This document shows positions 1 to 48,359 of a stretch of 48,359 bases of DNA, in pieces. The number at the start of each line of letters is the position of its first letter. Within the stretch, counting starts at the first letter, position 1. The notes under the pieces were generated by a model. It was not told the DNA's origin and did not search any database. It saw nothing but the letters and a program-made list of their open reading frames with translations. Position numbers and translations under genes: made by a program. Origin of the DNA: Pyrinomonadaceae bacterium (GTDB lineage Bacteria > Acidobacteriota > Blastocatellia > Pyrinomonadales > Pyrinomonadaceae). The stretch covers positions 1 to 48,359 of the forward strand of contig JABARP010000009.1 of NCBI GenBank assembly GCA_019186825.1. Direction: 5' to 3'.

Positions 1-118
1 GCTACGTCCCGATATGACGATTGTCTAGGTTAAGTTTCGGCCGCAAAAATGTCAAATAATTGGCCAACGAGATACTATTATTCCGGCGACGGCAGGAGAT
101 TCTTATTTGAGGACTAGA

Positions 119-592
119 TCAGCGGGTGCGGGCGAGCATTTCGCGGAGCTCGATGAGGTGGACGGCGAGTTTTCGAAGGGCTTTTCGCTGCTCGTCGGAA
201 AGGCCCGTGGACGCCGCGGCAGATTCGATGACACTGCTATCCGGGAGATCGTCGAACAGTGTCGGAACGTCCGAGACCGGGGCCTTGGTGCTTGGCTTAA
301 CGGCGGGGGCCTCGTCAGCAGGTTTCTGCGGAGCACGTGATTCGGCCTGGAGCTTCTGCCGTGCACCGGCGATCGTGAACATCTCCTTATATAGAAGCTG
401 TTTGATCTTTAGTGCGACCTCGACATCCTTGCGCCGATAGCTGCGCTGGCCCGATTTATTCTTTTGCGGCGAGAATGTCGGAAACTCCGTTTCCCAGTAT
501 CGGAGCACGTGCGCCTGGACTCCTACGAGCTCGCACACCTCGCCGATCTTGAAAAAGATCTTATCGGGAATTACGTTATCCACAGCCGTCAT
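119..592 (-). CDS. MerR-family transcriptional regulator
   Basis: A 157-residue protein with an N-terminal MerR-type winged helix-turn-helix at about residues 12-80. The frame opens with [15 protein letters not shown], followed by [11 protein letters not shown] and the wing [11 protein letters not shown], the hallmark order of this DNA-binding domain. After residue 85 comes a Pro/Ala-rich linker and a short helical tail rich in Leu, Arg and Glu (about 130-157) that could pair two monomers. No metal-binding cysteine cluster is visible, so a metal-sensing role is not supported. It resembles the small MerR proteins found near translation and DNA-bending genes in many bacteria, but the effector is unknown. 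It is divergent from thiL across 83 bases. The family is well supported; the target is not. Confidence 0.85.
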
Positions 593-593
593 T

Positions 594-624
594 TTGGAGA
601 AATTGTGTTAAGGTTTTCTATAAT
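594..624 (+). promoter_or_regulatory. possible promoter of thiL
   Basis: A perfect TATAAT at 619-624 lies 51 bases before the thiL start. The best upstream element is TTGGAG at 594-599, with a long 19-base spacer, so only the -10 element is convincing. The AT-rich core reads partly as TATTAT on the other strand, so it may also serve the divergent MerR gene. Confidence 0.35.
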
Positions 625-675
625 ACAGCCGGGCGTTATTGTATGAATTTACAAGACTTGTGTCAATAGGAAGGT

Positions 676-1638
676 ATGCGGGGCGAATTCGACTTCATAA
701 ATTACATTAAGGAGCGTCACAAACTTAAAGCAATAGGTGATGACTGCTCCGTCATTCCGACCGATGGCCTTACAGATCAACTATTTACGGTCGATCTGCT
801 CATCGAGAATGTAGATTTTCGCCTCGATTGGACGACACCTTCGTTTTTAGGGCACAAGGCCCTCGCCGTTTCCCTCTCGGACGTCGCCGCAATGGGCGGA
901 ACGCCTAAATTTGCACTGCTTTCGCTCGGGCTGCCTGACAGCCTGTGGAAAACTTCGTTCCTAGATGAGTTCTACGAAGGATGGCATTCGCTCGCAGGCA
1001 CGTACGGCGTCGAGCTGGCCGGTGGCGATATCTCAAAGGCAGGCGAATTGGTGATCGATTCTTTCGTCATCGGTGAGGTTCCGCGTGGCAAAGCACTGCT
1101 CCGGTCCGGGGCAAAACCCGGCGATCTGATCTTCGTAACCGGCGAACTTGGTGGGGCATCGCTCGGCCTTTCGCTATTGGAGAATGGCATGCGGCCTGGC
1201 GACGAGCTTGCAGATTTCCACAGAGACGCGATCCTTCGCCAGCTTAAACCCACGCCGCAAGTCGCCATCGGCAAGTCGCTGTTAGAAAACCAGTTAGCAA
1301 CATCGGCCATAGATCTGAGTGACGGCATTTCGTCGGACCTTTTCCACATCTGCCAGGCAAGCAATGTTGGTGCGATACTCGACGCCTCGAACCTTCCAAT
1401 CGCAAAGGAAGCGACGCTCGAGATGGCACTGAACGGCGGCGAGGATTTCGAACTTCTCTTCACCGTTCCCCCGGAACGACGGCTCAACGCTCAGCAGCTC
1501 GGCTGCACCGAGGTCGGCAAGATCGCGGACAACAGCGATGGAATTCGCGTACAGATCGACAGCGAAACTCGGCCGCTCGTTCCGCGAGGTTTCGAACATT
1601 TCAGGCGCCAACAACGCGGCGACCGGGGCGATCCCTAA
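676..1638 (+). CDS. thiL: thiamine-monophosphate kinase ThiL
   Basis: ThiL phosphorylates thiamine monophosphate with ATP to make thiamine diphosphate, the cofactor used by the pyruvate dehydrogenase E1 encoded further along this window. The 320-residue protein has the AIR-synthase-like fold signatures: IGDDCSVI near residue 20, VSLSDVAAMGG near 86, LAGGDIS near 115, a central VTGELGGASLGL, AIDLSDGISSDL near 210 and NGGEDFELLFTV near 255. It ends in the usual GFEHFR followed by a short extra basic tail. The ATG is preceded by AGGAAGG at close spacing. It stands as a single gene between the divergent MerR gene and the HNH gene. Confidence 0.93.
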   Translation: MRGEFDFINYIKERHKLKAIGDDCSVIPTDGLTDQLFTVDLLIENVDFRLDWTTPSFLGHKALAVSLSDVAAMGGTPKFALLSLGLPDSLWKTSFLDEFYEGWHSLAGTYGVELAGGDISKAGELVIDSFVIGEVPRGKALLRSGAKPGDLIFVTGELGGASLGLSLLENGMRPGDELADFHRDAILRQLKPTPQVAIGKSLLENQLATSAIDLSDGISSDLFHICQASNVGAILDASNLPIAKEATLEMALNGGEDFELLFTVPPERRLNAQQLGCTEVGKIADNSDGIRVQIDSETRPLVPRGFEHFRRQQRGDRGDP

Positions 1639-1772
1639 GGCCACCTTATCCCCAAATAACCGCACATATTGTTTCGCTCACGCGGGCGACGACAACAGAT
1701 TGTGCTTGCGTTATTTCGTAGAATAGGAGTAAATTTGGACTTTGGACGAACGAACAGGGCCGTGGGCTCCCA

Positions 1773-1800
1773 AGATATTCGCTTTTCACGGCGAATATCT
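1773..1800. other. 10-bp perfect hairpin in the thiL-HNH gap
   Basis: AGATATTCGC at 1773-1782 and GCGAATATCT at 1791-1800 form a perfect stem with an 8-base loop. No T tract follows on the plus strand, so it is a weak terminator candidate for thiL. It lies 53 bases before the HNH start codon and could equally be a leader structure or protein site. Confidence 0.5.
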
Positions 1801-1853
1801 AACGGCACACAGGTAAATCTGATCTCGATCTTAATAATGGAGGCCGCACGAAC

Positions 1854-2414
1854 TTGCTGACCGGACGCGTATTGCTGTTGAACTTTTCGTATGAACCGCT
1901 CGGAACGGTCGGTGTCGCGCGCGCCGTCTGCTTGTGGTTCCGCGGAGCTGTCTTCGTTGAAGAGAACGACGGTGAGAACGTTCTGCATTCGCCTTCGACG
2001 GTCTTCCCTGTGCCGTCCGTGATCCGCTTGCGGCATTACATTCACCTTCGCCGCCGAACCAGCGAGAATTCGATGAAGCGCGCACGTATCTACATTCGCG
2101 ACCGCTATCGCTGCCAGTATTGCGGTGACCATCGTCACGCAAAGGATCTGACGCTCGACCACATTCTGCCCCGTGCACAAGGCGGCGAGCACACTCCGCA
2201 GAACCTCGTGACCGCGTGCGTCAAATGCAACCAGCGAAAAGGCAACCGCACGCCGGAGCAAGCGCGTATGCCCCTCCTGACGTCGCAAAAGCTGCTTCGC
2301 CTTGGGCTCGATCACGTCCTGCTTTGCCACTACGCCGAGTCGCGTCCTGAATGGAAGAAGTACCTTTTCATCGACGAGGACGGCGACGACGAAAGACTCA
2401 GGGCCGTCGCCTAA
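1854..2414 (+). CDS. HNH endonuclease family protein
   Basis: A 186-residue protein whose centre (about residues 75-135) is an HNH nuclease with structural cysteines: YRCQYCG, then LTLDHILPRAQGG with the catalytic DH, then TACVKCNQRKGN with the second CxxC and the closing N. The start is a TTG at 1854, chosen because GGAGG at 1839-1843 lies ten bases upstream and the following residues (LTGRVLLLNFSYEPL) match the usual beginning of this bacterial family. Such stand-alone proteins are widespread on chromosomes of cyanobacteria and acidobacteria, not tied to a mobile element, and their role is undefined. No intron or phage genes are nearby. Confidence 0.85.
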   Translation: MLTGRVLLLNFSYEPLGTVGVARAVCLWFRGAVFVEENDGENVLHSPSTVFPVPSVIRLRHYIHLRRRTSENSMKRARIYIRDRYRCQYCGDHRHAKDLTLDHILPRAQGGEHTPQNLVTACVKCNQRKGNRTPEQARMPLLTSQKLLRLGLDHVLLCHYAESRPEWKKYLFIDEDGDDERLRAVA

Positions 2415-2461
2415 TGCGAAAGGCGCTCGCAAGATAAACCAACACGACAAAAACCCTTCGT

Positions 2462-2495
2462 GCACTATCGCATGAGACACGATCTGCGATAGTGC
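2462..2495. other. 11-bp perfect hairpin after the HNH gene
   Basis: GCACTATCGCA at 2462-2472 and TGCGATAGTGC at 2485-2495 form a perfect 11-bp stem with a 12-base loop. It is followed by GTAATATTTTG rather than a clean T run. It probably acts as the 3' end of the HNH transcript, but an operator role for the next gene is also possible. Confidence 0.5.
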
Positions 2496-2565
2496 CCGTG
2501 TAATATTTTGCTTCCCATGAGCCGACGAGCTCGGCACGTGTGGATGATACTTGAACCGTAGATCT

Positions 2566-2997
2566 ATGAACGCAACGCGATCGGAAAAATATAGTAGCGA
2601 AGACGAGATAGTTCGCCTTGTCAAAGATTTCGAGGAGTGCACGATCACCCGCGAAGCGTGGAAGCATCGCGAACATCTGGTCGTCGCGCTCTACTACGTT
2701 TCAAAATTTGATCTGGCCATTGCAACAAAACGTATGCGTCGCGGCATCTTACGCTTGCTCGAACACGGATTTGGTATCGATCTCGAGAAAGAGATGCCTT
2801 ATCACGAGACGCTGACCATCTTCTGGATGCGCACCGTCCACAGCTTCTGGTCAGAGCGACGCGACCGGCCGCTTTCGTCGATCGCCGCCGAGATGATCGC
2901 AAGTCTCGATAAGGATCTTCCATTAAGGTCGTACACGCGAGAGTATCTTTTCTCGGACGACGCAAGGAAACGATTCGTGGAGCCTGATCTTCCTTGA
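2566..2997 (+). CDS. conserved hypothetical protein
   Basis: I do not recognise a named family. The frame encodes 143 residues from ATG 2566 (a TTG at 2551 would add five). It is soluble and largely helical, with no signal peptide or membrane segment. Its most distinctive stretch is EAWKHREHLVVALYYVSKF near residue 33, where an HxxHL pattern sits in a helix. A long Arg/Leu-rich helix and a WMRTVHSFW segment follow. The two histidines could bind metal, but nothing else confirms this. No strong ribosome binding site precedes either start. It lies between the HNH gene and a TonB-C-like gene on the same strand. Confidence 0.6.
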   Translation: MNATRSEKYSSEDEIVRLVKDFEECTITREAWKHREHLVVALYYVSKFDLAIATKRMRRGILRLLEHGFGIDLEKEMPYHETLTIFWMRTVHSFWSERRDRPLSSIAAEMIASLDKDLPLRSYTREYLFSDDARKRFVEPDLP

Positions 2998-3038
2998 ACG
3001 GATAACGCAGCAGGCTTCGAGCAAATGAGGTTGACCAA

Positions 3039-3854
3039 ATGCCCAGATCAAAACTGATCCTTTTGCTCGCGGTCCTATTGATGGCGTTGTGTGTTTCGGC
3101 AGCCCGCGCTCAGGATGATGATGACGAGGGCGATGATGTCGATATTGAGCTCATTCCAAACATCGTCCAATGTGTCGCACCAACGGCCTATAAATTCGAC
3201 GAGGCTCAGTTTGCGGACACAAAAAACCTCGACCGCGTAATTCGTGACTATCGCGAAACGCTCTACGCGATGCCGGCAGAAGCGAAAGGAATCATCTATG
3301 TTTACGGCGGCCAGATGTCGCGGTTTGACGAGATCGCCGAGATCACAAAAACGGTCGAAGGCAAGGTCGGCCTCGGGAACAGCCCCAGTTCAAAAGTGGC
3401 TTTCGTAAATGGCGGCTATCGCCGTACGGCTGCGGTCGAATTTACGATCGTACCGCTTGACTGCAGCAAGACGCTTGGCGCCTCGCCGGATATCACTATT
3501 GAGGACGTCCGGTTCGAAGAATTTCCTGCTGCCGAAAGCGTTCGTTTATCGCGTGACGATCCCCGAAACCAGGTTTCAAACGAGGTCTTCGGAAAGTGCG
3601 GAGCTGCGGCAATGGCAATGGGCGTCTGCCGCGAATCGATGCAGGTTGAGGTCTTCGTCGCTGTCGATAAAACGGGCACCGTTCGGTTTGTCAAAGAGAT
3701 CGGCGGGCATCCGCTCCTGCGTGCCGCCGCTGTTTTCGCAGCAAAACAGTGGAAATTCCGTCCCCTCCTGGTTGCCGGTATGCCAAAGAACTTTGTCGGT
3801 GTTATCTTAGTAAGGTTTCCTCCGGAAACACACCCGATGATAGTCGACGAATGA
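3039..3854 (+). CDS. secreted protein with TonB C-terminal-like domain
   Basis: A 271-residue exported protein. Residues 1-24 form a signal peptide (basic start, hydrophobic LILLLAVLLMALCVSAARA, then an acidic run of Asp/Glu). The middle (about 40-170) resembles the periplasmic domains found in acidobacterial secreted proteins, including a YVYGGQ strand. The last 70 residues have the TonB_C pattern: VEVFVAVDKTGTVRFVKEI, then HPLLRAAAVFAAKQWKFRP and a closing beta strand VGVILVRF. There is no N-terminal membrane anchor with a Pro-rich spacer, so it is not a classical TonB. The stop overlaps the cysS start by four bases (ATGA), which suggests translational coupling. Confidence 0.75.
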   Translation: MPRSKLILLLAVLLMALCVSAARAQDDDDEGDDVDIELIPNIVQCVAPTAYKFDEAQFADTKNLDRVIRDYRETLYAMPAEAKGIIYVYGGQMSRFDEIAEITKTVEGKVGLGNSPSSKVAFVNGGYRRTAAVEFTIVPLDCSKTLGASPDITIEDVRFEEFPAAESVRLSRDDPRNQVSNEVFGKCGAAAMAMGVCRESMQVEVFVAVDKTGTVRFVKEIGGHPLLRAAAVFAAKQWKFRPLLVAGMPKNFVGVILVRFPPETHPMIVDE

Positions 3855-5263
3855 TGCTCAAACTTTTTAACACGCTTACTCGCCAGCTAGAGGAATTCGT
3901 GCCGCTTGAGGACGGCAAAGTGCGGATGTACATCTGCGGGCCGACCGTTTGGAATTTCGCACACATCGGCAACTTTCGAACGTTCATCTTCGGCGACGTT
4001 CTGCGGCGGTATCTGAAGTACAAAGGTTATAGCCTGACGCACGTCTTTAACCTTACGGATATCGACGACCGCATCATCAACGAATCGGCTGCCCGAAATA
4101 TCTCGATCGACGAATTCACAGCACCGTACATCACGTACTTTTGGGAAGATTTTGATGCGCTCGGCAACGAACGGCCGGAAGTGACGCCGCGTGCGACAGA
4201 GCACATCGCTGAGATGATCGACATCATCGCAAAGCTCATCGAGAACGGCCACGCATACGAATCTGACGGTTCGATCTACTATCGGATCGCCGCGTTTCCC
4301 GAATACGGCAAACTTTCGAAGATCAGTTTTGAAGGCAACATCGCCGGCGGCAGCGACCGCGTCGATACGGACAAATACGAGAAAGAGGACGCGCGTGATT
4401 TCGCCCTTTGGAAGCTCGTCGGCGAAGGTGAGAATCCCGGCTGGGACGCTCCATTCGGACGCGGCCGTCCGGGCTGGCACATCGAATGCTCGGCGATGTC
4501 GATGAAGTATCTCGGGGAAACCTTCGACCTGCACGCGGGTGGAATGGACCTGCAGTTTCCGCATCACGAGAACGAGATCGCACAAAGCGAAGGCGCGACC
4601 GGCAAGCTTTTTTCAAAGTATTGGGTGCACAGCGAATTCCTAAAGATCGACGACGTTACGATGTCAAAATCGAAGGGAAATTTCTTCACCTTTCGCGACC
4701 TTCGCGAGCAGGGTTATTCGCCGCTCGCGATCCGATATTTGCTGCTCTCGGTTCCCTATCGTAAACAGTTGAATTTTACGTTCGAAGGATTAAAGGCAGC
4801 AGAATCCACGACCGAACGCCTGCGGAATTTCAGCGCGCTTGTTCGCGAAGCCGCGCCGGTTCAGTCTAATGGCGACGCGGAAACCTCGGCTCGCGCTTGC
4901 GTCGCGCAGGCTCTCGAAAAGTTCGAGACGGCGATGGACGACGACCTCAACACGGCCGCCGCGCTTGCCGCGATCCACGACATGGTGCGCGAGGTCAACA
5001 CTATACTTGCCGCAAACGGCCTGTCGGAAGAGGACAAGGCCGCGGTGCTCGATGCGGTCGAAAAATTCGATTCCGTGCTTGGTATCTTTGGAAAAGAGAG
5101 CGGCGAACTTCTGGACGAAGCGGTCGAGGCTCTGATCGCCGAGCGTCAAGACGCGCGGCGGCATCGGAACTTCGCACGTTCGGACGAAATTCGCGACGAG
5201 CTCGCCGCAAAGGGCATCATTCTCGAAGATACAAAGGACGGAATGCGCTGGCGGCGAAAGTGA
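3851..5263 (+). CDS. cysS: cysteinyl-tRNA synthetase
   Basis: Class I aminoacyl-tRNA synthetase that charges tRNA-Cys. The 470-residue length is typical. It shows the first zinc ligand in MYICGPTVW, the HIGH-type motif AHIGNFRTF, the other zinc ligands in HIECSAMSMKYLG and FPHHENEIAQSE, and the KMSKS motif as TMSKSKGN, followed by the helical DALR-like domain and the RxxxNFARSDEIRDEL tail. An in-frame extension upstream would run into the preceding gene, so the start is the ATG at 3851 (a second ATG follows directly at 3854), overlapping the previous stop. It ends one base from the convergent cysteine dioxygenase gene. Confidence 0.96.
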   Translation: MMLKLFNTLTRQLEEFVPLEDGKVRMYICGPTVWNFAHIGNFRTFIFGDVLRRYLKYKGYSLTHVFNLTDIDDRIINESAARNISIDEFTAPYITYFWEDFDALGNERPEVTPRATEHIAEMIDIIAKLIENGHAYESDGSIYYRIAAFPEYGKLSKISFEGNIAGGSDRVDTDKYEKEDARDFALWKLVGEGENPGWDAPFGRGRPGWHIECSAMSMKYLGETFDLHAGGMDLQFPHHENEIAQSEGATGKLFSKYWVHSEFLKIDDVTMSKSKGNFFTFRDLREQGYSPLAIRYLLLSVPYRKQLNFTFEGLKAAESTTERLRNFSALVREAAPVQSNGDAETSARACVAQALEKFETAMDDDLNTAAALAAIHDMVREVNTILAANGLSEEDKAAVLDAVEKFDSVLGIFGKESGELLDEAVEALIAERQDARRHRNFARSDEIRDELAAKGIILEDTKDGMRWRRK

Positions 5264-5264
5264 T

Positions 5265-5846
5265 CTAGCGCGTCGCCGAAACGCCCGGGCAGAGCTCGCC
5301 GTCAATGCTCGTATAGTTCAGAAGAACTTCCTTGTAAGTATTGCTGTCTCTGCAATACGAGAGGCAGCGGTCGTAGGGTTTTGAATAGATGTGTATGCTC
5401 ACGGCACGCTCGTCAAATTCGGCGAGGTTGAGCACCTGATGGATCGGCTCTTCTAGATCGACCTTCGCGGCAAGACAATCCTTTAGCTCGAAGGTCTCGG
5501 TCTCACGCAGCTTGCAGTGCATCTTCGATTCATCGATCTCTTCGACCGCGAAATTCAATCCACGCAACCTTCCGACCGGCACCATCATCCAGCATTTCTG
5601 GTCCCAATGATTATGCACGGTGGACATCTGCCCTTTTTCCCAACAGATCGCCATCATCTCGAACCGTTCGTCTTTGTAGATCAAGTTGCGCGTGTAGAAA
5701 TCCGGGCTCCAATAGAAATACCGTTCGAGCGAAGCCACCGCAACGGGATTTCGCTCGAGAAAATCATAAACATTGTCGGTAACGAATGCTTCGTCAGGTA
5801 TGGCTTTGAGGCCCTCGATCAGGGCCGAAATGGGAACGGGCTGCAT
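5265..5846 (-). CDS. cysteine dioxygenase family protein
   Basis: Likely a non-heme iron enzyme that oxidises cysteine to cysteine sulfinate. The 193-residue cupin shows the first iron-binding motif as TVHNHWDQKCWMMVPVGRLRG and the second as HQVLN, with AVSIHIYSKPYDRCLSYC near the C terminus. The two His of HNH and the later His of HQV match the three-histidine site of cysteine dioxygenases. The spacing and the flanking GRLRGLNF favour true CDO over other thiol dioxygenases, but substrate choice cannot be fixed from sequence. The gene is convergent with cysS and only three bases from the end of dsbD on the same strand, so it is probably cotranscribed downstream of dsbD. Confidence 0.85.
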   Translation of the reverse strand: MQPVPISALIEGLKAIPDEAFVTDNVYDFLERNPVAVASLERYFYWSPDFYTRNLIYKDERFEMMAICWEKGQMSTVHNHWDQKCWMMVPVGRLRGLNFAVEEIDESKMHCKLRETETFELKDCLAAKVDLEEPIHQVLNLAEFDERAVSIHIYSKPYDRCLSYCRDSNTYKEVLLNYTSIDGELCPGVSATR

Positions 5847-5849
5847 AGG

Positions 5850-7736
5850 CTAATTCTTCTTTGATTCGCGCAAAAAGTCAATGAATTCCGTGTGGTTTCT
5901 CGTCAGTCCGGGGAAGGTCGCCCGCGTCCTGCCCTCGGGATCGATTATCGCGTAAAAAGGCAACGCGACCGTGCCGAATCTTTCCTCTTCAAAACGCTGA
6001 TGACGTTCGTAAATTTCGCCCGAACCGTCGGTGTAAAGTTTCGCAAGAACAAATCGTGAAAGCTCTCGCCGCACGTCCTCGCGCGGGAACATATTCGCCT
6101 CCATCCAGCGGCAATTCGTGCACGTATAGCCGGTGAAATCGATGAAAACGGGCTTTCCCTCGCTCCGTGCTTTTACCATCGCGGCTTCGAGATCGTTCTC
6201 GATCCATTTCACTTCGCTGTCGCTTGGCGAAAAGAATTGAGCTTCGCCGGCCTTCGCCGGCGGCAGGAAGGATTCGATCTCGCCGAGTTTCGCTCCGAAA
6301 AGCCCCGTCAAAAGGTAGAACGCGATCGCGAGGCTGCCGATCGACGCTATCAGCCGTACCGCACCGAGCTTCTCAGGCCGCGGATCGTGCGAAAGCTGGA
6401 ACTTGCCCAAAAGATAGATCGCAAGGACGACGAAGATCGCGATCCATATTGCGATAACAACGGGACGCGTGAATATCCCCCAGTGCCAGACAAGATCGAC
6501 GTTCGAGAGGAATTTCATCGCGGCGGCAACTTCGAGAAAGCCCATCGTGACCTTCACAGAGTTCATCCAGCCGCCCGAACGCGGGAGCTGATTCACGAGC
6601 TGCGGTGCAAGCGCCAACACGAAGAACGGCAATGCGAAAACAACCGAGAAAGCGAGCATCCCGACGAGCGGCATCCGCCAATTCCCTTGCGACGCCGAAA
6701 CAAGTATCGTCCCGACGAAAGGCGACGTACAGGTGAACGACGTCAATGTGAACGTCAGGCCCATCAAAAGAGCGCCGATAATGCCACCGCCCTTTCCTTC
6801 CTTCTTGCGCGTAAAGGCATCGAGCTTCGTAAGCCACGCCGAGGGAATCGCGATCTCGTACGCACCGAAAAGGTTGAACGCAAAAAAGAGAAAGATCGCC
6901 GTGATCAGCAGATTTATCCACGGGTTCGCGGCGAAGAGGTTCACGCCCGCCGCGCCGAGAAAGATCGCGAGCAGCATTCCAGCGATCGTGAACGTCGCGA
7001 TTATGCCGAGCGAATAAACGAGAGCGAGCTTTATCGAATGTGAACGGCTTCCGCCTGAATGATTCGCAAAATACGAGACCGTGATCGGGATCATCGGGAA
7101 CACGCATGGCGTGAGCAGCGAGAGCGCGCCGAGCGTGATCGCAAGCCAAATGAATGGCCAGATATCCTGCGGTAACGGAGCTTGCGCGGGTGCGGTCGGC
7201 TGTGTCGAATTCTCCGCGAGGTTCGGAGTTTCTGTCGCCTTTGCAGTTACTCGTTCGGCACCTGCGGCCGTAACGCGCATCGTACGCGGCGGCAGGCAGA
7301 GCGAATCGTTGCACGCCTGGAATCGCACATCAAGCGAAACGCTCTCGATCGACGCATCAGCGGCCGAAGCGAGAGGCACCTTGAACGAGACCTCGTTCGT
7401 GAAAGAACGCGTTTCGAGCGGTTTGCCGTCAACCGTAAAATTCGGATCGGGCCGAACGATCTGCTTCGGACTCTTGGTCTCGCCCTCGACCTTCCATGGC
7501 GAAGCCTCAGTTGCCTTTATCGTGGTTGCGACCGGCCCGCCCGACGGCTGATCGAGAGCATACAAATGCCAGCCTTCTTCGATCGACGCGTTGAGCGAAA
7601 CCTCAATTTTTTGCCCTTTTTCGCTACGCTCGGCCTTCGCTTGAGCGGCGTCAAGACGCCATTTGACCGGATCCTGAGCGCTGACGCCGATCGCGAAGAC
7701 AAATAGCAGAATGGGAAGCAAAAACTTTGGCGCCAT
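5850..7736 (-). CDS. dsbD: thiol:disulfide interchange protein DsbD-like
   Basis: Inner-membrane electron carrier that passes reducing power from cytoplasmic thioredoxin to the periplasm. The 628-residue protein has all three modules. Residues 1-25 are a signal peptide. An N-terminal beta domain carries the cysteine pair in FQACNDSLCLPP. A central membrane domain of about eight helices has cysteines in LTPCVFPMIP and FTCTSPFVG. A C-terminal thioredoxin-like domain carries GYTCTNCRWME (CxxC). The start is the ATG at 7736, directly followed by the export signal; a TTG five codons earlier is possible. It runs into the cysteine dioxygenase gene with a two-base gap. Confidence 0.92.
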   Translation of the reverse strand: MAPKFLLPILLFVFAIGVSAQDPVKWRLDAAQAKAERSEKGQKIEVSLNASIEEGWHLYALDQPSGGPVATTIKATEASPWKVEGETKSPKQIVRPDPNFTVDGKPLETRSFTNEVSFKVPLASAADASIESVSLDVRFQACNDSLCLPPRTMRVTAAGAERVTAKATETPNLAENSTQPTAPAQAPLPQDIWPFIWLAITLGALSLLTPCVFPMIPITVSYFANHSGGSRSHSIKLALVYSLGIIATFTIAGMLLAIFLGAAGVNLFAANPWINLLITAIFLFFAFNLFGAYEIAIPSAWLTKLDAFTRKKEGKGGGIIGALLMGLTFTLTSFTCTSPFVGTILVSASQGNWRMPLVGMLAFSVVFALPFFVLALAPQLVNQLPRSGGWMNSVKVTMGFLEVAAAMKFLSNVDLVWHWGIFTRPVVIAIWIAIFVVLAIYLLGKFQLSHDPRPEKLGAVRLIASIGSLAIAFYLLTGLFGAKLGEIESFLPPAKAGEAQFFSPSDSEVKWIENDLEAAMVKARSEGKPVFIDFTGYTCTNCRWMEANMFPREDVRRELSRFVLAKLYTDGSGEIYERHQRFEEERFGTVALPFYAIIDPEGRTRATFPGLTRNHTEFIDFLRESKKN

Positions 7737-7797
7737 ACAACCGAAAATCAAACTATACCAAGTTTAGCTGAAACACGCTCTCATCAGCGTTTCATTT

Positions 7798-7826
7798 TTG
7801 CAGTTCTCGCCCGCGTTCCCTATAAT
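7798..7826 (+). promoter_or_regulatory. predicted promoter of pdhA
   Basis: A perfect TATAAT at 7821-7826 lies 17 bases after TTGCAG at 7798-7803. A start near 7833 would give a leader of about 55 bases to the TTG at 7888. It also argues against any upstream start codon. An imperfect stem at about 7770-7795 (TGAAAC...CGCT / AGCG...TTTCA) lies just before it, in the dsbD leader on the other strand. Confidence 0.55.
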
Positions 7827-7887
7827 CAAATGTTCGGGCAAATTATTTATTTTTGCCTATTTACAAGGATTGAGGGAGGATCACATC

Positions 7888-9021
7888 TTGCCAAAAGCAG
7901 CTACAAGCCGAAAGCCTGAGAAGAGGGCCAATCTGAGTTCGCCCAAAACCACCAAAAAGGCCGCACCCAAACCCGAGAAAGTGGACTCGAGCACCTTCCT
8001 GGACGTCGAAGAGGCGATCCGGGAATACGAGGATCGCAAAGCTTCTCAACTTAAGGCGATTAAGAAGGTCGATAAAGAGACCCTTCGTGAAATGCTCTAC
8101 CAGATGGTTCTGGGACGGCATTTCGAAGAGAAGTGCGCCGAAGTTTACCGCATGGGTAAGATCGGCGGATTCTGCCACCTTTATATCGGCCAGGAAGCGA
8201 TCGCGATCGGCACGATGCTCTCGCTGAATAAGGACGATATGGTCATTACGTCATATCGCGACCACGTTCAGGCGATGGTCAAGGGCCTTTCGCCGGAGAG
8301 CGTTATGGCCGAACTTTACGGCCGCGAAGGCGGATGCGTAAAGGGCAAAGGCGGCTCGATGCATATGTTCTCAAAGGAGCATCATTTCTACGGCGGACAT
8401 GGCATCGTCGGCGGCCAGATCGGCGTCGGCACGGGAATGGCGTACGCCGCAAAATACAAGCGCACGGGCCAGGTCGTTCTCTGCTTCTTCGGCGAAGCTG
8501 CTGTCAACCAAGGCATCTTTCACGAATCGCTCAATATGGCGGAGCTTTGGGGCCTGCCGGTCATCTACATTTGCGAGAACAACCGCTACGGAATGGGCAC
8601 TTCGCAAAAGCGTGCGATGAGCGCGCGCAGCATCGCGAAAAAAGCCGAATCCTATGAGATGGCGAACGAGTTCGTCGATGGCATGGACGTGATGGCTGTC
8701 CGCGGCGCAACCCGCCGTGCGGTCGAACGTGCACGGAATGAAAGCAAGCCGACGCTGCTCGAGATCCGCGCCTATCGCTATATGGGCCACTCAATGTCCG
8801 ATCCCGGCAACTACCGCACACGCGAGGAGATCCTGAAATATCAGGAACGCGATCCGATCATCCTTTTCAAGGACAGCCTGAAGGAAGCAAAGGTACTGAA
8901 CGAAAAGGATTTCGACGAGATCGAACAGCGGGCGGTAGAAGCAACAGCAAGCGCGCTGAAATTCGCCGACGAAAGCCCGTATCCGAGCGAAAGCGAACTC
9001 TTGACCGACGTCCTCGCATAA
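7888..9021 (+). CDS. pdhA: pyruvate dehydrogenase E1 component, alpha subunit
   Basis: Thiamine diphosphate-dependent decarboxylase half of the E1 heterotetramer that turns pyruvate into acetyl groups for E2. The protein is 377 residues from TTG 7888, chosen because GGGAGGA at 7874-7880 is seven bases upstream. It starts with about 60 residues rich in Lys, Ala and Pro, an unusual disordered extension. Then come GGFCHLYIGQEA, the YRDHVQAM segment, GKGGSMHMF, GHGIVGGQIGVGTG and the cofactor motif running to YICENNRYGMGT. The cofactor motif begins GEAAVNQG where most relatives have GDGAxNxG. Phosphorylatable-loop-like YRYMGHSMSDP is present. E1 beta follows after 72 bases. Confidence 0.93.
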   Translation: MPKAATSRKPEKRANLSSPKTTKKAAPKPEKVDSSTFLDVEEAIREYEDRKASQLKAIKKVDKETLREMLYQMVLGRHFEEKCAEVYRMGKIGGFCHLYIGQEAIAIGTMLSLNKDDMVITSYRDHVQAMVKGLSPESVMAELYGREGGCVKGKGGSMHMFSKEHHFYGGHGIVGGQIGVGTGMAYAAKYKRTGQVVLCFFGEAAVNQGIFHESLNMAELWGLPVIYICENNRYGMGTSQKRAMSARSIAKKAESYEMANEFVDGMDVMAVRGATRRAVERARNESKPTLLEIRAYRYMGHSMSDPGNYRTREEILKYQERDPIILFKDSLKEAKVLNEKDFDEIEQRAVEATASALKFADESPYPSESELLTDVLA

Positions 9022-9093
9022 GGGACGTGCATTCATCGCCGGCAGTCCGGCAGGAACACCGTAAGCGGCAACGCTTCGATCATTGAAATTTGT

Positions 9094-10077
9094 ATGGCAA
9101 CGATGACTATCCGCGACGCCTTGAACCAGGCACTTCGCGAAGAACTTATTAGGGACGAGAACGTCTTCATCATGGGTGAAGAGGTCGCCGAATACGACGG
9201 TGCTTATAAGGTTACGCGCGGCCTTTGGAAAGAATTCGGCGATAAGCGCGTCGTCGATGCTCCGATCACAGAGCTTGGTTTTGCGGGCCTCGGAGTCGGT
9301 GCGGCGATGGCCGGACTGCGGCCCGTGATCGAATTCATGACGTGGAATTTCTCGATCCTTGCTGCCGATCAGATCATCAACCACGCCGCGAAGATGCTCT
9401 ATATGTCGGGTGGTGAATTCAACATCCCGATCGTCTTCCGCGGGCCGAACGGCTCTGCCTATCAGGTCTCATCGCAGCACTCGCAGGCGCTCGAAGCAAT
9501 GTATGCGAACTTCCCCGGCCTAAAGGTCGTGATGCCGTCAAACGCCGCCGATGCGAAAGGCTTGCTCAAATCTGCGATCCGCGACGACAATCCTGTCATC
9601 TTTATGGAACAGGAACGTATGTACGGTATGAAGGCGGAGGTTCCCGAGGACGAGGATTTCACGATCCCGCTCGGCGTCGCGGACGTCAAACGCGAAGGCA
9701 CGGACTGCACGATCGTCGCGCGTTCGATGACCGTCCCGATGGCGCTCGAAGCCGCGGAAAAGATCAAGGAGCAGTTCGATGTCTCGGTCGAGGTCGTCGA
9801 TCCGCGAACGATCAAGCCGCTCGATATCGACACGATCGCAAACTCCGTCAGGAAGACGAATCGCCTCGTTATCGTCGAAGAATCGCACTCGTTCGCATCC
9901 GTCGGTGCAGAGATCTCGCATCAGATCATGGACAGCGCGTTCGATTATCTCGATGCGCCGATCAAGCGTATTTCCACCGAGGAAACGCCGATGCCGTACG
10001 CGAAGAATCTCGAAGCACTGGCACTTCCCAGCGTCGATAAGATCATCGCCGCCGTAAAGGAAGTTTGCTATTTGTAA
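9094..10077 (+). CDS. pdhB: pyruvate dehydrogenase E1 component, beta subunit
   Basis: Partner of PdhA in the E1 enzyme, 327 residues, a full-length transketolase-like subunit. Family signatures are FIMGEEVAEYDGAYKVTRGL near residue 25, DAPITELGFAGLGVGAAMAGLRP near 58, the EFMTWNF segment, FRGPNGSAYQVSSQHSQ near 115, and the C-terminal VVDPRTIKPLD and VEESHSFASVGAEI of the transketolase C domain. The start ATG has no strong Shine-Dalgarno element. The TAA stop is directly followed by the ATG of the broken brnT gene, so the toxin remnant sits flush against this gene and separates it from the E2 gene. Confidence 0.95.
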   Translation: MATMTIRDALNQALREELIRDENVFIMGEEVAEYDGAYKVTRGLWKEFGDKRVVDAPITELGFAGLGVGAAMAGLRPVIEFMTWNFSILAADQIINHAAKMLYMSGGEFNIPIVFRGPNGSAYQVSSQHSQALEAMYANFPGLKVVMPSNAADAKGLLKSAIRDDNPVIFMEQERMYGMKAEVPEDEDFTIPLGVADVKREGTDCTIVARSMTVPMALEAAEKIKEQFDVSVEVVDPRTIKPLDIDTIANSVRKTNRLVIVEESHSFASVGAEISHQIMDSAFDYLDAPIKRISTEETPMPYAKNLEALALPSVDKIIAAVKEVCYL

Positions 10078-10368
10078 ATGAATTTTTCGTGGGATTAGAC
10101 GAAGCAGGCGAAGGTTCTAGCCGAACATAAAGTCGATTTTGCTAGAATTGTTGATGTTTTTGAAGATCCGTTTGCGATCGAGGCGATCGACGAAATTCAT
10201 TCTACAGACGATGATGTAAGGTTTACAATTATCGGCTTGACCCGTGAATATGGGCTGATCTTTTTGGTCTTTACCGAACCCTCAGAAGCGGAACTTCGAT
10301 TCGTGACCGCAAGAAAGGCGGAACCTTGGATGACAATGCTTTATGACAAGGAACGAAGCAAAAGATAA
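10078..10368 (+). pseudogene. BrnT-like toxin gene, broken by an amber codon
   Basis: Reading from ATG 10078, the frame is MNFSWD, then TAG at 10096-10098, then 89 uninterrupted codons to TAA 10366-10368. The translation across the TAG matches the BrnT ribonuclease toxin pattern: WDxTKQAKVLAEHKVDF at the start, VFEDPF, HSTDDDVRFTIIGLTREYGLIF in the middle and ELRFVTARKAEPW at the end. BrnT proteins normally have an acidic or similar residue right after WD, so GAG to TAG by one base would explain the lesion. No in-frame ATG, GTG or TTG occurs soon after the stop; the first is near codon 57, past half the fold. It overlaps the next gene by 26 bases. Confidence 0.82.
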
Positions 10369-10549
10369 GTTAGAGTTCGTGGAAACTAGCAAAGAGGAAC
10401 ACGAGCACGGCTTGAGGCGGATCAAGAGGCGGCACTACACCGGTCCTCCGGAGTTGTTGGGTTCTCAAATTTCATTGGAAGAATTGCGCGAAGAACTTTT
10501 GAACGATCCTGAGTTCATTGACAGGCTCCGTAAGAAACTCGCGGCATGA
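10343..10549 (+). CDS. small protein, putative antitoxin partner of the BrnT remnant
   Basis: A 68-residue, highly charged protein that starts inside the last codons of the brnT remnant, the usual position of the antitoxin in BrnT/BrnA loci. It has a charged N-terminal half with an RRIKRRHYTGPPEL segment and a helical C-terminal half (SLEELREELLNDPEFIDRLRKKL). It does not show the typical BrnA ribbon-helix-helix tail, so it may be a different antitoxin class. The reading frame is intact. Its stop overlaps the start of the GIY-YIG-like gene (ATGA at 10546). The role is inferred from position. Confidence 0.55.
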   Translation: MTRNEAKDKLEFVETSKEEHEHGLRRIKRRHYTGPPELLGSQISLEELREELLNDPEFIDRLRKKLAA

Positions 10550-10956
10550 CAAATATTGACAAAAAGGCGGCGATCCGCGAATACAAGCTGAATGCGCGGC
10601 CGATGGCGGTCTTTCAGATCCGAAACACCGTGAATGAGCGCGTGTTCGTTGATTCGAGCACGGACCTTCCGGGCAAGATCAACCGCCACAAGTTCCAGCT
10701 CAACGCGGGCAATCATCCCGTCAGACAACTGCTGGCGGACTGGAAGGAATTTGGCGGGACGGCGTTCGAGTTCGAGGTGCTTGAGGACTACGCGCCGCCG
10801 GAAAACAAGCCTGAGGCCGCACGCGAAGATCTTGCATCGCTCGAAAGCCTTTGGCTCGAAAAGCTTGCGGGCGAAGGCATTGCGGTTTACAACGAGCGTA
10901 AACTGACCCGCGAGGAACGCCTTGCGATGATCGCCGCAAATCGACGAGTAAGCTAG
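10546..10956 (+). CDS. GIY-YIG nuclease-like family protein
   Basis: A 136-residue protein of a small, divergent GIY-YIG-related family. The order of elements fits: a first strand PMAVFQIRNTVNERVFVDSS (in place of GIYxI...YIGQS), then a NRHKFQLNAG segment, then LLADWKEFGGTAFEFEVLEDY, then LESLWLEKL with the conserved Glu, and an Asn in AVYNERK near the end. The GIY and YIG tripeptides themselves are degenerate, as in related proteins, so nuclease activity is uncertain. It overlaps the upstream small gene by four bases and probably arrived with it. The E2 gene follows after 51 bases with its own strong ribosome binding site. Confidence 0.65.
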   Translation: MTNIDKKAAIREYKLNARPMAVFQIRNTVNERVFVDSSTDLPGKINRHKFQLNAGNHPVRQLLADWKEFGGTAFEFEVLEDYAPPENKPEAAREDLASLESLWLEKLAGEGIAVYNERKLTREERLAMIAANRRVS

Positions 10957-11007
10957 TTTTTGGAAGGTCGTTTCGCGACCCTGTCAATCGACAAGAAGTA
11001 GGAGATT

Positions 11008-12300
11008 ATGGCTGAAAAATTTTTAATGCCGAAGCTTTCGCCCACGATGGAAGAGGGGCAAATTTCGCGTTGGGTGAAGAAGGAAGGCGAATCGTTCGGG
11101 GCGAACGAAACCCTCGCCGAGGTCGATACTGACAAGGCGACGATGGAAATGACCGCCCTTTCCGGCGGCACGCTTCTGAAGATCCTGAAGGGTGACGGCG
11201 ACACCGCCGCTCTCGGCGAAGCCATCGCGATCATCGGCCAAAAAGGCGAGGACATCTCGGCTCTCCTTTCCGAGGTCTCGGCAAATGGCAAAACTGCCGC
11301 CGCGGTAGCTCCCGCGAAAAAGGAAGAACCGGCTCCGGCTCCGCAGAAGGAAGCAGTTTCCGCCGCCGCTGCTGCAACTGCTCCGGCAAAAGTAGCAACT
11401 GCTCCCGCAGCGGTGCAGCCGCAGGGCCGTCTGATCGTCTCGCCGATCGCCGCTCGTATGGCGGCAGAGAACAACCTCGACCTTCGGTCGGTCGCAGGCT
11501 CCGGCCCGAATGGCCGCATCATCAAACGCGACATCGAGCAGGCACTTGCCGGCGGGGGTTCAACTGCCGCAAAAGCAGCGCCGAGCTTTACCCCCTCGAC
11601 CGTCGTCGGTGCATCCGGTTATCGCGAAGAGCCGACCTCGCAGATGCGTCGCGTTATCGCATCGCGCCTTACGGAATCCATCGGCCCGGTACCGACGTTC
11701 TATCTAACGCGTGAGATCGAAATGGACAACGTCCTTTCCCTGCGAAAGGCGATCAACGCTTCTCTTCCCGACGAGCAGAAGGTCAGCGTCAATGACATTC
11801 TCGTCAAAGCGGTCGCGATGGCTCTGCAAAAGCATCCATACGTCAATGCTTCGTATCAGGACCGCACGCTGCGGTTTTACGAGCAGGCCGATATCGGCGT
11901 CGCCGTTGCGATCGACGAAGGCCTGATCACGCCCGTCATTCGCGGCGCGAACCTCAAGGGCTTTGTCGAGATCGGAGCAGAGGTCCGCTCACTTGCCGCA
12001 CGTGCAAGAGACAAGAAACTCCAGCCCGAAGAATATACCGGCGCGACGTTCTCGGTCTCGAACCTCGGTATGTTCGGCATCAAGGAATTCACCGCTATCA
12101 TCAATCCACCCGAGGCAGGCATCCTAGCAGTCGGTTCGGCGACGCCGACGCCTGTCGTACGCGACGGACAGATCGTCGTGCGTTCGATCATGAACATCAC
12201 GATGTCTTGTGATCATCGCGTTATCGACGGCGCGACAGGTGCAAAATTCCTCGACACGCTGACCAGGATGCTCGAGCAACCCGCTATGATGCTCGCGTAA
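11008..12300 (+). CDS. pdhC: pyruvate dehydrogenase E2, dihydrolipoamide acetyltransferase
   Basis: Core acyltransferase of the pyruvate dehydrogenase complex. The 430 residues comprise one lipoyl domain (about 1-80, lipoylated Lys in DTDKATMEM), a long Ala/Pro-rich linker (about 90-145), a peripheral subunit-binding domain (about 150-185, VSPIAARMAAENNLDL and GPNGRIIKRDIE), another linker, and the catalytic domain from about residue 210 with the active-site MSCDHRVIDGATGA near the C terminus. A strong AGGAGA lies seven bases before the ATG. E3 (lipoamide dehydrogenase) is not in the window. The gene ends 22 bases before a bidirectional terminator. Confidence 0.95.
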   Translation: MAEKFLMPKLSPTMEEGQISRWVKKEGESFGANETLAEVDTDKATMEMTALSGGTLLKILKGDGDTAALGEAIAIIGQKGEDISALLSEVSANGKTAAAVAPAKKEEPAPAPQKEAVSAAAAATAPAKVATAPAAVQPQGRLIVSPIAARMAAENNLDLRSVAGSGPNGRIIKRDIEQALAGGGSTAAKAAPSFTPSTVVGASGYREEPTSQMRRVIASRLTESIGPVPTFYLTREIEMDNVLSLRKAINASLPDEQKVSVNDILVKAVAMALQKHPYVNASYQDRTLRFYEQADIGVAVAIDEGLITPVIRGANLKGFVEIGAEVRSLAARARDKKLQPEEYTGATFSVSNLGMFGIKEFTAIINPPEAGILAVGSATPTPVVRDGQIVVRSIMNITMSCDHRVIDGATGAKFLDTLTRMLEQPAMMLA

Positions 12301-12321
12301 ACGTCATCGAGATCCAATAAG

Positions 12322-12350
12322 AAAGGCCGCCCATCAAGAGGCGGCCTTTT
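12322..12350. terminator. bidirectional intrinsic terminator between pdhC and the M28 peptidase
   Basis: AAAGGCCGCC at 12322-12331 pairs with GGCGGCCTTT at 12340-12349 around an 8-base loop, with TTTT on the plus side and an A run that reads as T on the minus side. It lies between two convergent genes and would serve both. Confidence 0.85.
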
Positions 12351-12372
12351 CGCGCAAAAAGCATTTCCCCGT

Positions 12373-14043
12373 TTACTTATCTTCCGATTCGTCCTCAGGG
12401 ATCGGCTTCGAATTACCGCGGTCATACTTCGAAAACCGCGATGTCTTCAGCCACGAAGGCATCTCCGGTGCTTCGGAGATCTGCCAGCCCATTACGGCCA
12501 TCACTTCGGCGACGGTCTCCGGACCGGTCCAATCCCACGAATCCTTGATCGTGTCGCCCGGCTGGTGATAATCACCTTTCTCCCAATCCTTGATCTTCTT
12601 CATCCACACCTCTTTGTCGCCGGCAGGCGCGCCGAGAAGCATCAGCGACGGTACGCCGCGTTCGACGAACGAATAATGATCCGAGCGGTAAAAGACCTTT
12701 TCGTCAGGCATCGGGTCAGGTATCACGTTCACCTCGAAACTTCGCGCGACATTCTCGAGCAGCGGCCCAAGCGTCGAATGTTCGGCACCGTAACCGACGA
12801 TCGTTTTCACCGGCCCATAAACCTCCGAACCGATGCCGTCGAGATTCAAGTTGGCGGCGACCTTCTTAATGTCCCAGGTCGGCTCCTTTGCCCAATACTT
12901 CGAACCGAAGAGCCCGTATTCTTCGCCCGTGACCGCGAGGAAAATGAGCGATCGTTTCGGCTTGACTGCAAGCTTTGAGTAAGCCTCGGCAACCGCGATC
13001 ATCTCGGCCGTGCCCAACGCATTGTCAGCCGCACCGTAATAGATCTTGTCGTTGATCTTGCCGTATGCGTCGTAGTGTGCAGAAAAGAGCACGGCCTGTG
13101 AGCTTAGCTTCGGGTCGCTTCCCTCGATCACTCCGGCGACGTTGTAGGCCGTTACCTTATGAACGTTGATCTTCGAGACGGCTTTTGCCTTTACCTTCAG
13201 GTCCTTACCGCGAAACTTCGTGTCGCCGGCAAGCCCGATCGCCTGCTCTCTCGTCATTCCGGCCGCCTTGAAGACCTTTTCGATGCCCTGCGCGGTCGTT
13301 GATACGAAGACCGGTGCCTGGCTCGGATAATATTCTTTCTCGCCCCCGAGGTTGAGCTGGCGACGCTTGTAATAATCGACGGCCTGATCCTCGGTCTGCT
13401 CTTCGTCACCGCGGCTGAACGTAACGATGCCGGCCGGCCGCTTGCTGAAGAGATTCATCATGATCGCGCGCTGAAGCTTCTGTTTTTGCCACGCCTCTTT
13501 CGGAAAGCCGGGCGGCGGGCCTTCGATCATCACAACGAATTTCCCGCTGATGTCGACATCGCCAAGCTGGTCGATCCCGGCGGCCTTTCCCTGGATCGCG
13601 TAGCCGACAAAAACGATGTCGCCGCTTGCGCTTCGGTTTCCAACCGCAGGCGAGAACGCAAAATCATCGCCGTACGAAAGTGCAGTGTCGCCGACCGAGA
13701 GGCTCGTCGCAGGGTCGACGGTCGTTTCCGTAAAACCGACCTTTTGAAGGAAACTGCCCTTGTCTCCCAGAGGCTTTAGGCCGAGGGCTTTGAACTTGTC
13801 GGCGATCCAGTTCGCTGCTTTCTCGCCGCCCGGCTGGCCGGTTCCGCGGCCTTCCATCTCGGGGGTCGTTAACGCCGTGGTCGTGTCCTTGATGGACTGG
13901 ATTGTAAGGCCTTCGCGTATTTGATCCGCGATCGAAGGCGCCGGTGCTGCGGTTTGTGCGGCCGCCGGCGTAATGAATGACGCCACGAGTGCCGCAGTAA
14001 CTATGAACGCCGGCCACTTGCGGCGAACTTCTCTTGATCTCAT
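12373..14043 (-). CDS. secreted M28-family zinc metallopeptidase
   Basis: An exported aminopeptidase-like enzyme of 556 residues. Residues 1-30 are a signal peptide ending in PAAAQ. A PA-like insert occupies about 130-300. The M28 catalytic part follows with visible two-zinc ligands: His323 in SAHYDAYG, Asp340 in YGAADNALG, the Glu pair 374-375 in TGEEYGLFGS, Asp402 in NLDGIG and His455 in SDHYSF. The GRGTGQPGGEKAA segment near residue 65 is typical of these acidobacterial peptidases. Substrates are probably peptides outside the cytoplasm. It ends against the pdhC terminator and is divergent from the EamA transporter. Confidence 0.92.
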   Translation of the reverse strand: MRSREVRRKWPAFIVTAALVASFITPAAAQTAAPAPSIADQIREGLTIQSIKDTTTALTTPEMEGRGTGQPGGEKAANWIADKFKALGLKPLGDKGSFLQKVGFTETTVDPATSLSVGDTALSYGDDFAFSPAVGNRSASGDIVFVGYAIQGKAAGIDQLGDVDISGKFVVMIEGPPPGFPKEAWQKQKLQRAIMMNLFSKRPAGIVTFSRGDEEQTEDQAVDYYKRRQLNLGGEKEYYPSQAPVFVSTTAQGIEKVFKAAGMTREQAIGLAGDTKFRGKDLKVKAKAVSKINVHKVTAYNVAGVIEGSDPKLSSQAVLFSAHYDAYGKINDKIYYGAADNALGTAEMIAVAEAYSKLAVKPKRSLIFLAVTGEEYGLFGSKYWAKEPTWDIKKVAANLNLDGIGSEVYGPVKTIVGYGAEHSTLGPLLENVARSFEVNVIPDPMPDEKVFYRSDHYSFVERGVPSLMLLGAPAGDKEVWMKKIKDWEKGDYHQPGDTIKDSWDWTGPETVAEVMAVMGWQISEAPEMPSWLKTSRFSKYDRGNSKPIPEDESEDK

Positions 14044-14082
14044 AATCTACCTTTCTCGATTGCTAAAAAATCGCCGCGACTT

Positions 14083-15036
14083 TTGCGGCTTTTGCTATTA
14101 TCAACTTTGGCCGTTGCAAACCAAAATCTCGAAGACCACTCGGGCGACGACGGCCATCTTTCCGCATTCGCCGCCCTCGTCGCCGTCCAGATTTTTTACG
14201 GAACGCTGCCGGTCGCGGGCAAGATCGTTCTTGCTCACATTCCGGCGCTTGCCCTTGTCGGGTTTCGCGTCGGGATCACGGCGGCCGTGCTCGTAATATT
14301 CCAGACAATACGCGGGCGCGTTTGGCTCCCGAACAAAAAAGACTATTGGCGGTTCGCCGTACTCTGTGTCTTCGGCGTACTGCTGAATCAATATCTATTC
14401 ATCGGCGGCCTTTCGCTTACGCGCGCGTCGAACGCCTCGATCCTTGCGGTTACGATCCCCATTTTTACGTTGATCATCAGCGTAATGTTTCGCTACGAAA
14501 GGCTCTTTTTCCTGAAGGTCATTGGCGTTGCACTCGCGGCAGCAGGCGTGATATTTCTGATCGATCCGCGAAACGCATCCTTTGACAGCGCGACGACCCG
14601 CGGCGACATTATGATGGTCCTGAATTCCCTCGCGTTCGGCATTTACGTTGCCGTCTCGAAGGACATAATTTCGCGGAACGGCCCATTTCGTTCGATGATG
14701 TGGGTGTTCATCTTTTCGAGCATCGTCGCCGTCCCCGTCGGGGCATTTAGCCTTTCGACCGTCGATCTTGCTCTGATCCCGGCTTCCGTCTGGACGCTCA
14801 TCGCATATATCGGCATCGGTGCGACCGCCGCTCCTTACCTGCTGAACGCTTACGCCGTCACCCGCGTGAAGCCATCGACCGTCGCCATTTTCATCTACCT
14901 GCAGCCGATCATCGGCGTCATCCTCGCCGTCGTCTTTTTGAAGGAACAAATGGGCGCAAGCTTTATCATCGCTTCATTGCTCGTCTTTGCCGGCCTCTAC
15001 CTCGCCACTCGCCGCAACGCCGAAGCCCACGCGTAG
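14083..15036 (+). CDS. EamA-family (DMT) transporter
   Basis: An inner-membrane protein of up to 317 residues with about ten hydrophobic helices arranged as two EamA repeats, the fold of drug/metabolite transporters. The first repeat starts at LSAFAALVAVQIFYGTLPVAGK, the second near GDIMMVLNSLAFGIYVAVSK, and the end carries IFIYLQPIIGVILAVVFLKEQ, typical of the family's last two helices. The start is uncertain: TTG codons occur at 14083, 14092 and 14107, all without a clear ribosome binding site, and the family usually begins close to the HLSAFAALVAV stretch. The substrate cannot be deduced. Its start is about 40 bases from the divergent peptidase start. Confidence 0.85.
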   Translation: MRLLLLSTLAVANQNLEDHSGDDGHLSAFAALVAVQIFYGTLPVAGKIVLAHIPALALVGFRVGITAAVLVIFQTIRGRVWLPNKKDYWRFAVLCVFGVLLNQYLFIGGLSLTRASNASILAVTIPIFTLIISVMFRYERLFFLKVIGVALAAAGVIFLIDPRNASFDSATTRGDIMMVLNSLAFGIYVAVSKDIISRNGPFRSMMWVFIFSSIVAVPVGAFSLSTVDLALIPASVWTLIAYIGIGATAAPYLLNAYAVTRVKPSTVAIFIYLQPIIGVILAVVFLKEQMGASFIIASLLVFAGLYLATRRNAEAHA

Positions 15037-15042
15037 GGAAAC

Positions 15043-15447
15043 TCAAGCCTCCGTCTTCTGTTTATTCCAACCGCGCGCGGGCCCCGTCGTGTGCAGACTC
15101 AGCACGAGGATGTCGCCGTCCATCACCGGCGATCGAAACAATATGGTTTCCATCGGCCGTATCTGAAAGTGTCTGCAGAAATTTGCCGCGTAGAAGATGC
15201 GTGCATTCACGCGCTCCCCGTCCTTCTTCTTCAAGATGAACGCGTTCGCAACCGTGATGGACGACCGCTTGATGCCGATCAGCTGAAGCCGCGTGTCATA
15301 AAAAAGCACGACGGCGTCCGGATGGCCGAGAGCCTTCAACGCCGCTCCGTTCAAGTAAAAAGTTCCCGTCCGCGTCATCGTCACGCGGATCGTTTCCGCA
15401 TCCTGCACGATCGGGCCTTCGCTGAATTCGATCCAATTGATGTTCAT
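15043..15447 (-). CDS. conserved hypothetical protein
   Basis: A 134-residue soluble protein I cannot assign. It begins MNINWIEFSEGP and has an RVTMTRTGTFYLNGAALKALG segment followed by DAVVLFYDTRLQLIGI, a beta-rich pattern of alternating short strands. A basic middle (ILKKKDGERVNARIFYAANF) and a last strand ETILFRSPVMDGDILVLSL follow. The pattern recalls small all-beta domains, perhaps nucleic-acid or partner binding, but no catalytic motif is visible. It is convergent with the EamA gene (six bases apart) and divergent from the hairpin-rich region before the STAS gene. Confidence 0.7.
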   Translation of the reverse strand: MNINWIEFSEGPIVQDAETIRVTMTRTGTFYLNGAALKALGHPDAVVLFYDTRLQLIGIKRSSITVANAFILKKKDGERVNARIFYAANFCRHFQIRPMETILFRSPVMDGDILVLSLHTTGPARGWNKQKTEA

Positions 15448-15837
15448 AACAGAATGAATGTATCATCTCTGCAACATCGTTGCAAGGCGAATTTGGATAA
15501 ACTGTCCTCCGGCACGACCTATCCGAACCGTGGAAAACCTACGTGTTCCCACGTAGATCCCATCCAAATCCCGCCCCGCCCGGAAAACATCGTATCCATT
15601 CGTCCGCCGCACCCGACGGCCCGGCAAGGGCACCCGACGGACACCATTTTTTCGAAATTCGGCAAAAAACGCATTCATTTTTTGCACGTTTTGTGCAATT
15701 TCGCATTTTTCGGAACCAATAAAAATGGGCACTTCAGAAAATTCGCGCGCAAAAAACGCGCAAAATGAACATTTTGCAACCAAACGTCCTGAAATGACGT
15801 AGAATGGCCATATTCATTGGATCACACGCAAAAAGCG
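15448..15837. other. non-coding region with clustered inverted repeats
   Basis: This 390-base gap between divergent genes holds several perfect palindromes and no convincing gene. They are CTACGTG/CACGTAG (15539-15545, 15550-15556), TTGCAC/GTGCAA (15682-15687, 15693-15698) and GCAAAATG/CATTTTGC (15760-15767, 15770-15777), plus a GCGCG/CGCGC pair at about 15745-15761. CACCCGACGG is repeated at 15610-15619 and 15631-15640. The AT-rich stretch 15650-15780 probably contains promoters, but no clear -35/-10 pair stands out. Confidence 0.55.
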
Positions 15838-16122
15838 ATGCCGACAAATATCACCGAAACGGTTCAGGCCGAGACAGGAAGAATTTTGCTAAAGGTCGAA
15901 GGCGATCTGATGCTCGATGACGCGCTTCTTCTCGAACGGATCGCAACGTCGATCGTCGAAGAACGGTTGGAGGACGTCGTTATTGACCTTGCCGACCTCG
16001 ACTTTCTAGACAGCGAATCCGCAGGCGTTCTAAGACGCCTTGCTGCGGCCGACGGGATCGAGCTGAACGGCATCGAGATCTTCCTGCAATCGGCGATCGA
16101 TCTCGCCGAACGCGGCGCCTGA
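15838..16122 (+). CDS. STAS-domain protein (anti-sigma-factor-antagonist-like)
   Basis: A 94-residue protein from ATG 15838 (a TTG at 15817 would add seven residues). The pattern is that of a STAS domain: GRILLKVEGDLMLDDALLLE as the first strands and helix, VVIDLADLDFLDSESAGVLRRLA as the central strand and phosphorylatable-Ser loop, and a last helix AIDLAER. The Asp-Ser-Glu-Ser stretch supplies the candidate serine. Such proteins bind anti-sigma kinases or act in other switch circuits. No partner kinase or phosphatase gene lies nearby, so the circuit is unknown. Upstream DNA is unusually rich in palindromes. Confidence 0.7.
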   Translation: MPTNITETVQAETGRILLKVEGDLMLDDALLLERIATSIVEERLEDVVIDLADLDFLDSESAGVLRRLAAADGIELNGIEIFLQSAIDLAERGA

Positions 16123-16161
16123 TTTCCCGCTTACAACTCACTCGGCATATAATTCCGCTGT

Positions 16162-17163
16162 ATGGATACTTCGGAAATCGCCCTTTCTCTCGACGGAAAA
16201 CTCATCGGCGAGGTCTTGGCGATCTCCGGTTTTGCCGACCTTTCAACTGCCGGTGCCGGCGACATAAGTTTCTTTTCGGGCGACGGTGCGGTCCCTGAGA
16301 CGCACGCGACCTGTTTGCTCGTAAAAGCTTCTGCTGAATTCGCCCCTTCGACACCGGCCGTAATCATTGTTAAAGACCCGAAACTCGCGTTTGCAAAGGT
16401 TGCCGCAAAGCTCTCTGCCCCGCCGCGACGTACGGGCATCGACCAGACGGCGAAGATCGTGGTCGATGCCGACGTAAAGGCTTCGTTCATCGGGCCGAAC
16501 GTCGTGATCGACAACTCTGCAAAGATCGGCGCGGACGTCGAGATCCACGCCGGATGCAGTATCGGGCGCGACGTCTCGATCGGCCGCGGAACGCGTATTT
16601 TCCCTAATTGCACAATTTACGACGGTGTAACTATCGGCGAGGACTGCATCATCCATGCGGGCTGTGTCATTGGTGCGGATGGCTTTGGCTTCGTTCGCGA
16701 CGGTGCGTCCGGCTACGTGAAATTCCCGCAGGCCGGCTCGGTCGTCATCGGGAACGAGGTCGAACTCGGTGCGAATTCCTGCGTCGATCGCGGTGCACTC
16801 GGCTCGACCGAGATCGGCGACGGCACGAAGATCGACAATCTCGTCCAGGTCGCTCACAACGTGAAGATCGGTAAACGCGTCGTTATCGCCGCACAAACGG
16901 GTATCTCGGGCAGCACCGTCATCGAAGACGATTGCGTTATCGGCGGACAGGTCGGAATGGGCGACCACGCACGCGTCCTCAGCGGTGCCGTGATCGGTTC
17001 GCAGGCCGGCGTCCTTCCCGGCAAGATCGTTCGTCCGGGCGTCTGGTGGGGCACGCCCGTCCAGCCTCTCGACGAATTCAAACGCCAAAACGCCCTCGTA
17101 AAAGGCCTCTCCCGCCTCAAAGACGAGGTCAAACGCCTCCGCTCCCTCATTGAGGATAAATAG
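16162..17163 (+). CDS. lpxD: UDP-3-O-acylglucosamine N-acyltransferase LpxD
   Basis: Third enzyme of lipid A synthesis, adding the N-linked acyl chain. The 333 residues show an N-terminal uridine-binding domain (1-95, with [10 protein letters not shown]), then a left-handed parallel beta helix built of hexapeptide repeats (about 100-300), with the catalytic His in [12 protein letters not shown] and [16 protein letters not shown] following. The C terminus has [16 protein letters not shown] and a closing coiled helix. A perfect TATAAT at 16148-16153 ends eight bases before the ATG and no Shine-Dalgarno is visible, so the message may be leaderless. Usual lpx partners are not adjacent; lpxB lies 3.3 kb away beyond the repeat field. 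Confidence 0.95.
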
Positions 17164-17200
17164 CTGCGTTCGGCCACAACCCTTCGCCCCTCAAAACTTT

Positions 17201-17272
17201 CGTTCTAGCCTAGCCACGCCATTTATGGCGTGGTACGCTCGACAACGATCAACCAAGCCCGTTTACGGGCTT
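17201..17272 (+). repeat. REP-like hairpin pair upstream of the transposase
   Basis: Two perfect palindromes, each with a TT loop: CCACGCCAT/ATGGCGTGG (17214-17222, 17225-17233) and AAGCCCGT/ACGGGCTT (17255-17262, 17265-17272). The stretch 17201-17233 is repeated as an inverted copy with one mismatch at 17730-17762, so the transposase gene lies between inverted ends. Confidence 0.85.
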
Positions 17273-17286
17273 CCAGAGTTCCCACA

Positions 17287-17688
17287 ATGTCGATACGAGT
17301 CTATTCCGAGATAAACCTGCACATCACCTGGCACACAAAGGACAGTCTGCCATTCATCAACGCTGAGCTGCGTCCAAAATTGTATGCATTCGTAAAGAAC
17401 AAGATCGTCGAGACGGACGGCGTCTTTTTTCACGGCATCGGAGGGATCGAAACCCACGTCCATATTGCCGTGTCCGTAAGGCCTTCGCTGCATCTCGATG
17501 AATGGATCGGACAACTAAAAGGCAGCAGTTCGTACGCGATGGGTAAACGCTTGCAATGGCAGCATGGTTACGGGGTGGTCTCGTTCGGTACGCGGGACCT
17601 GCCATGGGTATTGGATTACATAAAAAATCAGGAAGAGCACCACAAACGCGGACTGATCCACGAGCGTCTAGAACGCATTGGCGAATAA
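17287..17688 (+). CDS. IS200/REP-associated Y1 transposase (RAYT-like)
   Basis: A single-strand DNA transposase of the HUH Y1 family, 133 residues from ATG 17287. The HUH motif is His57-Val-His59 in ETHVHIAVSVRP. The catalytic tyrosine is Tyr111 in WVLDYIKNQEEHHKRG. The start MSIRVYSEINLHITWHTK is the standard first strand of the fold. It is a little shorter than most RAYTs, close to IS200 TnpA. Mirrored REP-like hairpin pairs flank the gene on both sides, and a further solo pair lies 110 bases beyond the right end, which is the architecture of a REP-mobilising unit. All motifs are intact, so the enzyme may be active. Confidence 0.85.
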   Translation: MSIRVYSEINLHITWHTKDSLPFINAELRPKLYAFVKNKIVETDGVFFHGIGGIETHVHIAVSVRPSLHLDEWIGQLKGSSSYAMGKRLQWQHGYGVVSFGTRDLPWVLDYIKNQEEHHKRGLIHERLERIGE

Positions 17689-17690
17689 AA

Positions 17691-17762
17691 AGGGCGTGAA
17701 CGCCCTGGGATCATATTTCGGCGCGTTTTCCACGCCATAAATGGCGTGGCTAGGCTAAAACG
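17691..17762 (-). repeat. REP-like hairpin pair downstream, inverted
   Basis: AGGGCGT/ACGCCCT (17691-17697, 17700-17706, GA loop) is followed by CCACGCCAT/ATGGCGTGG (17730-17738, 17741-17749, AA loop) and then GCTAGGCTAAAACG, the reverse of the upstream end. The order of the two hairpins is the mirror image of the upstream pair. Confidence 0.85.
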
Positions 17763-17822
17763 AAAAACGTGATCATGGCCGCAAACAGAAGAGAATCAAG
17801 AACTGACAATTTCACGGTTCAT

Positions 17823-17858
17823 CGCGCTGATTCAAGACATCGCGCTCATTCAAGACTT
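17823..17858. repeat. 18-bp tandem duplication
   Basis: CGCGCTGATTCAAGACAT at 17823-17840 is followed at once by CGCGCTCATTCAAGACTT at 17841-17858, two copies that differ at two positions. It lies between the inverted REP pair and the solo pair. Confidence 0.75.
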
Positions 17859-17871
17859 CGGCTTCGCATAG

Positions 17872-17930
17872 CCACGCCATTTATGGCGTGGTACCGGTCA
17901 GCGAGGAGAGACCGAGCCCGTTCACGGGCT
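17872..17930 (+). repeat. solo REP-like hairpin pair
   Basis: A third copy of the pair in the same orientation as the upstream one: CCACGCCAT/ATGGCGTGG (17872-17880, 17883-17891, TT loop) and AGCCCGT/ACGGGCT (17915-17921, 17924-17930, TC loop). No transposase gene accompanies it, so it fits a non-autonomous REP doublet. Confidence 0.8.
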
Positions 17931-18008
17931 TTTTGGCGCGGTAGAAGGGCGTTATTCCTGGCTCCGTAGGAGCCGAATATTTATAGCACACGACCTCCGA
18001 CCTATTCT

Positions 18009-18114
18009 CGGAGGCGGCTTGCCGCCGACACGATCTATCGCGTGTTTCACACGCTCCAGAAACAATTTGATCCATCGGGGTGCTATAAACATTTCGCTCC
18101 TAGCGGAGCTAAAG
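18009..18114 (+). repeat. dispersed repeat block, copy 1
   Basis: About 106 bases starting at CGGAGGCGGC and ending at GGAGCTAAAG match 38624-38730 in the same orientation at most positions. The block contains GGCGGC/GCCGCC (18013-18026) and GCTCC/GGAGC (18096-18109) hairpins. No coding frame is shared, so it is a non-coding dispersed element. Confidence 0.75.
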
Positions 18115-18192
18115 AAAGAGCAGACGTCCGCTACGCTAGCTACGCAGAGTGGATACGATGTCGAGCCCTCCCTCACGGTCGGGCTACGGACA

Positions 18193-18278
18193 CACAGTTT
18201 CGCCGCTCGGCGACAACGAGTTCTCCTATTTCTTCCTGAATGCCGCGAAAAGGAATTGCCACTAGCTTTAGCTAGTGG
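18193..18278 (+). repeat. dispersed repeat, left copy beside the methyltransferase
   Basis: About 85 bases from CACAGTTTCGCCGCTCGG to the palindrome CCACTAGCT/AGCTAGTGG (18259-18267, 18270-18278). A close copy lies at 20266-20350 in the same orientation, so the two copies bracket the methyltransferase gene as direct repeats. Just before it, 18163-18193 is an inverted relative of the GTGTCCGTAGCCCG units at 38457-38523. A further hairpin GCCCGCT/AGCGGGC lies at 18302-18317. Confidence 0.75.
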
Positions 18279-18414
18279 ACAGTGTCGCATCTCCCGAACC
18301 TGCCCGCTTTAGCGGGCGAGGGACCTTTCCGAACCGTTCCGCGACATCGGGCTCGCTCGGCCTGTTTACCAAATTTTCCGGGTCAGTGTTACAGTCTTCA
18401 GAGACGTTTCTCCT

Positions 18415-20109
18415 ATGAACACCCTATACTACGGCGACAACCTAAAAATACTACGCGACCACATAAAAGACGAGAGCGTCGATCTCATCTATCTTGACCC
18501 GCCTTTTAATTCGAACCGCAACTATAACGTGCTGTTCAAGAATGAGTCGGGTACTGAGGCCGAGTCGCAGATAACTGCGTTCGAGGACACGTGGCATTGG
18601 AACACGTCGGCCGAAGAGACGTACAACGAGCTTTTACTTGCGAGCGACAGCGTCGGGCAGATGGTCGAAAGCTTCCGCTCATTCATCGGTGAGAATCAAA
18701 TGATGGCGTATCTCGTGATGATGGCGATCCGCCTGAAAGAACTCCATCGCGCACTCAAACCGACAGGCTCGCTCTATCTTCACTGCGACCCGACCGCATC
18801 GCACTATTTGAAGATATTGTTGGATACGATCTTTGGCGCGGAAAGATATCTGAACGAGATAACATGGAAGCGAACTTTCGCGCATGGGAATGTGGGACGG
18901 AACTACGGAAGTGTCTCGGACACTATCTTTTGGTATTCCAAAGGATCAAAATATACGTGGAACCAGCAATACGCGACACTCACGGACGCCGCATCGGACA
19001 AGAAATACCCGAAGGCTGATTCCGATGGTCGGCGGTGGCAATCGGTGACGCTTCGCAATCCAGGCTGGCGGCCAAATCTACAGTTTCCCTACACTGCCAG
19101 CAATGGGGTCACGTATCATCCGCATCCAAATGGTTGGTCCTGCAATTTGGAAAGGCTGCAGAAACTTGACGCCGAGGGACGTCTCCACTTTCCGAGTAAG
19201 CCTGACGGCGCGTTGCGCCTGAAAATGTATGAGGACGAAAGCGAAGGCGAGCGGCTTCAGAACATTTGGAACGACATCTCGCCAATTCCTTCTCAAGCTC
19301 AAGAACGCCTTGGCTATCCGACGCAGAAGCCGGTTGCGCTTTTGGAGCGTATCTTAAAGGCTTCGTCGAATGAGGGTGATATTGTTTTGGATCCTTTCTG
19401 CGGATGTGGGACGACGATCGCGGCGGCACAGAATCTCAACCGCGAATGGATCGGCATCGACCTGACACATCTTGCGGTCGGCTTGCAAAAGTTTCGGCTC
19501 AAGGACACTTACGGGTTGACCGCAGGTCGCGATTACAAGGTGGTCGGCCAACCCGAAGACCTCGCGGGTGCACGCGAGCTTGCACAGAATGACCGATACG
19601 GCTTCCAGTGGTGGATACTTCCGCTCGTTGGTGCAAAATCTCTGGGTGCAGAGGCAGGAAAGAAAGAGGGCAAGAAAGGTTCGGACAAGGGCATCGACGG
19701 CCTGATGAGCTTTATCGACGATACGTCGGGCAAGGCGAAGAAGGTTATCTTCTCGGTCAAAAGCGGCCACGTCAACGTTTCGCATATTCGCGACCTTGTC
19801 GGCACCGTCGAACGCGAAAAGGCGGCGATGGGCGTCTATGTAACGCTCGAACCGCCCACAAAACCGATGATCACCGAGGCCGTCTCGGCAGGTTTCTATC
19901 ATTCGGATCATTTCAACAAGGACTTCCCGAAGATACAGATCCTCACCGTCGAAGATATCCTCGCCGGCGCAGAAGTCAGGAAACCGACCGATTCAATTAC
20001 TTTCAAAAAAGCGTCGAAGGCCGTGCCAACGAACACCGCACAGAACGAACTCTTCGGCGAACTGCCGGAAACCAATGACGAGCGGCCTGAAATCGCTGAA
20101 ACCCAATAA
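18415..20109 (+). CDS. DNA adenine/cytosine-N4 methyltransferase with nuclease-like C-terminal domain
   Basis: An amino-methyltransferase of 564 residues that transfers a methyl group from S-adenosylmethionine to DNA. The catalytic motif is DPPF at residues 28-31 in IYLDPPFNSNRNYN, and the cofactor motif FCGCGTT lies at about 328-334. Catalytic motif first and cofactor motif second is the beta-class order. GYPTQKPVALLERI precedes the cofactor motif as expected. The tail (about 400-530) resembles Mrr/PD-(D/E)XK-type restriction domains: GIDG with Asp428, then VIFSVKSG with Lys449, then HIRDLVGTVEREKAAMGVYVTLEPPT. A Ser occupies the usual Glu/Gln place before the Lys. No separate restriction or specificity gene is adjacent. 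Repeat-rich DNA lies on both sides. Confidence 0.88.
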   Translation: MNTLYYGDNLKILRDHIKDESVDLIYLDPPFNSNRNYNVLFKNESGTEAESQITAFEDTWHWNTSAEETYNELLLASDSVGQMVESFRSFIGENQMMAYLVMMAIRLKELHRALKPTGSLYLHCDPTASHYLKILLDTIFGAERYLNEITWKRTFAHGNVGRNYGSVSDTIFWYSKGSKYTWNQQYATLTDAASDKKYPKADSDGRRWQSVTLRNPGWRPNLQFPYTASNGVTYHPHPNGWSCNLERLQKLDAEGRLHFPSKPDGALRLKMYEDESEGERLQNIWNDISPIPSQAQERLGYPTQKPVALLERILKASSNEGDIVLDPFCGCGTTIAAAQNLNREWIGIDLTHLAVGLQKFRLKDTYGLTAGRDYKVVGQPEDLAGARELAQNDRYGFQWWILPLVGAKSLGAEAGKKEGKKGSDKGIDGLMSFIDDTSGKAKKVIFSVKSGHVNVSHIRDLVGTVEREKAAMGVYVTLEPPTKPMITEAVSAGFYHSDHFNKDFPKIQILTVEDILAGAEVRKPTDSITFKKASKAVPTNTAQNELFGELPETNDERPEIAETQ

Positions 20110-20178
20110 ACATCGGGCTCCGACGCGTCTTCGTTCTCCGTTCAGGCTTTACCTCCGCCAGCCGCTCCCGTCGCCGAG

Positions 20179-20420
20179 CGGAAAAGCTCCGCTTTTCCGA
20201 CCCGTCCACCAAAAAATCCCCGGCGGCTCAGCCGCCAAAGGAATCTGATTTCGATCACGGCGAAGCACAGCTTCGCCGCTCGGCGACAACGAGTTGATCT
20301 ATTTTTAAATGAATGCAGCGAAAAGGAATTGCCACTAGCTTTAGCTGTGGTCACCGAGGCTCTGGGCTAAAGCCCAGATCCGTCGTTTCTCTCTCCCTAT
20401 CCACTAGCTAAAGCTAGTGG
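20179..20420. repeat. hairpin array and right copy of the dispersed repeat
   Basis: The 373-base gap between the methyltransferase and lpxB holds no gene but a series of perfect palindromes: CGGAAAAGC/GCTTTTCCG (20179-20199), GGCGGCT/AGCCGCC (20222-20236), GGCGAAGC/GCTTCGCC (20259-20277), CTGGGCT/AGCCCAG (20362-20377) and CCACTAGCT/AGCTAGTGG (20401-20420). Positions 20266-20350 repeat 18193-18278; in this copy the terminal palindrome has lost bases (CCACTAGCTTTAGCTGTGG). Confidence 0.75.
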
Positions 20421-20482
20421 CAATTCAAAAACTATCTTTGTATCTTTAATGCAGCACCAATTCTCTGCGGCCTGAGCCTTCC

Positions 20483-21631
20483 TTACGGACCGTTTATACA
20501 TCTTAGGATCGCGGTGGCGGCGCGTTTTGAGGCACCGCCGTGGCCGAGTTTTTCGGCGGCGGCGTGCAATTTTGCTCTAACTTCTTTATTTACATCAGGT
20601 TGGAGGAGCCGTTCGATCTCGTCGGCGAGGGCATCGGCGGTGAGTTCGTCCTGCACGATCTCCTTAACGACGCGTTCGCCGGCGATGAGGTTTATCAGGC
20701 CGTAGTGTTCGACGGAGATCATCGGCGCAAAGATCTTGTAGTTCAGCGTCGAGGTCTTATAGACGATCGCCATCGGTGTGCCGATAATGCCCGCTTCGAG
20801 CGTCGCTGTACCGCTTGTAACGGCCGCGGCGTCTGCGGCGTTCAGAGCATTGTACGTCTCGCCGACAACGACCGTGAACGGCAATTCTGAGGCATTCAGG
20901 GCCTCGCGAGCGTCACTAAGACACTTCTCTGTTGCGAGCGGCACGACGAACTGCCGTGAGGCGTCCCTTTCGGCGAGCAGTTCGCACGTTTCGACCAGAA
21001 CCGGCAATATACGCACGATCTCTTTGTGTCGGCTGCCGGGCAACATCGCGATGATCGGCCGTTCGGGATCGAGGCCGTTCTCGCGCGCAAATTCGGTTCG
21101 ATCCTTTGTTGCCGCGACCTCGCGTGCAAGCGGACTCCCGACGTATTCGACGTGCTCGAGCCCACGTTTCTTGAACCACGCCTCCTCGAACGGCAAAATC
21201 GTCAGCAGCAGGTCGCAATTCCGCCGCAAGGCGTTCACGCGATACTCGCGCCATGCCCAAACCTGCGGCGCAATGTACTGAATTACGGGAATTCCCAGCT
21301 TTTTGAGCGACCTTGCGAGCTTTAGGTTAAATTCCGGAAAATCGACGAGAATTGCCGCATCCGGCTTTTCGGCGGCGGCCGCCTGTACTAGCTTCTTCTT
21401 CGCCGACAAGAACATCGGCAAGGCACGCGCAACCTCCACAAGCCCGACGATCGACAACCGATCGGCCTCGACCACTGCGGAAACACCCGCAGCACGCATT
21501 TTCGGGCCCGCAGAGCCGAAGAAACGGACCTCCCCGCCGGCCGCTTCCTTTATCGCTTCTACGAGCTTTGCGCCGTGCGTGTCGCCGGATGCTTCACCCG
21601 CGACGATCATTATTTTTAATGGCGAGTTCAC
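20483..21631 (-). CDS. lpxB: lipid-A-disaccharide synthase LpxB
   Basis: Glycosyltransferase that joins lipid X and UDP-diacylglucosamine to form the lipid A disaccharide on the inner membrane face. The 382-residue length is normal. Signatures are the opening IMIVAGEASGDTHGAKLV, FGSAGPKMRAAGV, LVDFPEFNLKLARSLK, YIAPQVWAWREYRV, LLTILPFEEAWF, YVGSPL, MLPGSRHKEI and the donor-site AVTSGTATLEAGIIGTPMAIVYKTS, followed by GLINLIAGERVVKEIVQDELT. It has no lpx neighbours and is divergent from the secreted propeller gene across 240 bases. The 3' end faces the repeat field. Confidence 0.95.
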   Translation of the reverse strand: MNSPLKIMIVAGEASGDTHGAKLVEAIKEAAGGEVRFFGSAGPKMRAAGVSAVVEADRLSIVGLVEVARALPMFLSAKKKLVQAAAAEKPDAAILVDFPEFNLKLARSLKKLGIPVIQYIAPQVWAWREYRVNALRRNCDLLLTILPFEEAWFKKRGLEHVEYVGSPLAREVAATKDRTEFARENGLDPERPIIAMLPGSRHKEIVRILPVLVETCELLAERDASRQFVVPLATEKCLSDAREALNASELPFTVVVGETYNALNAADAAAVTSGTATLEAGIIGTPMAIVYKTSTLNYKIFAPMISVEHYGLINLIAGERVVKEIVQDELTADALADEIERLLQPDVNKEVRAKLHAAAEKLGHGGASKRAATAILRCINGP

Positions 21632-21871
21632 GTGATGTCTAAACCGTTAAAACTAAATGATATACAGCCCGCAATAGTTTACAACCGACGGCACCGCCTG
21701 CTGCATCAAAGCGTGCAGTTTTTGTAGTTCGCGAATTTGACCTAAATGATGCCCTGTTCCGTTTGCCTAAGGTGCGGAAACGACTTAAAATCTATTGTTT
21801 TTGAGTCCTTTGCCGCGCGGCGTTTTTTTGGTCGAAGCGGTATAGTTTCGAAAAGTCCTCCGGAGGAATCT

Positions 21872-24442
21872 GTGACATTTCGCTTTAGCATTTTATTTCT
21901 TGCAATTATCTTCTGCCTCGGCCTGAATACACAGGCTTCGGCACAGCTTGATTCGGTCATCGGCCAGATCACGAATGCCGCCGCCGAATCTTATGCGGGC
22001 GGCATCAGCGGCGACGGCCGCTTCGTCGTCTTCGAATCGAACGGCGACGTCGCAACCGAAAATCCACGCAACAGCGATCATAACGTCGAGATATTCGTCT
22101 TCGACTACGCACAGCGCAGGATCTTTCAGATCACGGACACAAAGAACGTCCTTTACGACGTCAACGGCGAAAATGTCTTTAGCAACGTCCGCATCTCGAT
22201 CGTAAATACGCGCCCGATCATCAGCCACGACGGCAAGTGGATCGCATTCTCTTCGAACGCAACGATCGCCTATCCGGGCGATAGCACGAATCCGCCGGTC
22301 ATCAGCACGACGAATCCCGGATCATTCGACGGCAACGCTTTTACGAGCCCGACGCCGACGCCCACAGCAAGCCCGAGCCCAAGCCCTTCGCCGGCACCGA
22401 ATCCGCTGACGCGAGACGCAAATCTCGAAATGTGGATCTATCAGATGCCCGTCTTTATGCCGACGCCGGATATGACGACCGGCATCGAGATGCCCTATCA
22501 GGAGCTTGCGGGCGGAACGTTCACGCGAGTTACGAATACGGTCCCGAGCCAACTGCCGCGCGGCGGAACGCAAAGCAGCGGAGCGTTCGTCGCGGACGAT
22601 AACCACGACGCGAGCATCTCGGACGACGGCAGCACGATCGCGTTCATGTCCACGCGCGACCTCGTTCCGGCGGTCGGAAATTCATTCCCGCTCAATGAGG
22701 ATAATGACGAGGTATTTACATATCACCGTCCGACCTCGACGCTCAACCAGATCACAAAAACGCCTCGCGGCCCGATTTCCGACCCGATCTATAACAAGAA
22801 CCCGACGATCTCCGGCAACGGCGGACGCGTCGTATTCGCGAGTACGGGCGACAACCCGATCGTCGGTATGACGGGCGGAAATAATCCCGCGTCAAGCAGG
22901 AACGAGGAAATATTCTACTCGGATCTGACCGCGACCGGCGACGTTGGGACCGTCAAGAAACAAGTTACTACCACAACGCCGACAACGCCCGGCGCGATCG
23001 TGAATATTCTCGACCTCGGACGCCGTATGAGCCGCGACGGCAACCTTATTGTGTTCGACTCGTACGCTGACCTTGCGAACGAAAACGGCGGCACGAATTA
23101 CGCTTCGTTCGCGACGTACGTCTATGACGCGACGGCGAACACGTTCAGACGCGTGCTTCCGCGAAGCGATGCGGATTCAGGAGCACTCGGCGGCGACCTG
23201 CAGCGTTACGGCGGCTTTACCGATACGGACGTCGCAGGCACGCCTTCGACGCTCATTCTCGAAACGAGAATGAACATCAAGGCAGACGGCACGGTTCCCT
23301 CGACCGCTTCGGACGGCCTGAACCCCGACCCGAACCGGCCCGTGCAGCTCTACACGTATCCGCTGACAGTGCCGCCCGCAAGCGCGACATTCAAACGGAT
23401 AGCAAAATTCCCGTCACCCACTACGTTCCTGGCTTCGACCCGAGCTATCACGAGCGATTCGGCCGCGCGCTTCGCGTTCACTATGTCGCTTACCGAGCTC
23501 GGCGGCGGCAACCTTGATTCGTCGCCGGAGGTCTATTATATGCTAACGCCGACAGCAATAAACGAGACACGTATCTCGGCAAATTTTGCCACCGGTGCCA
23601 GCAAAATCCCGGTTTCACCTACGGTGGTCCCGTCGCCGAGCCCGACCGCAACGCCGACGCCAACTCCGACGCCTTCACCTTCGCCAACCGCTTCGCCGAG
23701 CCCGACCCCTTCGCCGACGCCTCAGTCGCCGCCGGCGGTTTTTGGCCTTGCACCTGGGATGCGGGCGATCATGAACTTCCAGGCCGGAATCGACCGTCCG
23801 ATCGTCGAGCGATCAGGCGTTGGCTCGTTGCAGCGGAGCTTCCAACTGCCCATACAGCTTAGCGGCGTTACCATGACGATCAACGGTTTCTCGTGCGGCC
23901 TCGTACGGGTCAGCCGTCACAGGATCGACTTCGTGGTACCGCGTGGGCTTCCGGCGGCGGTGGAAGGCACACCCTATGACCTTGTTCTGAATAACAACGG
24001 GACAATTATGCGCACCCAAGTTGTGCTCGTGCCTGCAAGGCCGGACGTATATAGTTTTGAAGGGATCGAAGGCCCGGGCGGTAGAGCTAAGGTATATAAT
24101 GTTACGAATCGCGTCCATACTACGGAACCGTTCACGGTAAGGACAAAGAGTATTCGACCGTTCGGCCGCGTCCCGACCAAACTACGAATCTACCTGACCG
24201 GCTTCAATCCACGGATAGGGCCGGGTGTTATCAATGTACGTATAGGTCTTGGTACGAATCATTTCCTAACCATTTTGAGAGAACCATTCGAGGTCGAACC
24301 TGGAATATATGCCCAGGATGTCGAACTGAACGACGATATGAATGGCTCAGGTGATCAACCCGTGGTCGTGATCGTCGCTATCAACGGAACGGTGTTTGCA
24401 TCACGTCTTGATGACACGGCACCGCGCACCACGATCCTTTGA
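21872..24442 (+). CDS. secreted beta-propeller (PD40-type) protein with Pro-rich linkers
   Basis: An exported protein of 856 residues. The start is a GTG at 21872, because GGAGGA at 21862-21867 lies four bases upstream and the next residues form a signal peptide (FRFSILFLAIIFCLGLNTQASAQ region). Residues about 30-570 contain TolB/PD40-like blade repeats: GGISGDGRFVVFESNGD, ISHDGKWIAFSSN, ASISDDGSTIAFMSTRD, PTISGNGGRVVFASTGD and RMSRDGNLIVFDSYAD. Two Pro/Ser/Thr-rich low-complexity linkers interrupt it. The last 200 residues are a beta domain resembling the acidobacterial TIGR03437-type C-terminal domain (RIDFVVPRGLP, DLVLNNNG). The ligand and function are unknown. It ends at a good terminator. 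Confidence 0.8.
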   Translation: MTFRFSILFLAIIFCLGLNTQASAQLDSVIGQITNAAAESYAGGISGDGRFVVFESNGDVATENPRNSDHNVEIFVFDYAQRRIFQITDTKNVLYDVNGENVFSNVRISIVNTRPIISHDGKWIAFSSNATIAYPGDSTNPPVISTTNPGSFDGNAFTSPTPTPTASPSPSPSPAPNPLTRDANLEMWIYQMPVFMPTPDMTTGIEMPYQELAGGTFTRVTNTVPSQLPRGGTQSSGAFVADDNHDASISDDGSTIAFMSTRDLVPAVGNSFPLNEDNDEVFTYHRPTSTLNQITKTPRGPISDPIYNKNPTISGNGGRVVFASTGDNPIVGMTGGNNPASSRNEEIFYSDLTATGDVGTVKKQVTTTTPTTPGAIVNILDLGRRMSRDGNLIVFDSYADLANENGGTNYASFATYVYDATANTFRRVLPRSDADSGALGGDLQRYGGFTDTDVAGTPSTLILETRMNIKADGTVPSTASDGLNPDPNRPVQLYTYPLTVPPASATFKRIAKFPSPTTFLASTRAITSDSAARFAFTMSLTELGGGNLDSSPEVYYMLTPTAINETRISANFATGASKIPVSPTVVPSPSPTATPTPTPTPSPSPTASPSPTPSPTPQSPPAVFGLAPGMRAIMNFQAGIDRPIVERSGVGSLQRSFQLPIQLSGVTMTINGFSCGLVRVSRHRIDFVVPRGLPAAVEGTPYDLVLNNNGTIMRTQVVLVPARPDVYSFEGIEGPGGRAKVYNVTNRVHTTEPFTVRTKSIRPFGRVPTKLRIYLTGFNPRIGPGVINVRIGLGTNHFLTILREPFEVEPGIYAQDVELNDDMNGSGDQPVVVIVAINGTVFASRLDDTAPRTTIL

Positions 24443-24469
24443 TAGTGGACAAATTGCTTCAACCTTTTG

Positions 24470-24502
24470 CGGCGGGATCTATCACGGTCCCGCCGTTTTT
24501 TT
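24470..24502 (+). terminator. intrinsic terminator after the propeller gene
   Basis: CGGCGGGA at 24470-24477 pairs with TCCCGCCG at 24488-24495 around a 10-base loop and is followed by seven T residues. Confidence 0.88.
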
Positions 24503-24677
24503 GCCGCCCGGGGCTACATTCTCGGGAGGCGAGCCATATTGCCGAGTTTGCCTCTCTCGAAGGGCTATACTATGCTTTAGGTTATACGGAAATAACGAAT
24601 ATTTTTGCGTTTACCGTCCCTTTCAACATTTATCTACATTAAAGAATCAGTTTTGAATAAGGAGTTCTGATAGAAAT

Positions 24678-25661
24678 ATGGCAGGAAAAGACGTTAGCAC
24701 AATGCTTATTGCCCCGAAGATCTGGAAGAATGGAAAGCTCGTCGCGTGGGACGACGCAAAGATCCATGTGATGTCACACGTCGTCAACTACGGATCCAGC
24801 GTTTTCGAAGGAATACGCTGTTACACGACTGCGAATGGGCCGGCTGTCTTCAGGTTGACGGAGCATATGCAGCGATTGCTCAATTCCGCAAAGATCTATC
24901 GAATGGACTCGAAGTTCACGCGCGAGGAGTTTTGCAAAGGAACGCTCGACGTTATCGAAGACAGTGGACTCGACCATTGCTATATTCGCCCGATCATTTT
25001 CCGCGGCCTTGATGAAGAGAAACCGGCCTTCGGTGTTAACCCCTTTCCGAATCCGATCGATTCTTACATTGCAGTGTGGCAGTGGGGCAAGTACCTTGGC
25101 GACGAAGCTCTCGAAACCGGTATCGACACCTGCGTTTCGAGCTGGACACGCATTACCTCGAATTCAATGCCTGCGATGGCAAAAGCAGGTGCGAATTACA
25201 TGAATTCGCAGTTGATCAAGATGGAAGCTCTACTCGGCGGATTCTCTGAAGGTATCGCACTTGACGATCGCGGGTATCTTTCAGAAGGTTCCGGTGAAAA
25301 CCTTTTCCTTGTGAACAACGGCAAGTTGGTAACGCCGCCGCTTGGTGCTTCGATCCTTCCCGGCATTACGCGCGATTCCGTTATCCAGATCGCACGCGAA
25401 CTTGGCATTGAGGTCATTGAGACTGCGATTCAGCGATCGGCTCTTTATGTTGCGGACGAAGCTTTCTTCACAGGCACCGCTGCTGAGATTACTCCGATCC
25501 GATCGGTCGACCGTATTACCGTCGGAGCCGGCAAGCGCGGCCCGGTAACCGCAAGACTCCAGGAAGAATTCTTCAAGGTGATCCATGGCGAGCGCGAAGC
25601 TCCTTTCGGTGCCAAATGGCTCACGTATGTCAATCCTGAAAAAAAAACGGCTAACGCGTAA
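24678..25661 (+). CDS. ilvE: branched-chain amino acid aminotransferase
   Basis: A class IV pyridoxal-phosphate aminotransferase that makes or degrades Leu, Ile and Val. The 327 residues contain [14 protein letters not shown] near 38, the catalytic Lys169 in [13 protein letters not shown], the [10 protein letters not shown] segment near 212 and [16 protein letters not shown] near 268, all as expected for IlvE. AAGGAG at 24659-24664 is 13 bases before the ATG, somewhat far; a second in-frame ATG at 24702 (followed by [13 protein letters not shown]) is possible but has a weaker site. The 200 bases before it show no Ile/Leu/Val-rich leader. It converges on lptD across a shared hairpin terminator. 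Confidence 0.95.
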
Positions 25662-25683
25662 GTAGCGCCGGCTGATCTTCTAA

Positions 25684-25732
25684 CTGAGAATGGAAAGTTG
25701 TACATCAACTAACCATTCTCGGTTTACTTTTT
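25684..25732. terminator. bidirectional terminator between ilvE and lptD
   Basis: GAGAATGG (25686-25693) pairs with CCATTCTC (25713-25720), and inside it AGTTG pairs with CAACT around TACAT, with an AA/AA internal loop. A T-rich stretch follows on the plus strand; the minus-strand tail is poorer in T. Confidence 0.7.
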
Positions 25733-25735
25733 CCC

Positions 25736-28246
25736 CTATCTCATTCCTTGCGCGAACTGCTCGGTCCCGAAGCTTCCGATCCCGTTCAGCCTAAAGCTGA
25801 AAACGATCTTGTTTTCGCGGCGTGCGCCAACATTGAATGTGTAGTATTGCAATGCCAACGAGCAGCAATCGTACGCATAGCCGATCGTGTATAGCGAACT
25901 GATAAGCGGATTAAGATTCGCAGCTCGTCGATTTTCAAAATCAAAGAAAAGCGACGCTCCTCCATACGGCCCTTTGTCTCGATTGCCAACAAATATCGAC
26001 GGACTCCATTGAGCCCCACGCAGTGTGCCCGGTTCGGACCCATCCGGCCGTGCATATTGAGCGAGTGATGGGATAAGCGTAACGCGACGGGTATAGTACA
26101 GTGTCTGGAAGAACTTGAACATCTTCGAGTCGTATCCAACGGTCGCAGAAATATCCCGGAGACCATCGCCGTACAAACCCCAATCCATTCTCGTGCTGGC
26201 AAAGATCGTTTTCTGTGGGCGATAGGTTGCCTCGATATTGATGGGTGAGAACCTTCTCGCCGCACCGCCAAAGGAATAGAAACTTAAAGCCGTTATCGGC
26301 TCTATCTGATTGCGACGCCCGGCAATAAGCGCTCCGCCGAATGTCTTATCAAAGAAATACTTCCCGCGGACCGTGACCGAAAAGATCTCGTACGGCTGTA
26401 TGGAGAGTTCATCCTTCTTTGCTTCATCCTCGCTGCTTAGCCGTTTCTGGGCCTCTTTAGTTACAGCCTCCGCGTACCTACGCGTATAGACGCGATTTGT
26501 GACGCCATATTCCAACTCGTTCGTATTTGTGATCGTGTCTAGATAATCGAACCGAATGATCTTGTTGAAATTATCGACACCCTTCACGAATCGATACGTC
26601 AAAAAGGGTTCGATCACATGACGGAACTTGAATTTATTGTCCTTGCCGTAGAAATTCTTCGCCAAAGCGACCGGTCGGATATCGAAAGTGAATTGCCCGT
26701 ATTTGCGGATAAGATCTGTGCTCACGACATTCCGGTGGATGTCGAGCGAGTTCGAATAGTACGTTACACGAGCCGAAGCAGAAGCCGTAAAGTTAAAGTA
26801 TTTCGTGTAGAGCGGGACCGTGAATTCAGGATAGACGTCCATCCGCTGCATGATCGCCGGCGTCAGAGTCGGTTCCTGGAGATTTTGCTGGCGATAGAGA
26901 ACGATATCGTCAACCTGCTCACGTCTTGAAACACCCTCGATCGACGTCTTGAACGAGAAGTATGCGTCCTTAAAGAACGAGAGACGCGACGGACGCTTTT
27001 CGAAAGAAACGCTTGGCAAGTTCCGTGTTTTGACGCGAACATTCGGGATCGATATCACCTGCGAACGCGCGAGTACGTTAAGCGTATAGTTCGTCCAGTT
27101 CTTGTTGACAAAAACCTGTGACCTTTCGATCGGCGAAATGATCTGCTGTATCCCTTCGAGGAACACCTGGCGGAATGCAAGGTTCGATGTGATCCGAATA
27201 TCGGCAGACGCGGTAAAGCCATTCGGGAAATACTGTACACCTTCCGCAAATACGGTCGAGCCTCCTTGGTTCGGATGGTCCTTATCTTCGCGTGCGCCGA
27301 AGATCCTGTCCTTTACCGCAAAAAATCCGATGTTAAAATACGACCTCGAATTCGACCGCGTCCTTAGCTCAGCGCCGTATCCGATACCGCGAGAAGTATA
27401 GACATCGCCGCGGAAAGTAATATCCGCAGAAGGTCCGAGTGTTTGGAAATACGCACCCGACACCTGCACACCTTTTGCCGGCGAAAAGCCGAAGGCGGGC
27501 GTCAAAAAACCGGACTTCCGATCTTCCTTGTCGATGGATATCGAAGCAAAGGGAAGGGCGACGATCGGCACGTCCTTTACCTTGAATTTCACACCTTTGA
27601 GCTTGACCCGATCGCCGATCTTAATGCGGGCGGACTTCGCGGCGAAACTCCATTTCGGAACGGCTTCGTCACAGGCCGTGAACTCCGCATCGGTTACGCG
27701 AAGTTCGGTCAGCGAAACCCGCTCAACCCGTGCCGCCGTAAAATAGAGTACCGTGCCGTCATTGGTCTGATTCGTAAAGCCGGTCGCATCTTCGAACCAC
27801 CCGAGTTTTGTCTTATAGTTCCACTCGGAGCGAACCCCGGTGATCCGTTCGTCATTCCCTTTATCGAAGATCACGTTTCCGGTCGCGAGCATCTTGTTCT
27901 CGGCTTCGTAGATAACGACCTTGTCAGCCTGCATTCGGTAGATGCCGTAATGAACATCAACGTTCCCTTCGTGTGTAACGACGCGGTGGCCCGGCTGTCC
28001 CTCGACTGTTTGATGCTCGGAATACACGACCACTTCCCCGTCGCCGCCTTCCGGCTCAACTTTGTCCTTCTTCTTTGGGCCGGTCAACGCAATAACGCTC
28101 TTTTCCGGGGAAATCGGATTGATATTCGGCGTGTCGGTTATTGGGTTTGAGACTTGGCGGTCAACCGGGTTCGTCTGCTGAGCCGATAGCGGCACATACA
28201 GTAATAGCAGCAGGATCAAAATGCAGCAGGCCCGGCAAAATCGCAT
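25736..28246 (-). CDS. lptD: LPS-assembly protein LptD
   Basis: Outer-membrane translocon that inserts LPS into the outer leaflet. The 836-residue protein has an N-terminal signal peptide (residues 1-23), an OstA/LptA-like beta-jellyroll domain (about 70-230) with repeated strands such as THEGNVDVHYGIYRMQADKV and MLATGNVIFDKG, and a long C-terminal beta-barrel of alternating short strands ending near GIGSFGTEQFAQGMR. The segment DVPIVALPFASISIDKEDRKSGFLTP at the domain junction is a family hallmark. The ATG at 28246 is taken; a TTG sits directly before it. The disulfide cysteines of the E. coli protein are not obvious here. No lptE neighbour is visible. Confidence 0.9.
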   Translation of the reverse strand: MRFCRACCILILLLLLYVPLSAQQTNPVDRQVSNPITDTPNINPISPEKSVIALTGPKKKDKVEPEGGDGEVVVYSEHQTVEGQPGHRVVTHEGNVDVHYGIYRMQADKVVIYEAENKMLATGNVIFDKGNDERITGVRSEWNYKTKLGWFEDATGFTNQTNDGTVLYFTAARVERVSLTELRVTDAEFTACDEAVPKWSFAAKSARIKIGDRVKLKGVKFKVKDVPIVALPFASISIDKEDRKSGFLTPAFGFSPAKGVQVSGAYFQTLGPSADITFRGDVYTSRGIGYGAELRTRSNSRSYFNIGFFAVKDRIFGAREDKDHPNQGGSTVFAEGVQYFPNGFTASADIRITSNLAFRQVFLEGIQQIISPIERSQVFVNKNWTNYTLNVLARSQVISIPNVRVKTRNLPSVSFEKRPSRLSFFKDAYFSFKTSIEGVSRREQVDDIVLYRQQNLQEPTLTPAIMQRMDVYPEFTVPLYTKYFNFTASASARVTYYSNSLDIHRNVVSTDLIRKYGQFTFDIRPVALAKNFYGKDNKFKFRHVIEPFLTYRFVKGVDNFNKIIRFDYLDTITNTNELEYGVTNRVYTRRYAEAVTKEAQKRLSSEDEAKKDELSIQPYEIFSVTVRGKYFFDKTFGGALIAGRRNQIEPITALSFYSFGGAARRFSPINIEATYRPQKTIFASTRMDWGLYGDGLRDISATVGYDSKMFKFFQTLYYTRRVTLIPSLAQYARPDGSEPGTLRGAQWSPSIFVGNRDKGPYGGASLFFDFENRRAANLNPLISSLYTIGYAYDCCSLALQYYTFNVGARRENKIVFSFRLNGIGSFGTEQFAQGMR

Positions 28247-28329
28247 CAAATGGTCAGAGATTCTCGTCTAGGAAAAATGCTAACACGAACACAGTTCAGA
28301 TCTAAATCGAACAAAAATACTGCTTGTCG

Positions 28330-28349
28330 TCGGGCACAAAAACGCCCGA
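28330..28349 (-). terminator. weak terminator after the lipoprotein gene
   Basis: TCGGGC at 28330-28335 pairs with GCCCGA at 28344-28349. On the minus strand the hairpin follows the lipoprotein stop and is followed, 12 bases later, by a short T run. The stem is short, so confidence is low. Confidence 0.4.
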
Positions 28350-28351
28350 TA

Positions 28352-28819
28352 CTAGGAGAGTTCAAGCAGGAAATAGTTTGTTGCATCGATCCGTATCAAC
28401 CGCCCGTGTGAGTACGGTGCCAGCACAAAGAGCTTTGGGTCATAAACGGTCCCGTCCAGCCCGCTGTCTCCCGACGTCTCGCTCTGGGCGGTCAGCTCGC
28501 TCGGATACCAGCTCTCAGGTGAAATACTCACTTTGCCCTTTGCCGGTCCGGATTCCGCAGCGATCTTATCTGCGTCCTCCGGCGAGAAGCGCAAAACGGC
28601 GACGATGTTATCCGAACCACCTTCCTTCTTCCACGCGAGATCTTCCGTCTCGTAGGGAACATTAATGAGCATTTTTAGCTCTTCGAGGTTAGAGTTCGCC
28701 GAATTCAGCTCAGCATTTGCATTGGTATTTGCGTTGGAAGGAAGGTTCGCGTTCTCCGTCCGGCCGGAACAGCCAATGGCGGAAAGTAGTATTAGGAGCA
28801 GAAGTATTCGGGTGATCAT
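28352..28819 (-). CDS. putative lipoprotein of unknown function
   Basis: A 155-residue exported protein. The N terminus is a hydrophobic stretch LLLLILLSAIGC ending in a lipobox-type cysteine at residue 17, followed by a flexible Asn/Ala/Ser-rich spacer (about 20-46) typical of acidobacterial lipoproteins. The mature domain (about 50-155) is mixed alpha/beta with VPYETEDLAWKKEGG, VAVLRFSPEDADKIAAES and a closing APYSHGRLIRIDATNYFLLEL. I know no function for it. It is divergent from the mutase gene and follows lptD upstream on the same strand, but a hairpin separates them. Confidence 0.7.
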   Translation of the reverse strand: MITRILLLLILLSAIGCSGRTENANLPSNANTNANAELNSANSNLEELKMLINVPYETEDLAWKKEGGSDNIVAVLRFSPEDADKIAAESGPAKGKVSISPESWYPSELTAQSETSGDSGLDGTVYDPKLFVLAPYSHGRLIRIDATNYFLLELS

Positions 28820-28961
28820 TACGATTTTGCAAAGGGCGAAGCAAAAAAAGGAACTGAATTCACCTTACAGAATTGCCGCCTGTAACGCAAAGGCCGGCAA
28901 CTCGGGCAACCGACCGAATTGTCCTCGTTCTTGAACGAAAAATCGTGATATTCTGTACGTT

Positions 28962-30656
28962 GTGACTGAAAGATCATCCGTTATGACTCCAGAGACGAAA
29001 AAGGCTCGAACCGCCAACAGTACCGACAAAGAACGTTGGGAGACCGAAACGCTAAAGCCCGCCCTCGAAAAAAGGGCTGAAAGAAAGGATAAGTTCGAAG
29101 GCGTTTCACTAGAGCCTGTCGATGGCCTTTACTCCGCAGCCGACAGCGATGGAATCGAGATCGGCTTCCCGGGTGAGTTTCCCTATAAACGTGGAATTCA
29201 CCCGACGGGCTATCGCGGCAAACTCTGGACAATGCGGCAGTTCGCAGGCTTCTCCTCGCCGGAAGAGACGAATCAGCGTTTCAAATATCTGATGGAGCAG
29301 GGGCAAACGGGACTTTCAGTGGCCTACGACCTTCCGGCGCTGATGGGCCTCGACGCCGACTCGCCGCTTAGCGAGGGCGAGGTTGGGAAGTGCGGCGTTG
29401 CCGTCTCCTCGCTTGCCGACTTTGAGATGTTGTTTGACGGCATCCCTCTCGACAGCGTTACCGTCTCGCAGACGATAAACGCACCGGCTCCGATCTTCCT
29501 CGCGATGTATCTCGTCGTCGCTGAAAAGCAAAAGGCCGACTTCAAGAAAATATCCGGTACACTGCAGAACGATATTCTCAAAGAATACATCGCCCAAAAG
29601 GAATGGATCTATCCGATCAAGCCTGCGATGAAGCTCGTCATCGACACGTTCGAGTATTGTTCGAAGTACGTCCCTAAATACAATCCGATCTCCGTGAGCG
29701 GCTACCACATTCGGGAGGCCGGAGCGACCGCGCTTCAGGAACTAGCGTTCACGCTTCGCGATGGTGTTGAATACGTCCAATACGGTGTTGACCGCGGGAT
29801 GAATGTCGACGAATTCGTGCCGCGGCTTTCATTCTTTTTTAATGCCCACAACGACTTCTTCGAGGAGATCGCAAAGTACCGTGCAGCGCGTGTGATCTGG
29901 GCAAGGACAATGAAGGAACGCTTTGGAGCTAAGGATCCGCGAACGATGCAGCTGCGTTTCCATACTCAGACCGCCGGTGTTTCCCTCACGGTTCAGCAAC
30001 CACTTAACAATATCGCCCGTGTCGCAATACAGGCCCTCGCGGGCGTGCTCGGCGGCACGCAGTCCTTGCATACGGATTCTTACGACGAGGCTCTCGCATT
30101 GCCGACCGACAACGCGGCGTTGATCGCCCTTCGAACGCAGCAGATCATCGCGGAAGAGACCGGAGTTGCGAACACCGTCGATCCGCTCGGGGGAAGCTTC
30201 TATCTAGAGTCCCTCACAGAAAAGATGGTCGCCGGCTGCTTCGATTACTTCGATAAGATAGACGGTTTCGGAGGAATGGTCGAGGCCATCGAGGCAGGCT
30301 TCCCGCAGCGTGAGATCCAGGAATCTGCCTACCAATACCAAAAAGCCGTGGAGCGGAACGAGCAGACGATCGTCGGCGTAAACAACTACGTCATGGACGA
30401 AGAGATCCATAAAACGGACATCCTGCAGATCGACGAAAGCGTCCGCGATCATCAACTCGCGCGTCTGCAGCGTACAAAAGAAACTCGCGACAACGGAGCC
30501 GTCGCAAACTCCCTCGAATCCCTTCGGAAAGCTGCCTCCAGGAACGAGAACACAATGCCCGCGATCATCGACGCCGTCGCCGCTTACGCGACCGTTGAGG
30601 AGATCTGCGTCGCATTGCGTGATGTTTACGGCATCTACGAGGAACCGGCTTTCTGA
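28962..30656 (+). CDS. icmA: acyl-CoA mutase large subunit (isobutyryl-CoA mutase-like)
   Basis: Catalytic subunit of a coenzyme B12-dependent acyl-CoA mutase. The 564 residues cover only the substrate-binding TIM barrel; the B12-binding domain found at the C terminus of fused enzymes is absent and must be a separate subunit outside the window. Family signatures are [20 protein letters not shown] near 90, [25 protein letters not shown] near 201-212, [41 protein letters not shown] and [18 protein letters not shown]. The residues equivalent to Tyr89 and Arg207 of methylmalonyl-CoA mutase are Phe94 and Gln212, the pair reported for isobutyryl-CoA mutase. The start is a GTG; an ATG follows seven codons later. 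Confidence 0.85.
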
Positions 30657-30712
30657 CAAGGCTACTCTGTCCGATGCCCCGGCTCACACCAACGTAAGGA
30701 TCGAATTTACGA

Positions 30713-31195
30713 ATGCATATCCAGCTATTTGAGCCCCCCAAATCGGAATCCGATCTTGACGATGCCCGACGTCGGCTTGGCGACTTCGGAGAATCTATTG
30801 CTGCGAAATTCCTTGTTGCGAACGGCTACCGCATCGTCATGACGAACTTTAAGGTGCCGGTCGGACGCAATCGTACCGGAGCGGCGGTTACAGGCGAGAT
30901 CGATATTATCGCCCTTGATGGCCGCACGCTCTGCTTTATCGAGGTCAAGACTCGACGATCGGAAGACCTCGTCCCCGTGATCGCTGCGGTTGATAAGCAA
31001 AAGATGCGGCAGATCACACGAACCGCTCGGGTCTATCGACGGCTCTTCGCGGTCGGCGAAATGGCGGTTCGTTACGATGTGGTTACGGTGCTCGCTCCGA
31101 AAAATGCGGAGCCGAAGATCACGTTAACCAAAGGATTTTGGAATGAAGCAAGTTTGAAGAAACGGATGTGGACGTCGGACAGATGGATGAATTAA
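30713..31195 (+). CDS. YraN/UPF0102-family nuclease-like protein
   Basis: A 160-residue member of the YraN family, a small restriction-endonuclease-fold protein of undefined role in DNA metabolism. Diagnostic segments are RRLGDFGESIAAKFLVANGYRIVMTNFKVP at about 21-50, then GEIDIIALDGRTLCFIEVKTRRS with the D...ExK nuclease-like triad, then KMRQITRTARVYRRL. It carries an extra RNRTGAAVT insertion before the GEID motif and a longer C-terminal tail than most relatives. A TAAGGA lies 13 bases before the ATG. It follows the mutase gene by 56 bases and overlaps the next small gene. Confidence 0.9.
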   Translation: MHIQLFEPPKSESDLDDARRRLGDFGESIAAKFLVANGYRIVMTNFKVPVGRNRTGAAVTGEIDIIALDGRTLCFIEVKTRRSEDLVPVIAAVDKQKMRQITRTARVYRRLFAVGEMAVRYDVVTVLAPKNAEPKITLTKGFWNEASLKKRMWTSDRWMN

Positions 31196-31449
31196 CTCCT
31201 AAGCAATGCGAAGCGATAGCTCAAAACCACGCGATCGAACTTCGCTTCACGAAACCCGCGGGCCTGACGCTTGAGGTCTGGCGGCGCGAAGGCGACACGA
31301 CCGGTTGGGAACTGATCGCGGCAACGACGCGGCAGCGATACGTCGATCGTCCAACAAAGCCGGGGCAATACTACGAATATAGAACGCGCGCAAAAAAGGG
31401 CGAGGCCGTTTCCGACTTCTCGCCCTCAACAGTCGTTTACGGGAAATGA
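31183..31449 (+). CDS. small protein with fibronectin III-like pattern
   Basis: An 88-residue frame from ATG 31183 that overlaps the end of yraN by 13 bases. The sequence has the strand pattern of a fibronectin type III-like fold: IELRFTKPAGLTLEVWRREGD, then WELIAATTRQRYVDR, then KPGQYYEYRTRAKKG and a last SPSTVVYGK. It has no signal peptide, which is unusual for such a domain, so it probably acts in the cytoplasm. The codon use matches its neighbours, which supports a real gene. The function is unknown. It is convergent with the TonB receptor gene, four bases away. Confidence 0.6.
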   Translation: MDELTPKQCEAIAQNHAIELRFTKPAGLTLEVWRREGDTTGWELIAATTRQRYVDRPTKPGQYYEYRTRAKKGEAVSDFSPSTVVYGK

Positions 31450-31452
31450 GAG

Positions 31453-34002
31453 CTACTTGATCTCCCAGGATGTTCCGATCGTGAACGAGCGACCGCGAGC
31501 CGGTGCAAAGTTGAATTGCTCGCTGTACGCACGATTCGTCAGATTCGATACGCCAACGTTGATGTTGAAGTTGAATCTTTCCCGTCGGAAATAATATCCG
31601 CCCGAAACATTGTGGGTCGTGAAACCAGGTTCCGGTCCACCGTTGCCGCCTTGATTGACCGGCAGCAAGAACTGCGGTGAGAGCCGCTTCTGTTCTCCGA
31701 CGATGCGTGCCGTATAGTCGAAGAAATAATTCCGGCCGAAATTCTGCCAACGAACGCCGATGTTTGTCCTGAACGGGCTGATAGTATCGAGCGGCACATT
31801 TTTCTGTGTGTCATCGCCGCGTAGATAGCTGAAGTTCCCGTTCGGGGTTAGCAGTCCGAGACGAACCTTGATCGGGATCTCAAACTCCGCCTCAAAGCCC
31901 TGTATCCGTGCCCTATCAACGTTCTGGGTTTGATACACGCGGATCGGATCGCGGCCCGGCGGTGTGCTTACGATCTGGCAGTTGTTCGCATCATACACCG
32001 TACCCGAAGGAACGATGAAGATCGGGCATCCGCGGCTGTCAAACGCTGCGGGCGTTGACATAAAATTCTCGTAGTTATTCACGAAATACGTTGCCGAACC
32101 CGAGAAGTGCTTATTCTTGAAACGAACGGTCGCGTCGAAGTTGACGCCGGTTTCGGGCTTGAGCTTCGGATTGCCGACGACAAATCCGCCGATCGAACCT
32201 GAATCCGTGAAGAAGATCTCGAATATATTCGGTGTACGGAACGAACGTCCAACCCTAGCGGCGAGCGTGACCTCATGTGTAACGTTATAAACCGCACCAA
32301 AATCTCCGGTAACTGCCGTCGTTGAAACGTCCATTCCGTTTGCGATCTCGTCGATGCCGAGGTCATGTATCTGATCCGGCCGAAGCTGCGGAAGCCCAAA
32401 CCCGGTAGTCGGCTGTGCCTTTGTCTTAAAATTATCGACGCGAATGCCGCCCGTGAGCTTAAATCGTTTCGTAAGGCGAAACTCGTCCTGAGCGAACGCA
32501 GCAAAGTTCGTTAGCGTCGCATCCGGAACGCTCTTCGAATTATCGATCGACTGTACCGGCGAGGTAGACGTGAACGCATTGATTATCGTCCGATTGTCCT
32601 TATTCGAATCGCGGAAAAAGCTACCTCCGGCCGTCAGAGTGTTACGACCGCCGATCTTCCAATCGGTCTGTAGATCCGCTCCGGTCGTGCGTGTATCGGT
32701 GATCGTCTCGCTGAAGCGATACATTCCCGGAAAGTACGGCATCATCGGCGGGACGGTCAGAATGTTCGTGAAATTACGATCCTGCCTCTGGTAAAAGCCT
32801 GAGAGCGAGAGTCGGAGAAGATTCTCCGAGAGTGAGGCCGCGTCGTAACGCAGATTTACTTTGTCACGATTCGAGAACGGAAAATTACCGCTGAACGTGC
32901 CGACAAGTCCGGCAGAGCCGATATTCGCACCTCGTCGCCTGTCATACGTCGCCTTGATCGTATTCAGGTCGTTCAAAAAGAAACGTGTCGAGATCGCGGT
33001 ATTGCTGCCGTGCGACTGCGAGTTCAACACCTCGCCATCATCCGTAATGCCGATGCCCTGATCGCGCAGATCGGCAAGAAATGTGCCCTTTGGTTTTCCG
33101 GTGAAATAGTTCCCTGATCTATCAAGCGATTGAGCTGCACGGAACGCAAAGTACCGCGTTGACCCAGTCAGAGCGAGCGAGCCGCGAAGGGTATCTTCAT
33201 TCGAGCTGTAAAAAGTATCAAGACGGCCGCCAAAGCGAAATCCTTTGTCCCGCCGGGCCGGTGTGTCGCTCGTAATGATATTGATCGTGCCGGCAAGGGC
33301 ATCTGTTCCGTAGAGAACTGATCCGCTTCCGCGGACCACCTCGACCGATTCTATATCTGCGGTGTTGACCAGTCCCGTTTCGACACCGGATTGTCCCGTC
33401 GACGTGCGGCTGTTATTGAGACGTTCCCCATCGACAAGGATCAGAACGCGGTTGCTATCGAGCCCGCGAATTCGCGGACGTACCTGAAACGCCCCTTCAT
33501 TCACGGTCGAGGTTCCGGGCAATGAGCGAAAAATGTCGCCGATGGTGTTGATGCCCTGCTCCTCGATCTCTCTTCTTCCGACTACTGAGACGGGAACCGC
33601 CGTCTCGTCGGCGGTGACCTGAGTTCGGGTTGCCGTTACTGTTACCGCTTCGCTGATCCCGCCGACCTCAAGCCGGAACGCTTCGCTTTGATTTGCTCCT
33701 GCAGAGATGGAAACCTCACGCGTTGTGGACGCAAAACCGTTTGCCTCAACATTGATGCGATAGTTGCCGGCCTTTTGAACCGAAAAATGAACGACACCGG
33801 CATCATTTGTCATTCCGGTATTTACCGTCAGACCACCGACTACGAGTTCGACCTTCGCACCGGCGATGGCAACGTCGTTTGCATCCCGAACCGAAACTTC
33901 AATGCCTTGTGTTGACTGTGCCGTGATAGAAACGGCAGTGATAAAAATAAATAGAGAGCAGATCAGAACTGCACGAAAACCTTCGAAAATAGAAGATCGC
34001 AT
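31453..34002 (-). CDS. TonB-dependent outer-membrane receptor, probably heme or iron uptake
   Basis: An outer-membrane active transporter of 849 residues. The start is the ATG at 34002, where a signal peptide begins (FRAVLICSLFIFITAVSITAQ); longer upstream frames would overlap the heme oxygenase gene. Residues about 28-120 form a carboxypeptidase-regulatory-like beta domain (VSVRDANDVAIAGAKVELVV). The plug follows (VPVSVVGRREIEEQGINTIGDI, RIRGLDSNRVLILVDGERLN, VEVVRGSGSVLYGTDALAGTINI), then a 22-strand-type barrel with SFRTPNIFEIFF and GNPKLKPETG and a closing AYSEQFNFAPARGRSFTIGTSWE. The FRxP and NPxL boxes fit heme receptors but also occur in others. It lies 41 bases after the heme oxygenase gene on the same strand. 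Confidence 0.9.
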   Translation of the reverse strand: MRSSIFEGFRAVLICSLFIFITAVSITAQSTQGIEVSVRDANDVAIAGAKVELVVGGLTVNTGMTNDAGVVHFSVQKAGNYRINVEANGFASTTREVSISAGANQSEAFRLEVGGISEAVTVTATRTQVTADETAVPVSVVGRREIEEQGINTIGDIFRSLPGTSTVNEGAFQVRPRIRGLDSNRVLILVDGERLNNSRTSTGQSGVETGLVNTADIESVEVVRGSGSVLYGTDALAGTINIITSDTPARRDKGFRFGGRLDTFYSSNEDTLRGSLALTGSTRYFAFRAAQSLDRSGNYFTGKPKGTFLADLRDQGIGITDDGEVLNSQSHGSNTAISTRFFLNDLNTIKATYDRRRGANIGSAGLVGTFSGNFPFSNRDKVNLRYDAASLSENLLRLSLSGFYQRQDRNFTNILTVPPMMPYFPGMYRFSETITDTRTTGADLQTDWKIGGRNTLTAGGSFFRDSNKDNRTIINAFTSTSPVQSIDNSKSVPDATLTNFAAFAQDEFRLTKRFKLTGGIRVDNFKTKAQPTTGFGLPQLRPDQIHDLGIDEIANGMDVSTTAVTGDFGAVYNVTHEVTLAARVGRSFRTPNIFEIFFTDSGSIGGFVVGNPKLKPETGVNFDATVRFKNKHFSGSATYFVNNYENFMSTPAAFDSRGCPIFIVPSGTVYDANNCQIVSTPPGRDPIRVYQTQNVDRARIQGFEAEFEIPIKVRLGLLTPNGNFSYLRGDDTQKNVPLDTISPFRTNIGVRWQNFGRNYFFDYTARIVGEQKRLSPQFLLPVNQGGNGGPEPGFTTHNVSGGYYFRRERFNFNINVGVSNLTNRAYSEQFNFAPARGRSFTIGTSWEIK

Positions 34003-34043
34003 ATCGTTAATATAATTACAGCGGACCGAACGGCCGCTTTTGT

Positions 34044-34622
34044 TTATGAATTTACCGCGGCCGAATTTGCTTTTCTTCCGACCCAATTTGTAATACTCGC
34101 AAATGTAGCCTTTGCCGACTCGACGATCTCGTCATCAACATCTTTGCCTTCAGCAAACTGCGTCAAACACTCGCCGAATGCTTTCCACATCGGACCGGTC
34201 TGCTGGCCATATCCGGCATAGAATGCGCCGCCGTTTTCCGTCGAGATATCGAGGTGCTGCTTCAGGTGCCGCGAGATCACTTGGCCGCCGAGCGTCGAAC
34301 CTTCGATGACGTACAGGCTGCCAAAGGCCTTAGCGACCGACGAAAGGTCGGGCAATTCAAGGCCGTCGTCGTTGCGCTCAAGGCCAAGCACCTTGGCGTC
34401 AGCTTCGATAAGAGGCAGCTTTACGCGTTCCAGATAATCAAAACCCGCCACCTTTAACTCAGCAACCGGCAATGCCGGCTCGTATGCCGCGTAAAAGCTC
34501 CAAAACCGTTCGAGCAGACGTTTGTAGTCGTCTAGGTCGAACATCTGATTCATAACATCGACTGCAGCCTCGACCTCTTCGTGCTGCACTCGTGTCTCTT
34601 CCTTCAATCGTTTAAGGATCAT
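34044..34622 (-). CDS. biliverdin-producing heme oxygenase
   Basis: Opens the heme ring to give biliverdin, CO and free iron. The 192-residue helical protein carries the proximal heme ligand region RVQHEEVEAAV (His14) and the distal helix signature FGSLYVIEGSTLGGQVISRHL near residue 105, with the glycines that bend over the heme. This signature is closest to BphO-type bacterial heme oxygenases, which often supply chromophore for phytochromes; no phytochrome gene lies in the window, and the downstream receptor gene points instead to iron release from imported heme. A consensus promoter and a 25-base palindrome lie directly upstream. The C terminus is slightly extended. Confidence 0.9.
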   Translation of the reverse strand: MILKRLKEETRVQHEEVEAAVDVMNQMFDLDDYKRLLERFWSFYAAYEPALPVAELKVAGFDYLERVKLPLIEADAKVLGLERNDDGLELPDLSSVAKAFGSLYVIEGSTLGGQVISRHLKQHLDISTENGGAFYAGYGQQTGPMWKAFGECLTQFAEGKDVDDEIVESAKATFASITNWVGRKANSAAVNS

Positions 34623-34630
34623 AGATTACT

Positions 34631-34655
34631 ATTGCAAATGAAATTCGTTTTCAAT
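34631..34655. promoter_or_regulatory. 25-base palindrome, candidate Fur-type operator
   Basis: ATTGCAAATGAA, one central base, then TTCGTTTTCAAT: the two 12-base arms match inversely at 10 of 12 positions. The site lies between the -10 element and the heme oxygenase start, overlapping the predicted transcription start. Its AT-rich inverted form resembles Fur-family boxes but is not a close match to the classical sequence. Confidence 0.55.
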
Positions 34656-34660
34656 AAGAG

Positions 34661-34689
34661 AATTTACTCTCCTACGAATATGTTGTCAA
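34661..34689 (-). promoter_or_regulatory. promoter of the heme oxygenase-receptor operon
   Basis: On the minus strand, a perfect TTGACA (34684-34689) is followed 17 bases later by TAAATT (34661-34666). Transcription would begin near 34654, inside the palindrome. Confidence 0.65.
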
Positions 34690-34751
34690 GGCGACGGGTC
34701 AGGCGATACAATTCGAAGAGAATATTTGACCAGCTTTCGCCTTACGATATG

Positions 34752-34781
34752 AAAAAGCCCTTGCCGATTCTCGACAAGGGC
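34752..34781 (-). terminator. intrinsic terminator after atpC
   Basis: On the minus strand GCCCTTG (34775-34781) and CAAGGGC (34757-34763) enclose a loop with an inner CGA/TCG pair, followed by five T residues. It lies 29 bases after the atpC stop and insulates the heme operon. Confidence 0.85.
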
Positions 34782-34810
34782 CTTTGTTATTACGTGTGTT
34801 TGGTCACTCT

Positions 34811-35215
34811 CTACTTCCCGGCTCCGGCTAGCGTGATCCGAGCATTTGCCGACTCCAGCTTCTGCAGGAGCGGCGCATTCTCTTCGACGGGAGACGTTGC
34901 CGCGGCCGCAAGTGCCTTTTCAGCGGCTTCGCGTTCCGTACGGGCAAGTTCTACGTCAACTTCGTCCGAAGTTTCAGCGGTGTCTGCGAGCACGGAAACC
35001 TTATTTCCGCTCACCTCGACGAAACCGCCCGAAACAGCCAGCTTCTCCGCGCCGCCCTTTTGCGAATAGCTAAGGATCCCGGGCTTCAACGCGGAGACAA
35101 GCGGAGCGTGATTCGGGAAAATACCCGCTTCCCCACTCGCTGTCGGAACGGTCACCGACTCGACCTCGGCATCGAGGACGCGCTTTTCCGGTGTAACTAT
35201 CTCGAGTTTTAGCAT
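34811..35215 (-). CDS. atpC: F1F0 ATP synthase epsilon subunit
   Basis: Central-stalk subunit that regulates ATP hydrolysis in F1. The 134 residues begin MLKLEIVTPEKRVLDAEVESVTVPT and contain the sandwich signature GEAGIFPNHAPLVSALKPG, then GGFVEVSGNKVSVLADTAE, and end in a two-helix Ala/Glu-rich tail. It follows atpD by 12 bases on the same strand, and a strong terminator follows it, so it is the last gene of a two-gene unit. Confidence 0.94.
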   Translation of the reverse strand: MLKLEIVTPEKRVLDAEVESVTVPTASGEAGIFPNHAPLVSALKPGILSYSQKGGAEKLAVSGGFVEVSGNKVSVLADTAETSDEVDVELARTEREAAEKALAAAATSPVEENAPLLQKLESANARITLAGAGK

Positions 35216-35227
35216 GTTTCCTCGCCT

Positions 35228-36793
<1,566 letters not shown>

Positions 36794-36795
36794 TT

Positions 36796-36825
36796 AGAAT
36801 AGCACAGCGTTCTCGTCGCAGGCAA
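36796..36825 (-). promoter_or_regulatory. predicted promoter of atpDC
   Basis: On the minus strand TTGCCT (36820-36825) is followed 18 bases later by TATTCT (36796-36801), placing transcription start about 50 bases before atpD. On the other strand a TTGACA at 36913-36918 may belong to phoH, but no good -10 follows it. Confidence 0.45.
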
Positions 36826-36989
36826 AGCAGAACGGGCCAAATTTGGACAAAATTCCGACCTTTCGACCTCCTTGACGTGCCCCGCGATCTTTTGCTCGCC
36901 GCATGCAACGCGTTGACATTCTTAAGGCAATTCTAGTAGCCTCAAACTAAACAGATCGGCCGTCCGCGGCGATATTAGAAAGACCCAAT

Positions 36990-37955
36990 TTGACCGACTC
37001 ACGCAAACTCGACCTTCCCGCTCAAGGCCTCAATACGCTTTTTGGCGTCCAAGACCAGAACATCAAGTTTCTCGAATCGCTGCTCGATGTCCGTATCGGC
37101 GTCCGCGGCAATGAACTGCTGATCGACGGCGAGCCGAATGATATCGCGACGGTCGAACAGATATTGAACGATTTTCGGGACGTTTTTGCCGAAGGAAACT
37201 CTTTTAGCGACAAAGAATTAAAGGACGCATTCAAGCAGATCGCCGAAGATCGGGCATACAGCCTCAAGGATCATTTTCAAAAAGCAAGATTCAACCCCTC
37301 AGGCAAAAAGACTGTCGCGCCGAAGACCGCCAACCAACGCAAATACCTCGATGCGATCGCAAAAAACGATCTTGTCTTCGGTATCGGCGTCGCAGGAACG
37401 GGCAAGAGTTTCCTGGCGGTCGCAATGGCGGTCGATGCCCTTTTCAAGAAGCAGGTCAGCCGTATCATTCTGACGCGCCCGGCGGTCGAGGCAGGCGAAC
37501 GTCTTGGCTTTTTGCCCGGCGACCTTCAAGACAAGGTCGATCCGTACCTGCGGCCGCTTTACGATGCGCTTTTTGACCTTGTCGACGGTGAGAAAGTAAC
37601 GAAGATGCTCGAAAAGCGCATCATCGAGATCGCACCGCTCGCCTTTATGCGCGGCCGCACTCTCTCGGACGCCTTTATCATCCTCGACGAGGCCCAGAAC
37701 ACGACGAGCGAGCAGATGAAGATGTTCCTTACGCGTATCGGCTTTGGATCAAAGGCCGTCGTCACCGGCGACATCACTCAGATCGATCTGCCAAGGGGCC
37801 AGAAAAGCGGCCTCAAGGAGGCGGAGCGCGTTCTAAAGGACATCGATATGATCGACTTCGTTTACTTCTCTGAAAAGGATGTCGTCCGCCACAAGCTAGT
37901 CCAAATGATCGTAAAGGCCTACGAGGAGCGTGCATCTGAACACGGAGCTGATTGA
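36990..37955 (+). CDS. PhoH-family ATPase (YbeZ-like)
   Basis: A cytoplasmic ATPase linked to ribosome maturation and RNA handling. The 321 residues contain an N-terminal KH-like region (about 15-75, [25 protein letters not shown]), then the P-loop [15 protein letters not shown] near 133, [32 protein letters not shown], and Walker [24 protein letters not shown], followed by [18 protein letters not shown]. The start is a TTG at 36990 with a weak ribosome binding site. YbeY follows after 49 bases, the conserved ybeZ-ybeY pair. Confidence 0.94.
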
Positions 37956-38004
37956 TCCGAACACGTCGGCAAGCTCGTTTTGCCAGACCAGGCGGTCAAA
38001 GTAA

Positions 38005-38424
38005 ATGATCCTCGACCTCCAACGCAAGGTTAAATTTGACCTCGCCACCGTCCGTGCATTCGCGGAGGCCCTTCCCGAGAACATCGACGAGGCAAAGGCG
38101 TCCGTTTTTGGCGTCGCGTTCGTTTCCGACCGGCGGATGAAAGAGTTGAATTCGACCTTTCGCGGAAAGGATTCGACCACCGACGTGCTTTCATTTCCCA
38201 ACAAACCAGAAGCATTCGAACCCGACACGAAAAACCTCGGCGATATCGTTATCTCCGCCGAACAAGCTGCAAAGCAGGCCGCCGAGAACGGCCTTTCACT
38301 CGAAACCGAGATCAAGCAGCTCATCCTCCACGGCGTCCTTCACCTTTGCGGCTACGACCACGAAACCGACAATGGCGAGATGAACGCCCTCGAACTCGAA
38401 CTCCGCGACAAACTCAGGATCTAG
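38005..38424 (+). CDS. ybeY: endoribonuclease YbeY
   Basis: Zinc-dependent endoribonuclease needed for 16S rRNA 3' end maturation and ribosome quality control. The 139 residues end with the metal site HGVLHLCGYDHE, whose three histidines bind zinc, and contain FVSDRRMKELNSTFRGKDSTTDVLSFP before it and LGDIVIS in the middle, all family hallmarks. It directly follows phoH. In many bacteria a CorC-like gene comes next; here a repeat-filled gap and zwf intervene. Confidence 0.94.
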   Translation: MILDLQRKVKFDLATVRAFAEALPENIDEAKASVFGVAFVSDRRMKELNSTFRGKDSTTDVLSFPNKPEAFEPDTKNLGDIVISAEQAAKQAAENGLSLETEIKQLILHGVLHLCGYDHETDNGEMNALELELRDKLRI

Positions 38425-39015
38425 AGCAGAATGGCCCACCGTGTCCCGGCCGAATTGTGTCCGTAGCCCGCACGTCAGGGATCAAGACTAGGCTTCAACT
38501 CGTGTCCGTAGCCCGCACGTCAGTGAGGGCTCAGCGTGACTTCCACTTCGCCTCCTTCGCGGGCTTCACTTTGCGTCCTTTGCGTTTCCCACCGATCCAA
38601 GACGCAAACGGCCAACAACACCTCGGAGGCGGCTTGTCGCCGACAAGGCTCTGTCGCGCGTGTCACACCCTCCGGGATAAATCGATCCGTCGCCGTGCTA
38701 TGAACATTCCGCTCCTGACGGAGCTGAAAGCGCTTCTCGAAGCGGGTCGAACAGACAGTTTGGATCGCACTCCGTTCGCCTTGTACGTCTGCATAATTCA
38801 ATTGTCAAAGACCAAGGTCAACCTCATCGACCAAAACCAGAATACCCATCCATCCCGCACATTGGAAGGACAAACCGCACAGAATGCACGAAACGACACA
38901 AAATGCACAAATTGATACAAAATGCACAGAATGCACAAAATCGATTCCCCGGCTATTGGGGCCGGCTTCTGCAGGCCTTTCGGGCCGATATGATAATCTG
39001 TAGCTCTAACTTCTT
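38425..39015. repeat. repeat-filled intergenic region between ybeY and zwf
   Basis: This 591-base gap has no convincing gene. It holds two 22-base units of GTGTCCGTAGCCCGCACGTC-type sequence (38457-38478 and 38502-38523, 45 bases apart), the second copy of the 106-base block (38624-38730, matching 18009-18114), including a GCTCC/GGAGC hairpin near 38711-38724, and a short A-rich series of AAAATGCACA-like units at about 38888-38940. A TATGAT just before zwf could be a -10 element, but no -35 is clear. Confidence 0.7.
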
Positions 39016-40527
39016 ATGCCACAAACGACCAAAGTTACGGATGCGTGCGTGATGGTGATCTTCGGCGCGACCGGCGACCTTACAAAACGCAAACTACTGC
39101 CTGCCCTGTACAACCTCGCAAAAGGCGACTTTCTGCCGCATAAGTTCGCGATCGTCGGCGTTGGCCGCCAGGAGATGACGAGCGAGGAATTTCGCAAGAT
39201 GGTCATCAGCGACCTGAAAGAGTTCTTGCCGCAGCCACCGGATGACAAGCTTCTCTCGTGGTTCGAGGAACGCTCTTATTACACGGGTGGCGACTTTGAC
39301 GATGATAAGAAGCTCTTCACCGACCTGAAGGCTTTGCTCGGTGATGTTACGACAACGCACCAGATACCGGAGGATTATTTCTTCTATCTTGCGACGCCGC
39401 CGCAACTTTTCGCGACCGTTACGCAGAAGGTCGTGAAGAACGGTCTCGGCAAGGAGGAAAACGGCAATTGGCGTCGTTTTGTTTACGAAAAGCCGTTCGG
39501 ACGCGACCTCGAATCCGCTAAGAAGCTGAACGCGGCATTAGTAAAGTTGATCAAGGAAGACCAGATCTACCGCATCGATCACTATTTGGGCAAGGAAACG
39601 GTACAGAACATTTTGGTCTTCCGTTTCGGCAACTCGATCTTCGAACCGATCTGGAATCGAAACTATGTCGATCACGTTCAGATCACCGTGGCCGAGACGC
39701 TCGGTGTTGAGAAACGCGGCGGCTATTACGACTCTGCAGGAGCAATGCGGGATATGATCCCGAATCACCTCTTCCAACTGACAACTCTTACGGCGATGGA
39801 ACCGCCCGTTTCATTCGAAGCTCACGCCGTCCGCGATGAACAGGCAAAGATCCTCCACGCGATACAGCAATTCAGCGACGAAGATGTTCTCCGCCGTGCC
39901 GTTCGCGGCCAATACGGTGCGGGAAAGGTCAACAACGTCGATGTCCCGGCCTATCGTGACGAACCGAACGTCTTACCGAGCTCGAACACGGAGACCTTTG
40001 CCGCCTTAAAGCTCTCGATCGACAACTGGCGTTGGGCAGGCGTGCCCTTCTACCTGCGGACAGGCAAGCGTCTAAAAGCTCGTCACTCGAGCATCGTTAT
40101 TCAGTTCAAGGCGGCTCCGTTCGTCCTGTTTCGCGATACGCCTGTCGAAAAGCTGACAACGAATCGCCTCGTCATTCACATCCAGCCGGACGAAGGCATT
40201 ACGCTTCATTTCGGAGCGAAGATCCCCGGGCCGGTCGTCAACGTCGGCGCCGTCGATATGGATTTCAACTACGTCGAACACTTCGGAGAGCAGATCGCGA
40301 CCGGCTATGAACGCCTCTTGTATGACTGCATGATCGGCGACGCAACGCTCTTCCAACGTGCGGATATGGTCGAGGCGGCTTGGAGAGTCGTAACGCCGAT
40401 ACTGGACGTCTGGCAGGCAATACCGCCGCGTGGATTCCCTAACTATGAATCCGGCTCGTGGGGACCGCCCGACGCCGACAAGCTTCTGACGGACGACGGC
40501 CGTGAGTGGAAGAACATAAACGAGTAG
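39016..40527 (+). CDS. zwf: glucose-6-phosphate 1-dehydrogenase
   Basis: First enzyme of the oxidative pentose phosphate route, making NADPH and 6-phosphogluconolactone. The 503 residues show the dinucleotide-binding [19 protein letters not shown] near 14, [26 protein letters not shown], and the active-site [21 protein letters not shown] near 182, with the C-terminal domain [12 protein letters not shown] and [15 protein letters not shown]. The usual partners pgl and gnd are not in the window. The stop codon is immediately followed by the ATG of the CorC-like gene, so the two are probably cotranscribed. Confidence 0.96.
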
Positions 40528-41823
40528 ATGCAACTCCAGATACTGATCGCTGCCGTTCTGCTCCTTCTCCTCGTCTTTTTGGCGACGATCGATCTCGCAT
40601 TCGCTTACCTTTCCGACGTAGCATTACGTCGGCTTGTTTCGGACATCGAGGCGGCCGAAGATCACCGGTCCGCGACGCTCCTGCGCGACATTCTCGATGA
40701 CCGGCCGCGATTCCGCTTCACTCTATCCCTGATCCTCCAGATCACGCTCATCGCGTTCATCGTTCTGATCACGCTCATTCTGCTCGAAGCTCTACCAGAA
40801 CGCACTACCTTTATCGCTGCATTTATCCTGGGGGCGTTTGCTGCCGTATTTGGTCGTCAGATCCTGCCCAGGTTGATCGTAAGGCACGAGACGGAGAAGA
40901 AGCTTCTAGCGCTTCTCCCCGCCGTTCGCCCAATATTCGTTTTCGGTAAGTGGATCACCTCGCCTTTCTCTTTTCGAATGGCAAAAGACGATTCGAAGAT
41001 CGAAATGTCGGTTACGCCCGATGCCTCGACCGAGGATGCGGACAATGCAGACGAATTGAATGCGCTGATCGAGGTCGGCGAGGCCGAGGGCATCATCGAA
41101 GAGAAGGACCGCGAGCTTATCGAGACGATGATCGAATTTAGCGACACGATCGCCGCTGACATCATGACGCCTCGAACCGAGATCGTTTCGATCCGTAACG
41201 ATGCGACGATCCGCGACGCGCGTGACCTGATGATCGAAGAAAAATACTCGCGGCTCCCTGTTTATCGCGACACGATCGACAATATCGAAGGCATTATTTA
41301 CGTCCGCGACCTGCTGCACGCCTGGGCAGAAGGAATGGACCAGATGTCCGTCTCGCAGGTAATGCGACCGACGCTTTTCGTGCCCGAGACAAAGCCTGCG
41401 GACGAATTGTTGAAGATACTTCAGCTTAATCACGCGCAGATCGCCGTCGTGATCGATGAATACGGCGGTGTCGCCGGCCTGATCAGCGTTGAAGATATCC
41501 TCGAGGAGATCGTCGGTGAGATAGAAGATGAGGATACGCAGCCCGAAGAGATCATCGAGATAATCGAAGGTTCAGACGGATATTACGACGTCCTTGGCTC
41601 GACTGAGATAGACAAGATCGAGCATCTTTTCGGCCTTGAGCTTGAGGACGAAGATTTCACGACGATCGCCGGCCTCGTGACGAGCGATGTCGGTTATGTT
41701 CCAAAGGTCGGTGAGAAACTTTCACTTCGCGGACTCGACATCGAGGTGATCAAAGCGGACGAGAAACGCATACAGGTCCTTCGGCTGAAGCCTGCTGAAA
41801 CGCCGCCCGCTCCCGAAGAATAG
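40528..41823 (+). CDS. CorC/HlyC-type transporter-associated protein (CBS domains)
   Basis: An inner-membrane protein of 431 residues with a CNNM-like layout. The N-terminal third has three or four hydrophobic helices (about 3-30, 65-90, 95-112). It is followed by a cytoplasmic CBS pair (about 190-345, with MTPRTEIVSIRND, YSRLPVYRDTIDNIEGIIYVRDLL and VVIDEYGGVAGLISVEDILEEIVGEI) and a CorC_HlyC domain at the end (YYDVLGSTEIDKIEHLFGL, FTTIAGLVTSDVGYVP). Relatives are linked to magnesium or cobalt resistance, and in E. coli the ybeX relative is linked to ribosome integrity. It starts at the base after the zwf stop. It is normally a neighbour of ybeZ-ybeY. Confidence 0.9.
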   Translation: MQLQILIAAVLLLLLVFLATIDLAFAYLSDVALRRLVSDIEAAEDHRSATLLRDILDDRPRFRFTLSLILQITLIAFIVLITLILLEALPERTTFIAAFILGAFAAVFGRQILPRLIVRHETEKKLLALLPAVRPIFVFGKWITSPFSFRMAKDDSKIEMSVTPDASTEDADNADELNALIEVGEAEGIIEEKDRELIETMIEFSDTIAADIMTPRTEIVSIRNDATIRDARDLMIEEKYSRLPVYRDTIDNIEGIIYVRDLLHAWAEGMDQMSVSQVMRPTLFVPETKPADELLKILQLNHAQIAVVIDEYGGVAGLISVEDILEEIVGEIEDEDTQPEEIIEIIEGSDGYYDVLGSTEIDKIEHLFGLELEDEDFTTIAGLVTSDVGYVPKVGEKLSLRGLDIEVIKADEKRIQVLRLKPAETPPAPEE

Positions 41824-41850
41824 ACGAAGATAGGAATACAGAGAGAACAA

Positions 41851-42354
41851 ATGAAGTTGCAAGCAAAGGTCGGTGATGAAACATCCGAGGTCTCTATAAA
41901 GAACGGGGCGGGACGAGGCTACGCCGAGATCGATGGACGCACTTACGAGTTTGATGCCCTTGAACCCGAGGCCGGGCAATTCAGCATACGGCTCGCAGAT
42001 GGTCGGAAGATCGAGGCACGAGTCTCACTTGATGCAGAAGGCCGATCTCTTGTCTGGATCGATGGCCGTTCTATCGAGGTGGAATTGATCGACCCGAAAA
42101 GGCTTCGCGGTACGGGAGGTTCGTCTTCGGAAACCGCCGGTGTTGCGGATATCAAGACAGCGATGCCGGGAAAGGTAGTCCGCCTGATCGCCTCAGTCGG
42201 CGATACTGTTGAGAAAGGCGATGGCGTCATTGTGGTCGAGGCTATGAAGATGCAGAACGAGATCAAAGCCCCGAAGAACGGTACCGTTACCTCGATCCGC
42301 GTCGCCGAAGGCGACACAGTTGACCCGGGCCAGACCTTGCTCTCTATTGAGTAG
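41851..42354 (+). CDS. biotin carboxyl carrier protein
   Basis: A 167-residue carrier whose C-terminal 75 residues are a biotinyl domain: IKTAMPGKVVRLIASVGDTVEKGD, then the biotinylation site VEAMKMQNEIKAP, then VRVAEGDTVDPGQTLL-like ending. The N-terminal part (about 1-90) is a beta domain with GRTYEFDALEPEAGQ, as in acyl-CoA carboxylase carrier subunits that act with a separate carboxylase and carboxyltransferase. Neither partner is adjacent, so the target, acetyl- or propionyl-CoA carboxylase or another, is unknown. It is 27 bases after the CorC-like gene and overlaps the convergent pheA end by 11 bases. Confidence 0.88.
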   Translation: MKLQAKVGDETSEVSIKNGAGRGYAEIDGRTYEFDALEPEAGQFSIRLADGRKIEARVSLDAEGRSLVWIDGRSIEVELIDPKRLRGTGGSSSETAGVADIKTAMPGKVVRLIASVGDTVEKGDGVIVVEAMKMQNEIKAPKNGTVTSIRVAEGDTVDPGQTLLSIE

Positions 42355-43222
42355 CCGCCGTTAGGACGACGAACGTCGTAGCGTTGTCCTCCCTGTCGGC
42401 GATATCCCGCTTGAGAATAACGCCGCCGTAAAGTTCGGCCGCTGCTTCGCTGCAGATCGCAGCCGAATGCACGTCGTTGTTCCAAACAATATCTCGGAGA
42501 CTCGCCGCCGTATCGACCGATTCAACCGCAGAAAGCTGCGGGTTCGCGGAGAGAAATTCTGTGCATTGCCGCAAAGCCTCCGGGTGAGAAACGACATGTG
42601 TGATCTCATCCATGGAAGCCTTCACCGCACCTGCCAACACATGGCGAACCGCGACCTTTACTGTCGCCTTTACGTCAATGTCATCAGCATCCAGATGCTC
42701 TTTCGTAGATGTGATCTCGCCAACGATCGTATTCGACTTCGGGATCACGGCGAACTCGGCCCTTCCCGAACGCAAAAGAGCAAATGCTTCGTCGAAGGTA
42801 TCGCATCCGAGGATCTCGATGTTCGAGCCCAACGCTTCGAGTGCTGCCGCCTCGCTGTAGGAACCTCGCGTGCCTTGGATCGCAACTTTCGTCAATGAGC
42901 AATCGTCATCGACCGATTGCTCACGCATCTGTTCGACAGCCTGCACGCGGCGTGATTCTGCGAGAATCGCCTCATAGATCTGATCGACGACACGCGAATC
43001 CACTACGCCGACACTCAAGTTTCGAACTCGGTCAAAGATCCGCATCTCGCGTTCCCGGTCGCGTATCGGCGTGCCAGATAGATGCTTCAACCGCGATATC
43101 TCGCGAGCGATCTGTGCCCGTTTCGCCAGCAGGCCGACGATCTCACTGTCCACGTCATCAATTTGCTTTCGCCAATCGTTTAGATCCATATACAAAATCA
43201 GAAAAGGCCGTGAATCTATCAT
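42344..43222 (-). CDS. pheA: chorismate mutase / prephenate dehydratase PheA without ACT domain
   Basis: Bifunctional enzyme making phenylpyruvate from chorismate. The N-terminal AroQ chorismate mutase (about residues 12-105) keeps its active-site pattern: WRKQID, LLAKRAQIA, RLK, RDREREMRIFDRV and the closing VQAVEQ Gln. The dehydratase part (about 120-290) has IQGTRGSYSEAAAL, HPEALRQCTEFL and SEAAAELYGG. The usual PIENT reads PKSNT, and the TRF motif reads TTF, with the key Asn and Thr kept. It stops right there, with no C-terminal ACT domain for Phe feedback. The ATG at 43222 has AAGG six bases upstream but lies within the attenuator hairpin; the ATG at 43189 (MDLNDWRKQ) comes after the hairpin and lacks a ribosome binding site. 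Confidence 0.88.
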   Translation of the reverse strand: MIDSRPFLILYMDLNDWRKQIDDVDSEIVGLLAKRAQIAREISRLKHLSGTPIRDREREMRIFDRVRNLSVGVVDSRVVDQIYEAILAESRRVQAVEQMREQSVDDDCSLTKVAIQGTRGSYSEAAALEALGSNIEILGCDTFDEAFALLRSGRAEFAVIPKSNTIVGEITSTKEHLDADDIDVKATVKVAVRHVLAGAVKASMDEITHVVSHPEALRQCTEFLSANPQLSAVESVDTAASLRDIVWNNDVHSAAICSEAAAELYGGVILKRDIADREDNATTFVVLTAATQ

Positions 43223-43232
43223 TCACGGCCTT
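43200..43232 (-). terminator. phenylalanine attenuator terminator hairpin
   Basis: On the minus strand AAGGCCGTGAAT and ATTCACGGCCTT (43221-43232 and 43204-43215) form a perfect 12-bp stem with a 5-base loop, followed by TTTTCTGATTTT. It lies 26 bases after the stop of the Phe-rich leader peptide. It also ends the bshC-mutL transcript. The 5' arm contains the AAGG and reaches into the ATG at 43222, so folding would hide a possible pheA start. Confidence 0.85.
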
Positions 43233-43258
43233 CATCTCGAAACTTTTAGTGTCTTTAC

Positions 43259-43348
43259 CTACATTTTGACACAGCTTCCGACCGCATTCTGCGAAAAGTT
43301 CGCAAAATAGCTGTTAAAGAAGCTAAAGCCAAAAGTGTTGAATGTCAT
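43259..43348 (-). CDS. Phe-rich leader peptide of the pheA attenuator
   Basis: A 29-codon frame, ATG at 43346-43348 to TAG at 43259-43261. Residues 3, 6, 8, 10, 11, 15 and 18 are Phe and residue 14 is Tyr: MTFNTFGFSFFNSYFANF, then a Phe-free end. A GGAG (43363-43366) lies 14 bases upstream, and a 7-codon frame (MEFRERR) stops on the leader's own ATG (ATGA). The run of Phe codons, the position between a promoter and a terminator hairpin, and the target gene pheA match the design of pheL-type leader peptides in enterobacteria. Translation would stall at the Phe codons when charged tRNA-Phe is scarce. Confidence 0.85.
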   Translation of the reverse strand: MTFNTFGFSFFNSYFANFSQNAVGSCVKM

Positions 43349-43373
43349 CGTCGTTCTCTGAACTCCATCTAGA

Positions 43374-43402
43374 AAAATAAAGGTTTCGTGCGGATTGGTC
43401 AA
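43374..43402 (-). promoter_or_regulatory. promoter of the pheA leader
   Basis: On the minus strand TTGACC (43397-43402) is followed 17 bases later by TATTTT (43374-43379). Transcription would begin near 43367, just before the leader's GGAG, giving a leader RNA of about 165 bases up to the terminator. The promoter lies after the mutL stop, so it is dedicated to the leader and pheA. Confidence 0.65.
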
Positions 43403-43435
43403 GTGGAATTTTCGAGAAGTAGCGCCCGGTCCGAT

Positions 43436-45406
43436 TCAGGTTCGGTGGAAGCCCCGCTCGATATCCCTCATAGATAAGCGAAGTATTACCGGCCGACCGT
43501 GCGGGCACGTAGTTGGCGATGTCGTCACCACAAGATTATCGATAAGCCAACGCATTTTCTCAGGCGTCAGCTTCATATTGATCTTCACCGCTGCGTGACA
43601 CGCAAGCGATGCGGCAATATCGTCCCGAAGTGTCGTCTTCGGCGCCTTTCGTTTTTCGGAATCGACCGTGTCAAGAATTTCGGCGAAAAGATTCCTTGCC
43701 TCGGACGGCGGCAGATCGTTCGGCACGCTTTTGATCGCGACCGTCCTCCCCGACAGCCTCATCGTGCCAAAGCCAAATTCTGCGAGATCGTCCTCGATCA
43801 ACGCAAACGCTTCGGATTGCGCCGGCGAAAGGTCGATAGTCTCAGGCAACAGCAAATTCTGCGAGCCGACCTGGCGTTCGGCTTCCGACCGTCTGAATTT
43901 ATCGAACAAGATACGCTCGTGCGCAACGTGCTGATCGATCAAAAGAAGCCCTTCATCATCAACCGCAATAATAAAGCTCTCGCGAAGCTGACCAAGCGGG
44001 ACGATCTTCGCCAGAGACAGTGATTCGGGATCCGCGGGCTTAGCGAGATGCGTAGCCGAATTCAATGGCGGAAGGTCGGGCAACCTCGCTGCTTCGACCG
44101 TTGGGGATACGGAAGCGTATTCACCAACAACTGCTGCGCTAGCGAGCTGTTGCTCTTCGAATGCCCGTTCGAAGAGATCGAGCTTTGACGGACTTTCGCT
44201 AAAATGCTCCGCTCGATTCCCGGCGTTAACTTCCGCAGTTTCGCGTTCGAGCACTCTATCTGCCAGGCTGCGATCGAAGTCAACCTCGACGGCAATGGTC
44301 TCCGGCGTTAAATCCATTGTCTCCTGGACAGGGAGCGGCGGAGCCACGGCAGGCTGCGGTTCGATATGAGGCCGAACGGTGTCTTCAACGACGACCGGTG
44401 CTTCGCCGACCACACCCGCGTTCGAAAGGGCCGACCTTACCGCCTCTGCAACCGCATCCTTTACCGCCTCAGTACGGCGAAAACGCACTTCCGTCTTCGA
44501 CGGATGAACGTTAACATCGACCTCATCAAGCGGAAGTTCAATGAACAAAAATGCGACCGGATACACGCCATGCGGCAAAACAGAACGATAGCCTTCGAGG
44601 ATGCCGCCCGCGATCGTCTTGTCGCGAACGAATCGCTTGTTCACAAAGAAATATTGCTGATCACGCGACGTCCGCCTCTCGCGAGGTGCCGATACGAAGC
44701 CGGAGACCTTAGCAACGAACTCCCTGCCACCCGACACCGGCAAAAGACTCTCAAGAAGATTCCCGCCAAAGATCTGAAATGCCCTTTCGCGCAGGTCCTT
44801 CGCGGGCGGAGCATTCAGCGTTTCACGACCATTGTTCGTAAGCAAAAAGGCGATCTCAGGGTGCGCAAGAGCGTAGTGCGTAACGATCTGCGTGAGATGG
44901 TAATTCTCCGTTGCTTCGGACCGCATGAACTTGCGGCGTGCGGGAGTATTGAAGAAAAGGTCCCTTATAGCGATCGTCGTTCCTTTATCGCGGCCCGAAT
45001 CCTTTACATCAATCAACCGGCCGCCTTCGATAACAACTCTCGTTGCGGCAACGTCGTCGCCGGTTTTGGTCACAAGTTCGGTTTTCGAAACGGAAGCGAT
45101 CGAGGCAAGAGCTTCTCCACGAAAGCCCAGCGTCCCGATCGCCGCAAGGTCTTCGAGCGATCGGATCTTCGAGGTCGCATGGCGTTCGAACGCAAGTATC
45201 GCATCGTCGCGAAGCATTCCATCGCCATCGTCAGAGATACGGATCAGCCGTCGGCCACCGAGTTCGACCTCGATCGCGATACGCGTCGCTGCCGCGTCGA
45301 TCGCATTCTCGATCAGTTCTTTGACAACCGACGCGGGACGCTCGACAACCTCACCGGCCGCGATCTGATTTGCAAGATTATCTGAGAGTACGCGGATCTT
45401 GTTCAT
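43436..45406 (-). CDS. mutL: DNA mismatch repair protein MutL
   Basis: Mismatch-repair ATPase that links MutS recognition to strand incision. The 656 residues have the GHKL ATPase N terminus (IAAGEVVERPASVVKELIENAIDAAA, DDGDGM, ATSKI, LGFRGEALASIASVS), the transducer domain (VNKRFVRDKT, VDVNVHPSKTEVRF), a variable acidic linker (about 340-470) and a C-terminal dimerisation domain. The endonuclease metal site is present as DQHVAHERILFDKF, with Asp replacing the last Glu, plus ACHAAVKIN and CPHGRPV, so it is a nicking MutL as expected without MutH. It overlaps bshC by four bases and is cotranscribed with it. Confidence 0.95.
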   Translation of the reverse strand: MNKIRVLSDNLANQIAAGEVVERPASVVKELIENAIDAAATRIAIEVELGGRRLIRISDDGDGMLRDDAILAFERHATSKIRSLEDLAAIGTLGFRGEALASIASVSKTELVTKTGDDVAATRVVIEGGRLIDVKDSGRDKGTTIAIRDLFFNTPARRKFMRSEATENYHLTQIVTHYALAHPEIAFLLTNNGRETLNAPPAKDLRERAFQIFGGNLLESLLPVSGGREFVAKVSGFVSAPRERRTSRDQQYFFVNKRFVRDKTIAGGILEGYRSVLPHGVYPVAFLFIELPLDEVDVNVHPSKTEVRFRRTEAVKDAVAEAVRSALSNAGVVGEAPVVVEDTVRPHIEPQPAVAPPLPVQETMDLTPETIAVEVDFDRSLADRVLERETAEVNAGNRAEHFSESPSKLDLFERAFEEQQLASAAVVGEYASVSPTVEAARLPDLPPLNSATHLAKPADPESLSLAKIVPLGQLRESFIIAVDDEGLLLIDQHVAHERILFDKFRRSEAERQVGSQNLLLPETIDLSPAQSEAFALIEDDLAEFGFGTMRLSGRTVAIKSVPNDLPPSEARNLFAEILDTVDSEKRKAPKTTLRDDIAASLACHAAVKINMKLTPEKMRWLIDNLVVTTSPTTCPHGRPVILRLSMRDIERGFHRT

Positions 45407-47076
45407 AGATACACAACGCGGTGTCCTCTGTCGTCAAGATCAATTGCAGAATAGATCCAATCGATCACGTCGATGCCATACCGATCGATCAGGCCAACTA
45501 TATTCAACGTACGTTCCTGAAGGGCTCCCGCCGGATACAGCTCGTCGAAAACGCGGCGCAGACGGCGGTCTGCGTCGGCATTGCGCCGTATCTCAGAATG
45601 GTACGCCTTAGTGCGAAGCGCGGCGATGTGATAAAGGATCTTTCGTCGTCTCGTCGCAAGATTCGCGGCAAGGGTCGGATCGACCGCAGCGAAATACTCA
45701 TCAAGTTTGCGAAGCTCGATGTTCACCTCTTCCTCAACTTCGGCAAAAAGGCGAGCGGCATCTTTACCGATAACCTTCTCGACGACACGTGCCATCACAG
45801 CTTCCCTGTCCTCAAAGACGTCGTCGAACGTGAGGCCATAGGCATCAAGAGTTCGCTGATGACGCGGTTCGACCATCGTAAAACTCTGGCGGTGCATTAT
45901 CGGCGTGGCGGGCCGTCCGAGAACCTCGTAAGCTGCTCCGCTTTGAGCAAAATATGCGATCTCCGCGGCTCCGCCGACATAAAGAGCTGTAGGGAACAAG
46001 AAATCCTGAACGACAGCTCGGAGCATAACTCCGGCGCTAAAGCGATGAGGTTCCTCTGCGATCGCCTTCACGATCTCTTCGATGGAGAACGTACGGTTAA
46101 TGGCTCGTGCCCTAACACCGTCGCGTGTAAGGCGCAGAGGCGTCCTGATGCCGTCTTCTGTTTCCCAAAACAAAGGGAAATAATCGTCCTCGACGAGGAC
46201 CTGTCGATGCAGCCCGGCTTCAGAAAGAGCGAGGTCGCGCTTTTGGATCTCTGACGTAATGCGGGCAGCATTCTCGGCCGCAAGGCCCATGATCGGTGCA
46301 GAAAGACGTTTTAACGCAGCGTCCTGCGGATCTACGAATATCATCCCGAAGCAGCCTAACTGTTTAGCAAGCTGCCGAAGGAACGCTCTGCCGAATCCTT
46401 CACCGGGTGTCCACGAATCACGCAACTGAGCGATCGCCTCGCGAGTGAATTCGGTCGGCTGTAGATCTGGCTCAAGTTCTGCGAGCAGACGCTCGATCTC
46501 GCTCGTCAGTATGTGCTTGCCGACGGGCGTCTCTTTTGCATCTTCATTGAGATAGGTCAGGCGTACGGGTGCGTCCCGGCCCGCGATCGTCACGCTTGCT
46601 ACCTCATCGAAATCGTGATCTTCGGTCGCCGCCCAGAACATCGCAACAGTCGGAGTTCCTGTTCGAGTAAGCTCGGCCGCGGCCTTAATGGCGGTCAACG
46701 CCTTAAAGATCGTGTAGAGCGGACCGCCAAAAAGGCCCGACTGCTGCCCCGTAAAGACCGCGACCGTCGCGGGGTCGCGAAGCCGCTCGATCGCCGCCGC
46801 CACCCTTTCTCCGGCTTGAATGCCATTGTTAAGAGCCGCTAACGCATCCGCAACCTCGTTTCGATCGAGCACGTACGCGGCGGTCACCTGCTTGGCGAAT
46901 CTGACGATGTCGTCAAGCGTGTCCGGTGCATTCGGATAAAATCTACGCAGGCTTTGCCTATCAGTCTGATATGTTATGAAGAGCTTCGACTGGTCCGGAA
47001 TGCGCGAGAATGGGATCGATTCGACACGAAGCGATCCACTTGCAACCAGAGAAGGACAGGCACTTTCTTCCGTCAA
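45403..47076 (-). CDS. bshC: bacillithiol biosynthesis cysteine-adding enzyme BshC
   Basis: Putative last enzyme of bacillithiol synthesis, joining cysteine to glucosaminyl-malate. The 557 residues show the family start (SIPFSRIPDQSKLFITY), the first domain with AVFTGQQSGLFGGPLYTIFKALTAIKAA near 110, AMFWAATEDHDFDEVASV near 145, FGRAFLRQLAKQLG, RFSAGVMLRAVVQDFLFPTALYVGGAAEIAYFAQ near 345 and a coiled-coil C-terminal helix (EEVNIELRKLDEYFAAV). The companion genes bshA and bshB are not in the window. It is upstream of mutL in the same unit. The stop overlaps the mutL start (ATGA). Confidence 0.93.
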   Translation of the reverse strand: MTEESACPSLVASGSLRVESIPFSRIPDQSKLFITYQTDRQSLRRFYPNAPDTLDDIVRFAKQVTAAYVLDRNEVADALAALNNGIQAGERVAAAIERLRDPATVAVFTGQQSGLFGGPLYTIFKALTAIKAAAELTRTGTPTVAMFWAATEDHDFDEVASVTIAGRDAPVRLTYLNEDAKETPVGKHILTSEIERLLAELEPDLQPTEFTREAIAQLRDSWTPGEGFGRAFLRQLAKQLGCFGMIFVDPQDAALKRLSAPIMGLAAENAARITSEIQKRDLALSEAGLHRQVLVEDDYFPLFWETEDGIRTPLRLTRDGVRARAINRTFSIEEIVKAIAEEPHRFSAGVMLRAVVQDFLFPTALYVGGAAEIAYFAQSGAAYEVLGRPATPIMHRQSFTMVEPRHQRTLDAYGLTFDDVFEDREAVMARVVEKVIGKDAARLFAEVEEEVNIELRKLDEYFAAVDPTLAANLATRRRKILYHIAALRTKAYHSEIRRNADADRRLRRVFDELYPAGALQERTLNIVGLIDRYGIDVIDWIYSAIDLDDRGHRVVYL

Positions 47077-47133
47077 ACTAAAGCTCCTATTGAAAGTAGA
47101 TTATAGAGGCTTGGATGAGCGACTTCAAAATAG

Positions 47134-47169
47134 GAAAGGGCCGCAGGTTTCGATAAAAACCCGCAGCCC
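47134..47169 (-). terminator. intrinsic terminator after the BNR-repeat gene
   Basis: On the minus strand GGGCTGCGGGTTT (47157-47169) pairs with AAACCTGCGGCCC (47138-47150) through 13 pairs including two G-U wobbles, followed by TTTCCTATTTT. It lies 21 bases after the stop of the BNR-repeat gene. Confidence 0.7.
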
Positions 47170-47189
47170 GGAGAAACATCAGCCGGTTA

Positions 47190-48359
47190 CTATTGTCCCG
47201 GCAATACCCTCGGCCTTTCGCCGACGACTATCGTTGTCCGCTTTGGCTGCGGGGCCGGCTCCTTTTCAACCGCCGGCTGCGCGGACGCCGTTTGCGGCCG
47301 GGCCGAAACGTCATTCGTTGCTGCCGTGGCGGCCTCAGGGTCCTTCAACTCGATCTTGTACACACCCGAAGAATGCGTCCCTGCATAGATACGATTTGTG
47401 TCGTGCGGGTCGAACGCCATCGACCACACGCGCCTGCTCGGTAAATGCATTTTCTTCGTATCTATACGTTTCCACTGCTCGCCCGCATCTTTGGAAATAT
47501 AAATACCTCCGTCCGATTCGATCGCACTGCCGATAATGATCTCGTTCGGATCTTTGGGGTCGATCAAGATCGACGCAAAGTTTCCAAGCGGAAGGTGACC
47601 ACCGCGACGCTTCCACGTGGCACCGTTGTCACGGCTCAGGTAGAAGGTCTGTGTCGTACCGACATAGATGTAATCCGGACGTGACGGATCGGTCTCGATC
47701 GCGCTTACCGGCACGCCGGCAACCGCTCCACCCGCATTTGTGAACGTCTTGCCATCGTCGCGAGAGACCATAACCCCGGACGTCGCCGTTCCGACCCAGA
47801 TCGTGTCAGGACGAGCCGCAGCAATGTGGATCGCAAAAATGTTCTGATTCACGCCGGCACCAAGATCGAGCTTCTCCCAGCCTTTCGTAAGGTCATAGCT
47901 GCGATAGAGTCCGCTGTCAGTCCCAGCGAGAAGGCCGTGCTTACCGTCCTCGGTAAAGGCAAGAACCTTCACGTTCTCCTTCAATGACGGTATTAGAACC
48001 GGGCCCTTCGGTACTGCAGGTACCGGTGCAGCCTTAACAGCCTTTTTTGACCGGCTCCTTGTGGTGCGTGTTGTCTTGGGGGCCGCTTTTGGGGCGGCCT
48101 TTCCGGCAGGCAATGGACTCCACGTGATCCCGCGATCCATCGACCTTAGAATACCGGTGTTCGTACCCAGATACATCACATTCCCGTTCGTGCGGTCTTG
48201 AAGGATCGCGAATGGTGCTGTGCGGTTGACGTCGATACTTGCCGACGGACGCCACGTCGCCCCGTCATCATCACTGACAAAGAAGAAGCCGCCGCCCGTA
48301 GCCGTATTCCGCGTTGCAGCATAAAGGCGATTCGGACGCTCACGATCCGGCACCACGGC
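47190..48359 (-). CDS. BNR/sortilin-like repeat protein, 5' end outside the window
   Basis: The C-terminal part (at least 388 residues) of a beta-propeller protein that runs past the window end. It consists of repeated blades with the BNR Asp-box: SDDDGATW, SMDRGITW, SRDDGKTF, SRDNGATW and SKDAGEQW, alternating with strands such as NVMYLGTNTGIL, TIWVGTATSGV and YIYVGTTQTF. A basic Ala/Pro/Lys linker (about 85-115 of the visible part) interrupts the blades, and the end is a Pro/Ala/Thr-rich tail. Relatives are secreted proteins of the photosystem-stability or VPS10/sortilin type, and the visible part cannot tell which. It probably has a signal peptide upstream, outside the window. Confidence 0.75.
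   Translation of the reverse strand, partial: AVVPDRERPNRLYAATRNTATGGGFFFVSDDDGATWRPSASIDVNRTAPFAILQDRTNGNVMYLGTNTGILRSMDRGITWSPLPAGKAAPKAAPKTTRTTRSRSKKAVKAAPVPAVPKGPVLIPSLKENVKVLAFTEDGKHGLLAGTDSGLYRSYDLTKGWEKLDLGAGVNQNIFAIHIAAARPDTIWVGTATSGVMVSRDDGKTFTNAGGAVAGVPVSAIETDPSRPDYIYVGTTQTFYLSRDNGATWKRRGGHLPLGNFASILIDPKDPNEIIIGSAIESDGGIYISKDAGEQWKRIDTKKMHLPSRRVWSMAFDPHDTNRIYAGTHSSGVYKIELKDPEAATAATNDVSARPQTASAQPAVEKEPAPQPKRTTIVVGERPRVLPGQ

Follow-up and report, generated by a model that had tools for sequence, protein, structure and literature searches.

A predicted phenylalanine leader-peptide attenuator before pheA, and candidate cognate leaders for other amino acids, in Acidobacteriota

The window, which is the whole analysed stretch of 48,359 nucleotides from a Pyrinomonadaceae bacterium (contig JABARP010000009.1), carries pheA on the minus strand behind mutL, which ends upstream on the same strand at 43436. 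Direct reading and a scan of the interval found, in this order, a promoter, a Phe-rich frame and a terminator hairpin, followed by pheA (Table 1). A sequence-only reading of this DNA had named the promoter TTGACC-17-TATTTT, the GGAG and the 29-codon frame, whose first 18 residues hold seven Phe and one Tyr, and all of these were recovered. The promoter begins 33 bases downstream of mutL and was the sole site that the promoter scan gave between mutL and the hairpin. The GGAG lies 14 nt from the leader ATG, which is longer than usual, and 13 nt separate the terminator hairpin from the ATG of pheA. The terminator stem was composed of 13 pairs, including six G-C pairs and an outermost G-U pair, and was followed by TCTGATTTTG; the hairpin with its T-rich tail at the pheA start was as first described, but its length had been given as 12 bp. 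Because the next gene downstream of pheA (41851-42354) is on the opposite strand, the transcript probably carries pheA alone. In the window and its close relatives, the pheA start lies 13-16 nt beyond the GGCC in the terminator stem, and no Shine-Dalgarno sequence precedes it (43189-43205); GGAG occupies that position in several other genera of the family.

Table 1. Features of the leader region and pheA in the window
Feature	Position	Strand	Basis or remark
-35 element TTGACC	43397..43402	-	direct reading and scan; TTGAC invariant in five-genome alignment
-10 element TATTTT, 17-nt spacer	43374..43379	-	direct reading and promoter scan
GGAG, possible weak ribosome-binding site (putative role)	43363..43366	-	kept in 3/5 genomes
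Leader peptide frame MTFNTFGFSFFNSYFANFSQNAVGSCVKM, 29 codons	43259..43348	-	ATG 43348, TAG 43261-43259; 7 Phe codons
Segment 1, 5' side of early (protector) hairpin	43299..43338	-	pairs with 43295-43261
Segment 2, antiterminator 5' side, GCGGUC + GAAGCU + GUGUC	43268..43285	-	fold and five-genome alignment
Antiterminator 3' side, GACAC + AGUUUC + GGCCGU	43225..43253	-	last part = segment 3, in terminator 5' arm
Intrinsic terminator hairpin (segments 3 + 4)	43203..43233	-	13 pairs; T-rich tail 43202-43193
pheA, 281 aa, chorismate mutase type II / prephenate dehydratase	42344..43189	-	PF01817, PF00800

A leader-peptide attenuator has a short frame rich in the codons of its amino acid, an intrinsic terminator between the leader and the structural gene, and, after the control codons, an antiterminator that excludes the terminator. 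The first of these was found at the sequence level, in both the frame and its codons. Among the 913 frames of 10-60 amino acids in the window, the leader frame was the only one with seven Phe in 18 residues (the next best had six), and 20 random windows from a first-order Markov model contained zero such frames. A chance frame was rejected on the grounds of this unmatched density.

The intrinsic terminator was evident from both sequence and fold. The fold of the full leader (43367-43203), at -56.3 kcal/mol, comprised the terminator and an early hairpin of 32 pairs (43338-43261); 200 shuffles averaged -36.8 kcal/mol (sd 3.7), giving a z of -5.3. The early hairpin of the sequence-only reading thus exists, but the pairs claimed for it are part of this larger structure. 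To represent a stalled ribosome, the RNA upstream of 43293 was treated as held by the ribosome and the 3' arm of the terminator as not yet made. The resulting fold was a three-helix, 17-pair antiterminator (GCGGUC/GGCCGU, GAAGCU/AGUUUC and GUGUC/GACAC), which uses the terminator's 5' arm, and the 7-nt antiterminator proposed earlier proved to be its outer helix. Folding with and without a ribosome, the check suggested for the earlier interpretation, accordingly gave the antiterminator in the stalled state, but with a z of only -0.93, equalled by 32 of 200 shuffles. The outer helix of the window, with its G-U pairs, had -10.0 kcal/mol, a value reached by 118 of 200 shuffles, and segment 2 paired with its own arm no better than with foreign arms (mean -11.0). 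An antiterminator that excludes the terminator was found after the control codons, although its outer helix is weak in the window taken alone.

We then considered four close genomes (ACE_ACI4, SRR2107171_bin.14, SZAS-14, and OLB17; PheA 71-81% identical), which were aligned with the window over the whole region. As had been anticipated for close relatives, a Phe-rich frame preceded pheA in all four, and the promoter, the terminator and the 17-pair antiterminator were kept in all of them as well. The leader frame showed an in-frame codon difference and synonymous changes of Phe codons. Across the five genomes, 85 of 85 antiterminator cells were paired (28-45% in slid versions), as were 63 of 64 terminator cells and 139 of 160 cells of the early hairpin (38-49% in slides), and a T-rich tail followed the stem in 5/5. 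Base 43225 was U or C, and its pairing with both 43285 and 43211 was retained (G-U or A-U together with U-A, or G-C together with C-G); the antiterminator has one such G-C/A-U/G-U position among the five genomes. The blocks GGAAGCTGTGTC and AAAGTTTCGA, conserved in the alignment, would be explained by the antiterminator. Conserved stems with covariation had been expected in relatives: conservation was complete for the antiterminator, but its covariation in the five genomes did not pass the shuffle control (202/500) because they vary too little, and the support for pairing came from the 22-genus comparison given below.

The survey of pheA was extended to the class Blastocatellia, where a PF00800 match was present in 105 of 162 genomes, and to the phylum, from which 247 genomes were drawn; 150 of these had a match, 131 of them outside the class. 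Upstream regions were examined for the 105 class loci, some of which are cut by contig ends, and for 69 of the 131 outside the class (three with less than 200 nt upstream). Leader and terminator occurred together at 48 of the 105 class loci and in 21 of 37 genera. By family, they were found at 36/69 loci in Pyrinomonadaceae (f1), 4/7 in f2 and 8/9 in f6; the full set was missing from 57 loci, including every locus of f3 (0/8), f4 (0/3), f5 (0/1), f7 (0/6), and f8 (0/2). The 48 leaders were chosen by eye, one per locus, from frames with at least four Phe in 14 residues. Frames of this kind that were passed over mostly resembled gene tails or overlapping alternatives, and seven Phe-rich frames of f4 and f7 (L031-L034 and L037-L039) were left out for want of a clear terminator. 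A fully automatic strict count of a Phe-rich frame plus a terminator gave 38/105. Pyrinomonas methylaliphatogenes K22 (L223) has both leader and terminator. Among 21 other pheA loci of the window's genus (32-46% PheA identity for those compared), the full attenuator was present at five and not at 16. At L009, one of these 16, the promoter, segment 2 and the terminator are in place, but only three Phe codons were counted by eye.

Outside the class, MTTSRRFFPFSFRTSGARVGGV-like frames were found at 14 of 16 loci examined in one family (f29). Just eight of the 14 were carried on, owing to a narrow search expression, so that the leader set comprised 56 loci; six more loci outside the class with four Phe in 14 residues were counted as chance. 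Phe-rich frames also preceded pheA in Bacteroides and Phocaeicola (L245, L246), Gemmatimonadetes (L213) and Acidiferrales (L229, L240), for example MKTFATYFFFFFYYFYFSNEVKREFAYIR, and a terminator was called for the first three loci and not for L229 and L240. The recurrence of the Phe-rich frame and hairpin before pheA in 21/37 genera bears on a different explanation, in which the hairpin is merely the terminator of mutL and the frame is due to chance. The position of mutL, directly upstream on the same strand, would suit this explanation, but the promoter site lies between mutL and the hairpin, and the ATG of pheA is a mere 13 nt from the hairpin. A mutL terminator only is contradicted by the comparative data, and we rejected it as almost inconceivable.

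Several further features were noted in the surveyed genomes. Three of the 16 same-genus loci lacking the attenuator (L010, L011, L017), with pheA 33-35% identical and no Phe leader, have ilvB on the same strand at a distance of 2-3 kb. The 57 of 162 class genomes without a prephenate dehydratase match include five same-genus genomes with a completeness of 97-98%; Phe auxotrophy and another enzyme are possible alternatives for these 57 genomes. At L031, positions 625-2310 encode a 561-aa protein in which a prephenate dehydratase domain is preceded by an N-terminal part that we take to resemble DAHP synthase, and similar long frames were seen in L032-L039. At seven of these nine loci a Phe-rich short frame lies ahead with no clear terminator, and control at such loci is possibly translational.

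To see whether the leaders match the pathway, we compared genes for other amino acids. The strict scan, which took 18/21 pheS, 22/23 trpE and 14/15 ilvB loci, gave a Phe frame plus terminator at 2/69 pheA loci outside the class, compared with the 38 within it, at 1/22 trpE loci, and at none of the hisG (0/14), ilvB (0/14), leuA (0/15), and pheS (0/18) loci. Two of the pheS loci left out have Phe-containing frames, in one case with six Phe on a TTG start; a looser pheS scan found at least four Phe in 14 residues at 6/21 loci, none convincing. Neither leuA (15 loci) nor pheS had a matching leader. A Trp frame plus terminator was found before trpE at 14/22 loci, and an Ile/Val/Leu frame plus terminator before ilvB at 5/14 (L329, L331, L333, L337, and L344 in relatives). 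A His frame preceded hisG at 6/14 loci when no terminator was required (L291 and L293-L297, in relatives; for example, MNETRTILHHHHHAHHTHRAWLI) and at 0/14 with the strict terminator; a looser search found a hairpin, weaker and interrupted, after all six His leaders. In the window's own genome, a Trp leader MKFFGAIFYAFNLYTFFWWQFTGASLRSHLTVKN with TTGACA upstream, a terminator and cognate pairing lies before trpE (L322; G000:C10, about 90239-90344, plus strand). This leader also has several Phe and Tyr codons and may respond to aromatic amino acids as a group. The same genome (95% complete) contains trpE and pheA and gave no match for hisG, ilvB, or leuA, from which auxotrophies are possible.

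In the set of 56 leaders, segment 2 started 2-14 nt past the start of the last Phe codon in 46 and ended ahead of the leader stop codon in 52. The pairs formed by segment 2 and the terminator arm varied in their letters: CGGCC/GGCCG, CGGCT/AGCCG, GAGGGG/CCCCTC, GGAGCGGG/CCCGCTCC, GATGATGA/TCATCATC, CCTCGGG/CCCGAG, and others. In a cognate test with one leader per genus (22 genera, 20 random draws of representatives), segment 2 paired with its own arm at -16.8 compared with -12.2 (sd 0.69) for permuted arms; 0 of 20,000 permutations were as good, and the outcome was the same in 20/20 draws. After row and column means were removed, 20 of 22 cognate residuals were negative. Genus representatives replaced an earlier clustering, under which 47 of 56 leaders had merged into a single cluster and the p value was 0.17. 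In single-locus shuffles, segment 2 pairing was not significant for many leaders, the window's among them. Cognate pairing was also detected before trpE (n = 14, p 0.001, with two doubtful rows: L321, a weak hairpin, and L323, a wrong small frame), hisG (n = 6, p 0.026), and ilvB (n = 7, p 0.005).

These comparisons bear on the view that the product of the small frame is a Phe-rich peptide with a function of its own and that the RNA structure is incidental. The frame is indeed kept in relatives, as such a peptide would be, but across genera the peptides are alike in Phe density and in little else, the RNA pairing is retained with different letters, and the frames of other pathways are rich in their own amino acid. 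A functional micropeptide was rejected as very improbable, since the peptides diverge across genera while the RNA pairing stays.

In stalled-ribosome folding, 52/56 leaders had antiterminator pairing over 5 nt or more, and when the ribosome was placed at the stop codon, with an assumed footprint of 15 nt ahead of it, the terminator was free in 56/56. The early hairpin, which is strong in the window, was not general across the 56 leaders; without a ribosome, the antiterminator was still favoured in 20 of them. Promoter-like pairs scoring at least 9 of 12 preceded 41/56 leaders compared with 9% of simple shuffles, and 0/8 of the f29 leaders had such a pair.

The stretch before pheA thus contains the elements of an attenuator and an alternative 17-pair fold that occupies the terminator's 5' arm, and these are conserved. 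We regard it with high confidence as a predicted ribosome-mediated transcription attenuator of the pheL type; the earlier interpretation as a Phe attenuator is supported by the sequence-level tests. From the anatomy and its conservation we infer the following steps. When charged tRNA-Phe is ample, the ribosome would translate the frame as far as its stop codon and cover 43278-43268; the antiterminator would stay open, and the terminator would then form 13 nt before the pheA start. When charged tRNA-Phe is scarce, the ribosome would stall in the Phe codons and segment 2 would remain accessible, so that the antiterminator would take shape ahead of the terminator and transcription would continue into pheA. 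If there is no translation, the early hairpin of segments 1 and 2 would favour termination.

The short distance from the stem to the ATG also suggests another mode of action, in which the hairpin hides the initiation region of pheA and is opened in a Phe-dependent manner, so that translation is controlled. The absence of a Shine-Dalgarno sequence ahead of pheA in the group of the window, the weaker, interrupted hairpins of the relatives' His leaders and the seven f4/f7 Phe-rich frames with no clear terminator are in its favour. However, all five close genomes have a T-rich tail after the stem, as do the 56 leaders, where it was a search condition, and in several other genera the GGAG lies between the hairpin tail and the ATG, outside the stem. 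We consider translational control at this locus unlikely.

Together, the leaders before pheA, trpE, hisG and ilvB make it fairly probable that Acidobacteriota have an attenuation regulon in which each of these operons has a cognate leader peptide, a terminator and an antiterminator, none of them related in sequence to those of Proteobacteria, with Phe leaders before pheA reaching Gemmatimonadota and Bacteroides; leader-peptide attenuation would then be far older than the group in which it is best known would suggest, or would have arisen many more times. For the leader described here a function can be put forward, and the same architecture recurs in 21/37 genera of one class, with letters that differ between genera. 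Amino-acid sensing thereby becomes testable in a phylum described, in the part of the source available, as major in soils (PMC7077872), and the leaders provide material for asking whether attenuation is ancestral or convergent.

In Escherichia coli, pheL-pheA has a Phe-rich leader peptide, and an antiterminator and a terminator form as alternatives upstream of a Phe gene; the acidobacterial leader resembles this system (RF01859 Phe_leader) in these features. A difference is that segment 2 stops short of the leader stop codon in 52 of the 56 leaders. In sequence and structure the acidobacterial leader falls outside RF01859: the covariance model gave 0/40 relatives over the cut-off, with a positive E. 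coli control. One relative gave a match of 36.6 bits, below the cut-off of 55, which was rejected as a plain inverted repeat without a Phe frame. No Rfam family matched the window or 20 related loci at the gathering score, nor L322 (trpE) and L344 (ilvB), the two such loci scanned; a T-box or metabolite riboswitch was rejected for this reason, the two chance matches having E values of 2.3 and 3.7. The mechanism that we predict is classical, and the phylum is one for which the open-access matches listed included no described amino-acid attenuator, in agreement with the earlier suggestion that an acidobacterial Phe attenuator may be new; the surveys of Lopatovskaya 2010 and Vitreschak 2004 may contain cases. 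In the accessible parts of two papers, acidobacterial leader genes 10-11 bp before genes were explained by reinitiation, not attenuation (PMC4833913), and almost no acidobacterial attenuators had an assigned function (PMC2965389).

The remaining comparisons likewise follow the available portions of the sources. The uORFC-13-1 motif before aroF of Acholeplasma, with a proposed Phe-codon leader, a promoter and an adjacent terminator (PMC8632094), is like the acidobacterial leader in placing a Phe-codon leader on an aromatic pathway gene outside Proteobacteria; it belongs to another phylum and another gene and is described with at least one Phe codon. The pheST attenuator of gamma-proteobacteria (PMC1262725) shares Phe-dependent attenuation with what is predicted here, whereas no comparable Phe leader was found before pheS in our loci. 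Leader-peptide attenuators of trp, ilv and other operons in Proteobacteria and Actinobacteria (PMC1262725, PMC10272879), and those inferred before amino-acid operons of a flavobacterium (PMC9723704), follow the same logic as the predicted leaders before trpE, hisG and ilvB, their counterparts in a different phylum.
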